Below, piece by piece: positions 1-64,000 of a DNA stretch of 64,000 nt. The stretch is from positions 82,365,501-82,429,500 of the forward strand of contig CM027378.1 in assembly GCA_015680905.1 (NCBI GenBank). The letters run 5' to 3'. The notes beneath the pieces are model-generated. The model saw nothing but the letters and a program-made list of their open reading frames with translations. It was not told the origin of the DNA and did not search any database. Position 1 is the stretch's first letter; each line of letters begins with the position of its first letter. The DNA comes from Coptis chinensis. Taxonomy: Eukaryota; Streptophyta; Magnoliopsida; Ranunculales; Ranunculaceae. The translations under genes were made by a program, and so were the position numbers.

Positions 1-189
1 AGGAAATTTGGATGGCTTGTAAAATATGTTGTTAAGATTGCATAAAGGTATCAAAGCGATCCGGTTATGGAGGAGTGTTAGCTATAGGTTGTGTGACAGG
101 AACTATGTCACGTTGATTATTAATGGGTGGATTTTGATAGTTATTATTTGCTGAAATGATACCTCTATTAGCATTATAATTATTATTGT

Positions 190-1326
190 TATAATTATTA
201 TAATTACCCTAACCTTGTCCTTGTCGTGGTGGAGCTTGGTTGTTATAATTATTATAATTACCCTAACCTTGTCCTTGACCTTATCGTGGTGGAGGTTGGT
301 TATAATTGTTTGCTTGCGTAATATTTTGATTATTAAACCCTAGAGGTGTTACTTGTTGATTATTTCTCCAACTGAAGTTGGGGTGTTGTCTCCAAGGGGC
401 GTTAGGAATAGGATAACTATTAATCGAGCAAACATTATCTTGTTGTGATGTTTGTTGTTCATAAATGAGAGGACAATAGGAGTCGGGATGCTCTGGACTC
501 AAACAGAAATTACATGGATTGGTGTTGACATTCATGACGGGAATATGCTTTTGTTAAACAGAAATAGCCTCTACCTTTTTAGTGAGAAATTCGATTAAAT
601 TTTTAAGTTCAGGATCGGGTTTCATCTCAAACATACCGGCGGCTTTAACTGTTGTAGAAGAACTAGCGGAACAGGAGATATCGTCACTACCCCCTAGTTA
701 TTATTACACTTAATTTGATCTTCTAAAAATTTATAAGCCTCTGAGGCTCCCTTACTTAGGAAACTACCCCCATTCAGTATGTCAAGGACTTCTTTATGGT
801 GGTGTAAAAGTCCTTTGAAAAAGGCACGAACTAACGTGTCTTTCGCGAGGTTATGGTGTGGACACTCTATAAGAAGATCGGTGAAACGATCCAAGCCTCT
901 GAAAATGATTCATGAGGATTCTCGTGAAAGAAATGAATCTTGGAAAGCATTTCATCGGTCTTGATGGTGGGGTAAAATGTTCCATAAATAGTTGAACAAG
1001 TTTGGCCCACGAGTCCAAAGAATTAGGTGCTTGGGGCGTTAACCAAGACGCGCCTTTATCGGCTAAAGTGAAGGGAATACCCTCGGTTTAATTTGTTCGG
1101 CCTGTCAATAGGATGGATGGTGGAATGTAGTAAGGACTTGGTCAATCCTACGCATATGCTGATAAGGCCTTTCATGGTCTAATCCATGAGAAACGGGTAA
1201 CAAATTAAATATATTTGGGGGGATTCGAAAATCCCCCACTGGGTCTGATAGAACGATGCAAGATTTTAGGCTATCGTTCAAGGCTTTATAAAAGTCAGAG
1301 AGAGGAGACTCTCTTTCTTCAGTCAT
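190..1326 (-). pseudogene. R1 gag remnant
   Basis: This is the capsid (gag) region of the Athila-like element. The N-terminal part (about 1105-1326) reads SPLSDFYKALNDS and then IPPNIFNLLPVSHGLDHERPY, closely matching R2 at 36.2 kb and F at 52.1 kb. The following part (about 700-900) has the retrotransposon-gag signature around LIECPHHNLAKDTLVRAFF. The part nearest the left edge encodes Asn/Gln/Pro-rich sequence with a CNFCLSPEHPDSYCPL zinc-knuckle-like cluster (281-535). A roughly 60-bp unit is tandemly repeated at about 190-300 and encodes the NYNN/PPRQGQG run. Fossil, broken in several places. Confidence 0.8.
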
Positions 1327-1682
1327 TTTTTCAGGTGTGGCGTGTGGTATATTATCTAGAGGTGTAGTGAGTGGTATACTAGAAAGGCGTGTTTGTTGAC
1401 GTTACCGGTTGATTACGTTAGGCATTTTTCTTTGGCCTGACCTTAATCGCATGCAAGGCTAAGACCAATCTTAACTAAACACGACAACACTCCAAACAAT
1501 CCTAATATGCTAGTATGAACCTCTAACAAGAGATGCGAGGTGTTGAAGAAAGAAGTACTTGAATGCCTCTTTGCTTCGCTTATGAATAACGTCTTGTATA
1601 CGCATGCTCAGTGTATATAACAAGTTAGAACACTGAAAACCTTGAAGAAATGGAAGTTTGAAACAAACTTATGGAAATCGGG

Positions 1683-1990
1683 CAGTTTCAGCAGAGGGCG
1701 CGGGTCGCGCTCAAAATTGGCCTAGGTCGGGCGCGGATCGCGCTCAGATCAAACTGGAGCTCCAGGCGCTTCAGCGCGGGGGGCGCTCACTTTGCCTTGG
1801 TAGGGCGCGGGTCGCGCTCGGGTAAAAACTCAAGTTCCAGGCGCTTCAGCGCGGGGGGTGCTCAAGTTTTGCCTTGGATGGGCGCGGGTTGCGCTCAGGG
1901 TAAAATTGGAGTTCTAGGCGTTTAGGCGCGTGGCGTGCTCAGTTTATGCCTGCCTAGGGTGCAGGTCGCGCTCCGTGTAATTCTGCGAGG
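1683..1990. repeat. GC-rich tandem repeat in the R1 leader
   Basis: In an AT-rich window this block stands out. About four degenerate units of roughly 77 bp (starts near 1752, 1830 and 1907) each pair a GGCGCTTCAGCGCGG segment with a GGGCGCGGGTCGCGCTC segment. It lies between primer site and gag. Equivalent GC-rich blocks occur at the same place in R2 (36650-36775) and F (51690-51792), so it belongs to the family leader. The self-complementary GCGC cores could fold in RNA and are dense in CpG; a packaging or structural role is only inference. Confidence 0.75.
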
Positions 1991-2100
1991 AAAATTTCAG
2001 TGCTGAAATGGACAACCAAAGTTAGAATCAAACAAGGGTGGGTGGGTTATGGGACTTTGGAAGACTAACAATTCTAAAGAAAACAATACTAAAGGGAAAT

Positions 2101-2118
2101 AAGATGGCAGCGGCGCCA
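2101..2118 (-). other. R1 primer-binding site (tRNA-Asp-like)
   Basis: Two bases inside the LTR end, the minus strand reads TGGCGCCGCTGCCATCTT. The first 13 bases match the complement of the plant tRNA-Asp 3' end (TGGCGCCGTTGCCGGGG) except for one base, then the match is lost. R2 has the same variant at 36892-36909. Confidence 0.75.
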
Positions 2119-2120
2119 TT

Positions 2121-3623
2121 TGATAAACGTAAACTAAATATAGTTCTACTCACGAATAAACGATGAAACTTAAACGCAAGTAAAACTAAAACTGATTTCG
2201 TGTGTGTTATCAAAGATTTATTCTACTCTCGAATCTATCGAAATAGAGTGGAGTAAAATATTCGTTCCACTCCTAGTTCTTTAGCATTTAAAGTTTTCTA
2301 ATATTATCAGTTTTAGCCAAAGTTAGTGAGAGTAATGGTGGGAATTTATACTACGATGTGAATTCAACTAATAAGATACGAATAACAAAATGACGGAAAT
2401 ACTAAGGTTTGAATCTAGATAAAGAATTAGGGGGGATTGAATCCACCTTGAATCCAACTTAATAAACTAGCATAGATTGTTGTAATCAAATTCTTACGTT
2501 CTTACGATAATAATTGGTTGTTCTAATCCCTAGTCATTCATGGCAATCTCTACCAACTAATGACTAGCATGTGAGGAAGTTCTACCCATTCTCATGGCGA
2601 ATCAACTACCTTCTAGAGTGGAATAGACTCTTATAACGATTCTACACTACATAATCAAGTTTTCATTAAGGCTTCATCAAATCCCTCTAATGGAGGTTTA
2701 ACCTTGATTCATAAAACTATCATTTCTCATGGAATTCAAACACGACATCATATAAAGATTCTAACTTTACTTGTTTGAATTCAAATGGAAACTACTCATG
2801 CAAGATTTGATTGAAACTAATAATGACAAATAACTAAATCTATGAATTGAAATTAAATACTTAATGGAAAATGAAACTAAATTATGAAGAACAACTAACT
2901 TTATTGATCTAATAAATAAATAACAAGTGATTCAAATCCTAAATTAAAGCAAGATAATAAAAAGCTAATTAATTTAATTAAATCTAAAATCTAGATCTAG
3001 AACTATTCTCTAATGGCTACTTTCTACCTAACCTAATTGATATCTTTTTCTCCATCTTGTGTGTGAAAATGGAGGAGACCAGATCCACATTTTCGTGTAT
3101 GGGCTGAGGAGCCATAATTTGGGCCGGAAAATCGAGCCCAAAGCCCAATTTCTTCAGTCCACAGAGCCCTTTTCAGCTGGCTTTGACTTCAACAAAATTT
3201 TCGTCTACTTTTGCTTCTCTGATTGGGTCAAGTTTTAGACCATTGGAAATCTCTTTCCGAGCCGGTCATTTTGACATAAGGTACGCCCAATTCTGAGGCC
3301 TGAGTCCAAAGATACGGTCTTCGGAAGTTCTACTGACTTTTGTGTGTTGTTTTTGCCCGCGTTGACTTTGACTTTTCAGCTTTTGACTGGGCTTTATAAG
3401 GGTTTTTTTTTTCTTGAATCTTGGCCTTTAATCACAAAACTTCTGAGCAACCAACCCTTGCTCCTTTATCTCGCCAAAGTGGCACATTTCTGCACATAAT
3501 TGACTTCAATACCTAAAATACATAAAAGCACATAATCAGCATTAACTCTTATTTATTACTCGCATAATTGGTCTAAAAGTATTATTGTTAAGGGGTTAAA
3601 TCTACAGTTTTGGGTTCTTATCA
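2121..3623 (-). repeat. R1 5' LTR
   Basis: 1503 bp with TG...CA ends on the minus strand (TGATAAGAACCC at 3623, TTTATCA at 2121). Much of it aligns with the R2 LTRs, for example the stretch around 3100-3330 (GAGCCGGTCATTTTGAC, CTGAGTCCAAAGATAC). It is bounded by the primer site on one side and the presumptive duplication CTAGG on the other. Confidence 0.85.
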
Positions 3624-4504
3624 CTAGGGTTTGTGGTATTTGGCACTACACAATTATGAATTACCCTAAGACCTCCTAACCTCCACAGGAGCATTAGATC
3701 AATGGATGAATAAGAAGAAACTCAATGAGGGATTTAAACTAAAACATGATAGAAGAAGAACTAAACTAAAACATACGAAAAAGGCTTCATCTCCTCTCCC
3801 AAGAGAAGGGATATTAGCTCCTCATACTATGCTATGCACACAATATGGAAGGGAATAATCTTTATAGCTATTAATGGTGAAAATGTTTGAACTTTCTTCT
3901 CTCTTAATTCTAGATCTAAGATGCAAACACTAAATTTCCTAAATGATGTAAACTGAGGTTTTTGTGCTTTATATATTGGCTTACATGCTCGTCTGGATAG
4001 AGATCCAAATCCTATGTTTATTTGGTGTCAAACTCTCTGTAATCTTTCTAGAAGAAATCCTAGAAAAGTTAGATTTGTTTGCACAAAAGTGATACGTGGC
4101 CCACTTTGGCTTACAGGCTATTTCCCAAGCTGACAGCTTTCAGTTTCCTAATTCTTGTAAAACTCTGACTTCTTTTCCATGTTGATCTCATCTTCCTATG
4201 AAGTCGAAATTAAGGTTTTGAGATCAGATTGAAGACTCTTCTAACTCAATTATTATCCTCTTTTAGAGTCCTATTAGGCTTGGCACTTATGGAGACAAAT
4301 ATGACGTTTTTGCCCTAGGCCTTTAGCTGTAATTCCTAGTGACTCCTTTTTGACTTGTTTGACTTCTTTTCCCTCCATATTTCACATTTAGGTTCTTTGA
4401 CCTGCAAAAACTCAAATTGCATCATATTAGAATATTTAAATATAAAATGGAGACTAACATACATATAATTGGGGTTATAAATCATTACTTTTAAGCACTT
4501 ATCA
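3624..4504 (-). repeat. LTR fragment of another Athila/TAT-like element
   Basis: On the minus strand this starts TGATAAGTGCTTAAAAG at 4504, the TGATAA start shared by the other Ty3 LTRs here, but the body differs from the F and R LTRs. A TATA-like TATATAAAGCAC lies at about 3969-3980 and marks the likely U3/R boundary. It ends where R1 begins, so R1 landed inside it. It abuts the MULE transposase at 4505, so it interrupted that gene earlier. It is a fossil of which only one LTR portion is visible. Confidence 0.65.
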
Positions 4505-4972
4505 AAGGGTGACTATATGGAACAACTTGCCTGGGCTGCATCAAAGGCATATAAAATAGAAGACTTTGAAAGGTGGATGGAAGTGATAAAGAAAGAAAAC
4601 ATTGATGCATGGAAGTGGCTGCAAAAAGAAGGATATGAAACATGGGCTAGATCTCACTTTTCTGAGGAACTTAAAGCTGAACAGGTGTGCAACAATTTCT
4701 CGGAGTCTTTCAATAGTTGGATCTTAGAGCTCAGAGACCTTCCAATTGTCAATTTACTAGACCAATATCACCTTCTGTTAATGAGTTTGAGGTATAAGAG
4801 GAAACAGGCTTGTAAAGGATGGGATCAAAATGGATTGGTCCCTAGAGTGAATAAGCACATAGCCAAGATGATAGAAATATGTCCATCCTACATCTTTGAA
4901 GGTTCAAATGATGATCTTTTTGTTGTGAAGAATTACCATGGTGATAGGTGGAGGGTCAATATTGTGGACCAC
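4505..4972 (+). pseudogene. MULE (MuDR-type) transposase, internal fragment
   Basis: This is a piece of a Mutator-like transposase, which cuts and pastes elements through TIR binding and a DDE nuclease. The open frame from 4517 gives about 152 residues. Recognisable MuDR features are the WARSHFS motif (about residue 46) and the following NNFSESFNSWI...RDLPIVNLLDQY block, which lies between the DDE core and the SWIM zinc finger in this family. Both flanks are LTRs: a minus-strand LTR fragment on the left and the start of F on the right. The DDE core and the SWIM finger are not next to it. No start codon context is expected. The 3' part of the same MULE probably resumes at 57493. Confidence 0.75.
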
Positions 4973-5982
4973 TGATAAGAGCCCAAAACTGTAGTTTAAA
5001 CCCTTTAATAGTATTTATATGTAGCCAATTATGTTATTAATAATATAGGTTTATTACTAATTACGTGCTTTTGAGTATTTCAGGCTTCAGAGTTGAATAA
5101 ATATCAATTCATTACTAATTAGGCACTAAAAGGAGCTAAAGTGATTGCTAGAGAAGTTCCATGAAGAAAGCCCAAGTTTAATGGAGAAAAAGCCCTTAAA
5201 AAGCCCAAGTCAATAGTGTTAAGTGAAAGTCAAGCCGGATTAGAGAGCTGAAGAAAAGTCAATAGAACTACGAAAGACTATATATTTGGACTCAGGCCTC
5301 GGAATTAGGCCCATTTTATATCAAAATGACCGACTCAGAAAGCTCTTTTCAATGGTCTAGGCCTTGACTCGATCAGAGTAGTATAAGTTAGTGAAAACAC
5401 GTGCTACAGTAATACGACCAGAATTGAAAGTCTTGGATTTACCCAATTGGGTTATGGACTTGATTTATGGGTCCATAACCTAGCCTAAAAACCCATGCAT
5501 GAAATTGTAACCTAACCCTCTCCTATATAATTAAGAGGGTTAAGGCTAAAACAAAGATTGGCTACCCTCCTCTTTAGTTTAGAATAAATTAGGGTGCTCT
5601 CTCTCTCTCTCTCCTTTTTAGTTTTAGTTTGTAAGTTTAGTTTGTAGTCTCTATTAGAATTATTAATAAAAGCTTTAGTTTACTTTTAATTCAAGTATCT
5701 TTAAATTATGTCTTCTATTCAATCTTTAGTTAGTATGATTCCTATAATACAAGGCTAAACCTCCATTAAAAGAGGTTTATGAAGCAATGTGAGGATGATT
5801 GGTAATTAGTATAGTTGTGGATTTGTATTAGTGTTTTAAGTTTGATTCTTATGATTGTTTAGAGATAAAGATCATAAGAGTTGAACTAGAGTTTAGAGCC
5901 ACCACCAAAGAGATTTGTGGTGGAGCTAAACTCTTATACTAGTGAAACCTTGATCCGAGAGGACCTGGTGTTCACTAGGGAT
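4973..5982 (+). repeat. F 5' LTR, left part
   Basis: It begins TGATAAGAGCCC, as at 57037, and the first ~450 bp align with the 3' LTR piece. A TATA-like CTATATAATTAAG at about 5523 is followed by a CT microsatellite (about 5598-5613). The CACTA insertion interrupts it after 5982; the last three bases, GAT, are duplicated on the other side. The missing end resumes at 50453. Confidence 0.85.
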
Positions 5983-8004
5983 CACTAGGTGAAAACATGA
6001 TTTTTTTGACACCTGGCCCGGATAGGAATTGACTGGTACTAATAGTCAAGAATATATTTGACGGGCTTTTTATTAAATTGATGGTCCATAACCATCAAAC
6101 AAAAAATTGATGGTCCACGCTCATAAAGAAAATTTTCCCCGAAATCCCAGTCGAAACGCGAATACCTTCCCCCCAAAATTTTCGCTATTTTCCAATTTTC
6201 TCTCTTTCGGTTTCTATTTGGTTAAAACTCAAAACCAAAAACTCGCCATCATATACAATCTCCTTCCATACCTCACAAGTAGCAACTACTTCAAGACTCC
6301 ATTTGCAAGCCTCGCGGATAATTTCATTACCTTGTTCCGCCAAAGCTAACAATTTCATCTCTACAGCAACTTCAAACAACTTTCGCCAAAGCTAACAAAT
6401 TTAGCAAGCTTCAATTTCACCAGTTTGTTTTTTTTATTTAGAAAAGATGTTACTTTTTCTTTAATTAGTATATTGGGATGATGCATCTTTCTCATGAAGT
6501 CAGTTTTCAAGTTTGTGTTCTACCCTTTGAAAGTCATAATCCGCCCATTCTCTAAAACTCACAGGACTCTTCTAATTTACATCTAACAATGGTAAAATAT
6601 ATAACTATAATATGAAATTCATATTCTGAACTGTTAGGTGTGACACAGTAAAGTTTTATTTTTGGATTCAAAGAATAGAAAAGCATATATTTTTCCATGT
6701 ACTATAACACCAACGATATGATTGTGAAATAACAATCTAAGTACAGTACGAAATTGATGAACTTATTATGTGACACAATGCACGACCGTACGACATGTTT
6801 AAATAAAGTTATGTGTTATAAGTAAATATATATTCTCAGTCTGAATAGAGGGGAAAAACAAAATAAATTAATATATAGGTGTTGGTTGTAATGGCATTAA
6901 CTTAATTGGTTAATTGCCGGCGCAGTAGGATATTGAAAAACAATGTCACCGGTAGTTGGCGATGATTGCGCCAACACTGCTGTCAAAATAATGTATGCAA
7001 AAATACATAGAAAGAAATAAAACTAGGCATTATGAAGTTGAACCTAATACGTGCATGCACAATATCAAGAAACAAAGTAACACAAGCTAAGAAAGAAACA
7101 TAATGAATATACAAGAAACTTACTAGTGCCATTGCTATTGGTGGACGAATTATAAGGAGGAATACCAAACATCATTGTGGCTTGTTAATTCAATAAGGGA
7201 GAGATTGATGGAGAAGATACGTTCTACTACTCTAGTTATCTAGTTATCTAGGTATCATAACCCTTGTTTTTTTTCCCATTCTTGTAATGGGTTGCGCCAA
7301 AACTCTAACTTTTTAAGTTGGTCGTTTTGCATATACACTACTACAGCTAGTTTTGATCGAATTTTAGTTAGTTTGCATCTCCTAAAGGTTTGTGTGTTTT
7401 TTTCTTTGTTTAAAAAGATTTATTTGTTTTAAGAAATGAAACACATATCATTATCGTTGTTATTGATATGCTATTGTTACTGTGAATTAATATTGTATAA
7501 CGTTGTGACTTTTTATTGCTTTATCAAAAAAATTGAGTAAATTATTGTTGTTAAAATTGTGAGTTTTCACCATTCGTTTTACTGAGTAATGGAAGTTTTC
7601 ATCATTTAATTGGATGCACTTTGAAGATGTTGGTTTGTCCTGTTGAGGGTGTTGTCCATCAATTCTAACAATTTTTTTTTATAAACTATGTTTTGTTCAA
7701 CATGGTGAGGGTGTTGGTTTGTCGAAAATGTTATTTGTGTGGTGATTGTCTAATATAGGGGCAGAACTACGAATTTAGAGTGAGTGCTGCCATAAACATA
7801 GTAAAAAAAATTAGTTGCATATCGACTCATGAAATTTTTGATTATATGGATTTCACTACTACAAGTTTAATTTAATTAATATGTTCTTGGTGATGTAATA
7901 TTACTCGTTTGTGTGTGTGTGCTGCAAGTCATATTAGTTAGTTAGTATGACACTTTATTTGATATGCAAGTGGCATTTGTACTGATTTTTTTTTGTTGTA
8001 AAAG
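5983..8004 (+). other. CACTA 5' terminal and leader region
   Basis: No gene is seen here. After the 13-bp terminal repeat come degenerate subterminal motifs (TTTTTTGACACC, TTGACGGGC, and a repeated TTGATGGTCCA at about 6078-6118). The rest is AT-rich sequence with no recognised coding content; it probably holds the promoter and 5' untranslated exons of the transposase gene. Confidence 0.6.
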
Positions 8005-8907
8005 ATGTCTACGAAAGTGCCAAGCAAGGCATGGATGAAGGCACCGACGTTATCTACGGAATACATTGAAGGTGCTCGTTCATTCATTAAAATTACCCAA
8101 AATAGTTTGGGGAAAAAAATTGACTGGTACTGCTGTCCTTGTGTTGACTGCGGTAACCAAGAGAAGAGATCAGCTGAAGATATTTTTTACCATTTAATTC
8201 GTAAGGGTATAACAAGCTCTTACACATCATGGGTTCAACATAGAGAGCGTTCTTCCATAAAAAATGTCAATGCTAGTGTTGCTTGTACCTCAACTTGTGT
8301 CGGTAATGAAGAGATGCTTCCAAGAATGGTGGAGATGGTGAACGATACATTTGGGCATAGTCAACCTAATGACTTGGATGCATGTCTGGATGAGGTGGAT
8401 GAGAATCAAGATGAAGATGATGCTCCTAATGGTGATATTTCGCTAGATGATATTCAAATCAATATACATGAGGATGTTCGGTACAAGAAATTGATGGAAG
8501 ATGCATTACAACCCTTGTATCCTTCATGTGAAGGTGAACATTCAAAGTTTGCAGCGACAATTGAGCTATTGGGGATGAAGTCTAGACATCGGTGGTCCAA
8601 TAATAGTTTCAGAGTTTCACCACGATTCTTTGGGATTCTTAAAGAGGATTACGCGGATAAGAGTACATTGGTACATAAAACGGATAGTGCTAAAAAGTAT
8701 GATAAAGGCATCATTGCATTATGAAGTGTGAGATTATCCATGCATGTCCAAATGATTGTATTTTATACTGGGGGAAGGAAAATGAAAATAGAGTTAGTTG
8801 TCCTACATGTGGTTAGAGCAGATGGAAGCCAACTGATGAATCCAAGCCAAGGGCTAAACCTTTGCCAATGAAGAAGCTAACATATTTTCCTTTAACAGAA
8901 AGGTTGC
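8005..8907 (+). pseudogene. CACTA TNP2-type transposase, N-terminal segment
   Basis: The ATG at 8005 opens a 239-codon frame. Residues about 1-100 match the plant transposase-associated domain: W/YCCPCVDCGN followed by FYHLIRKGITSSYTSWVQHRE. An acidic linker follows (about 120-155), then a segment resembling the region before the TNP2 core. After 8727 the protein resumes in another frame (MKCEIIHACPNDCILYWGKE, ending MKKLTYFPLTERL), with one stop codon near 8815, so this copy has decayed. The last codons run into the nested element at 8908: LTERL here and QKMYSV at 13186 make a contiguous TNP2 sequence once the insert and one TGC copy are discounted. The protein would bind TIRs and cut the transposon. 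Confidence 0.85.
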
Positions 8908-9134
8908 CAATACACCAAAAGGGTGATTTTGTAACGCACTCATTTTTCGCTTAGTAACATTTTTTAACCGTTACACAATTATTAATGTTTATAAACTGTT
9001 AGTATGTCACTTTATCCATTACTTAATTTAAGATAATTATCGGAATTAATTCGTCACGGTTGACTAACACATGGATACCGTTAGAAATAAAATAAAAAAT
9101 AAAAAAATCTAAAAAATAAAGGACAGTCTAAAAC

Positions 9135-9223
9135 TGAAAGTTGGAATCCCGCACTCCTCTCTCTCACTTTCAGAGAGCCCGAAGTGGTTGGCTCAAACCA
9201 GCACTTCCTCATCAAAAACGAAG
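9135..9223 (+). pseudogene. Captured first-exon-like piece in the small CACTA
   Basis: A CT-rich leader (CTCTCTCTCACTTTC) leads to sequence that ends at a good splice donor (AAG|GTAAGG, 9223/9224) and a pyrimidine-rich intron start. It looks like the 5' exon of a captured plant gene. I see no ATG in the open stretch and cannot name the source. Confidence 0.35.
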
Positions 9224-9914
9224 GTAAGGTTTTTTTCTTCTTCTTTTGTTAGTTCTTCCTCTCTTTCTTCTTCTTCTTCTTCAATTCTTCTTCTCTTTTT
9301 AGGGTTTCAAAAATTTAGGTTTTTATTTTTGTGCCTTCCTCTTCAATTCTCTTATTTACTTTTTATGCTTATATACCAACGGTTTAATTGGATTTCAGAT
9401 TTCATTTTGAGAACGAGTTAGGTTTCTCAATGTGACACTCAACTTTTTTGATTTGGAAAACTAATTTTGGTAAGGGATTTGTGAACATAGGTTCGTTGTT
9501 TTGTTGAATATCTCTTAATGTTCGTTGAATTTTTAAATTGTTTGATGAAAGTTTGAACTTTGTTCAACAGTTTTAATTTGTTCTATTTTTCACTCTTCGT
9601 AGATCTTGTTTCAATCTTATGCCAGGTCAGATTTGATAAATGATTGGTAACTTACTAGGAATAGTTGTTTGTTAATGTTCACGAAATAAAGTATTGATTT
9701 TTGATGTTATATCTAGTTGGGCATGTGTGTTTATGGGTTATGTAACATGGGGCTCAATTGTTATTAACATTTGAAAGACTTTGAATGTATGATTAGTGAG
9801 GTTTTGTCAGCTATGGATTGTTCATAGAGATATTAGGGAAAATATAGCCTTGAATAATTAACAAACTTCTTTTGCTCATTTGATAACTTTTCTAAAGTTA
9901 GCTTAGTAGCATGA

Positions 9915-10415
9915 ATGTTTAGAGTTGCGCCCTAGGCGTGGGTATTTGCTAGCTTGTGACTCCGATCTGATAAGCTCAAGTTAGAAGCTACTGTATCAAG
10001 TTCAACACTCCATTTAAACTATTAACATTAAGAACCTTTGAATACTTACTTAGTTTAGGGTAGAAATGGAGTGAAGTGTAGAATCAGGGAATCATAAATA
10101 GAAGGGATGGAAGTGTAAAAGGAACTAGTGAAGTTTGTTTGTGAGTTCAATGGTATTTGAAAGTTGGTGTAGCTGATAGAATGTAGGATTAGTCCTTGAA
10201 CAGCTAAGAAAAATATGAAGTTATGAACACACTTTTTATACTCATGTAGTCCACCCCCTTTAAAAGTTAAAGATATAGTAGCGTGTGCGTTTAGAGTTGC
10301 GCTGTTGGAATGGGAATTTGCTAGCTTCTGGCTCCTATCTAGTAACTCGGTAGGGTCAAGGTAGAAGCTCAGATATATGAGAATTACAGATCCACTCCTT
10401 TAAACTAAATTGTAA
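9915..10415. repeat. Divergent direct repeat inside the small CACTA
   Basis: Two blocks, at about 9918-10020 and 10288-10405, share GTTTAGAGTTGCGC, TTTGCTAGCTT, GACTCC/GGCTCC and AGAAGCT in the same order. They are about 370 bp apart and well diverged, so this is an old internal duplication in intron-like sequence. No coding content is seen. Confidence 0.6.
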
Positions 10416-10518
10416 GATCTTCTCAGTGTAATTAAGTTTGGGAGGATATTAATATATCGAGATGGTCAGATATATTAATCCTTTGAGCCATCATTGTTTC
10501 TGCCTCTTGTTACAATAG

Positions 10519-10652
10519 GGTTTGTTAATGGCTTCAGTGCAAAGACTAGCAGGCAGCAGAGAAGACAAGTAGCTGATGTCTCAAACAAATTACAAACAAA
10601 TGAAACAGAGATAACCAAAAAGGAAAGCAATCTTGCTAAGATCAAAGTTGTG
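10519..10652 (+). pseudogene. Captured exon, lysine/glutamine-rich, source unknown
   Basis: It is bordered by an acceptor-like TACAATAG (10511-10518) and a donor-like GTATGTTA (10653). One frame is open throughout and encodes a charged, probably helical stretch including QVADVSNKLQTNETEITKKE. I do not recognise the family. It lies upstream of the U2AF35 exons in the same orientation, but nothing in the piece itself resembles U2AF35, so it may come from another gene. Confidence 0.4.
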
Positions 10653-11782
10653 GTATGTTACCTCTTCACTTGTAATTCTGGCTCTTTAGCATTTGTCAGT
10701 CTTGTATTGTTATCAGATACTTAGATAGTAGCTTGGTAGTATAAGTTTTGTTGGAGTGAACTACTGGTTTAGGTAGCTCAATTTGGAGCACCTCAAGGTC
10801 ATAAGTATATTTGCCTATCCTTTTTAAGTCGTTATTTGTTTATTTAGTTTTCTCATTTATTTACTTTTTCTTTTATAGTACTTATAACTTTTAGTACTAT
10901 ATAACTACCTAGTTTTTATTCCCTGCACCTCATTATAATACCATGATGCTACAGGTCTTATGCTACCATGTGCTACTGGTAATTATAACACCATGATGCT
11001 ACATGTAATTATAACACCATATGATGCTACAGGTCATATGTGCCCTAGGAGTAAGTTTTTTAAAGATATAATATTACTGATAGAGGTCTACCTAACTCCA
11101 ACTAGCTTGTGGAGATACAGAAAAGTTAAAAGTAAATTAGGTCTCCGTATTTGTAATTAAGATTTTCCAGGCAGGGCAAGATTTGGAATTAATTCAACAC
11201 TGTCGTACTTTTTTACTTGTACTCACATACGTTGGTTCTGTTTATGCAAGCATATAATTACTTTGGACAATGTTAGCTAAGTCTTGCATTTAAAAATCTT
11301 GTATGGATCTAGTATGGATTTAAAAATTCTTGTTTCTATCTACTTTGGAATTCTTTTAGGAACTTTAAATATATGAAATGTTAGACAAATATGGAGTAAT
11401 TTTGCCTCTGTGGGTACTCTACCTTTTCAACTATTGCAACCTTCTGGTGCTACTCCAACGGCTATTGCTGATTCAGAGAAGGTCATTTGGATTTCCATTT
11501 GTTGATATTCTAATATGATGAAATGAGTTTTAAGACTTGACAATGGTGTATCTGTTATTTGTTTTCAGGTTCCTTGTGATACGTACAACTAGTGAATATC
11601 CATCGAGGACAAGGGCTGATAGTTTCAAGGCATGTATCTTGGTCCTAAACTCTTATTTACATTTTGTTAGAAAAAAGACTAAAGCCACATCCGGAGAGCT
11701 ATGGATCTAAGTCTAGTGTCTTGTGCAGGCTTGGGTGTATTTGTAATTAGATAAAATTGGCATGGGCTTTTTGTCGTTGTAG

Positions 11783-12034
11783 GATTTCTATAAGGATTTA
11801 TTTGAGGAGCTAAGTAAGTATGGGGAGATTGAGAGTTTGAACATCTATGATAACTTGGCTGACCACATGGTAAGTTATCTTTCATAGTATAGTGCACCCC
11901 AAGTTTGTATGTTTTGTTAATAATGAAAATTTGCTCATTTTGTTGGTAGGTGGGCAATGTGTATGTTCAGTTTAGAGAAGAAGAACATGTTGTTGCAGCT
12001 GCTGTTCAATATCTGACTAGAAGGTTTTATGCAG
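11783..12034 (+). pseudogene. Captured U2AF35 (U2AF small subunit) fragment: two exons and their intron
   Basis: Exon 1 (11783-11869, 29 codons) reads [20 protein letters not shown], continuing IYDNLADHM. The intron 11870-11949 has GTAAGT...GGTAG borders. Exon 2 (11950-12034) begins VGNVYVQFREEEH and ends RRFYAG before a GTTAGT donor. This is the central U2AF-homology RRM of the splicing factor that recognises 3' splice sites, nearly residue for residue as in plant U2AF35. The flanking zinc fingers and the RS tail are not found. Changes such as AANALQNL to VAAAVQYL in the helix suggest relaxed constraint. Retained introns point to DNA-level capture, not retrocopying. It is a fragment within a transposon, not the host gene. 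Confidence 0.88.
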
Positions 12035-12530
12035 GTTAGTTATCATATCTTATTTACGGTTTAACAAACAAGGCTTGTAGTCACCGTGGTATACGTATAT
12101 AGTTAGGTAACAAATTTAATAGTTTGCGGATATCCTGTTTAGGTGTAGTGCATCTCATATCTACTTCGTTGTGGTTATAGTTATGCTGGCTTATAAGTTT
12201 TAATGTTACATATATTTCTCCTAATTTTAAATATTGATCTAGTTATTTTGCATGATTTAACATCGTGTACTAATATGTACTTGCATTAATAGGTTAGTGG
12301 CCTTATGCTAGCTAGTCATACTAGTATAAGGCACCTGTTTAGCAAGTGTATTGTGTTCATATTGATATATCTTACTACTTAGCTAGAAAGTTTTTGAGGT
12401 ATTTGGGTAATACTTGAAATTAGCATCGACTCAATTCAGGTATGGATGTTTCTTTCATTTTGCCTATGTCGTATACATTTTAATTTTTGTTATTATTAGG
12501 ATTAAAGATTCATGGATTGTCAAGGCGTAG

Positions 12531-12581
12531 ATAGTTGAAGAAGATGAGGATGAGCTCCCTGACAAATCTTATTGGTTTTGA
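12531..12581 (+). pseudogene. Captured C-terminal exon with acidic tail
   Basis: After an acceptor-like AAGGCGTAG, 17 codons read IVEEDEDELPDKSYWF and a stop, followed by AT-rich 3'-UTR-like sequence to about 12800. It looks like the last exon of a captured gene. It does not match the U2AF35 C-terminus, so the captured cargo is probably a chimera of at least two sources. The family is not recognised. Confidence 0.35.
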
Positions 12582-13185
12582 AGAAATGTTTATTTCCTTG
12601 TGGTGCATCAAATGTTTATGTATGACTTTTTGGTTGTGATTTGTAGTAATATAATGAATTACTTGATTGGATGTACTTGTGAGGTTTTTTGTCTAGTGAT
12701 AACTTTTGTGGAATTCTCAAAAAAAGTGGGGGCATTTTATGCAGGTGAAGGTGCTCAATGGGTGGTAGGAGAAAGTTTTTTTTTTTTTTTAATACGCAAC
12801 TGTTTCGTAATGGCAAAAAAGCGTTACTAATCTCTTCATTTACTTACACTTAAAAAGCTGAAAAAAACGTTAGCAATGGATGAAAAAAATGTTAGTAAAG
12901 GATTCAATCAGTAACACATTCCACACAAAACAAACCGTTAGTAACTTCTCACAACCGTTACTAATAGTTTACTTAAGCTAAGCTGGAAAACCGTTAGAAA
13001 GTAAAGGATACCGTTACTGTTTTTGCAAATAATGGCCGCAATTGAGGCTAAAAAACCGTTAGTAAATAATTTCAGTCACACTGAAAAACCGATACTAAAA
13101 ATAATTTGTAACGGTAATAAAACGTAAGTAAATAGCTTAACAAATTAATAACGCCCAAACAGTTACAAATATTGGTTTAGTGTGC

Positions 13186-13683
13186 AGAAGATGTATAGTG
13201 TGACGTGGCTTGCTGAGAATATGACATGGCATGCAAAATCAGTTCCAAACCAAAGTCATATGCGGCACCCAGTAGATTCTTCTTGTTGGAAGTCTATTAA
13301 TTATCGGTAGAGCGATTTCGCTACTGAGCCACGTAATGTTCGATTAGGACTTGCAACAGATGGATTTAATCCATTTGGTAACAACAATAGCATTCATAGT
13401 TGTTGGCCTGTAATGATCGTCCCGTACAATCTTCCTCCATCCTTGTGCATGCGTAAAGAGTTTGTAATGTTAACACTATTGATTCCAAGTAATCCAGGAG
13501 ATGAAATTGATGTTTATTTGCAGCCGCTTATTGAAGAACTCAGAAACTTGTGGTCCAAGGGGGCAGAAACTTATGATTTTTGCAGTAAGAATACTTTCAA
13601 CATGAGAGCAATTTTATTGTGGACTATTCACGATCTTCTAGCATATGGTCATGTTTCAGGACGTAGAACAGCAGGAAGGTACG
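13186..13683 (+). pseudogene. CACTA TNP2-type transposase, core segment
   Basis: The transposase continues directly after the small CACTA: QKMYSVTWLAENMTWHAKSV, then HMRHPVDSSCW and RNVRLGLATDGFNPFGN. It proceeds through NSIHSCWPVMIVPYNLPPSL and LLIPSNPGDEIDVYLQPLIE to LLWTIHDLLAYGHVSG. These are the conserved blocks of the TNP2 transposase domain. One in-frame stop lies near 13308 (INYR*SDF), so this segment is also decayed. The segment breaks at 13683 inside GRYACPVC, where R2 inserted; the codon TAC lies in the duplicated GTACG. Confidence 0.88.
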
Positions 13684-15200
13684 TGATAAAACATAAAATT
13701 GTATAGTTTACCTACGAAATGAACGATGAACTCAAAACATAAGTAAACTAAAACTTTCTTATGTGCCTATATGTTTATCAAAGTTTCTACTCTCAATCCT
13801 ATGAGATATAGTGGAGTAGAGTGATTCGTTCCACTCCTAGTCCTTCCACATGCTGTGTTTTCTACGTATAAGTATTCTTAACTCTAAAGTCTAATGAGAG
13901 ATTTACGAAGTGGCAACTAGACTACGATGCAACTACCCACAAGATGCAACTAGTCGATTATCAGAACAACTATGGGAATGCTACGTTGATTCTATGATAA
14001 GGAGTTAGAGGGGGATTGATTCCACCTTAACTCGACTTAATCTTACTAACGACAGAATCGTAAGTAATCCGAATTGAAGCGCCCGCGAGAAACAATATGG
14101 TTACTCCTAATCCCTAATTACACATGGCATTCCTACCAATTCATAACTAGCATGTGAGCGATTAAACCCATTCTCATGGTGAACTAATCGTTTCTAGAGT
14201 GGAAAAAGAAATTTACGACGACTTCTACGATAATCGGAATCAAGCTTTCATCAAGGCTTCTCAACCCCTCTAATGGAGGTTTAGCGAGAATCATTACATA
14301 ATCATTTCGATTAAATTAAAACTAAACATAATATAAAGAATTGAAATTTACTAATCTAATTTAAACAATAATTAAAATCTAATTAATAACTAAGAATTGA
14401 ATAACAAGTAATAAATGAAATCAGATCTAACACAATGTAACTGACAAGAATCGAAATTGACAAAAATAACTATTCTTATTTATCTAATCAATCAAGAACA
14501 ATGATTCAAAGACTTAATCTAAAACAAGAATTGAAAATGGAACTTAAACTTAATTACTCTACTGAAAACTAGATCTAGAATTATATATAGTTTTAGGTCT
14601 AACTAGCTACCTTAACTATTTACCCTATCTACCATTAACAAAGAGCTAAGCTTTGGTTTTTATACTTTCAGATCCAAAAATCGTGCATGGGCTTGGAGCC
14701 ACGTTTTGGGCCAGAGAATCAGGCCCAAAACCCAATTCTTTCAGTCCAAAAAGGCCTCTTCAGCTGCAGTTGGCTTCAATAGACTTTTTGTCCACTTCTG
14801 CTCCTCTGATTGGATCAAGGCTTAGACCATTGGAAATCTCTTCCCGAGCCGGTCGTTTTGACATAAGGTAGGCCCCATTCCGAGGTCTGAGTCCAAAGAT
14901 ACAGCCTTCGGAAGTTCTGCTGACTTGTGTGCTGTTTCTGCCCGCGTCGACTTTTCAGCTTTTGATCGGGCTTTAGAAAGGCTTTGTCTTCTTGAAACTT
15001 GGCCTTTAATTACGGAGCTCCTTAGTAACCGACCTTTGCTCCTTTATCTCGCTAAAGTGGCACATTTCTGCACATAATGGACTTTGAAGCCTGAAATGCA
15101 TAAAACACGTGTCGGTGTTAACTCTTAATTATTACTCACATAATTGGTCTAATAGTATGACTATTCTGAGGGTTAAAACTACAGTTTTGGGCTCTTATCA
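13684..15200 (-). repeat. R2 3' LTR
   Basis: 1517 bp, with TGATAAGAGCCC at the minus-strand start (15200) and TTTTATCA at its end (13684). It is almost collinear with 36912-38389. Most of the differences noticed are transitions, as expected for methylated DNA. Confidence 0.92.
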
Positions 15201-15214
15201 AACCACCCCCAAAC
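15201..15214 (-). other. R2 polypurine tract
   Basis: The minus strand reads GTTTGGGGGTGGTT immediately before the 3' LTR, the expected place for the plus-strand primer. Nearly the same motif stands before the 3' LTR of F (57023-57036). Two further copies lie inside R2 at 18609-18622 and 20644-20657. Confidence 0.85.
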
Positions 15215-17039
15215 AGCATTTTGCTTGTCCTCAAGCAAAGATGAGAAATTAGAATAAGTGACCAAAAATGGAGTTCTATATACTCTTGTTTCGCTGAGTG
15301 CGATTGCATTGACCATATGCAACAAGGCCTTAAACCACTAGGAATTCCCTAGTGGGACGAAGTTATAACCTCGTGAGAGTTTTCCAGTGAAGGTACTCAC
15401 AAACTTCATCTATACTACAACGACTAAGAAATAAAACTATTGTTTCCGTATTCATGCTCTAAATTAACTATACCTCTCACTAGCAATGCATATAGAGTAA
15501 TCAAGTCGAAACCTAAGCTAATATATACATAATAATCAATCATCTACCATAAACATATATACAATGAGTAATACTATGAAATGTCTAGCAGGTTCGTTTC
15601 TGAAACTCTAGATAGCGTCCTTAAGTAGGTTCTCACAATAATAGTCAAGATACAACACTCGATTTTTCCACTCGAGGTTCCATTTACTCCGATTAATGCG
15701 ATTGGGTACACTTTACCTTACAATCTCAATGACAACAAGGAAGCCGGAGTTGATCAAACACATCTACCACTTACTATCACACTAACCTATTCCTAATTGA
15801 GCTAGAGGTCTTTATTAGGTGTTGCGGGGATTAGGAGATGGTTTAAGAAGGAAGGAAATGGATATTCAAAAGGATAAGTCTGAGATAATAGAGTCTTCAT
15901 ATTATGTAACTTAGAGAAAACCTTGTTATTTTCTTTTGCTTCTATACTTTGTTTCCATCCTTAGCCATTTTTTTTTCTTTTTCTTTTCTTTGGCTTTTGA
16001 CTCCCTTTTATTCTATTTTTGGAGCTTTTATTTTATTTCTATTTTTATTTTTCTTTTCTTTGGATGGAAACTTCTTTTCTTTATTTTCTAAAGCAATTAA
16101 CTAACTTTTGTTTACACAGGTTTTTCTCTTCTTCTTTCTTCCTCATTCTATTCTCAGACTTATCTAAATTGGGTAGGTTGATTTTTATTTATTTTTTATT
16201 TTTTTTATTTTGTTTTGTTTTGTAACAGGGTAAAGGATTTGTGGTTTATGAAAGGCTAAAGAAAGGCTCAGAGGGGCGACTAGAGGAAAATAATTCATAG
16301 GTTTGAATTTCTGGCTATATCGATCCAAAGAGGGCCTAAATTCTCGCTTAGGATATGGCATAGTGATCAAGCAAGTGGACGTGTGATTTCTCTATCCGGA
16401 TTTACTTCTCCCTTGTGTCATTTCTCAAATGTTTCGCTCATGTAAGGCTTTAGGCTATATTCTCACAGGATTTGTAGAATAAGTACTCTAGCCTAGATTT
16501 CAGAAACTTACTGCTAACAATCATCGATACTCATGTAATATATTTATAGATAGATGCAAAGATTATTACCACATATTAACCTAAGTTTCTAAAAATTATT
16601 CTGATGCAAAAGCTACGTGAGATTTCTAGATTGTTAAGAGCATAGAGAAAGAAAACAATACCAATATTCCTAAGTGTATAGCATAACTTATTTATTTATA
16701 TTTTTGAAATTTTGAAATTTTAACTATAAACAAATGCATATTATACATATCTATATCCTAATAGATGCCTTAATTACACGTGTTTCTATGCCCCCCCCCT
16801 CCAAACAAGAAGCATGCTTTGTCCTCAAAGTATTGTAAATAAAGAGGGTAGGAAAAATACCATTGAAACGTGTGAAATTCAAGAACATCTGCAAAATAAA
16901 GTTAGAACGTACTAAAATAGGAAATAAAAACTGACGCAACTCTATACGAGTTCTACCCATTATGGGGTTAACAAGAATAAAATTGCTTGGGACATAAGCA
17001 GACACTAACTAGAATGAAAACTTACCTTATCTCCCGCAT
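15215..17039 (-). other. R2 3' untranslated region
   Basis: No gene is seen. The sequence is collinear in blocks with F 55500-57020, for example the block around CGAGAATTTAGGCCCTCTTT (minus strand near 16340; F near 55915). A polypyrimidine-rich tract runs along the plus strand at about 15960-16215. This conserved non-coding segment is part of the family layout. Confidence 0.65.
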
Positions 17040-20023
17040 TACTCATCATCTTCCTCATCCTCTTCTTCCATAAAGAAGTGAGGTTCCTTTGCGTCCTACC
17101 ATGCCATGATAATTTGCCAGGCTTCCCGCCATTTATCATCTATTATTGCTAACCTATTAAGAGCCACTTGAGTGCACGGGGTGTAGGGTGCAACCTGATG
17201 AGGTTGTATCCTCCACCCTTGCCAAGTCATTGCACGGAAAGATCGAATAATACTATTGGTGGGTCGTACAGTGTCGACCGTAATCCAATCCGTGAAATGT
17301 GTACAAAAAACAGGAAAGAAACATAGCATAATATGGGAAACTAGAACAGGCATAAGAAGGAACTTATGCCTCTTGCTATGGGATCGAGCTAAACTAGACA
17401 TCAAGGTTCGGGGAAGGTCATGACACATACGTCCCGTGGCTAAAGCAAGGAAGACGTTGCAAGTGGCGTCATTCACAGAAGAAAAACGTCATTCCCCTCA
17501 AATGTTTAGCATGATCCAAAACATAACAGTTCCTATGTTCATGGATGAGGGCTACCAAAGCGACGTTATATTCCCTTGGTCCTCGATCACGGAAAATGCC
17601 TGCGCCCATAGGACTCATGCAAAACTCATAAGTGTAGACATACATATTATCTACCCAATAGCACCATGGGTCTTGTATTTCAGGGCATAGCAAGTCTAAG
17701 AACAAATGCTAGCAAGAACACGGTAATTTCCATTGGTTCATTATCAATGTTGATGGAGAATACTTGTTCTCCATCCGGTCTTTCAAAGAAAATGCAGTTA
17801 TCGTAAAAATAAGATGCTAGTGTTGGAGAATAAAGTGCATCGGGTCTTACCATAAGCGGCTCCCACCTAACGTATGTGATAAGCCTCATGAAAACCAAGC
17901 ACCATAGGTAGTGCTTTGGAACAAATCTTGAAAGATCGTTCGGTATCAATGTTGGAGATGTCATCTCAAAATTACGCTCTGGAATAGGCTGCGAATGATC
18001 CGGAAACTACCCGCAGAAAACTGGAATTTTTCTGGTCCACGAAGAAGTCGGTAGCGAATCGCTCTCTCGAAAGCGTGGAGTGCGCCTCAAGATTTGGAAA
18101 TCCAGTGTTTGGTTTGGCTGGTCGCGCCAGCGAAGCGAAGCGCTTTGACAAAAATCTGAAAAATTTGCGAGCGAAAGTGCACTCCTCTAGGGCTGAAAGT
18201 GCTTTGGAGTTCTTGAAACTTCGGAAAATGAGGCTAAACGTGGGAATCGTGGGAGTGAAAGGTGAGTGATGGAGGTTAGGTGTAGTGTGAGTTGTGAGTG
18301 TAGAATGTATGAAGTTTATATAGGTTTTAAGTTGCTAAAACGGATCGGAAAGTTGCCAAAAGGTTTTCTGGCGGTTCCGGAAATACGAAGATTTCCAAAC
18401 TCGAAAATGGAAACAACTCATTTTCTTGATTCTAAAACAAACCTAGTATCTTTTAGGTTGAATTTATGATAGAATCTACCTATTTAATCGATATTTCATC
18501 CTACCATGATACTTATTCATAGATATGCCTAAACGGCCATATTTTCACCTTGACTCCGCAATAAATTCTAAGACGAGGGTCATATAAAAATAATGCTGGA
18601 ATAGATAAAACCACCCCCAAACAATTTGGGAAGGTGGGATCAATAGTAAATAACCACGCATAATGAAAATAACCGCATTATATTAAAATTTTCATTCGAA
18701 GTACATTTCACTACAAAATTCAAATTACGGAAATAAAACTTACATTAAAATAAATGGCAATAATAAAACTACAAATAAAATTAGAAATATCAAACGATAC
18801 TATCCCTAACCACTCCTGTACTGGTAGCGGAGGGCACACGGTCCGGAGATGGCTCTCGAGCTCGATGGGCCGGCACCATTCGCCCGCCGCGACGACGCTC
18901 GTGCCTCGATGGTGTGTCCCCATAAGGAGAATCCCCGTGAGGTGGGAATCGTGCAAGCATGTCGGTCTGGAACTGGCGCTGAGCTTCTAGCTCGGCCCTC
19001 ATCTGTTCCCACCTCTCATCCTCTCTGCGGTACGGATCTTGAAGTTATGATGGATAGTTGCCTGTCGAGTCCGGGAGGTCTTCGCAGATAGTGTTGGTTT
19101 AACGCATGCCACGATGAATTACGGTCATGCGTTACGTGATCCGACTAACACCTCTCCGGGGCATCCGATCAAAACAAGTCAAGTCCTCCTCATCCTCGAG
19201 GCATTCTCGATTTCCCCATCCTCCCTCGGCATTCTCGTTTCCACCATCCTCCTCGTCCTCTACCCTATCCTCGAGGCAACCTCCAAACTCGTTGGATACA
19301 CTCGTTATAGATCGCGAGGATTTCGTGTAGGGTGATGTAAGACCTATCGACGCTGAAGTTGCTCTCAACTTCGGCATGATCTTGGTTATCAACCACGGGA
19401 GAGGTGCAAACGACTTCCTACTCCCCTAATCATGCTAAGCAAAAACTCCAAGATACAGAACTTCGTACTTACGCTCTGGAATATCCATAAAATGTGGAGG
19501 CAGATTCGGGCCGATGTCGCCGACCTTCTCCTTCCCGGGGCGTTTAGACCAATCCATCGAGCTGCGCCAATTTGGTTTGGTTCTTAGGGATGCTGGCGAA
19601 CACAATCGCGATCTCGCATTGTAGTTCCCTTCGATGCGACACGTTCATCAATGGCTCTACCCCATTATATTGGGACTCCTACAACGTGACATCTAGATGG
19701 ATTCCAGGCGGAATGCCTAGAATCTCAGCCAACAACCCAGTAGTCACTTCCTTCCTCCTCTTCGCCACCATAACAAAAATCCTAGTCCCCTCCAACTCCC
19801 TCGTATTGTAGAACCGTCGGACTAAGTTTTCGTGGTAATAGGCTTCAGTCGAGTACCACAAGCTATTCCAGTCTCTACTGATCATTTCATCACCGTAAAA
19901 CGGCATGAAGTGGTCGCCAGTAAAAGCTTGTTCTGGTAAAATTCGGCGTTGTTGAGCCATTGGAAGTTTGAATACGGTTTGAGGTTTGTAAAAGGTAGGG
20001 GGAAGCAATGAGGGACACCTCAC
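17040..20023 (-). pseudogene. R2 3' ORF, Athila-type putative plant transposon protein
   Basis: The first part (about 19679-20023) contains MAQQRRILPEQAF and then EAYYHENLVRRFYN and LAEILGIPPGIHLD. That pattern, a conserved ENLVRxFY followed by a LGIP block, is typical of the putative plant transposon protein found in Athila-like elements, sometimes called env-like by position. The downstream part (about 18790-19400) is acidic, then Arg/Pro-rich, and locally GC-rich. Related-looking segments at 17040-17964 include LLMPVLVSHIMLCFFP. A polypurine-like motif at 18609 separates the two. F lacks an equivalent. Function unknown. Fossil, broken in several places. Confidence 0.6.
18609..18622 (-). 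other. Internal polypurine-like motif in R2
   Basis: The minus strand reads GTTTGGGGGTGGTT, identical to the tract at the 3' LTR. It lies between the two parts of the 3' ORF region. A third copy, GTTTGGGGGTGGGG, is at 20644-20657, just upstream of the 3' ORF. Internal polypurine tracts are known in some Ty3 lineages as secondary plus-strand start sites; whether these served so is inference. Confidence 0.6.
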
Positions 20024-20747
20024 TAAAAAGAACGATGGTGGTGGTGGTGTGGTGGCGCGGCAGCACCAATTTTTTTATTTTTTATTTTGATTTTCCGATG
20101 GTTTTTGTTGATGTAAATTGGTGGAGGTGTGGGTAGGGCGGTTTGTTGAGTAGATTTGGGTGGGTCTTGGATTGTGGTGGGTTAATTAGGGTTTTGTTTT
20201 TAATTTGTTTTTTTTTTTTTGTCGGGTTTGAAGCTTTGTTAATGGCGGTTTGTGGAAAAAAAAATGATGAACTGATGGTGAAGGTAAGGGCGCGGGTGCG
20301 CTGCCGGTGGGCGCGGGTTGGGCCCAAGCCCAATTCGAAATTTGTGAATTTTTCGCGAAACTTCAAATCAAAATTGCCGCTTCGTTACCGGTCCGATTTT
20401 TGCGAATGAGATATGGAAATGATCAGGAGAGAATTTCCAATCCAATGATCCATAAAACACTCTATTCCGACCGTGGATGACATATAAGATAGTGGAAAAC
20501 GCCTCAAAGTGCGTGCATGACATACGTTATACGAACGACTGAACTCTAAATTCATAGATTATGTCAACCCGAATCGGAATACAATTAAACGGCCTAAGCA
20601 ATTCTAATGGGACATAAAACATTTTAGGACGGAAACACGAACACCCCACCCCCAAACAAATTTTTTACAACAAAGCTTAGAAAATTTGTTTTTAGGAGTG
20701 GGTCTTTTAAAGTCAGATTCTCGAGACTTCCTAGATTACTATGTTTA

Positions 20748-20794
20748 TTCATATATAATCCCAGTAATTGCAGTCGACTGGGATTATATATGAA
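20748..20794. repeat. 18-bp perfect inverted repeat at the virus/R2 junction
   Basis: TTCATATATAATCCCAGT (20748-20765) and its exact complement ACTGGGATTATATATGAA (20777-20794) flank an 11-base spacer. The spacer and inner arm (AATTGCAGTCGACTGGG) also occur in the viral intergenic region near 20930 and 27421, whereas the outer part reads as R2. The hairpin marks the left junction of the viral insertion. Confidence 0.85.
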
Positions 20795-20858
20795 TAGTTT
20801 GGTGTGTGTAGTCGACAGTATTTGGATAAGTATTTGGTCCCAACAAGGGTGAGGTATC

Positions 20859-20867
20859 CCTTTTATA
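20859..20867 (-). promoter_or_regulatory. TATA box of viral intergenic region, unit A copy
   Basis: The minus strand reads TATAAAAGGG followed by ATACCTCACCCTTGTTG. The same block stands at 27351-27359 at the end of unit B. In caulimovirids the pregenomic promoter lies in the intergenic region before the primer site, which fits the B copy directly. For the A copy the downstream unit is missing. Confidence 0.6.
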
Positions 20868-21214
20868 CTAGTCGGAACTCAAAATATAATTTGGAGTCCG
20901 CACAGGAAGTGGCTACGTGTGCTTCAATAATTGCAGTCGACTGGGCCACCTTGACAAAGCATACTTGTCTTTTACTTCTGTCTTCAAAGGATAAGAATCC
21001 TTTTGATACTTTATTCCATTACCTTTTGACTTTAAAGAAAAGAAAAAGGTGAAATATCCCTTTCATGGGTCCTTCTTGGATAAAGTAATAAGAATACAGC
21101 TGCTGATTCTATTTCTGGTCCTTAATTTGGGCCATAGTGTCTGCCATTATGCTGAAAAGATAATTATTATTATCTTCGGAATTCTGAAAATTTGCCGTGT
21201 AAACCTGAACTTCC

Positions 21215-22573
21215 TTACTTGTTAAAGGAAGTAGTCTTGGATTCCTGTTTTGCCTTAAGGGCTTCTTTGAACTTGGCCCATATGTCCATAGGTTCTTCTG
21301 GAGTCTTAGAAGAGCTTGGATATAACAGGGTTATTGCTTCTGTAATATCAAAATTGTCACCCAATTCTTCTTCGGGCTGACCTTCTCCGGCTAAGCAAGC
21401 AAATTGGTTTGCTTCTTCCTGACTATTAATTGATGTCATGGAAACATCATCATGCTGAGAAGATAGCATTGCATTTTCTGAGGATGAAATTTCCTTAGTA
21501 CCCTAGGATTCCAAAACTGGTAACTTAAAGGAATTTACAAAATGATTTTTAAGCTTCTCCATGTATAACTCATTAATTTGGCTATCAGAGAAACTGGGAT
21601 TCTGAAATTTGATAAGATTCTTCATCATTTCGAAAGGATTCCCTGTATCCACATCTTCTGTAGGATTAATTCTGGGAGTCTGTTCAATGAATGATTTCAA
21701 ATCATTCTCAATGCTGATGATGGCTTCATCTGTTGGAAAAGAAATCCACCATCTTGAATAGATTTTTCTTGGGATGGGGAATTTTAAGGTGATTATATTC
21801 ACAACTAAAATCCCACTTGAAAATCCAAGGAATACCATATATGGTAAAAAAGGTCAAGGATGATAATCCTCTTGGCATCTTATCATTGCCTTTCAGCTGA
21901 GGATGATTGTCAGTCCATTTTAGAAAAATATCTAAAAGATTCTCCGGGAGAATATCCAATTCTGGACCAAAATACTCCCACCATTGAAAGATCCAATATG
22001 GATAGTCAGTCTTGATTGACTGTGGACACAGTTTGATAAACCATGAGTGTTTCCTGTGAGAATTCTGATACAAAAACACATTAGTAAAAGCTGAGATATA
22101 ATCCCAGTAATTATATAGGAGATTTGTCGAACTCAATTTTCGACACTTGTTGGGATCCAAACCCCACTCACTGTAAGAGATAATTCTCTTAAAAATTGCT
22201 TTGCTGTAAGAGATCGGACTATATTCCGAATCAGGATGCTGTAAAGTATGGTGAATATCCATACTGGAAGTAGCCGAAGCTAATATTTCTTCATAGATAT
22301 ATCTATGTTTGCCGTCAACAACAGGATACTGCTGTGTGTCAAAATATCTTCTTTGAATTTCCCAAGGATCAGGCATCCACCGCTTTCATCCCCCGTTGAA
22401 GATAAATGATGTTTGATCGCCCTTTTATTAGGGACATAAGGAGTCGAGGAGTAAGGACTGCCTCTTTCATTGACTTTCCTTTTTTTGCTGTGATAATGGA
22501 GGAAATTGCTCCTCGCATCCAAGGAAATTATATTTTCCTTTGTTTTTCCTCGGCCTCTTGTGGTATAAACCAC
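21215..22573 (-). pseudogene. Unit A second ORF (ORF2-like), unknown function
   Basis: The region contains an N-terminal basic stretch (RGRGKTKEN, KKRKVNERGS) and a tryptophan-rich part with FQWWEYFGPELDILPENLLD. Unit B has a counterpart in the same place, with FWQYFGPEDMFLIDELLE, so the YFGPE core is shared while the rest differs. Florendoviruses carry a downstream ORF of unknown function at this position. Fossil, broken. Confidence 0.6.
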
Positions 22574-22749
22574 GACCTTTGCCTCTCGAGAGAGGTGCTC
22601 ATGATCCCCGCAAGAATTCTCTAGTTAGAAAATCGGCAAAGAATTAGAATCACCTTTGATATATTCAATATCAAAATCAAAGGCGAAAGATCCGCTTGCC
22701 ATCCCAAAAAAAATCTGTTTAGAAGCAATATTCTTGATATCTTTCAGTA

Positions 22750-23700
22750 ATAATGTTTAGCAAAGACTACAATCAATACATTACCAAGAACTTCGATTCA
22801 AGAAATCATCCCGAATTTATGAATACACTTTACCAAGGACAGAATCTCTTGTTTAATAGTAGAATAATTAATCTGTGCTTTCTTCCAAGTTCCAGAAGTA
22901 AAACGGATTAATTCTTCTTTCTTAGAGATAGGATTCTTCTGTTTTAAGATACCCCCATAACCAAGGTTAGAAGCATCTGTTTCCACAATTTTTAACCAAT
23001 CAAAATTAGGCAAAGATAAGCAAGGTAACTGTTTTGCCTTTCAAATTTTAATTTTTGTACCAAGACTAGTATGAGCTGTACACTCCAAGAGGTTGGAACC
23101 TTTGTTAATCTGAGTAGAATAGAGGTATCCTGTGAAAGATTTTTATAATAGTCCGCCAAATAATTCAGACTACCAAGAAATCTTTTGTAATCGAAGTTTT
23201 GTCTAAAATTTCATCAGAAATTTAGAAGCAAACTCAATACTTCTTCGGTCGATAGGAATAATTTTTCCTTGGTAATATTATGCCCAAGAAAAACGACTTT
23301 GTTGTTTGAAACAACTTCATTTTTGGAGCCGATACTACTAAACCATTACGTTTAATAAGCTCTTTAAATATCTTTAAATGCTTAATATGTCGTTTCTAGA
23401 GATTTAGAATAAATTAGAATATCATCAATATAGACTATAGCAAAATCCTAATAAGGATTGCAAATCTCATTCATGATATTCTGAAATTCAAGGAGCATTC
23501 TTCAAACCAAAGGGCATTACCGGCCCATTCATAATGTCCAAAGGGTAATGCTTTGTAAAAGCAGATTTTTTATACCTATCTTCGAGGGGCAATTTGGACT
23601 TGCCAAGAACCCGACTTAAGGTCAAACTTTGAGAAGATGATCGCGGTAGATAAACGATCTAATAAATCTTTTTATTAGAATTGGATATCTAATCCATTGT
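22750..23700 (-). pseudogene. Unit A reverse transcriptase and RNase H region
   Basis: The catalytic box VYIDDI is readable on the minus strand at about 23419-23441, and the RNase H piece (22798-23013) carries the ETDASNLGYGGILKQ motif and a following WKKAQINYSTIKQEILSLV helix. These are the standard caulimovirid RT/RNase H signatures; the enzyme converts pregenomic RNA to DNA in the particle. Nothing like it is seen in unit B. Fossil, broken in several places. Confidence 0.85.
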
Positions 23701-25498
23701 AAGGCAAGATTAAGAGGTTTGAAATTAATAACCGGTCCGGGAACACCTCTTTCTTTCTCACCGCTTTATTGACATAAAAAAGTTGCACAACCCAAGGAGA
23801 TTTACTTGGAGTAATCAACTTCTTATCCGTAAGACTCACGGATCTCTTTTCGCATAAAGTCAAAATTCTCGATTTCATTTGACTGGGTCTAGCCTTAGTG
23901 GGAATAAACTGTTCATTAAAGCTAGATTCATAGGGTAAAGAAACCATATGCTTCTTTCTTTCCCAAAAAGCATTGGGAATATCACTACAGACTTCAGTAA
24001 TAAATTGATTTTTAATTTGTTCAATTTTATTCTGAAACTCCTTACTGTTGAGTCTTTGCTGTAACTTTAAAGAAGTTATTTCTTCTTTGAGAAAGTTTAA
24101 TTGACTTTCTTTGGCTACTAGGTTTGTATTAATCATAGCAACCTGTTTTTGAACCGGAGGAGTTATGAACTCAAAGATAACTCTATTTTTATCAATAGTT
24201 GCATGAATACCTATATTAGTGATACTAGTAATAGGCATGATAGAGTTAAGGAAAGGATTTCCTAAAATAGTATGCTGGGACATATCTTTCACCAGAAGAA
24301 AGGTAGTAGATAAACAATGTCCTTCTTTGCAGATGAATACATCTGTTAATTTGTATGCAACCTGCATAGGTGCGCCACTAGCAGTAGAAAGATTTTGAGT
24401 AGATTTCTCAAAATATTTAGTAGGAACTAAACCCTCTTGAATACAATTTAGATCTGCTCCACTGTCAATAAGGGCAACATGATTAGTGAGAGTATATTCT
24501 CCTTTAATAACTAAATTCACATGGACATTCCATCTTTGGAATGTAATGTTATTAGCCTTAGTATAATTCTGAATTTCAAAATTGTCCACCATATTCCTAT
24601 TGGTCTTTAAGGCTTTTATGTCTGTTTTAAGGTTATTAACCTCATACTGTAGATCCTGAATACTAGTGATATGAGAATTTCCTTTATATAAAGTATTAGG
24701 AAGTCTCATATGATTATAAGAACCAAGATTCTGTAAGGTCATAAAGTTTTGAAGATAATTAAGATTATAAATCTTTTCCTGTGGATTAATCTTAAATTTT
24801 CTTATCTTCAAAAGATTACTATAGTCTTGTGGTCTAGTAGAACACTGACTAGTCTTATGACCATTATGATCACACTTATGACATAAACGAAGAGCTTTGG
24901 CTTTAGGCCTAAGTTTCTTCCAATGCTGCTTTTCTCTAAGACTTTTTGGTTTTTTATAAGTCTTAGAATCATTGATTTTAGTAACTAGTAGGTTATCCTT
25001 TTCTTTTATTGGAGGAAGAACAGTCATCATATCCATGTTCACCTTAGAATGTTTTGTTTCACATTCTAAAACTCCAATATAATTATTAGTAGGAGTAATA
25101 TCCTCCTTGATAACAGGTGAAATAACAATTCTTTCCTGTTCAAGAATTACCTCTTTATTAGGTAAATTCATATCTTTGGTAATTAAGGTATTATTATTAT
25201 TATTGTTAGGAAAATCCATTTTTTCCTTAGCAATTCTTCTAGCCTCTTGTTTAGCTTTAAAGAAATCACTAATATCCTTACTCAGAGTTGCACGCTCAAC
25301 TCTGCCATTCAGAATTTTATTATTCTGATACTCTAAGCAAAACCATTTTGTCAGAGGAGTACAATTCCTCTGATGATAATCATAATAATCATCATAAGGT
25401 CTAAGCATAGGTTTCAATTCTGTAGGAGTAAAATATTTACTCAACTCTTCATATTTTAATTTATAAAATTGATAAGTTTCATAAGGTGTATAATCCAT
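23675..25498 (-). pseudogene. Unit A polyprotein region: zinc knuckle and aspartic protease
   Basis: A long open stretch of about 607 codons. Its first ~70 residues (from MDYTPYETYQFYKLKYEEL) are almost identical to unit B at 32238. Then come a charged linker, a Lys/Arg-rich stretch, a CCHC zinc knuckle (CHKCDHNGHKTSQC, about residue 205), and a retropepsin domain with ALIDSGADLNCIQEG (about residue 345) and ILGNPFLN. The end reaches the start of the RT domain. No capsid core is recognised between linker and knuckle. Fossil. Confidence 0.8.
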
Positions 25499-25599
25499 CT
25501 ATAAAACAAAATCCATTTCGGACGCTGTGGGAGATTCCCTAGCTTGCTGTGTATAAATACCATGTGGTATTTGTTGATTAGAGATACGGATCTCTTCTA

Positions 25600-26347
25600 C
25601 GATTGATTATCTTGTGTTGTAGATTCAGTTTCAAACTGAATGCCTAGAAGATCGGGTGGTATAGAGATCTTGTAAGGGGACCTCAAAGACAAACTTCTAC
25701 CAACAAAAGGTTTCTTAAAGTTCAATATAACTTCACCTTTCATTTGTTTGGACTATATCCGGTCCAAATCATTATTAATGATTGGCTGTGGTTGAACAGT
25801 TTTTCACGCAAATCCATGATTCTCGAAATTGAATCTCACTCCAAGGAATCATCCCGGTGTTGCTACACTAGAAGTTAAAAGATTTGTGTCTATTAACACA
25901 GTCTTTACCCGGGTGTAGTTTTATGTCGTACATTAGGTGTTAAAGTCCAGAACACCTTGTAGTGAATTCTGTAAGTAATTCCTATCACTTCGATCCGTAA
26001 AAAGTTATAACCTTTAGCTTTGAATTTGTAATGATCTGAGAATCATAAAGATTTCTATCCGATAAAGCTAAACTTAAATTAGGATAGACATCAAAATAGA
26101 CGGGTCCATGACAAAGACTAGTCTCTACCGCTCCCATAAGGGACGGTAAATAGTCGAGACACCTAGCATCTCTCGAAAGTGTTGCTTGGATACAAGCATT
26201 CATTCCCAAAAGGGTCAATGGTCCGAAAGCAACCTCAGATAAGCCTATGTGAATAAATTTATAATTCTTCACATGGTGATATAAATCACGAGGGCTTAAA
26301 AGATTTAAATTATTACTCATGGAATTTAAACTAATAGTTTGTTCCAT
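25600..26347 (-). pseudogene. Unit A movement-protein region
   Basis: The piece at 25985-26347 includes LLGMNACIQATL, ARCLDYLPSLMGAVETSLCH and GPVYFDVYPNLSLALSD, the central core of caulimovirid movement proteins (30K superfamily), which guide virus through plasmodesmata. The same region in unit B is 32672-33100. The downstream part (about 25600-25930) matches the unit B C-terminal piece at 32337-32633. Fossil, broken. Confidence 0.85.
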
Positions 26348-27133
26348 AGTTTTTACCGCATTTTATCGGGTCAATTTTTCAATCCAGTTACCATATCTAT
26401 ATATGGTTTTGGGATCCATATTAGGGATCGCCCATTTATTCATTTTGTCCTCGTGTGTCGAGATCATACTCGATTAATTTCGTGTTCTTAATTGAACTCG
26501 ATCATCATTATTTGATGATTGTGCCATGGGGTTGAGGTGTTAGTGCAAAACAGGTAGAGTATAATGAATTATAACTATACCAAACAAGATAAAAAACTAT
26601 TCTTGATGTAATCATTGACACATCGTCTTCTTCTCCAAATATTATAAACAGTATAATCAAAATCAAGTCTTTAGTGCTTATATTAAGTAAAAACCACGCC
26701 TGTCAACGCTTTACGGGAGCAAACGGCCTAAACGCTTTCTGCTAAACGGCACGAAAGATATACCCTACTGGCGACTTTGGTGACGCCCCAGAAGTTACCA
26801 ATATAAACGTAAAAGAAACAATAATGACACATTTGCTAATGCAAATAGTCTTATTTCAACAAGAATAAAATTAAGTAATCTTAACTTTATCTCTAATAAG
26901 ATACTATTCATAATACTGGAAAGGAAGAGTCAACAGTATTTTAGGATCCAGGCGGACATTCTTGTGGTCGGAAAACCGAGCCTTTAAGCAAGTAGTCCTA
27001 AAGAGTAACCCTCACACCTTTCTCCTTAATCATACTTATATCTCTTACTTACATCTTTACTTAGGAAATCATACAATTAAATATAATTGTAAAACATTTC
27101 CTCACCGTTATGCACTAACCTCAAATTAAGCTG

Positions 27134-27150
27134 CCATGGCTCTGATACCA
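27134..27150 (-). other. Viral tRNA-Met primer-binding site
   Basis: The minus strand reads TGGTATCAGAGCCATGG, the classic plant initiator-tRNA-Met priming site used by caulimovirids. About 200 bp of leader separate it from the TATA box at 27359. A similar but scrambled motif (ACTGATACCAAATATAAAG on the plus strand) sits at 33126-33145, at the ragged right edge of unit B. Confidence 0.88.
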
Positions 27151-27350
27151 ATTATAAAGAAAAGAGATCAGGTAAAACACCTGATTAATGCGGAAGAAGA
27201 TCAGTCAGCAGCAAGAACACTTGATTAAACTGAACTTTTATTTATATGGATGGAAGTGTATGTTACAAGGGGAGAAAGAGAGCACTCTTAGCAAACTAGA
27301 AAGAAAATTGAAAGGTAAAATGTTGTGTCCCTCAACAAGGGTGAGGTATC

Positions 27351-27359
27351 CCTTTTATA
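27351..27359 (-). promoter_or_regulatory. TATA box in the intergenic region between viral units
   Basis: On the minus strand TATAAAAGG (27359-27351) lies about 200 bp upstream of the unit A primer site. An AATAAA-type polyadenylation signal (minus strand, about 27243-27236) lies between the two. TATA, then poly(A) signal, then primer site is the usual pregenomic-RNA control region of the family. Confidence 0.65.
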
Positions 27360-27553
27360 CTAGTCGGAACTCAAAATATAATTTGCAGTCCGCACAGGAA
27401 GTGGCTACGTGTGCTCCAATAATTGCAGTCGACTGGGCCACCTTGACAAAGCATACTTGTCTTTTACTTCTGTCTTCAAAGGATAAGATTCCTTTTGATA
27501 CTTTTCTCCATTACCTTTTGACTTTGAAGAAAGGAAAAGGTGAAATGTCCCTT

Positions 27554-29122
27554 TCATGGGTCCTTCTTGGATAAAGTAATAAGAATACAGCTGCTGATTT
27601 TATTTCTGGTCCTTAATTTGGGCCATAGTAATCCGCCATTATCCGAAAGTGCGTAGATTCTCAAAGAACTTGGATCGGGGATATCATTATCCACATCTTC
27701 AAGTTCTGACTCAGAGGAAAGGTACCCAAGATGGTTAAGATACTCATAAGAGCCTTCTTCCTCTATTAATTTGAGGATCTCCATAGCCGTTGGACTAAGA
27801 GCCAAAGAGCTCATCCTGCTGAATTGCTCAAAGAATTTGGTTTTATTAGAATTGTCCAAAGATTCTGTAAGGATAAGAAATCTATCAGATTCAGACAACA
27901 AAGTAAACTTTGGATACTTTTGTGCTGAATTAGATCTGATAAACCATTTAATCTGATGAAGACCAATAGCACGAATTTCGGCCATTTCTCTGATCCTGTC
28001 TTCTGCTGAAATTATATGAAATTTCTCCTTAGATTCCGAAAGAGAAATAACTCTTGATATGTCATCAAAAGGTCTCTGTTTATGGATTCGGACCAAAAAT
28101 ACTGCAGGATAAGTTTCATCTTCTTCAGATATTCAAGGGACAAGTCGTGGTAAATTCCAAAGAAAGCAGGTTCCATGCCATTTTATCATAGTATTTTCTA
28201 TGGCATGAACCAATGGTGAAGGCAGGAATGTTCTTTCATTAGTTCCTGCTTCCAAAGATACTTCTGTACTAATGGTTATGGATTTGATAAATCCCATCTC
28301 TAGTAATTCATCAATTAAAAACATATCTTCAGGACCAAAATATTGCCAAAATGTGGCAGGAAGGAAGATATGAAGACTAGGATGTATACTGTGAGTACCT
28401 TCAGTAATAAGGGCAATACCTTTTATAATCAAAGGACAAGAACCCAACACTATTGAATTCCAATGATTAATCCATTTCTGAAAATGTGAAGGAGGAAGAT
28501 TTTGGATTAATTCAGGTAAAGGTGCTGGTAGGGTAATTTTGGCTTTATTCCAAAAATATTCTGAAAAGTCTTTGGAGAGAATACTCCAAGACACACAATC
28601 AAGGGATCTCTTTGCACTATTGGTTTTATTAACCTGGGACCAAGGCTTGATTGAGTTCTGGTTAAGCTTGCTAAAATATTTAGCAGTGATTTTAAGGATC
28701 TGAATAAGATCTTTTTTATTATGCTGATCAAAGGCATTGATAACATTGTCCAAAATGGACTTCTGAAAGCTGTGAAGCTTTTGATGTGTAAAGAACTTAT
28801 GTCGGTTATCATAGACATAAGGTAACTCTAGATCATCAAATCGTACTTTTCTTTTACCAGTACTGTTAGACTTTCTAGAAATATTATGCGAAGAACTCGC
28901 ATTGATGCTGAAATAATCAGACTCCAAGGTTTTACCCTTGTTGGTGCTGTCAGGAATACCAACAGACTCCTGGGAATTATCCCAGTTAAGGAGGCCTAAA
29001 TTGTCCTCAAGAGTGTTGATCATGTCAACACTAGCAGTATCCTGAAAGGATTCAGAGGCCTTTGAAGGTTGCTCTGTGTGCTGTCCATATAATGGATTCT
29101 CCAATGAACCAAATTGGAGCAT
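27554..29122 (-). pseudogene. Unit B second ORF (ORF2-like), unknown function
   Basis: Two adjoining open parts (29122-28133 and 28096-27554). The first has a Ser/Asn-rich start, then a helical, Trp-rich body with HFQKWINHWNSIVLGSC and FWQYFGPEDMFLIDELLE. The second is charged and includes IRAIGLHQIKWFIRSNSA. It holds the same place as ORF2 of unit A and shares the YFGPE core. No function can be given. Fossil. Confidence 0.6.
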
Positions 29123-29256
29123 GCTGGATTCTGTAAAAAGACATTTAATTATGCCTTAGATGTACAGGATATAATCCCGGAGAAATATTCTCTGAATGAT
29201 GAAGAGTATATTATTTCCAAAATATTTGGATACTCATAAAGCCTTTATTTTGTGAA

Positions 29257-31032
29257 TTATATTTCACAATCTTGGATCTTCCTGTTCTGCAAAGAAGAAG
29301 AGATAAATTCGAAGACCAAAGGATGATCCTCAAAGTTAGTGTAAATGCCATAATTGTCAATTTTATTTATAGGCATAATGGTATTTAAGAAAGGGGTTCC
29401 CAGTATAATTTGCTGGGTAAGGCCTTTAATCAATAGAAAAGATAGAGGTATATTAACCTCAGTCTTACTAATATTAACCTTAGTAAGCTTATGCTGAATA
29501 GCAATTTTACTACCACTAGCACTGGTCATAGTTTGAGTAGTAGTTTCAAAATATTTTGGTGGAATTAATTCTTCTTGGATGCAATTCATATCTGCACCAC
29601 TATCGACTAAAGCAATATAATTATTTAGAATATATTCTTTGTCAATAATCAAGGTTATAAAAATATTCCATTTCCGAGAAAGTACAGAGGAAGTGAAACT
29701 GCAGTGTTGGAAGTTACTGTCTTCCTTGAAATAGTGTTTTTCTATTTGAAACACTCTTTGCTTTAAATGAAGAATCTCTTTGTTGAGATTCTGGATTTTA
29801 TCATTGATATCCTGGGTGACAAGAGATTTTGAGGAACTAGGTTTATTCTTTCCTAGGCGATCAAAAACCTCTTTAAGATTATATCCTTCTGTAGGATCAA
29901 CAATGTTGTCCTTAACTGTTTTAAAGCAAGTTTTAATTAACTTTAGCTTAGTGTCAGGGTCAGTAATAGAGTCGATAAGCTCTAAGACAGACTGTTGTTC
30001 TGAGGTCAGAACATTAATAGCTAACCCATTCATCTGTAAAATAGCTCTCATGCTATCACATTTAGATTGCAACATGTTACACTGACATGGTGCTTCATTT
30101 TCTGAAGTACTAGAGTAAGGATCTTCAGATTCATTATCAGATTCAGAAGAACTAGTATTAAGTAAGATTTTACTTAATTGTAATTTAAGATCTTCATTAA
30201 TCTCTAGATTATTGATTTTCTGTTTAGTATAGCACTGGTTGGCATAATGACCAATTTTTCCACATTTTAAACAAGTAATATTACTTTTATGGTGTGGATC
30301 TTTATAAAAATCTTTATTAGGTTTCCAATTTTTATTGAAACTCCTTTTATGTTTTCGAGAATATATTCTCTTACTGTTTTTCTGGGGTTTTCTAGAAGAA
30401 ATTTTCTTCTTTCTTTGAGAAGGAATATCATAAGCAAATTGCTCACAAAATTCTCCTAGCTCTTGTTTACCAGAAAGATTCTGTTTTTTAAGCTGATGCT
30501 GTAGCTTAAGATCATTACAAAGGCTAAGACCTTCTTGAATGACCTGACTAATGAGACTCCCATAAGTATGGGACTCATAAGAAATATTAGATCCTCCATT
30601 AAGATCTCTGAGCTTTTTCCTAACCTTTTCTGCAAAGAAGTTAGGGAGACCATCAATAAATTTAGATTTCCAATGCTCACTATTAGCATCATGTAATTGT
30701 AGAACTTTGGCTAGGAAGACATCCTTATACCATCTAAAATGAGATAGAGTAGGACATCTAAGATTTTGCAGCATCTCTCTATTCTTTTCAGCTGACAAAC
30801 CTTCTGGTCCAATAAAATGATGGACAATGGTTAGGCATAGAGTGTAGACTGCGTCAGAAATAGATATATTCTGATTAGCTTCGGAACTAAACTCCACTTT
30901 GGTAGAGTTATAGATTTCATCTCTTTGCTCATGAGTGAGAACATTATCCCACCAACCTTTAAGAATACCTACAAATCCATGGGAAATAAACCTGCAGACA
31001 TCTGCATATCTGTATTTCCATGGGCTTTGCAA
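29257..31032 (-). pseudogene. Unit B capsid, zinc knuckle and protease region
   Basis: An open stretch of about 591 codons. The first ~200 residues have a capsid-like fold signature (GFVGILKGWWDNVLTHEQRD; TLCLTIVHHFIGPEG; SHFRWYKDVFLAKVLQL). A strongly basic tract follows (residues about 200-245), then the CCHC knuckle CLKCGKIGHYANQC (about residue 255; 30273-30232), an acidic Ser/Glu stretch, and a retropepsin with ALVDSGADMNCIQEE and ILGTPFLN. Capsid, basic tract and knuckle package RNA in this family. Unit A lacks the capsid part. Fossil. Confidence 0.82.
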
Positions 31033-31215
31033 ACACTCGCATACATGAGCATTTCCTGAAGCGTGTGATAAATCTGATAGTCAGATTTAGCATCAATATT
31101 CCAAGTGTAAATAGTCTTAGCTTGATAAGACACTTGGTCATTAAAATAGGCTTCTTCATAAAGAATATCTTGAGAGTGGGTCTAGGATAATAATTCTCTT
31201 TGTGACCTATATGAC

Positions 31216-32238
31216 TCACTTTCTGCAAGATTCGCGCTCATAAGTTATTTTATTCAGATTAGAGAAGTTTAAATTTGCTTCAATATCCAAAATTTCATTT
31301 GGATTAATATCATCTTCAGAATTAGATTCTTGAGAAAGAATATTAAGATTTAATTTGCTTAATTGGGTGTATAATTTCTCAATAAAATCATTTTTGGATG
31401 AAGACTGATCCAGCTTTGAAATTGGGAATATCCACGGGAGGTGAATAGATGGTCTAATATGACCAAAAGAACTGTTTTGTTTTAAAGAAATATTCTTTAA
31501 AGGTTCTTTATCCTTATTAGGATCAATCCTAGGGGTATGTTTAAGGATATTTTCAGTATTATTCTCAATTCTGATTAATTGAGCTCCAATAGTTTGTAAA
31601 CACAAATTTGTATAATTATTCTGTTTACAAATTTTATTAATATCCTCTATCTTCACAGATTTGTGGGCTTCTTCTTGGGTGGGCTTGATATAAGCCGCAG
31701 TCTCCAGACTATCTTTCAGTTTCAAAGGTGTTGTTGGAGGATGAATAGCTGTCATCTCCTTTTCATCAGTAGTAGTCCATTTTTTCTGATGAAATTCTAA
31801 CACACCAATATAATTATGCACAGGAGTAAAATTACAGTTAGTAGTGATCTCCTCCTTTGCAATAGGTGGAATAATAATCCTTTCCAGTTCTTGAATTACC
31901 TCTTTATTAGGTAACTTATTTTCCTTTTTAATTAAGGTATTTTCCTTAGGTAAATCTATTTTTACCTCGGCCATAAGCCTAGCCTCTTGTTTGGCTTTAA
32001 GAAAATCACTGATATCTTTTCTCAGAGTTGCACGCTCAACTCTACCATTCAGAATTTTATGATTCTGATACTCTAAGCAAAACCATTTTGTCAGAGGAGT
32101 ACAATTCCTCTGATGATAATCATAATAATCATCATAAGGTCTAAGCATAGGTTTCAATTCTGTAGGAGTAAAATATTTACTCAACTCTTCATATTTTAAT
32201 TTATAAAATTGATAAGTTTCATAAGGTGTATAATCCAT
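31216..32238 (-). pseudogene. Unit B linker region shared with unit A
   Basis: It starts MDYTPYETYQFYKLKYEELS, and its first ~100 residues are almost the same as unit A at 25498. It then diverges into a charged linker. The shared stretch ends about where the capsid-type content begins downstream, which places the change-over point between the two unit types. Function of the shared segment is unknown; it follows the movement protein directly. Fossil. Confidence 0.7.
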
Positions 32239-32336
32239 CTATAAAACAAAATCCATTTCTGACGCTGTGGGAGATTCCCTAGCTTGCTGTGTATAAATAC
32301 CATGTGGTATTTGTTGATTAGAGATACGGATCTCTT

Positions 32337-33100
32337 CTACAGATTGATTATACTGTGTTGTAGATTCAGCCAAACTGAATGCCTAGAAGATTGTGGTATA
32401 GAGATCTTGTAAGGGGACCTCAAAGACAAACTTCTACCAACAAAAGGTTTCTTAAAGTTCAATATAACTTCACCTTCTGTTGTTTGGACTATCTGGTCCA
32501 AATCATTATTAATGATTGGCTGTGGTTGAACAGCGTTTCTGCAAATCCATGTTTCTGGAAATTGAATCTCACTCCAAGGAATCATCCTGGGTGTTGCTAC
32601 ACTAGAAGTTAAAAGATTTGTGTCTATTAACACAGTCTTACCTGGTGTAGTTTTATGCCGTACATTAGGTGTTAAAGTCGTAACACCTTGTAGTGAATTT
32701 CGTAAGTAATTCCTATCACTTGAGATCCGTAAAAGTTATAACCTTTAGCCCTGAATTTGTAATGATGAGAATCATAAAGATTTCTATCCGATAAAGCTAA
32801 ACTTAAATTAGGATAGACATCAAAATAGACTGGTCCATGACAAAGACTAGTCTCTACTGCTCCCATAAGGGACGGTAAATAGTCGAGACACCTAGCATCT
32901 CTGAGTGTTGCTTGGATACAAGCATTCATTCCCAAAAGGGTCAATGGTCTGAAAGCAACCTGTATTAAGCCTATGTGAATAAATTTATAATTCTTCACAT
33001 GGTGATATAAATCACGAGGGCTTAAAAGATTTAAATTATTACTCATGGAATTTAAACTAATAGTTTGTTCCATAGTTTTTACCGCAATTTTACTGGTCAA
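32337..33100 (-). pseudogene. Unit B movement-protein region
   Basis: The larger piece (33100-32672) begins near MEQTISLNSMSNNLNLLSPR and holds the 30K-superfamily core LLGMNACIQATL...AVETSLCHGPVYFDVYPNLSL. The smaller piece (32633-32337) has IPWSEIQFPETWICRN. Both match the unit A region at high identity. Fossil, broken. Confidence 0.85.
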
Positions 33101-33120
33101 TTTTTCAATCCAGTTACCAT

Positions 33121-33360
33121 ATATAAACTGATACCAAATATAAAGAAAAGAAAAGAGATGGAAGTGAATATAGTATTAATAGTGATTAATAGTATTAATC
33201 AGGTGATTAATAGTATGCCTCCAAATACTATTAATCAGGTGATTAATAGTATTTGGTATCAGATCACATTAATCAGGTGATTCCTTTTGATACAGTTCCC
33301 TACACACACCAAATATGTTTGCTTCTTCCTGACTATTAAATATATATATATATATATACT
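33121..33360. repeat. Scrambled filler DNA at the right edge of the virus
   Basis: This stretch mixes short pieces found elsewhere in the viral units: a primer-site-like GATACCAAATATAAAG, TTAATCAGGTGATT repeated in both orientations, CTACACACACCAAA (the complement of the left edge near 20799), and TTTGCTTCTTCCTGACTATTA (as at 21408). An (AT)n run ends it at about 33340-33358. Such patchwork is typical of end-joining repair at integration. Confidence 0.7.
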
Positions 33361-33752
33361 TTTAAAAAGAAAAACAATAAACAAGAAAGACATAATTCAC
33401 CCTATAGAGAAACGTGACTCAAAAATCCGAGAAAACATGCAAGAGTGGAAAACGTGAATTATGTCAAACGTGGACTTAGGATCCGGTACTTACAGCCACA
33501 CACTCCGTAGGGAGGGCCCGGTTACCTTAATGGTGCACTCACCAATATATGAAAATGAAAGGAAATGCTCCAAACACAAAAGTTGAGTCATTTATAGTCA
33601 GATACTCGAGACTTTATCTAAACATATGCATGAACATGCAGTTTATCATATATCAATAGCCGAATTTAAATAGTTGTGGATCATTCCATAAATAAATATC
33701 ACAGAAAACATATCCAAACACAATCAAGCACCAAGATTTCCTATGACGCAAC
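33361..33752 (-). other. R2 non-coding segment next to the virus
   Basis: No gene is seen. On the minus strand the block TAAAGTCTCGAGTATCTGAC near 33598-33617 resembles a second block on the other side of the virus near 20710-20730 (AAGTCTCGAGAATCTGAC). Both resemble F at 55138-55160, so R2 carried a local duplication here or the target was duplicated and has diverged. Confidence 0.5.
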
Positions 33753-34519
33753 CTAGTGAATTGAAAGTTTAAGTCGGATAACCCTATTACGTAACCTAGC
33801 ATGCACCTTCTTTTTCATTTTTGAACGAGTGGGTGTTCTAGTAAATAAGTGTGGAAAAGTGAATGGTTGTGGAGAATATGGTGGATATGGATAAGTTGTA
33901 GAATGACAGAATGTAACCAATGAGAATGTGGTTTTAGCACAAAACTCATTCATGGTGTGTGTAGGATTGTTTCAAGTCCGAAAATGAAGGTGTCAAACGC
34001 TTTTTTTGTTTCAAGTATTTGTTTACTAGGTGGATTTAAAAACTTATGAAGCACAGAAGAAACAAAAGGATCGAGTGCAAACTCGAGATTCCTTTGAAAC
34101 GGTGGAAGGAGGGAAGTCGAGGTGGATGTTGTGCAAAGTAGTTCTTGATATGGTGAATCATCACCTGCTCTAAGAAACTCATCGAATTGCTCATCTAGAT
34201 TGGTCATATCCTCGTTACTATGATAGTCCTCTACATCTTTGAGAAAGTCATCTATCTCATCCTCATCCGTAATATGTGTATCGACTAGTGTAGGGATGGA
34301 AATGTTGGAGTCTGAACTTCCAAAGGAAAGAAATTTGGGCATATGATTATCGGGGAACGTGTTGTTGAAATAATCTCGAAAGCAAAGCTCGATCATGCTA
34401 ACCTCTCCATCCATAGATCTAATCGGGTGCGTGGTTCTTTGTTTTAAAACATTGACTTCAAATGACAAGATGGCCAAAAGACATGGACATTGAACCATCG
34501 CGGAAATTAATGAGCGCAT
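33753..34519 (-). pseudogene. R2 family-specific ORF after gag/protease
   Basis: Acidic in the middle (DEDEIDDFLKDVEDYHSNED), then PPFQRNLEFALDPFVSSVLH, and basic at the end (ARLRNRVIRLKLSIH). F has the matching ORF at 54430-55139 (PFQRTIEFVLDLLISPMLHN, ARLDSRSIRLRSHS). It occupies the place where an autonomous Athila would have RT. The function is unknown. Fossil. Confidence 0.6.
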
Positions 34520-34777
34520 TGGCGGTTGTCGAAAAAGGGCCTTAAGATGATCGGGACAGAGTCGTTAATCCACTTCTCATATCGAGGATGACAAAATCAG
34601 CCGTTAACGGTGGTTTCGCCTATATTTAGCAATGGTATCACCCGGATATTTAACCGTGGCTTTTCGTTTCTTAGGTTGTGTTGTAACCGGTACCTCTACG
34701 GTGGTAGGCTCTTCAGTTTCTATTTCCGGTATCTAGTAAAATAAAGTGTGTAGGGCGGTGGGGTACCTATAGCATAG

Positions 34778-36422
34778 TTACTTTGTTATCAACCACTCGC
34801 TGCGGAGGAGAGTGGTGATGGCATTTAGCTCACCTACATTTTCATATTCATTACTAGTATTATTGGTTACCTCAAAGGCTGTATTTGTTATTTTAGGTAT
34901 TTCGTGACTTGGAAACACACCTTTGTGTTGGGCTTTATCTTGAGCCAACTGTTGGGTTAAATTATTAACGGATTGTAGAAATTTGTTGGTTAGATTGAGC
35001 CATGGTTTGGAAAAGTTTTGGCTCACTTGTATGAAGGTGTCAAGACGATCTAGTTGTGTGGGTGTAGTAGTCACGGGTGGTGTATTTCGAACTATTTCAC
35101 GCGGAATTATTTATGGGTGGATTTTGATAGTTATTATTTATCGGAACGATACCTCTATTAGCATTATAATTATTATAACTACCTTGACTTTGTGCTTGAC
35201 CTTGTCGAGGTTGCACTTGGTTGTTATAATTATTAAAATTACCGACCACCGCCCTTGACGCGTGGTGGAGCTTGGTTAAACCGTATGCGTTGGCCTAACA
35301 TATTGATTATTGTACCCTGGAGGTGTGACGTGTTGGTTATTTCTCCAACCGAAGTTGGGATTATTTCTCCAAAGGGCGTTAGGTTCACTATTAATGGAAC
35401 AAGCCTATTCATAGGCTATAGGACAGTGGGAGTCGGGATGCTCAAGGCTCCAACAGAAACTACATGGATTTGAATTTACGTTCATGACGGGGATAGGCTT
35501 TTGTTGTTGAGAAATGGCCTCTACCTTTTTAGTGAGTGATTCGATTAGAGTTTTAAGCTCGGGATCGTGTTTAATTTCAAACATACCGGGCGGCCTTAAT
35601 CTGTATTTGATGAACTAGCGGAGCGGTGGATATCGCCACTACCCCCGTTGTTATTTCGCTTTTAGTTTGATCCTCTAAAAATTTATAAGCCTCCGAGGCT
35701 CCTTTGCTTAAGAAACTACCCCCATTCATTATGTCTAGGACTTCTTTATGGTGGTGTAGAAGTCCTTTGAAAAAAGCACTAACTAACGGTCTTTCGCTAA
35801 GTTATGATGTGGACACTCTATAAGGAGATCGGTGAACGATTCCAAGCCTCAAAAAATGATTCATGAGGATTTTGTCGAAAGAAATGAATCTTGGAAAGCA
35901 TCTCATCCATCTTTAGGGGTGGGTAAAAATGTTCCATAAACAGCTGAACAAGTTTAGCCCACGAGTCCACAGAATTAAGCGCTTGGGCAGTTAACCAAGA
36001 CACCGCCTTATCGGCTAAGGTGAAAGGGATTACCCTTAGCTTAATTTGTTCCGCACCAACCGTAGGATGGTGGAATGTTGTTAAGACTTGTTCAATCCTA
36101 CGCATGTGCTGATAAGGTTTTTCATGGTCTAATCCATGAAAAATAGGTAACAAATTAAAAATATTTGGGGATTCGAAATCCCCAATCGGGTCCGCTAGAG
36201 AACGATGCAAGATTTAGGGCTATCGCTCAAGGCTTTGTAGAAGTCAGAGAGAGGAGTCTTTTCTTCGTCGGGCATTGTGTCAGGTGATGTGTGTGAAATA
36301 GTAGCTAGAGGTGTAGTGGGTGGTATACTAGATAGACTTGTTTGTTGACGTTGTTGGGTAATTACTATACGTTCGGTGTTTTTGTTCGGCGAGACCTTAA
36401 TCTCATACAAGGCTAAAACCAA
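34778..36422 (-). pseudogene. R2 gag remnant
   Basis: It matches F and R1 gag: TPLSDFYKALSDSPKSCIVL, FNLLPIFHGLDHEKPYQHMR, VIPFTLADKAVSWLTAQALN and HFYPPLKMDEMLSKIHFFRQ. The downstream part, to 34778, encodes polar sequence with TTTPTQLDRLDTFIQV and an Asn/Gln-rich segment. Gag forms the particle shell. Fossil, broken in several places. Confidence 0.82.
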
Positions 36423-36891
36423 ACTTAGCTAAACACATCAACACTCCAAATAATTCTGATATACTAGTATAAACCTCTAACAGGATATGCGAGGTGTGGA
36501 AGAAAGGAATACGATCGTCCTTGCTTCGCTTTATGAATAGCGCCTTGTTTACGGCGTGTTCGATTGTATATAACAAGTTAGAACACCGAAAAACTTGAAA
36601 TATCAAAGTTGAATCAAACCGTAGAATTCCTGAAAAATATATCTATCTTGGCGCGCAAGATAGAAGATAGTCGCTTTCGTGTTCCAATAACTTAGGGTGG
36701 GTCGCGCTCGTGTTCCAGGCTATAGGGCGCAGGTGCGCTCCTTATAGGCGCGATAGCGCTCAGTGTAATTTTGTCGCGGAATTTTTCAACGATGAAACGG
36801 AAAACCACAGTTGAATCAAACAAGGGTGGGTGGGTGAAATGGGACTTTAAGAAAAGTACTTACACTACGAAAACAATGCGAATGTGAAACT
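36423..36891 (-). other. R2 leader with GC-rich block
   Basis: No gene is seen. A GC-rich block at 36650-36775 contains GGGTCGCGCTCGTGTTCCAG, GGGCGCAGGTGCGCTCC and GGCGCGATAGCGCTCAG, shorter than in R1 but of the same kind. It lies between primer site and gag. Confidence 0.65.
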
Positions 36892-36909
36892 AAGATGGCA
36901 GCGGCGCCA
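36892..36909 (-). other. R2 primer-binding site (tRNA-Asp-like)
   Basis: The minus strand reads TGGCGCCGCTGCCATCTT two bases after the LTR end at 36912, as in R1. It matches tRNA-Asp for 12 of the first 13 bases. Confidence 0.75.
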
Positions 36910-36911
36910 TT

Positions 36912-38389
36912 TGATAAAACATAAAATTATATAGTTTACCTACGAAATGAACGATGAACTCAAAACGTAAGTAAACTAAAACTTTCTTATGTGCCTATAT
37001 GTTTATCAAAGTTTCTACTCTCAATCCTATGAGATATAGTGGAGTAGAGTGATTCGTTCCACTCCTAGTCCTTCCGCATGCTGTGTTCTCTACGTATAAG
37101 TATTCTTAACTCTAAAGTCTAATGAGAGATTTACGAAGTGGTAACTAGACTACGATGCAACTACCCACAAGATGCAACTAGTCGATTATCAGAACAACTA
37201 TGGGAATGCTACGTTGATTCTATGATAAGGAGTTAGAGGGGGATTGATTCCACCTTAACTCGACTTAATCCTACTAACGACGAATCGTCGTAATCTAATC
37301 CCTAATTACACATGGCATTCCTACCAATTCATAACTAGCATGTGAACGATTAAACCCATTCTCATGGTGAACTAATCGTTTCTAGAGTGGAAAGAAATTT
37401 ACGACGACTCTACGATAATCGGAATCAAGCTTTCATCAAGGCTTCTCAACCCCCTCTAATGGAGGTTTAGCCGAGAATCATTACGCAATCATTTCCGATT
37501 AAATTAAAACTAAACATAATATAAAGAATTGAAATTTACTAATCTAATTTAAACAATAATTAAAATCTAATTAATAACTAAGAATTGAATAACAAGTAAT
37601 AAATGAAATCAGATCTAACACAATGTAACTGATAAGAATCGAAATTGACAAAAATAACTATTCTTATTTATCTAATCAATCAAGAACAATGATTCAAAGA
37701 CTTAATCTAAAACAAGAATTGAAAATGGAACTTAAACTTAATTACTCTACTGAAAACTAGATCTAGAATTCTATATAGTTTTAGGTCTAACTAGCTACCT
37801 TAACTATCTACCCTATCTACCATTAACAAAGAGCTAAGCTTTGGTTTTTATACTTTCAGATCCAAAAATCGTGCATGGGCTTGGAGCCACATTTTGGGCC
37901 AGAGAATCAGGCCCAAAACCCAATTCTTTCAGTCCAAAAAGGCCTCTTCAGCTGCAGTTGGCTTCAACAGACTTTTCGTCCACTTTTGCTCCTCTGATTG
38001 GATCAAGGCTTAGACCATTGGAAAGCTCTTCCCGAGCCGGTCGTTTTGACATAAGGTAGGCCCTATTCCGAGGTCTGAGTCCAAAGATACGGCCTTCGGA
38101 AGTTCTGCTGACTTGTGTGCTGTTTCTCTCCGCGTCGACTTTTTAGCTTTTGACCGGGCTTTAGAAAGGCTTTGTCTTCTTGAAACTTGGCCTTTAATCA
38201 CGGAACTCTTTAGTAACCGACCTTTGCTCCTTTATCTCGCTAAAGTGGCACATTTCTGCACATAATGGACTTTGAAGCCTGAAATGCATAAAAACACGTA
38301 ATCAGTGTTAACTCTTAATTATTACTCACATAATTGGTCTAATAGTATGACTGTTACAGGGTTAAAACTACAGTTTTGGGCTCTTATCA
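36912..38389 (-). repeat. R2 5' LTR
   Basis: 1478 bp, minus strand, start TGATAAGAGCCC at 38389. It pairs with 13684-15200 at about 97-98% by hand count. The duplication GTACG follows at 38390. Confidence 0.92.
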
Positions 38390-38394
38390 GTACG

Positions 38395-38690
38395 CTTGCC
38401 CAGTTTGTAGTGAAGGGATAGAGTCGAAATGGTTAACAAATGGGAAGAAATTTTCTTACATGGGGTGTAGGAAATTTCTTAAAAACAAAAACCATCCTTT
38501 TAGAACACAGAAATCCCAATTTAATAGGAAGGAAGAACATGGAGAGCATCCTCGTCGTTTGGTTGGTTCAGTAGTGAAGCAGAAAATGAGCAAAATTCCT
38601 TATGTATACGGTAAGGTGAATGGTAAAAAGAGGATGAGGGGTTCAAACGAGGTTAAGTTGACTGTTGGTTGAAGGATTCCATCTTCTTTA
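38395..38690 (+). pseudogene. CACTA TNP2-type transposase, third segment
   Basis: The transposase resumes inside the duplicated GTACG: YACPVCSEGIESKW, MGCRKFLKNKNHPFR, FNRKEEHGEHPRRLVGS and KIPYVYGKVNGKKR. These are the TNP2 blocks between the catalytic parts, including the CPVC pair, the HRRFLPxxHPYR-like motif and the GK(x)EHG-like motif. The frame closes shortly after VKLTVG at 38672; IPSSLNW follows. Confidence 0.85.
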
Positions 38691-38699
38691 AATTGGATT

Positions 38700-39135
38700 A
38701 CTAGGAGGTATTTATTACCCTTTATTTTCAATGTTCTATGTAATAGCACTATAAATCATTGTTGACCACATCCATAAACTTCTTCTTACTGCCACCATAT
38801 CCTTGAACTTCTTCCTGTTTTTAGGCTTTTTCTTGTTGCCGGTACCATCCTTAGACTTCTTGCTGCCATTAAAAAAAGAAAATATCACCTTCCCTTTGGA
38901 TTTTCTGGTAGTACCTCCATATCCATTTCCTTATTCTTGGCCTCACCCATTGGCAGTTGATCAGACTTGTAGGTCTTTAGGGTAGCAATGCCAAGTCTCT
39001 ATCTTTAGGCCTCACCCTTCTTGTTTCTATATTATGCTCTTTTGATATTAAAGTAAATGGTTGCAGCAAGACTAGTTGACCAATTTTTTATCTCAAGCAT
39101 GTCCTGCTACTAGTTACTAGTATTGTAATTATATT
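38700..39135. other. Intron or insertion within the CACTA transposase
   Basis: This 430-bp stretch interrupts the transposase between the GKxNG block and the DEMHVEKNVAD block. On the minus strand about 38770-38880 is open and very lysine-rich (GSKKSKDGTGNKKKPKNRKK). I do not recognise it; it may be another captured fragment. Confidence 0.4.
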
Positions 39136-40140
39136 TTGCATATACTAATACTCTTCTCACATTTACTACAACATCTTCCTATTCCACATAATGTAGACGA
39201 GATGCACGTTGAAAAAAATGTTGCAGATAATCTCTTCTCTTTAATCATGAACACTAGTAAGTCGAAGGATGGTATGGCAGCACGTAAAGATCTGAAGGCT
39301 ATGAAGATCAAAAAGAAGTTGTGGCCTGTGAAAATTAATGGGAGGTTATCGTATGCTAAGGCTCCTTATTGTCTTTCCCATTCAGAGAGGTCCTTGATTT
39401 GTAGAACTTTGCACCAATTGAAGGTTCCAATCGGATATAGTGCAAATTGGAAACATAATGTGAACTTGGATGATTTTCAATTGAAGAGTCTAAAGTCACA
39501 TGATTATTACATCCTATTACAGCACCTATTGCCGGTGTTGTTGATGCATGTGTTCAAGAAACATAAGCCGTTGCGTGCAGCTATTCGATAATTTTCTTTG
39601 TTCTTTAATGTCTTGTGTTTGAAGGTTATTTGTCGTGCTGAACTTGAAAAATGGGACAGCGTGTTGTGGAGTCACTATGTGTGTTTGAAAAGTATTTCCT
39701 GCCATCTTTTTTTCTGTCCATGACACACCTTGTTTTGCATTTGGAGGAAGAGGCTCAAATTTGCGGACCAGTTAGATATCGTTGGATGTATCCATTTGAG
39801 AGGTCAGTGTTACTTCTGAAACTAATTATGTTATTCATTAGTTTTTTGTGTATATTTATATTGATTAATTACACACCATAGGATGATGAAAACATACAAA
39901 ATCGTATGTAGGGAACCCAAAATTTCCAGAAGGGTGTATTGCTGAACAATACCTTATGGATGAAGCAATGAAATACTGCATGGAATATATCCCGTCAAGC
40001 AAAAGAGAAATACATAAGCAAGAAGAAAAGGCTGCCTTGGATGATAAAACTGAGTGTGGCTACCCTATTGATAAAAAGGGGAAGGACTACTTGCTTCCGA
40101 GTTTGCAATACCAGCAAGCACGCAAATGGGTTTTGAGCAA
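39136..40140 (+). pseudogene. CACTA TNP2-type transposase, C-terminal part with DUF4218
   Basis: Conserved blocks in order: NVDEMHVEKNVADNLFSLIM, KDGMAARKDLKAM, KLWPVKIN, PYCLSHSE, FCRALHQLKVP-like ICRTLHQLKVPIGYSANWK, and SHDYYILLQHLLPVLL. Then DUF4218: CLFEKYFLPSFFLSMTHLVL, EEAQICGPVRYRWMYPFER and EYIPSSKREIHKQEE. The frame changes near 39590 and again near 39810-39960, so the copy is decayed. It ends ARKWVLSK at a splice donor (40141). Confidence 0.85.
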
Positions 40141-40249
40141 GTAAAAATGTTGAGTGGGAAAGGTAAAATTAGATACCGCCTGCGTTCAGTTTCATTTATT
40201 ATGTCTCTCTACATTTTTAATAATAAATGTACATTGTTTACAATTATAG

Positions 40250-40955
40250 GAAGTACGAGACATACCTCCAAAGCTTCAAATCTAGGGGTAAAAGTCGTAG
40301 GGTCATTGCATCATCAGAAAAGGAGATGGAGTATATTCCTTGGCTAAGGAAACAACTTGAGAAAGAAAAAGAGTCTAAATTCAAGATGCTTGCTGATGGG
40401 CCATCCTTTATTGCAAAGTCATATAATTCCTACGCAATAAATGGATATGTTTTTTGTACGTATGATTCAAAAGCAAACTCAACAACCCAAAATAGTGGTG
40501 TCTCAATGAAGGCTTTTACTAATTTCAGAGCAAGTGCGAAAGACAAAAATTTAGTGGAAGATGAAGCCACTTATTATGGAATCATTAGGCAGATATTTGT
40601 GCTAGATTACCATAAGTTTAAACAAGTAGTGTTCCTTTGTGATTGGGTGCGTATTGAAGATAAAAGAAATGGATGCGTTGTTGATCCAGATACAAATCTG
40701 GTATATGTTAATTTGAGAAGGTGCCAAAGAAATACGAATGAGGATGATGAACCATTCATTCTTGCTTCTGAAGCCCCTCAAGTTTTCTATTGCAAGGATC
40801 TTAGTAGAGATAATTGGCATGTCATCTTGCATGCTCCTAAGAGATTGAACCATGATGTGGATGTTTATGAAGACCCCTTAGTCTTTGAAGCAATGGAAAA
40901 CTCAGATGGTTTAGCATCTGCTTTAATGGGTGATATTGAAGGTGTTGAAGTTTAG
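40250..40955 (+). pseudogene. CACTA transposase last exon, DUF4216 domain
   Basis: After an intron (40141-40249, TATAG acceptor) the exon reads KYETYLQSFKSRGKSRRVIA, EYIPWLRKQLEKEKESKFK, then DUF4216: NGYVFCTYDSKANSTTQNSG, ATYYGIIRQIFVLDYHKFKQ, FLCDWVRIEDKRNGC and FILASEAPQVFYCKDLSRDN WHVIL-type ending. It stops at 40955 after a short acidic tail (DIEGVEV). This exon is uninterrupted and unusually well preserved against the upstream segments. DUF4218 and DUF4216 are standard tail domains of plant TNP2 proteins; their exact role is unknown. Confidence 0.9.
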
Positions 40956-41649
40956 TGGATAGTAAAGCGAAATCAGATTAGTGCACACAATTGTAACTCT
41001 TTTTTGGCATGTGTCTGCTGATTTGGATATTGCATTTATTTTTTTTATTTTGTGTCTACTGATTTGGTGTGTCTGCTGATTTGGTGTGACACTTATATAT
41101 TGCATTTTATTTCTATTTTGCGTAAGTCGAGCTTTTTGAATATATCTAATCTTGAATGGTATGATGTTCTTGATTGAAATCAGTTTGCGTTTGGTGAATT
41201 CATTACTTACATTATGTCTAGAATTTGGCGAACTCATTATTTAGATTTGAATCAGTTATGTCGCAAACCAGATCTGATCAACCTAGTGACTATCAACTTG
41301 ACTATGAACCTAGTGACTCTGAAGAAATCGAGGAACAACATACAGGTGACTTTATGATATTGATTTTTTTCATAAATGTTTAGTTGTTATTGCTTTTGCT
41401 TTGTTGTGTAATCTAATATATCGAAATCTTTAGGTCCAAAGAAGCAAGTTCGGTTCAATTATAATGAGCTACCTGTTGGTCCTGGTTCTACTTAATTTGT
41501 CACCTTTATAGGCAAAATGGCTAGAATGTATTGTGCACCCACTTACGCTGACTAGCCTATTGTGCCAGAGGATATCAAGAAACACGTTTTTAAGAGAGTA
41601 ACAGTAAGTACATTATACTTTTATTTTATTTTTATTTTTTTCCCCTCTA

Positions 41650-42240
41650 AGTACATTTCTAAACACATTCTTCTTTGTGTTGAATGCATCTATTGCCAAG
41701 GAATCAGTTTATACTATAATTTCCTTGCTGCCATGTCTCAATGCTATGCCCATACCATGTGCCACTGCTCGCAGTTCAACTGACGAGCCATTGTTGGCTG
41801 CTATAACCTCACCTGTGTCATTGTGTAGTGCTGCAGTCCATCCCCCCACTAATCCTTGTAACGTCCCATTAGTGTTTAGATTTTGAACCTCTATTTCTCT
41901 CTTTTCCCACTTACTGACCTTTATTTCCTTCTGCTTAGACTGATCCTCTAATTTCCAAGTTTCATTGAACTGTTTTGCTTCGGGCCTTTGATCCATTGTG
42001 ATGTTCATTGCCCAGTACATGGATCCATTCCATATATACCAGTCGTGGGCCATCTTGTGTACTCCCTTTGACCGTTATATCAGCCCATCCAGTGTACCTT
42101 CCCCTTACTCTGTTGTACTTCCTTTTGCTTGACATATACATCAGTGCTTTTATTAATGCTTTTATTTGTGGTTTTTTGTATCCAGACTTTGTTCTCATTG
42201 TCACTCTCCACCTTACCCACTGCCTCTTGTAATTCTAACT
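41650..42240 (-). pseudogene. Antisense RNase H-like fragment in intron 2
   Basis: The open frame 42053-41709 ends with NTNGTLQGLVGGWTAALHND, TGEVIAAN, ELRAVAHGMGIAL and GSKEIIV. This matches the start of the plant RNase H-like domain (RVT_3 type) found in LINE ORF2 and related host sequences: a central acidic start, GGW..LHNDTGEV, and the AVAHGMxIAL helix. It lies in reverse to the CACTA gene. The source, LINE or captured host sequence, is not decided. Confidence 0.5.
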
Positions 42241-43919
42241 GTCAGTTCACTGTTGAAAATTTGAAGTGTTGGTTTTAGCATTTAGTCTTAGCAATTTGTA
42301 ATATCACGCACCTGAAAATTCTAAGTGTTTCTATCTGTTTTTGCCTAATTTCAAGAGTTTAGTCCTCTCTTTTGTTAACAAGTTTTAAGCCATTTTATCT
42401 TTTCTTGTTTTATATTGAAGGATGTTTATGATCTTTCACCTACTCGCCGAGTTGGTGTTTTGCTAAAGGCCAACATATCTTGGAAAAATTGGAAACACAG
42501 ACTTCGCAAGGTTTATGATATTCAACCAATTCTAAGCGTATGGAAAACATACCAAAGCGTACAAAAAAAGAAGATTGGGAAAGCTTTATAGAAATTTGCT
42601 CGACTGATGAAGAGAAAATTAAGCGAGAAAAGGGCAAATTATCTAGAGAGCACATGAAGTTACCACACACATTTGGTAAATTTGGATGTGCTAGAATCGA
42701 AGAGGAACTGGTATTTTCTATTGTTACTAACAACTTATGGATTTACCAAAATATTGTTATATGCTTAAGAGTTTGTTTTCTTTTTAGATTAAGGAAATCC
42801 CAGATGGTACAGTCACAAGAACGCATGTGTTTGTGGCCACACATACAAGTAAGGACGGATCATGTCCTTTTCTTGAATTGAGACCAAGTCTGGTAATTGG
42901 AATTCTTATTCTTTTATTGTTCTTTAACTTTAGCTCTTAATTTCATGGTGGAAAAATTTGTGTGTATATGACTATAAATTTTGTTTCTAGAATGAAATCA
43001 AGCGGCTTGTGAGCCTTGACCCCTACTTGGGAGAGAAAGATTTGGATAATGATCCTGTGGCAAAGGTATATATATTTTGATAATGGTTATGTTAAAGCAG
43101 GCATATATCTAGTATACTCTGAAACTTTTCAGTGGATGTATGTGTTAAATGTCGTCCTTTGTTGAATGTAATCATTTTGTCTTATGGTTAGGTCATTGGT
43201 CGTGATAGCAAGGGTCGCGTTCGAGGACTAGGAACTCATGTTACAAAGACTGTTGTACATGCCTCCGCTCCTTACATCAAAATTGTTGAAGAAGAAAGGA
43301 GAAAACGTGAAAGTACAGATGAAAATGTCAAACTAGTGATGCAACGTCTTGATGAAGAGACGAGGGCACGTAAAATTCTTGCTGAAAAGTTAGAGGGTTA
43401 TGCACCAAAGTTCGAAAATACTTCTCCACAGGTAATGAAAGATGACTTAGTGCAACATTTCTTTATATATGTAGTAATGTATATCATGCTATATATAGCC
43501 TACACGATTTTAGTATAGAGTCAGCAAAGCTGATCTCAACACTACTATGTGTTTCTTCTATTGTTTATATTATGTCTCGTATTGAAGAAGAAATAATACT
43601 ATTATATGTTTGGAGTTTGGACTATCGACTAGGTTTTATTGTTTAGAAAATGGAAATAGAATATTTGGTGGGTGCACACATGAATAATACATTGTGCTAT
43701 GTGGTAGTTCTTGCTGAATTAGTTATGCTCAGTCATGTTTTGACATCCTTCAAGTTCCTTTAACTTGTTCAGTCTATTATATCTGCTCCAAATTTAGTTA
43801 ACTTGTGTGGAGGTATTAGTCATAAATCATTAGTGATATGGCTGTGATCCGATTCTTTGGAACAAACTTATCAATGGTCTATCTTGAATCCAAACTTATC
43901 AATGTTTATATCTCTGGCC

Positions 43920-44100
43920 TGCAACTAGGTGCTTTCCCAAGCCTTACATCTATCCTCAATTCTTCTGAGACCCGTTTATCATGTAAGGTATTGACTGCAA
44001 TACCTTTGGAAATGTAGGCAGTAGTGCGTACACCTGATTCCACATAGTTGGAACTGCTACTGCTAGTTTTTGAAAACCTAGTGTTGTTAGTATAAAAGCA
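43920..44100 (-). pseudogene. Captured gene fragment (Ser-rich start), unknown
   Basis: The minus strand is open over this stretch and reads KTSSSSSNYVESGVRTTAYI, then GIAVNTLHDKRVSEELRIDV. It looks like host coding sequence with ordinary codon use. I cannot name the family. It lies in the same orientation as the other antisense captured pieces. Confidence 0.3.
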
Positions 44101-44227
44101 GTAAATATCACCTTGAATTGCCCTCTCAGACCTAGTTGGAGACTTGTCTTTGTCCCTTTGTTGCTCTTATTAGTATTCTTCCATGTGTGTCTGTTCTGTG
44201 TCGTCTCCTTGGGCAGCCTTCTATGAT

Positions 44228-44330
44228 TAATGTGTCTGATAAAGCTAAGCTTTTTCGTGAAGCGACATAACTTCTTTATGAAATGAGAGAAGCTGGTGTT
44301 GTTCCCGATACTGTTAGTTATCTCCTCCTA
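44228..44330 (+). pseudogene. Possible PPR-repeat fragment
   Basis: The plus strand reads SDKAKLFREAT, a stop, then LLYEMREAGVVPDTVSYLLL. The second half matches the end of a pentatricopeptide repeat (LxxEMxxxGxxPDxxSY). It is too short to be more than a suggestion; PPR proteins bind organelle RNA. Confidence 0.3.
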
Positions 44331-44639
44331 AGCCTAAAAACTATTATTCTCAACATTCCTCATCAGCTTCAAGAAGCGCAACCCACCTCTGGAAATATTA
44401 ATTTCTCTATTTTTTTTTTTCTTTTTAAGTTATAATAAGTTTCATAGGAAATATCTGTCAGTCATGGCAGTCATAACTTTTTCTTGAACAGTTGTGAAAA
44501 ATCTCCCAACATTTCGCGTATGTACCTGGTCTTTTGTCTTTGATACTTCAAAAACATCACTCCTGGAAAGAGTTTAGTGATGCCAGAAGTGGCTACCTCA
44601 ACTTCATTTAACACAGATGTTTTTACGTTCAAGTCTTTT

Positions 44640-45500
44640 TTTTAGAAGCTTCCCCTGTTGGGTCTACAATCTTTAGCAAGTAAAGAATCCTGTCCAACTC
44701 AGACTGGAGAGAGGACAAGTCCTGCTGAAGTTGCATTGTTGAATCAAGTACTGAAAAAATAACAAAACAACACAGAAAAGCATTAGCATGTTGATTCAGC
44801 AGTCAAACTAGAGAATTACCACCTGTAGATGTTGACGAATTTATTCCAAAGCCAGAACTTGAACCAAAGATATTAGCAGCAAGGGTAGCAGAACCACCCA
44901 TATAGGAATGGTCCGAAGTTCTCGTGCTCTGTGTGTCCAGCAGCTTCTACTTCAGCACTGCCTTTATCTTCCTTGAGTACCTGTGGTGTGGCCACTTGAG
45001 TTTGCACTCCCTGGTTAGTCAGGTTCGAAACCTTATTGAGTTCTTGCGTTACTCCTGGAAGGATGACCTCATTCCCGATAGTTATCGGAATCATTCCCTT
45101 GGCGGCAGCAGCGCAACCTTGCTTGACCGCTATAACTTTCTTGACTTCTGATGAACCAGATGCTTTCTTCTCACCCGATGAACCTGATGTTGCTAGTTTC
45201 AGGTTCTGCTCATCCCTGATTACGATCGTCTGTGTCATTTCTTTTGCATCAGTAGAACAACCTTGTTGAACAGTTAAAACTTCTTCCACTTCTGAATCTA
45301 CGGCCTTCAGAGCTTCTTCCACTTCTGAAGAATCTACTACCTTCTGCTCACCCCCTTATCTTCATAATTTAAGACAAGATCCAACTTCTATTAGATCAGC
45401 CTTCGTGGTTTGCCCAATTAGCAAGTAAAGAATCCTGTCCAACTCAGACTGGAGAGAGGACAAGTCCTGCTGAAATAGCACTTAGAGAGATCTTCTTTAG
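44640..45500 (-). pseudogene. Captured coiled-coil gene fragment with duplicated exon
   Basis: Two near-identical ~60-bp blocks (44677-44740 and 45419-45481) on the minus strand encode QQDLSSLQSELDRILYLL. Between them the frame 45322-44873 encodes an acidic, repetitive protein part (EVEEALKAVDSEVEEVLTVQ; QQGCSTDAKEM and KQGCAAAAKGM). The SLQSELDRILYLL heptad is reminiscent of the coiled coil of plant kanadaptin-like FHA proteins, from memory and tentative. The duplicated block suggests either a source gene with two similar exons or a duplication after capture. Confidence 0.4.
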
Positions 45501-46608
45501 ATTCTCATGGTAGTGGATTAAGTAGTAATATACTCATTTTTTGAAAATCAATGAAGGTCCGACTAAGTTCTATCAGGTAGGCCACATTATTATCTTAGAT
45601 AGCAAGTAGTTCTATCGGGTACTGCTTGCTGCTTTGCATTGATGTTTGCATAGGCCTAGTCCCCAAATATCATTCTAATCATTAGGAGTGTTCCGTGATC
45701 ATTACATATTGCATACCCGAAATAAAAATAAAAGGGGACATATGCTAGACAACAGTTAGGCAAGCTAAGATTTATGAGCAGAGTGTTGGAAAACCAAGAA
45801 AGGTATATCATATGTTTGGAGTAGCTATGACGCTGATCTTAAAATGGATCAGCAGTACCCTAGGATTAGGAAGGATAGGCGTTGCTCAGATAGGTTATAA
45901 ATTATGTGTAGCAAATTGAGTTCGTCTGCCAATAGAAAAAAAACAAATAGAGATGGTCTGAACTTGTAGATTAGACTGCAAATGATGATAGTTAGAGGGT
46001 CTGCACAGAGTTGAGGCCTTCAAGCGAAGAAGATATAAGCTAGAAGTAATATGGACTGGGATTTAAGGATCCAAAACTATGGTATTGAACAATATTGATT
46101 GCCAGGACATTATTTGCTCACTCAACCTTGACAGTTGTAAGCCTTTGCTGTTCTTGTTGCATTTCTCTTATGCGAGCCTTTCTTAGTTAAATAATCGATG
46201 TTGCGTTATTCTATAGATATTTGCATAGACACTGCTCCTCCACTTGTGCACCTAGGCTAACCCTTTGTGTGTATCCAGCACCTGCGTCTTTACCTGTGTA
46301 ACTGTTAGGTTTCAATAGAACGACAGAACACAGTAGCCCAATACACTGGAGAAATTCTTTTTTTGGTTATGTTTTTTTTTTTTTTTAAATAAAGTTTAAG
46401 ATTACACTCTGACGTTGACTTGAAAGATGAAGTATCTGTATGAGAGTTGCTAACATAGGCTCAGGGGTTGAGTTCAAAGCTTATGTGATGCTTTGCCAAA
46501 GATAATCGATTATATGGTCAAGGGTTGTTCATTACATATCCAGTTATTATAATCATAGCATCACATAAGCTTAGATGGACTAAGAAAATGTGAATGAGGC
46601 AATGTACA

Positions 46609-46849
46609 TCATGTAGGAGTACTAGGTGCGTGAGTCCAAATGTAGTACGCCGGGACGTTACATCCATGCATAGGTGTCAATGTCCCTAGTGAAATGCGAT
46701 TATTTCCATTGTCCATAGACAAAGACATGCATAGACCGAGAGCCGCGGCTTCAATCCCTAATTCCACTTGTATAGAAACGGTAAAACCCAAAGCATCCTT
46801 CCTGTCTTTGTAGTCCACAAACTGATCTGAATCGTCCACATTCGAAGGC
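46609..46849 (-). pseudogene. Captured gene fragment interrupted by a solo LTR (3' part)
   Basis: On the minus strand the frame reads APSNVDDSDQFVDYKDRKDA, VSIQVELGIEAAALGLCMSL and a C-terminus PAYYIWTHAPSTPT. The same strand continues beyond the LTR at 48118-48540, with AENLNGSGISMTLRRKKSNK and Gly/Asn-rich sequence (GDFNNMNMGGMPHRD). The two sides belong to one captured stretch, split by the LTR at GCTAC. The family is not recognised. Confidence 0.4.
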
Positions 46850-46854
46850 GCTAC

Positions 46855-48112
46855 TGTAGGAACCGTTATTTCAGAATGACTTTTTCTACAAACTGCAAAC
46901 ACCATGCGCAGCGGAATTAATGGGTGTCCACGATTTGTGATTGGAAAACATACCTTTGATAATCGGTTTAGATAACTCTGAGAATCCAAGTTTTATGAAA
47001 TCTGAAATCAACCTCTTGATCTTCTGTTGTATTCCTTTAGAATAGATTGGACATTGTGTGGACAACGATCTACCAACCCCCTTCTTTCTCTCAAGATCAT
47101 AAACGAATTCAGATCTACTTTTCTTGCCTCTTTTTCAGAACCAGTGAATAGTAAATTTCGGCTATAGAGAAAGTATTCTATTTATATAGGCTACGAGACC
47201 ACCATGAGGAGAAATTAGGGTTGGGCCTCGGCGGGCATGGGCTTCCCATGTTCACCGAACACACACGCCCAAGTCCGTCAACAAATGGCTTATTCCACTA
47301 AAGGCCATTGTTGCACTACCGCCCTAATCCCAAATAACGTGTCAGCGTTTATGGGCTCCATATTATATGTTTGTGGATCTCTCCCTATTTAAGATATCGA
47401 ATGTCCGTTGATTAAGTCAAGTTACTGACAACTATATTAATCAACTTCTTATGTCCTTGAGTAGTACCACTCAACCTCATTATCATGTCGGAATAAATCC
47501 ACCTGCAGGGTTTACATAACAATCTTTTTGAGCTCCTCAAGGGGACATCATCAACCCGACTTCTTGCGGGACACGGATTCCTTCTATAATCATCAAAGAC
47601 ACCTTACATACAATGTCATTACCCAATCCATCGAGTTTGTTGATTCACAAATGAATCTCACTCATTGATGATTTAAAGCAATGTACAATGCATATAAGTG
47701 CCCGTTATTATATCCGGATTAGGAGGACAAGCATCCATAATAACAAAGGCGTTTGTTCTCTTATATAGTCAGTATAAGAAGAAACAACCTCACTTGGTCC
47801 TGTTCAATACACACAAAGTATACTAGTGTAATCCTATAGTCAAGATAGACTAACACCAGATTATACTACAACCATACTAATAGTTTGTCCAAATCCATCT
47901 ATGTTGTGAACGATTACTTATACTTTGTAAGGTACTGATGATATGATCTTCTGTGTGTTCACACCATATCATCTACAACATAAAGTATTAGACACATGCA
48001 TATAACTAATAGCATATATAATATGCATAACATTTGCCCATATGATTCTCATTCAAAATATAAATAATTAGAGTTAATACAAAAGTAATGCTTTTAGTAT
48101 ATAACCCTATCA
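46855..48112 (-). mobile_element. Copia-like solo LTR
   Basis: 1258 bp, minus strand, from TGATAGGGTTATATACTAAA (48112) to GTTCCTACA (46855), giving TG...CA ends. A perfect 5-bp duplication GCTAC lies at 46850-46854 and 48113-48117. No internal domain is present, so it is a product of LTR-LTR recombination. The family is guessed as Copia from the style of the LTR start only. Confidence 0.82.
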
Positions 48113-50089
48113 GCTACTTCTTGTTTGATTTCTTTCTTCTAAGTGTCATGGATATCCCAGAGCCATTGAGGTTTTCTGCAGTATAAGCAGGACCTCCACT
48201 GTTGCTCTGTTAGGACTTAGAAGCATCCTCAGATATCCTGCAGCAGGAAAACCGTTGGCATATCCAGCATTTGGCCCAAAGATCTCTATGTGGCATACCT
48301 CCCATATTCATGTTGTTAAAATCTCCAAAGATTTGGCACATTGTTTCCCATGTCCGAATGGTTGAAATAATGCAAAGATCGGGAGGCATGCCTTCACGAT
48401 TTAACATTAATCATCCCGCATATTAGCATTAGGGGACAAATCATGTACATCCGGACCGGGATTCGATAATTTGCATTAGGTGGCGGGCTTCCCAAAGATA
48501 GTTTTATATGCCCGGGTCAAGATAATAAAAAGAACAAGATCTCCACATTATATATAACTCATTAAGTCTGTTTTTCTCTATGTTTCTAAATGGTTACTTA
48601 ATGCATATTTGCTAGTTTGTTGTAGCGCCTTAGAGAAACTTTATAAACTTAACCTTTTTCTTACTTTATTGTTATTCTTGGCGAATGTTTAGCTTTGTTT
48701 ATTTTTCTTAATCAAGCAAAAATAATTAATCATTACCCGTGATGTATAGTGGTGAGAGTGCTAGTAGGGTGAAAGTGCCATCTCTTTGTTTACATTCCTT
48801 GGCTTACAATTTCGCGTCAATGTTGGCCTGGATATGATATAACTTGTTAGGGGATATGCTCAAACAGGGCTAGCAGTCTGCTGTTCCTGAGACATATTAC
48901 TTAGCTGCTAAGACTAAGATATTTTGTGTTTGTATTAACTTATATTCTTCTAATAAATCTAAAGTTTTTCTACCTTTTAGCCTAGCATTTTCTATTAGTA
49001 CCTTATAAATATGCTTTATGGTTAATTAGTGGAGCGTTCCTTTTTTTAAAGTAACATATGAGGTTTTTGTGTTCCTGGCGGTGGGTTATGTGAGATGTTG
49101 TTGTGGAGTGTGGTGTATTGTATATGCACGGAGTATTCTCATTTCTGCTCATATAAATTACTTTCTATAATGAGGGGTGACTATGCAATTGAAGACGAGG
49201 GAGGAAACTCCTGGTTGTTTACATAATATCTTTATTTTTCATTAATTGTTTGTGTTTTAAGCATCCATGCTAGGTATATGTTTTCATTGCTTTATTAAAT
49301 TCAAAATGAAAGTCTGCAGTGACCTGTGGTGTACTGTCATGTGATAATGTGAACCGCTGACAATAAAAGGCATATATAGTTAAGTGTCCTGTTATTTTAA
49401 TTTCTTGTTACTAGTTGTTTTCATGCAGTTCTTGATACTCCACCGTGTTATTTTGCATATAAGATTGGATGGGTGTCTACTGACTCTTCTTGGATTTGTT
49501 TTGCAATTCTCCTTTAAATTCACATTTTTTTTTTCAATTATAATGGATAAAGCATATCTCATAAGAGTTCATTGTAGGTAAGAAGACAATCACGTGTTCT
49601 TGATGAAGTGTCACATGTTCCACCATCCACACAATGCCTTCTAAAGAACTTCAGGAAAAGAACCATTGCACTTGGAAGCGTGTCTAATGACGTACCATCT
49701 GTCGACTCGTATAACATAACAATTGACGATATCTTTGATTACACAACTGAGTTATATGTTGGGGAAGGAACATTTGGCGACATTTCAATTGGAGATACAA
49801 TCACATGGCTTATGCCTTTTGTGGAGCCAATTTGATGTGAGTTGGTGAACTTTTTTTTGTGCTTTTTAGTAGTTTCGCCTTTTTTGTGCAACCTAGTTGG
49901 TTTTGCATACACATGAAGATGTATGGTTGTATATGGAGTATACTAAAACTCATGTAATGTACTTTGCTATAATATTTTGGTGTTTTGATGAAAGAATCTA
50001 TTATATTTTGGTAGAATGTTGATTTGAGTTGGATAGTTCAATTTTTGCAGGAAAATGGATATGAAATTTAGACTATAAGAATTTCTTTG

Positions 50090-50449
50090 AAAAAAAATAT
50101 TAATGCTCAGAAAAACGACGGATATAGACCGTCAAGAAAATTTATATATACAGAAAATTGACGTAGCAGACCGTCAATAATTTTCAAATTTGCATCCCAA
50201 ATTCCATTAAAATCAGACAAATTTGACTAGTGAAATAGCAAAGTTTGGCGGTTTTAGTCCGTCAACAATTCTATTTATTAATGACGTTCACCACCCGTCA
50301 AATAAATTTAAAATTATTGACGGTAACTAACCGTCAAGAAAAAAAACAACTGCAAATTTTTTGACGGGCCTTACGACTGGCAATGTCAGTCAAAAATAGT
50401 GTTTTTTGATAGGTTCTGCCAGTCAAAAAAGTCTTATTTTCACCTAGTG
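50090..50449 (+). repeat. CACTA 3' subterminal repeats and terminal inverted repeat
   Basis: At least seven TTGACGG/CCGTCAA motifs in both orientations (near 50129, 50163, 50258, 50297, 50319, 50331, 50361), then TTTTTTGACTGGC-type motifs and the terminal TTTTCACCTAGTG. Subterminal arrays like this are the binding sites of the TNPA-type protein in En/Spm. The next three bases, GAT, are the target duplication. Confidence 0.9.
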
Positions 50450-50452
50450 GAT

Positions 50453-50768
50453 CAATAGGCAATTAGATAATCAACCTAATGGTCAATCGAATTGCGTGGT
50501 GGATTGAATCTTCTCTATACCCTTTTATCATCATTATATCTACTATTTTGACATCTTATTTATTATTTATTACTCTCATCATTGTTCCTTTTGTTTGATT
50601 AGTTGAATTCTATTTATGTCTTGATAGTTTATGAGTAGAAAGAATTCATACTCTTTATATATTGCATAATGAATTGAGAGTAGGAATATTTATCTAAATA
50701 CTTGTTTATGTGATTGATTATTTGTGTTTATGCATAGATAGTTAGTTTACATAAATTTGCTATTATCA
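50453..50768 (+). repeat. F 5' LTR, right part
   Basis: This continues the LTR begun at 4973 after the CACTA and ends TATTATCA, two bases before the primer site. Together the parts make about 1.33 kb. Confidence 0.85.
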
Positions 50769-50770
50769 AA

Positions 50771-50824
50771 TGGCACCGTTGCCGGGGATTTTTACATATT
50801 ATCAAATGGCGCCGCTGCCATCTT
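50771..50824 (+). other. F tandem primer-binding sites
   Basis: The first site reads TGGCACCGTTGCCGGGGAT (50771), which fits tRNA-Asp except at one base. A second LTR-end-plus-site copy follows, ATTATCAAATGGCGCCGCTG (from 50799), ending GCCATCTT at 50824; this is the same variant as in R1 and R2. F therefore carries both types side by side. Confidence 0.8.
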
Positions 50825-52046
50825 AAACTCTTTCATGACAAGAATTCAATTGCTTGAATCCAAAGGGAAATCCCCCATTCTCTACCCACCCACCCTTTTA
50901 ATTTGTCTTTCTTATTTCTCATATTTTCGTTATTGTTCACTGTTTTAAGCACAGGGGCGAATGCCTTCCATTTTGCCCTGTTCAAAGCGCGCCCGCCCTC
51001 CCTTGTGTTTGTGGAGTCACAGTGAAGAACACTGCGGTAAAGGTATTTGTAAATTTAAAAAACTTCTGAAATTTTTCAGGAATAATCCTTAAGGTGTTAT
51101 TGATTTATTGGAATGTTGTCAGACTTTTCCAAATTATTTTACCTAGCAAACTAATACCATCTTTACAGTGCTGCATTTCAGCTTCCAAACCGTAAGTTTC
51201 TGGAAAAACAGACAAGTAAGGTTACTTATGCAGCTCCAAAAATTCTAAATTTTTTATAGGAGTATCTATCATTAGTCAGAAGTTTGCAGTAAAAATTTGA
51301 CGAGTTTTAGATTTGTTTTGACCACCTAACTAGTGGATTGTTTCTAATGTATTTCTGCATTTTTGTAACACTTAATTTCTAAAACAATAGCCAATAAGGA
51401 GGATTTGTAGAACTCCAATTGCTCTAAAATTTTTACAGGAACATGCATGATCTGTTCGAAGTCTCCAGTAACATTTTGGCAATTTTTGGCTCTTTTTTGA
51501 TTGGTTAACCATTCGGTTGTTTGTATTGTGTTCGAAAACTATTTCACAAACTTTGCAGGGCAATAGAAGGACTTTCATAGCTCCGATTGTTTTGAAATTT
51601 TGCAAGCTACTTAATGAATGTCTTAGTAAACTACTGTAAAAATTTCAAATTTTTTGGAACGTGCACCAGTGCCCTATATAGCCTATTTATTAAGCGTGCC
51701 CCGCGCCCTCCATAGGCAATTCTTGAGCGCTCCCCGCCCTCAAGCGCCTGGACTTCGAGTCAAGCAGGAGCGCACCCGCGCCCTCTTTTGAATGAGCCCG
51801 ATTTTACAGGTTAGTTCAAACTTTCGTTTGTTCAAGTTATTCAGTGTTTCTATCTTCTTGAATACACTGAGATCGCGTATACAAGACGCTATTCAAACGC
51901 GTAGCAAGGAGGCATTCAGGTACTTCTTCTTTCACTCATCATTTCTTCTATTAGAGGAGTTTAATTCTAGTATAATTAGGTTTGTTTTTTGTAGACATAA
52001 ATGCCACACGCCTATCTAGAATTCCGCACACTACACACCTGCACCA
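50825..52046 (+). other. F leader
   Basis: No gene is seen. Several ~150-bp stretches around 51060-51640 resemble one another (for example the recurring CAAATTTTT/AAAATTTT and 'GCTCCAA...TCTAAA' phrases), suggesting worn tandem repeats. A GC-rich block at about 51690-51792 (GAGCGCTCCCCGCCCTCAAG, GCGCACCCGCGCCCTC) corresponds to the R1 and R2 leader blocks. Confidence 0.55.
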
Positions 52047-53722
52047 ATGGTTAAAGGACAAGAGACTCTCTCTGATTTTTATAAAGCCCTAAACGATGGC
52101 CCTAAGTCGTACATCGTTCTTGCAAATCTAGTGGGAGATTTTTGAATTCCCCCTAATATATTTAACTTGTTACCGGTTTTTCATGGTTTTTCATGGTTTA
52201 CCCTAATATATTTAACTTGTTACCAGCATATGTGTAGGATAGAACAAGTTCTCCCTACATTCCATCATCCTAGCGTAAGTCCAGATCAAGTTAAACTTAG
52301 GGTGTTTCCTTTCACCCTAGCCGACAAGGCGGCGTCTTGGTTAACTGCCCAAATGCCAAACTCGGTGGACTCATAAGCTAATCTTGTTCAATTGTTCATG
52401 GAACAGTTTTACCCACCAATGAAGACAGATGAAATGCTTCAAAAGATTCATTTCTTCCGCCAGAATCCTCATGAATCCTTTTCAGAGGCCTGGAATCGTT
52501 TCACTGATCTTCTCATTGAATGCTCGTATCATAATCTTGCGAAAGACACACTTCTTCGTGCCTTCTTCAAGGGGTTTTTACATCGTCATAAGGAGGTTCT
52601 AGATATCATGACTCGGGGTAGTTTTCTTAGTAAAGGAGCTTTTGAGGCTTATAAATTCTTAGAAGATTACTCTAAGAGGAACAACAATTGGGGAGGTCAC
52701 GACTCTTCCCGCTCCTCTCCTTCTTCTCTTGAGGTTAAACATGATCCCCAGCTTAAAACTCTTATCGATGCTCTCACTAAAAAGGTAGATGCCATCTCTG
52801 TTAAACAATAACCCAATCCTGTCATGAACATTAACTCTATTCGTTATAATGTCTGTTTTAGTCTTGAGCATTCCGACTTCTATTGTCCTCTTGTCTATGC
52901 ACAACTACCACCACAACCATCAAACTTCAACCAGTTAACTCAACCTCAAGGACAAGGAAACTTAGGTAACCAGATAGAGGTTTAGTGCCCATGACCTAGA
53001 ACTATCAACATTAAGACATGAACGCTCAACAAGCCTTAATTCCAATTCAACCATCCACAGACAAAGTAGTAGTGACCTTGTTGGGAAAACAAAATCAAAT
53101 TATGCAACAAAACTCCAACTTGATGAAAGATCAGCATGATCAAAACTTTAATATGATGAAACAAACGATGCAAATGATGCAGTCTTTGTGCCAAAAGGTT
53201 ATTGACATGTCTCCTAACCAAAATAATAACTAAACAGGCGTGTTTCCAAGTCAAGCAGTGCCTAATCCTAAGTCAACAAACACCACCTTCAAAATAAACA
53301 GTATTCACTGTAATTGTAATATAAACCAAGGGGACCTACATGCAGTCACTACCCTTCGTTCAGGGAGAGTAGTTGATAACAAAGTGACTATGCTTATAGA
53401 TCGCCCGCAAACAGAAGCTAAAAATGAAACCATACCGAATACTGTCATAGAAACTGAAGACCCTACAACTGTAGAAGTTCCAGTCCAACCACAACTAAGA
53501 GGTACAACCTTAATAAATACCACCATAGAAATTGATGATCCTACACCTGTAGAGGTTCCAATATGGACACCTAGATGGAAAACGGCTAAAAATAACGCAA
53601 AGACTAATAATACTTTTGAACCTTATGCTAAATATAGAGATAAACCACCGTATCCCCAAAGACTAGTTGTGTCTAAAAAGGACGAGAATTTTGATGAGAT
53701 TAGGGAAGTGTTTAAAATCTAA
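52047..53722 (+). pseudogene. F gag region
   Basis: ATG at 52047, then TLSDFYKALNDGPKSYIVL, KLRVFPFTLADKAASWLTAQ, the core MFMEQFYPPMKTDEMLQKIH, FFRQNPHESFSEAWNRFTDL, and LIECSYHNLAKDTLLRAFFK. The tail (53018-53722) is Gln/Asn-rich (MKQTMQMMQSLCQK) and then leads to LHAVTTLRSGRVVDNK and YPQRLVVSKKDENFDE, which normally precede the Athila protease. The gag particle shell is encoded here. Fossil, broken in several places. Confidence 0.85.
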
Positions 53723-53787
53723 CTATAAACCTACCTTTTCTAGATGCTATAAAAAGTCTACCTGGACACGCTAAGGTTCTAAAAGAG

Positions 53788-54430
53788 TTGTACACAAAGA
53801 AGAAGAAAACCAACATACCCAATGAAGCCTTGTTAACTGAACAATATCCTTTTTTATCTGAATATAACGGAATTGTTAAGTACAAGGACCCTGGTTGTCC
53901 TACTGTACAATGCACCTTAGGTGATACCTTCATAGCAACTGCTTTATTAGACCTGGGAGCAAGTGTTAACTTACTACCTTTTTATTTATATAAACAACTA
54001 GGTCTAACAAAACTTCAACCAACCAAAATGACTTTGCAGTTAGCCGATCGTTCTATTAAGTATCCCAAAGGTGTAGTTGAAAACATTCTCGTTAAAGTTT
54101 AGGATTTTTACTATCCAGCCGACTTTGTTATTCTCGACACAGAAGTTTCTCATGATTCCATTCCCATCATCTTAGGGCGTCCTTTCTTGGCAACCGCCAA
54201 TGCCCAAATCAATTGTCGGGATTGCTCAATGACTCTTTCTTTTGGGAATCTTTCTGTGGAAGTTAACATGTTTAGACAAAAGCAGGGACAACTAGGTTTG
54301 CCTGTAAAAGGAGAAGTGAACTCCATTGAGAGTTTTGTACCTCACATTACTGCGGCTGACACTTTAGTCCCCACACGAGTAGATACCCCTATTTTGGAAG
54401 AAGACAAGGATCACACTTTTACTCCCTAGA
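53788..54430 (+). pseudogene. F aspartic protease domain
   Basis: The characteristic Athila retropepsin: ATALLDLGASVNLLPFYLYK with the catalytic D-L-G-A, LQLADRSIKYPKGVVENILV, then PADFVILDTEVSHD and IPIILGRPFLATANAQI. It cuts the gag precursor in autonomous relatives. No RT follows. Fossil, broken. Confidence 0.85.
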
Positions 54431-55139
54431 CGTAGATAACATCGAGGAAGATTTCCCTCTACTCTTTTGCAACCCTTCTTTTCCACCTCGCGAGTCCCCT
54501 CCTATTGACATCCACTCATCTCTTGACGCCATGATAAAAGAAGAATTTTTCACCCTCTATCCCAGTGATTCTTCTTACCCACCTATTGAGGAATGTCTTG
54601 CATATCTCAATGCCTCTGATGATATAGAACTAAGAACACTAGTTGAGCACCATTCACCCACCTCACATCCTCATGTCACTCTTTCACCTTCCATCACGAA
54701 TATTCCTCGCCCTCTACCTTTTCAAAGAACCATTGAGTTTGTACTTGACCTTCTTATTTCTCCTATGCTTCATAACTTTCTAAACCCATCTGGTGAAGAA
54801 GTAACACCCAAAGACAAGCCACCTGACACTTTTTCATTTTTTCCATTCCTTCTTTCTCAAAATTATCCACATCCCACATATCTTCCACAACCATCTATTT
54901 TTTCACGGTCATTCACTTGGCATCCCTTTCATAGGAGTACAAAGAAGAAACTGTATGCTCGATTAGATTCTAGATCTATCAGGCTTCGCTCTCATTCCAC
55001 TAAGCCACGTCATAGAAAATATTGGTGCTTAATTTTGTTTGATGGTGCTTTCCATGTTAACTATTTATGGAAAGACCCACAATTATTTAGATTATTGATA
55101 TATGGTAAACTGCATATTAATACATATATATCATATTAA
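54431..55139 (+). pseudogene. F family-specific ORF after the protease
   Basis: Includes MIKEEFFTLYPSDSSYPPIE, LPFQRTIEFVLDLLISPMLH and a basic C-terminal part (KKKLYARLDSRSIRLRSHS). It matches the R2 ORF at 33753-34519 in order and in several motifs. In autonomous Athila elements RT would be expected here. I know no function for it. Fossil. Confidence 0.6.
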
Positions 55140-57036
55140 GTCTAGGGAATCTGGCTTTAAAATACCCAAGCTTTTGTACAATACCACCTTTCTGGAGTAT
55201 AGGCCAAACAAAAATGTTCAAACTTAAAAAGAGTTTTCCAATTTTGTTTGGGGGTGGCGTATTTTGGTCTTTCATTTCAAAACATTTTGCCACCCTTTTT
55301 CTGTCATGTTTACTTCAGTAGAGTTGATGGTAGTACATAATAGTTTAATTGTGCTTCATATTATCATATCATCTTTACAATATTTCTGTTACAGGTACTA
55401 CCAATTTTTGCCACATTTCTATGGTAAATTATTTCCTTATCTCTTTACACTTTGAGGATAAAGCGTTCGATTGTTTGGGGGTGGGATAGAAACATTTGTA
55501 AAAATTAAGCACTTTTAAGATGTGAATTATACACTTTTCTTTATAATATATTAAAAATCATAAATATTGTTTATACTAGGCACTTAGTGATAATGGTATT
55601 GTTCCCTTCTCTATGATGATATTAGTCTAGAAATCTCACGTAGTACTTGAATTAGAATTTAATTTTTGAAACTTAGATTAATATATAGGCAATAGTCATT
55701 GCATCTTTTCATGAACATCTTGCATGAGCATCTTTGATTATACTTGGCAGTATTTTTCTGAGACCTAGGTTATAGTACTTAATACATATCCTGTGAGCAT
55801 CTAGCCTAAAAACCTCATAAGAGTGAAATATCTGAGTGATGACACAAGGGAGAAATAAATTCTGAGTAGAGAAATTACACATCCACTTGCTTAATTACCA
55901 CACCATATCCTAAGCGAGAATTTAGGCCCTCTTTGGATCGATATAGCCATAAATTCACACCTATATGAAATTTATTATCCGCTAGTTTCCCCACTGAGCC
56001 TTTCATTAGCTTTTTCACAAACCATAAATCCTTTACCCAATAAAACAAAATAAAAAATAAAATCAGCCTACCTATCTGGATAAGTATGAGAAATAGGATG
56101 AATGAAGAAAAGAGAAGAGAAAAACCTGTGTAAACAAAAAATAGTTAGTTGCTTCAGAAAAGAAAAAGAAAAGAAGTTTACATCCAAAGAAAAGAAAAGA
56201 AAAGAAAATTAAAAATAAAAATAAAATAAAAACTCTAAAAATAGAATAAAATGAGTCAAAAAGCCAAAATAAAAAGGCTAAAGATGGAAACAAAGTGTAG
56301 AAGCAAAAGAACAAGGTTTTCTCTAGTTACATAATATGAAGACCCTATTTTCTCAGACTTGTCTTTTTGAATATCCATTTCCTTCCTTCTTTAACCAATA
56401 CATACACCCCGTATCACCTAATAAAGACCTCTAGCTCAATTAGGAATAGGTTGGTGTGATAGTAAGTGGTAGATGTGTTTGATCGACCTCGGCTTTCTTA
56501 GATTGTCATTGAGATTGTGAGGAAACGTGTGCCCACTACACACTGGAGTTAGCAAACTTGAGTGGAAAAATCAAAGTGTTATGTGTTTTGGCACATTCCT
56601 TGTGAGAACCTACTTATGCACGCTACCCAGAAGTTTCAGAAATGGACCTGCCATTACATTTCATATCATAGTTCATTATATAGTTATTTATCTTAAGAGG
56701 ATTTGATTATTATACATGTATTAGTTTAAGTTTTAGAATGATCATCCTTGTTTAAATACTAGTGAGATGTATAGATTCTGAGATAAAATTAGGGAGCAAT
56801 TACTTTTATTTCTTAGTCATTGTAGTATAAATGAAGTTTGTTAGTACCTTCTCTAGAAAACTCTCATGAGGCTATAACTCATCCACTAGAAAATTCCTAG
56901 TGGTTTAAAGCATTATTGTATATGGTCAATGCAGTCGCACTCAGCGAACGAGACTAGTTAAAAATACATTTTTGGCCACTTATTTTAATTTCACATATTT
57001 GCTTGAGGACAAACAAAATGATGTTTGGGGGTAGTT
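55140..57036 (+). other. F 3' untranslated region with three polypurine motifs
   Basis: No gene. TTTGTTTGGGGGTGGCG (55246), GTTTGGGGGTGGGA (55475) and TGTTTGGGGGTAGT (57022) are evenly typed polypurine tracts; only the last adjoins the LTR. An A-rich polypurine stretch lies at about 56040-56290, the mirror of the pyrimidine-rich part of R2. Blocks are collinear with R2 15.2-16.7 kb. Confidence 0.65.
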
Positions 57037-57492
57037 TGATAAGAGTCCAAAACTGTAGTTTAAACCCTTTAATAGTATTTATATTTAGCTAATTATGTTA
57101 TTAATAATATAGGTTTATCACTAATTATGTGCTTTTGAGTATTTCAGGCTTCAGAGTTGAATAAATATCAATTCGTTTCTAATTAGGCGCTAAAAGGAGC
57201 TAAAGTGATTAAAGTGATTGCTAGAGAAGTTCCATGAAGAAAGCCTACGTTTGATGGAGAAAAAGCCCTTAAAAAGCCCAAGTCAATAGTGTTAAGTGAA
57301 AGTCAAGCCGGATTAGAGAGCTGAAGAAAAGTCAATGGAACTACAAAAGGCCATATCTTTGGACTCATGCCTCGAAATTAGACCAATTTTATATCAAAAT
57401 GACCGGCTCAGAAAGCTCTTTCCAATGGTCTAAACCTTGACTTGATCAGAGTAATATAAGTTGGTAAAAATGCATTCTACAGTAACACGACT
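57037..57492 (+). repeat. F 3' LTR piece
   Basis: It begins TGATAAGAGTCC and aligns with 4973-5420 at roughly 95%. Homology ends near CAGTAACACGAC. What follows is not LTR. Confidence 0.82.
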
Positions 57493-57848
57493 AGAGCACA
57501 GACATACTATGGGTGACTTGATTATAAAGCAAGGAGAGGGGAAAAAGAATAGTGCAAGTGTGCCAGTTGCTACAAGACAAGTTGTGAAGGGAGCAGGAGC
57601 AACTTTTGCAAGTGTTACAGCTCCTTTCAAAGCACCAGTAGTTGTGAAGGGAACAACAAGAAATAAAGCATAAGCAAGTGTTACAGCTCCTGCTTATCAA
57701 AGCGCCAACACTTGTGAAGCCAGTACAAGCTAGACTTGGATGAATATATGTTACAACTCCTTTCAAAGCACCAGCCAGTTTACTTTTGATATTCATGTAC
57801 AACTGGTGTTGGAAAGATTTCTTTTGGAATATATGTGTACAGAGTTGG
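57493..57848 (+). pseudogene. Probable MULE downstream coding remnant with internal repeats
   Basis: An open stretch to 57673 includes MGDLIIKQGEGKKN, then VPVATRQVVKGAGATF and SVTAPFKAPVVVKGTTR. The phrase AGTGTTACAGCTCC...CAAAGCACC recurs three times (about 57611, 57677 and 57749). The position suggests the low-complexity tail after the SWIM finger of the MULE transposase, but no diagnostic motif is present, so this is a positional inference. Confidence 0.35.
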
Positions 57849-60800
57849 TGTAACACCCGTATTTGTAATATGTGTTTATTTATTTATTAATTAATTAATT
57901 TTTTTTTAAAATTTGTTGGATTAGATTTGGGATATGTGGGCCTGATTTCTGGGCCCGAGTCTATGTTGGGCTTCGGTTTCAAACCCAGGAATATATATTC
58001 ATATTTTTCCAAAGAATAGGGTTTTTGGATAAAAAATAAATAAAATGGAGGCAGAGATAAAAAAAAACTCGTTTTCTAGAGAATGGGAGCACAACGATTC
58101 GGACTATGAGGGATTCATGGAGCTTTAATTAATGTTAGTTATTTTGTTTTTTCATCGAACCTATAGTTTTACGTGTACAGACATATTTTTCTGTCCGAGG
58201 TTTTCCATCCATTTTTTCTGCTTATTCTTCTGTGGTTATTCTGTCAAATTGCTAAAACCGGTTAAATGTTACTCTATTGATTTGCTAAATTATTGAAACT
58301 ATGAAAGTGAACTGTTGAAGCTTTATGGGGCAGTTAATGATGTCGCCAAGCCCAAAAGAAAGAATCGGTCCTGTCTAGTATTTGAACTCTCATGGTTGTG
58401 GTTTTGAACCCTTACTGTTGGGGTTATGATTGAATGATGTTTGGTTGTTGTGGTGAAGTGTTAGGTATGTTGTATTGACGTTGGTTTGAGTGGTGTCGAA
58501 GCTTTGAAGAAGCTGTTAATGGCGGCGAGATCGCCCAGTCTAGGATTAGTAATATATATTTGAATCTTGATGTTGTGAATTATGTTTTGATTTTTGATTG
58601 GATGATGTTTGGTGATAGTGGGGTGATTGAATGCTGGATTGGGTGAGGGTTGTCGAAGCTTGTAGAAGTTATTAATGGTGTCGCAAGTCAAAAGGAAGAA
58701 ATCATCCTATTTGACTTGTTGGAAATCTTTTTGTTATAATGTTGATGTTGAATTAAGGGTTTGATTGTTAGGGTGGTGATGGGGTAGTGTAGTGTGAGTG
58801 GGTGCTGTCGAATGGGGGCTGTTGAAGCTCCCAAGGTTTGTTAATGGCGCCAACCTCAAATTGTGAGGAGTGGGGGAATCGGATTTTGTTGGTATTGGAA
58901 GATGGGGCTTTTCAGGAGGGTCAAAACCGCTGAGATGAGGGAGGCGGGCGAGTGGTGGAGGGAGTTGTTGAGGAAGAAGAAGGAAGGGGCGTTAATGGCG
59001 ATTCTGTTTCTATTTTTGGTTGGGCTTGGGCTGAACCAATTAGTTGTTTGGGCCGGTCCACATTAGTTTAAGTTGTTGGGCGCAGTTTAGTTTAAATTCT
59101 TTGGGCCCATTTCATTTTAAGTTGTTTTGGGCCAGTTTCATTTTAAGTGGTGTTGGGCCAGTTTCTTTTCTTTTGTTTGGTTGGACCGAAACTAACTAGT
59201 GTTTTCTTTGGGCCAATTTCTATTTTGTTTGGGTTATGTCCATATAAATTAAAATAGATCCAATTGGGTCTTTAAATGTTTAGACTCTTGGACTTTGGTT
59301 TTGGACCTTGATTGTGGACTATTGACTGTCTAATTACGTTACTTTTTATGTTGTTAATCGTATGGACAAGTCCAATGATAGAATATTGCGAAAGCCAATA
59401 TAAACAGTTTGTCATTATCTAAGAAAGATTTGACGTTGATATTTGTGTATTTATTGACACGTGACAAGAGTAAAATCTTAGGAGACATAATATTCCTAAA
59501 ACGCTATAAAAATGAAATGTAAACGTTTGGAGCAATTGTGACATTATGTGGTATGTTAAAATTGTTGTTATGTTAAATAATATCATATGTTAGGATATCT
59601 ATTAAATGCAGTATTTTTTGGAGAAATAAATGTAAACGCTCCATCATGATATCTGAGAGGTGCTACTCTGAGAAATAAATGAACATATGATATTCGTAGA
59701 TATTTCCCACGGGATTGTGGCTTAGTGCAATAATATATTTGGCACGTGAAAGAATGAAAAGGATTATGAGATGTATTGAGATATTTCTAAATATTGTGGC
59801 TTAGTGTAATAATGTATTTGACATGTACATGATATAGTGAAATGATTATGAGATATAAATGTATGACACCTAAATAAATTACGTAACGAAAATTCTAGAA
59901 CTTAGCTACCACAATTCATGTGATTTGGCCCTTGTGATGGGCATATGTGATATGATTGGCCCTTCTGGCGTTTCAGTGAATCTGAATGGCCATTCTGGCG
60001 TAAGTAATTTGATTAGCCTTTCTGGCATTTCAGTGAATCTGAATGGCCCTTCTGGCGTAGCCGAATAGTGGCTTGATTATTTCGTTCGCAAAAAAATTAG
60101 AACGAGACGCGCAATATTTTTATGCCGAATAGTGGCATTACTCACATAATGGCTTCCATGTGAGGGTTACCTGGTATGCGATATCCCGCTTAGGGTAACT
60201 ACACACGGAGTGGTTCATTATGTGAGGAAAGACATGTGGATGTACATGTTCAGCGTTGGGGAGCGATTGTCGTAGCCAGGGAAACTAGGTAAAACATAGA
60301 GACGACGTGATTCTAGGGACACTTGATGAAACTCTAAACAAGAATTGTGATGATATATCAAAGTGTACGTTAAATCTATAATAAATGATTGATGGTGGTT
60401 GTGAAATTGGTTCAATGAGATGATTGGAATTATGTATATGATATGTTTGTTTTATTGTAAGTTATGTTGCATTCACAATGGTTTTGTAGAAGGGTGGGTT
60501 GAATTGAGTATTCATGCAGGTGTGACCCACTTTGTGATTAGGCTTACACCAGTGTAAGTATAGAGTAAGTTTTAGTTTCGTTATGTTAGTATTAGATACA
60601 GTTGACTTAGTACGGTTTGAAACTAAGGCGCCTCAGTGGAGGAACTACATGCCTTAATTATTGTAATTAAGAATGTTATATTAGTCGTTGGAAGTTAAGG
60701 CACCTCGGTGGAGAAACTAACTGCCTTATGGATTGTGTATATATATGTATAAGTATATTTTGTATTTTAGGGCTACTCATACCAGCATTGTTTATAATGC

Positions 60801-61226
60801 TGACCCGATTTGCATGTTTTCTTATCGGGTGTGTTCATTAAATGAACATAGTTGATAAGTCTTAACATGATTAGTATTGAAGAAGGTTGGTTATTGCTTG
60901 TGGTTTGCGTTAGCATCGCATTCAGGATATGTTTTGTTTTCCCTTAAGGTGTAATAGATTTTACTTGAGACAATGTTGTTTTATATTTTCAGTTGTAATT
61001 ATAATTAAAGAGTTGTTGAAAGGAAATTTGTAACTTAATCATATTTGTGAATTTTTGTAATGAAGAGGACTTTTGTTTATTTAAAAATTTTATTGGTTTC
61101 AAATTATTAGAATAATTAAATAGATGATAGGTTTTTTGGAAGTGAAGAGTGCATCACACCTCGAAAATCGAAGAGTCGGGAACAAAAATTGTTTTTCCGA
61201 TTTTTGTCGAAATTAGGGGTGTGAAA
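57849..61226 (+). mobile_element. Solo LTR, Tekay-type (Ty3 chromovirus)
   Basis: 3378 bp starting TGTAACACCCGTATTTG and ending AATTAGGGGTGTGAAA, close to the usual TGTAACACCC...GGGGTGTTACA ends of Tekay/Del LTRs. The flanks GTTGG (57844-57848) and GTTAG (61227-61231) look like a 5-bp duplication with one change. It has no internal domains; the small open frame at 58863-59066 is not a gene I recognise. The length is typical for Tekay LTRs. The worn ends suggest it is older than R2. Confidence 0.75.
59930..60060. repeat. Short repeats in the Tekay-type LTR
   Basis: Three to four copies of a ~40-bp unit built on GGCCCTTCTGGCGTTTCAGT and GAATCTGAATGGCC. A GCCGAATAGTGGC pair follows (about 60059 and 60123). 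Confidence 0.75.
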
Positions 61227-61360
61227 GTTAGACTATTTCTTTTGCAATGTGTATAGAATGTTCTATTTCTTTTCAGTTATTTCTTTTGCAGTATTTAATA
61301 ATTATATGGTGTATTTTCTATTTAAATTGCATTAAATATTATGTTAAATTTTATTAAGAA

Positions 61361-61520
61361 AATGTTTGCAGTTTTGGTGATTCAAGTGTGAGATATTTAC
61401 TTACAATTTTTAAACTGTTTTTAGACTATGCATAGGGTGGCAGAAAATCAGAAAATGTTTGCAGTTTTGGTGATTCAAGTGTGAGATATTTACTTGCAGT
61501 TTTTAGACTATGCATAGGGT
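61361..61520. repeat. Tandem duplication, period 93 bp
   Basis: AATGTTTGCAGTTTTGGTGA begins at 61361 and again at 61454, each followed by TTCAAGTGTGAGATATTTAC and a TTAGACTATGCATAGGGTG end. The second copy is shorter by an internal piece. No coding content. Confidence 0.85.
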
Positions 61521-61702
61521 GTCAGATTAATTTTACTAGGCTGGCTTGTATTGGCAGATTAATTTCAGTCAATGCCTTGTGAATCATCAAAACACCCTAT
61601 TCACTTTCTATAAAATCAAACTACACCCCCCAACACATCTAACATCAATCTTTTCTCATCTCTTAACTCTATTCTCATCTCAAGTTGCAACAGTTGGAAG
61701 TC

Positions 61703-62330
61703 ATGGTTGTAGGAAGAATAGCAAGAATTCAGCTTGATAAAAAGAAATTTGATGATTCTTTTGAGCAGATCAAAGCATTGTTAAAAGAAAAGAAAGATAA
61801 GCGGGTGTTTTTAGAGTTGATGGAAAATGAGGGCCAAATGAGTTTCAAGGTCCTCAAGGAATGTAGCAATATGTGTTATTTAGAGTTGACTGATACCATA
61901 GGGCAATGTCAAGCAGAAGAAGCGGCATCACCATATCCTCCACCAGGTTTTGCTCCTAAGCCAGGCTTTGCTCCTCCACCACCAGCAAAAGGATTCGGTT
62001 TGAAATTTGCTCCAAAAGCTAAACCACAACCAACACCAGTCCCTCCACCAACACCACAACCAGCATCAATCCCTCCACCACCACCACCACCACCATGTAC
62101 AACCATAACCACCACAACCAGAACAAATCCCTCCACCACCACCACAACCAGCATCAGCCTCTCCTTCACCCAGGCGATCAGAAAGATTACACACTCCACT
62201 TCCAGGACCATCACAACTTGGCCAATCACAATTACCAATACGTGAAGCTAAAAAAATTGTATTGGCATTAGTAGCAGCTAGAGTGTGCATGAGCAACAAG
62301 AAGAACAAGAGGACCTATCATGGTTTAGTG
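61703..62330 (+). CDS. Proline-rich ORF, possibly a MULE companion gene, unknown function
   Basis: ATG at 61703; the first ~75 residues are a compact, charged domain (MVVGRIARIQLDKKKFDDSF, IKALLKEKKDKRVFLELMEN, FKVLKECSNMCYLELTDTIG). A proline-rich tail follows (PPPGFAPKPGFAPPPPAKG). After the CCA run at about 62066-62095 the annotated frame turns Thr-rich and stops at 62245, while another frame continues with sensible sequence (RRSERLHTPLPGP, REAKKIVLALVAARVCMSNK) to about 62370. A length change in the CCA run has probably shifted the frame. I do not recognise the N-terminal domain. It lies downstream of the Tekay LTR and within the presumed 3' half of the MULE. Confidence 0.4.
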
Positions 62331-62449
62331 TTCTGTTTTATGTGTCCAAGTTTTATGTTTGTGTTAGTTTGAAGTAGTTTGAATGTTAGAGTCTGTGTTC
62401 TATGTTAGAGTCTCTGTTCTATGTTGCTTCAATGATTCAAGTGTTATTT

Positions 62450-62620
62450 TAGAGTGTTTTGAACAACAACAACAACAAACAGTACTGCAACTCTTTCAAT
62501 TAGACTTCAAACATGAAACTTACAACTTCAAATATGAAAGTTACAACTTTAACTTCAAACATGAAAGTTACAACTTCAACTTCAACTTCAAACTTCAAAC
62601 TACACTACTGATGATTAAAC
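62450..62620. repeat. Low-complexity (CTTCAAA)-type repeats
   Basis: Imperfect repeats of ACTTCAAACATGAAAGTTAC and ACTTCAACTTC. The open frame through it is a by-product of the repeat. It may be 3' untranslated sequence of the ORF before it. Confidence 0.6.
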
Positions 62621-62800
62621 TAAACCAAATACAAACATTTCAAACCACCCCTTTCCCTTTCACAGTCACTTGTGTTTCAAATCCTTCACACAAATTATCT
62701 ACTTCAATTTGAACACAAACTTTGGACTTCCCATTAGAACTCCCTACAGACGAGCTCCCCCCAACTTAAGAAGCCAACTGACTAGGCTTCTGCTCGGGCA

Positions 62801-63022
62801 TTGACTCCTTCAGAGCATCCTTCATCCATTGAAAACTCCGGCATTTTGGGCAACTTAAAAACTTTTGACCCCATGAATGAGGTTGTTGTGAAGTTTTCAC
62901 AAAACGACCTGTATCGCATCTCTTGCAAGGAGAGTCAATCCAAGGGCATCTATCATATCAATGATCAAGCTTTCCACATGAGAACCAAGCACGATCCTGA
63001 AATTAACAGTATGCAACTTTAA
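62801..63022 (+). other. Open stretch of unknown nature
   Basis: A 73-codon frame (MTPSEHPSSIENSGILGNLK...) with ordinary composition, but no motif I know. Just downstream, the 21-bp CCATTTGTGCTTTGGACGAG block occurs twice (about 63077 and 63116). It may be MULE-derived. Confidence 0.2.
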
Positions 63023-63479
63023 TTAGTTTTCCATTGCCACCTGAATTAAGGTACAAAGTCAAGGAAATACCTTCTCCATTTGTGCTTTGGACGAGACAAG
63101 TTCACCACAACCTCCCATTTGTGCTTTGGACGAGTCAATTGCATCCATTTCCAGTTACAGATGCGTCTCCTACTTATAGATTGAAGAGCCCAACATTAAA
63201 ATCTAACGGTCTGATTCTGCATGAACCAACTTATTCAACCAATTTATGAACTGTTGATTTCACTTCACAAGATGCTGACATGTAGCACACGAGGGAAAAA
63301 TGATTGAAGGTAGTTTGGTCAATTCAAGTTAGCAAGGGTTTTGGGTGTTATTTAGGGAAAATATTTGGGTTCGTTGGATTAGATGAGAGAGATGATGCCC
63401 CGTGTCAATTTGCAAGCTTTTGGTCTTGATAGAGTCAATGGGCATTTTTGTCATTTTGCCTGCTCAGGGGTAAATGTGT

Positions 63480-63610
63480 CTTTACACATGCACAAAACGG
63501 AAAGAGTTTAGTTAGCTGTGAAATTGGGGACGTAACTCTAATTGTGAAGAACTGAGGACGGAAATCTAATTCGATAAGTTGGTGGGGACGTATGTAAGTA
63601 AAAAACTGTA
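63480..63610. repeat. Probable MULE terminal inverted repeat (3' end)
   Basis: Read on the minus strand: CTTACATACGTCCCCACCAA, then GATTTCCGTCCTCAGTTCTT, CACAATTAGAGTTACGTCCC, and upstream AAAATGACAAAAATGCCC. This string of 'cgtcccc...cacaatta...cgtcc...' phrases is characteristic of plant Mutator-like TIRs. The 5' TIR is not in the window or was lost, so it cannot be confirmed by pairing. Confidence 0.5.
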
Positions 63611-63617
63611 TGTTTTG

Positions 63618-63745
63618 CTTGATTTGCAACATGTTTCTTCAATTGAATATCGGTCATCCAATGCATTTCAAGCCTCTCATGAGAATGCTAAAAGTATTTA
63701 CTCTGAACCAACTCATCCAACAAAGGAGAAAAGGTCGGTATATAA
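63618..63745 (+). pseudogene. Coding-like remnant before the final LTR
   Basis: The frame reads LYVLLDLQHVSSIEYRSSNA and then FQASHENAKSIYSEPTHPTK. Composition is like host coding sequence. I do not recognise it. It is cut by the LTR at 63746. Confidence 0.25.
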
Positions 63746-64000
63746 TGTTGGAATCTCTATTGTAATACGTACTAGTGTGTGTGTGCAAAGTGGAGGAGAT
63801 GAACAGAGAGTGTTCTCTCCACTTTAGTGCATAGAAGATAGTCCCACATTGGTTATCCACCACTAGCAAGTTAAGTATATGAGGAATTCCTTTACCATAA
63901 GGGCGTGCCCTTAGGGTACAAATGCTTTTGTGTCAGGAGGGAGGACTCACCCAAAGCCACACGCGCGCTCCCGCCCGCACCGCATCGATCCGAGTCGCGT
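63746..64000 (+). mobile_element. Start of a Copia-like LTR (runs off the right edge)
   Basis: It begins TGTTGGAATCTC and contains ATAGTCCCACATTGGTTATC, a phrase common in plant Copia LTRs near the promoter. The last 100 bp turn GC-rich (CACACGCGCGCTCCCGCCCG). The element body lies outside the window, so the family and completeness are not known. Confidence 0.5.

What the first reader, a model, noticed from the sequence alone, without database searches (positions are those of the whole stretch)
20795..33120. Two complementary units of an endogenous pararetrovirus side by side: a probable two-component florendovirus-like genome
Seen: both units share the movement-protein region, the first ~100 residues of the next region, and the intergenic region (about 96% by eye). 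The middles differ: A has zinc knuckle, protease, RT (YIDD) and RNase H; B has a capsid core, zinc knuckle and protease, with only ~140 bp between protease and ORF2. Known: two-component genomes have been reported for florendoviruses, an unusual arrangement for reverse-transcribing viruses. Inference: A and B are the two components of one virus, integrated as a tandem. This is the most exciting system in the window. An alternative is that B is simply a deleted and recombined copy.
Basis: partly seen in the sequence, partly recalled or inferred. Interest (0 to 1): 0.88.

Follow-up and report, generated by a model that had tools for sequence, protein, structure and literature searches.

The report
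Two-part plant virus fossil in goldthread
This stretch of the goldthread (Coptis) genome holds two side-by-side fossil pieces of an ancient reverse-transcribing plant virus that seems to have split its genes over two DNA molecules, a rare layout already reported in grapevine and rice and seen here in many copies.

Summary
Observation confirmed; reading largely holds. Two caulimovirid units lie head to tail on the minus strand of a Coptis chinensis chromosome. A (20841-27150): MP, zinc knuckle, protease, RT, RNase H, ORF2. B (27333-33136): MP, capsid, zinc knuckle, protease, another ORF2, no RT. Regulatory region, MP and ~130 codons are 92-96% identical; the proteases only ~43% (protein). Genome-wide, 0 of 30 A loci read show capsid within 1.5 kb upstream of RT. 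Protease joins ORF2 without RT in 19 of 20 B loci, 4 of 5 of a second lineage, 3 of 4 divergent ones; 39 of 40 scored junction hits cross the join. 17 of 40 A loci have B within 15 kb (random mean 0.04). Shared parts group by viral lineage, proteases by component: the partners kept recombining while both stayed under purifying selection. So B is not a local deletion. It is a new member of a known kind: bipartite florendoviruses and a rice pair with concerted evolution are published. Differences seen: MP is a separate ORF coupled stop-to-start, and ORF2 of B is not fused. Genus placement by RT could not be tested.

The parts
33128..33136 (-). Truncated primer-site remnant (9 nt) at the outer end of B; leader and MP start missing in this copy
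   Evidence: motif recalled
32242..33125 (-). B: movement protein, frame broken, ends at stop 32239-32241
   Evidence: Pfam MP 1.2e-13; stop directly before ATG
31219..32238 (-). B: start of second ORF (340 aa); first ~130 codons shared with A
29257..31080 (-). B: capsid (DUF7746 + caulimovirus coat domain), CCHC knuckle 30273-30232, protease site 29610-29590, stop 29259-29257
29123..29256 (-). B: 134-nt junction protease to ORF2, no RT
   Evidence: 39 of 40 scored genome hits span it
27554..29122 (-). B: ORF2 (from ATG 29122; one in-frame stop 28135-28133)
   Evidence: no homologue at E<=0.01
27333..27642 (-). B: intergenic region, TATA at 27359
27139..27332 (-). End of B / start of A: AATAAA 27242, tRNA-Met-type primer site 27150-27139
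26420..27138 (-). Viral leader, strongly folded
   Evidence: (46 matches, 40 of 342 candidates scored), (z -7.8, 20 shuffles)
25499..26419 (-). A: movement protein from ATG 26419, frame broken, stop 25501-25499
23675..25498 (-). A: second ORF (607 aa): shared start, CCHC knuckle 24883-24842, protease site 24472-24452, start of RT
   Evidence: Pfam RVP 1.9e-08
23211..23674 (-). A: rest of RT with YIDD 23432-23421, frame broken
   Evidence: same region open in L014
22798..23040 (-). A: RNase H fragment
   Evidence: Pfam RT_RNaseH_2 3e-18
21215..22602 (-). A: ORF2, broken; Arg/Gly-rich start in intact copies
20841..21150 (-). A: intergenic region, end of array

Best explanation
The array is an integrated B-A heterodimer of an ancient caulimovirid with two circular DNA components of roughly 6.7 kb. 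Shown by sequence: A carries MP, knuckle, protease, RT and RNase H; B carries MP, capsid, knuckle and its own protease, plus a different ORF2; both carry the same promoter, poly(A) signal, primer site, leader and MP; both architectures recur genome-wide, co-occur, and were under purifying selection. Inferred: A supplied reverse transcriptase for both RNAs and B supplied capsid for both. The shared block of about 2.3 kb holds the cis signals that let one enzyme set serve both. The two met in the same cell, perhaps the same particle, often enough for template switching or nuclear recombination to keep that block alike while the unlike middles diverged. Recombination in the same block would also join B to A head to tail. 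MP stops right at, or overlaps by one base, the start of the next ORF, so that ORF was probably translated by termination-reinitiation.
For: Recurrent architectures. Co-location: 17 of 40 A with B within 15 kb, random mean 0.04, maximum 2 in 2000 draws; 11 of 49 clusters mixed. B-to-A spacing of 7369-7456 bp in 5 of 6 B-A pairs, the window included. MP block groups A1+B1 against A2+B2 at 100/100, component clades rejected p-AU 8e-65; intergenic region the same, p-AU 8e-6; protease groups by component, lineage clades rejected p-AU 0.001. Pooled dN/dS between lineages 0.15-0.33 for B parts, 0.20-0.30 for A parts. Stop adjoining ATG in 25 of 25 lineage-1 loci with the motif, TAATG in 9 of 9 lineage-2 loci with it.
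Against: Only the best 40 hits per probe were scored, so a rarer monopartite helper could be missed. 38 of 49 clusters hold one component only. Both components keep a protease and MP, so the division is redundant. Within lineage 1, three A loci form their own supported group in the MP tree (100/99), and B2 is one side of a branch, without support (46/0), in the intergenic tree, so mixing is not complete. Co-packaging and complementation are not shown.
Confidence: 0.75

Rival explanations
1. Helper dependence: B, or A, or both, are non-autonomous satellites of an autonomous monopartite caulimovirid and share its regulatory block, rather than being an obligate pair.
For: Chen 2017 describes both a commensal and a mutualistic case in grasses (abstract and sections 8 and part 1 of 10 read). 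Many loci carry one component only.
Against: No monopartite unit was seen: 0 of 30 A loci with capsid within 1.5 kb upstream of RT, 0 of 29 B-type loci read with RT after protease, neighbouring same-strand A and B hits at least 5.07 kb apart. Together A and B already hold the full caulimovirid set.
Confidence: 0.15
2. B is a deletion or recombination derivative of A (or of a lost full genome) that never worked, copied only with the host genome.
For: B lacks RT, and the window copies have broken frames.
Against: AP differs by 0.40-0.44 per site from A's while MP differs by 0.06; pooled dN/dS 0.15-0.33 between lineages; the same junction on nine chromosomes' worth of contigs.
Confidence: 0.05
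3. The shared block was made alike after integration, by gene conversion between host copies.
For: Many copies lie in clusters, where conversion could act.
Against: A and B of one lineage group together although the loci lie on different contigs, and copies still differ by about 5-9% from each other, so conversion is not erasing differences.
Confidence: 0.05

Closest known systems
Bipartite florendoviruses: Vitis vinifera B and D viruses, Oryza sativa B virus, Sorghum bicolor virus (Geering 2014, PMC4241990; passages seen)
   Same: A without (or with partial) capsid but with RT; B with MP, capsid and protease and no RT; intergenic region >90% and MP >87% alike; compound A+B loci; B more abundant than A (there twofold in Oryza; here 152 vs 89 first-look candidates, not scored); (TA)n beside the locus
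   Different: There B is one polyprotein with a C-terminal ORF2 homologue and, by the text, only the N-terminal part of RNase H missing; here MP and ORF2 of B are separate ORFs, no RNase H similarity was found in B by translated comparison, and ORF2 of A and B barely match
Rice ePVCVL / ePVCVL2, complementary non-autonomous pararetroviruses (Chen 2017, PMC5491270; abstract, section 8 and part 1 of section 10 read)
   Same: One lacks capsid, the other lacks RT; intergenic 99.3% and MP 95.3% alike, proteases dissimilar; concerted evolution of the intergenic region
   Different: Grass hosts; there IGR trees within Oryza; here two diverged A/B pairs in one eudicot genome, and the contrast is shown with MP, intergenic region and protease
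Sugar beet bipartite florendovirus-like elements (cited in PMC10377300; passage seen)
   Same: Reported evidence of a bipartite genome in a eudicot
   Different: Primary paper not seen; no comparison made
Aquilegia coerulea MP-capsid proteins P0012, P0017, P0040
   Same: Ranunculaceae host (recalled); MP, linker and capsid in the same order; 43-50% identity to B's capsid ORF
   Different: MP and capsid in one ORF without the stop-start break; whether bipartite is not known

Membership tests
Caulimoviridae | 30K-type MP, caulimovirus coat domain, retropepsin, RT and RNase H | tested here: met
   Pfam matches in window frames and, for RT, in L014; divided over A and B
Caulimoviridae | tRNA-Met primer site in the non-coding region, no integrase | tested here: met
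   Primer-site motif 27150-27139 (motif recalled); no integrase among Pfam matches of the 15 frames scanned
Florendovirus (tentative genus) | RT placed in the florendovirus clade | not testable with these tools
   No named RT references held; viral-contig scan confirmed none
Florendovirus (tentative genus) | Usual layout: ORF1 polyprotein MP-CP-AP-RT-RH1, ORF2 of unknown function | tested here: not met
   MP is a separate ORF, capsid and RT lie on different units; a downstream ORF2 is present. Geering notes a split ORF1 in Glycine max virus, so the layout varies; I therefore call this florendovirus-like, not a filed member
Bipartite florendovirus genome | Complementary A and B with IGR >90% and MP >87% identity | tested here: met
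   IGR 95.8%, MP side 92.0%; complementarity
Bipartite florendovirus genome | Compound A+B insertions and many copies of each | tested here: met
   11 of 49 clusters mixed; 40 scored hits each
Bipartite florendovirus genome | B polyprotein with a C-terminal extension homologous to ORF2 of A, part of RH1 kept (Vitis) | tested here: not met
   Protease stop TAA and ORF2 ATG conserved in 23 of 23 B loci aligned; A-B ORF2 similarity only a ~20-residue patch, hhalign probability 3.6%; no RH match A-B
Bipartite florendovirus genome | Components needed each other in infection | not tested
   Needs a living system; step referred
Partnered non-autonomous pararetroviruses (Chen 2017) | Partners' intergenic regions recombine so that they mix in the tree while proteases stay distinct | tested here: met

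The most novel reading that the evidence does not exclude
An obligately two-component reverse-transcribing virus lived with Coptis as co-diverging A/B pairs through at least one virus split (lineages 1 and 2; divergent B loci L104 and L105 hint at a further one). A and B RNAs met in the same cell or particle, so that recombination kept a 2.3-kb regulatory-plus-MP block in step while two proteases specialised apart. It arose independently of the grapevine and grass cases and used stop-start coupled translation in place of one polyprotein.
Probability: 0.4. Interest if true: 0.65.

Novelty: new member of a known kind. Interest (0 to 1): 0.45.

Why it matters
Divided genomes are common in plant RNA viruses, but for reverse-transcribing viruses they rest on a handful of fossil cases. 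This one lies in a Ranunculaceae genome, with at least tens of copies of each part and two diverged A/B pairs, so 'partners or debris?' can be asked with numbers: shared blocks follow lineage, private genes follow component, and both were under selection. If the grapevine, grass and Coptis cases are independent (not tested here), the same division of labour emerged repeatedly.

Tried and rejected
Rejected: host spacer between the units (it is viral leader); B as a dead local deletion; an LTR retrotransposon (the shared block includes MP, each unit has one copy, and no integrase matched). Led nowhere: protein search with ORF2 of B, 981 candidates, none at E<=0.01; scan of viral contigs with an RT alignment, 49 pattern matches, none confirmed; Pfam on ORF2 of A and B, nothing above its cut-off. 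No structure was predicted. Weak: in the AP tree with other sources (70 of 97 matching proteins used) A and B pair at SH-aLRT 70 only, so whether they are sisters is open.

Limits of counts. Each genome probe scored only the best 40 places: RT 40 of 89 first-look candidates, capsid 40 of 152, MP 40 of 220, leader 40 of 342, junction 40 of 148. I read 30 of the 40 A and 20 of the 40 best B places, plus 5 second-lineage and 4 divergent B places. The A loci reach 1.5 kb upstream of the probe, so 'no capsid' means none in that stretch. Rows dropped before trees: L063 and L065 from the MP block (20 of 22 kept); L079, L080, L093 from the intergenic tree (19 of 22); L048 and L102 from the protease tree (53 of 55). 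Lineage labels came from identity to the window (lineage 2: 86-88%) before the trees were made. In the protease tree A2 is not one side of a branch and B2 has support 4, while A against B has 100. dN/dS values are window-against-others pairs, pooled, not a tree; the row called CPcore covers, for second-lineage and divergent loci, only about 145 codons of the knuckle linker, not the capsid core; A-B protease dS was saturated. My notebook gives 4.7 kb as the closest same-strand A-B distance (end to start); the report uses 5.07 kb, start to start.
Full report
WHAT IS THERE. The window lies at C2:82365501-82429500 of a 935.6-Mb plant genome. Contig C6 has exactly the length (100,393,100) of the contig that carries P0001, a Coptis chinensis protein 92% identical to part of B's capsid ORF, so the host is taken to be C. 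chinensis, and P0001 comes from another B-type locus on another contig. Both units are on the minus strand. In viral sense the order is: truncated primer site 33136, B (MP fragment, capsid ORF with protease, ORF2), intergenic region 27642-27333 with TATA at 27359, AATAAA 27242, primer site 27150-27139, leader, A (MP from 26419, knuckle-protease-RT-RNase H, ORF2), intergenic region to 20841. The 0.9 kb between the units is viral: it gives 46 matches in the genome (40 of 342 candidates scored), and the last 30-58 nt of the leader run straight into MP in 5 of 5 A and 4 of 4 B loci of lineage 1 that were fetched there. The leader folds better than 20 shuffles (z -7.8), as long caulimovirid leaders do (recalled).

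SHARED AND PRIVATE PARTS. MP side 92.0%, intergenic region 95.8%; the protease matches over 126 nt at 74%, 43% in protein over 148 residues. Against database proteins the best matches are 53% for A's protease and 52% for B's, so A and B are no closer to each other than to others by identity; a tree of 72 rows gives each an end branch of 0.53 and pairs them weakly (SH-aLRT 70). ORF2 of A and of B share a patch of about 20 residues (BLASTP 0.02, hhalign probability 3.6%).

GENOME-WIDE TEST. All 30 A loci read (of 40 scored, 89 candidates) have knuckle region, A protease, RT, RNase H and at least part of ORF2, and none matches the capsid probe within its stretch. Of 20 B loci read (of 40 scored, 152 candidates), 19 run from capsid through B's protease and the short junction into ORF2 of B; L048 breaks off in the protease. 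Of five second-lineage loci 4 do so and L102 breaks off. Of four more divergent loci, picked from a search with an Aquilegia protein (62 matches, 51 of 771 candidates scored), 3 do so and go on into a related intergenic region; L106 is interrupted in the protease. 39 of 40 scored junction hits cover at least 699 of 701 bases, on contigs C1-C9; the other ends at 617. Among neighbouring hits, same-strand A and B starts are never closer than 5.07 kb, so none looks like one monopartite unit.

CO-OCCURRENCE. The 80 hits form 49 clusters at 15 kb: 23 A only, 15 B only, 11 mixed. 17 of 40 A have B within 15 kb, against a mean of 0.04 and a maximum of 2 in 2000 random placements on the same contigs. 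Of 31 neighbouring pairs within 12 kb, 17 are on one strand (6 B-B, 6 B-A, 5 A-B) and 14 on opposite strands. Five of six B-A pairs, the window's included, have starts 7369-7456 bp apart; five of six B-B pairs 6447-6839 bp. So the window's heterodimer is a recurrent product, as expected if circles join by recombination in the shared block (inference). Two of the five B-A pairs sit in one inverted arrangement on C4 and may not be independent.

CONCERTED EVOLUTION. In the MP block (20 rows) A1 and B1 form one side and A2 and B2 the other (100/100). Mean differences: A1-A1 0.062, A1-B1 0.062, A2-B2 0.056, A1-A2 0.108, B1-B2 0.118; holding the components as clades is rejected (p-AU 8e-65). The only well-supported group of one component inside a lineage is a trio of A1 loci, the window's among them. 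The intergenic region agrees (19 rows, 100/100, p-AU 8e-6; A1-B1 0.072, A2-B2 0.100, A1-A2 0.168, B1-B2 0.162), with B2 on one side of an unsupported branch. The protease does the opposite (53 rows): A-B 0.40-0.44, A1-A2 0.138, B1-B2 0.120; A against B at 100, lineage clades rejected (p-AU 0.001). Simplest reading: A and B split first, then kept exchanging the shared block within each lineage. The exchange probably took place in the virus, since it joins loci on different contigs (inference). Chen 2017 found this for the rice pair and favoured region-specific recombination, perhaps between nuclear minichromosomes, over template switching alone.

FUNCTION. Pooled dN/dS of the window against second-lineage and divergent loci: B knuckle linker 0.15, B protease 0.20, B ORF2 0.33 and its C-part 0.27; A protease and RT start 0.20, A knuckle region 0.30 (second-lineage A loci). 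Against lineage-1 loci it is 0.35-0.71, as expected when decay after integration is added. B was therefore a working, selected genome. In lineage 1 the MP stop directly precedes the ATG of the next ORF in all 29 rows with the start motif, 25 distinct loci, 21 TAG and 4 TAA; L052 and L058 lack the motif. In lineage 2 it is TAATG in 9 of 9 loci with the motif (L063 and L065 lack it); in 7 of 9 the longest upstream frame ends at that stop, up to 304 codons, and that 304-codon frame matches Pfam MP at 1.2e-15. Two arrangements, both tightly coupled, in A and B alike, point to termination-reinitiation, known from other caulimovirids (recalled). Three Aquilegia proteins read through this place. In 23 of 23 B loci aligned, the protease stop and the ORF2 ATG are conserved. 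ORF2 of A begins with an Arg/Gly-rich stretch in copies with an open start, a hint of nucleic-acid binding (inference).

KNOWN OR NEW. Bipartite florendoviruses were described in grapevine, rice and sorghum (Geering 2014, passages) and are cited for sugar beet (review PMC10377300, passages). CAULIFINDER reports that component B is easily missed (passages). Chen 2017 described the same logic in rice (abstract, section 8, part 1 of section 10). Diop 2018 was searched for passages only. Searches of the held library for Coptis chinensis with Caulimoviridae, Coptis with pararetrovirus and Ranunculaceae with florendovirus gave no paper; most subscription journals are not held. So the kind is known; the member and several anatomical details are new as far as these searches reach. 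The genus stays open.

LIMITS. Only the best 40 hits per probe were scored. Host flanks were not compared, so independence of insertions rests on spread over contigs and on divergence. Many small indels between copies may be decay or assembly noise. Nothing was tested in a plant.

Noticed in passing
window 33137-33330: Right edge of the array: scrambled short repeats, some resembling primer-site-proximal viral bits, as in filler DNA of end joining; an 18-nt (TA)n run follows at 33340-33357, as Geering reports near florendovirus loci.
   Followed up: partly
window 20746-20796: A near-perfect palindrome of about 50 nt just outside the left edge of the array, in which part of the viral intergenic sequence seems repeated.
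   Followed up: no
window 35818-36213; repeats at 38-1048 and 52335-52899: Retrotransposon gag (Pfam 5.7e-10) beside the array, with diverged copies of the stretch near both ends of the window: the array lies among old retrotransposons.
   Followed up: partly
L039-L057 around the MP end: Lineage-1 copies differ by many small indels in the ~100 nt before the MP stop, while lineage-2 copies keep the frame; decay, hypervariability or assembly error cannot be told apart.
   Followed up: no
G000:C4:43934621-43956569: Order B+ A+ A- B-: an inverted, palindrome-like arrangement of two B-A pairs.
   Followed up: no
L104, L105 (C2:52.73 Mb, C6:68.24 Mb): More divergent B-type loci (about 77% protein identity in the L104 linker and protease) with the same order and no RT: a possible third lineage; its A partner was not sought.
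   Followed up: partly
L025, L030, L052: A or B ends joined to leader or promoter pieces, some inverted: rearranged arrays.
   Followed up: no
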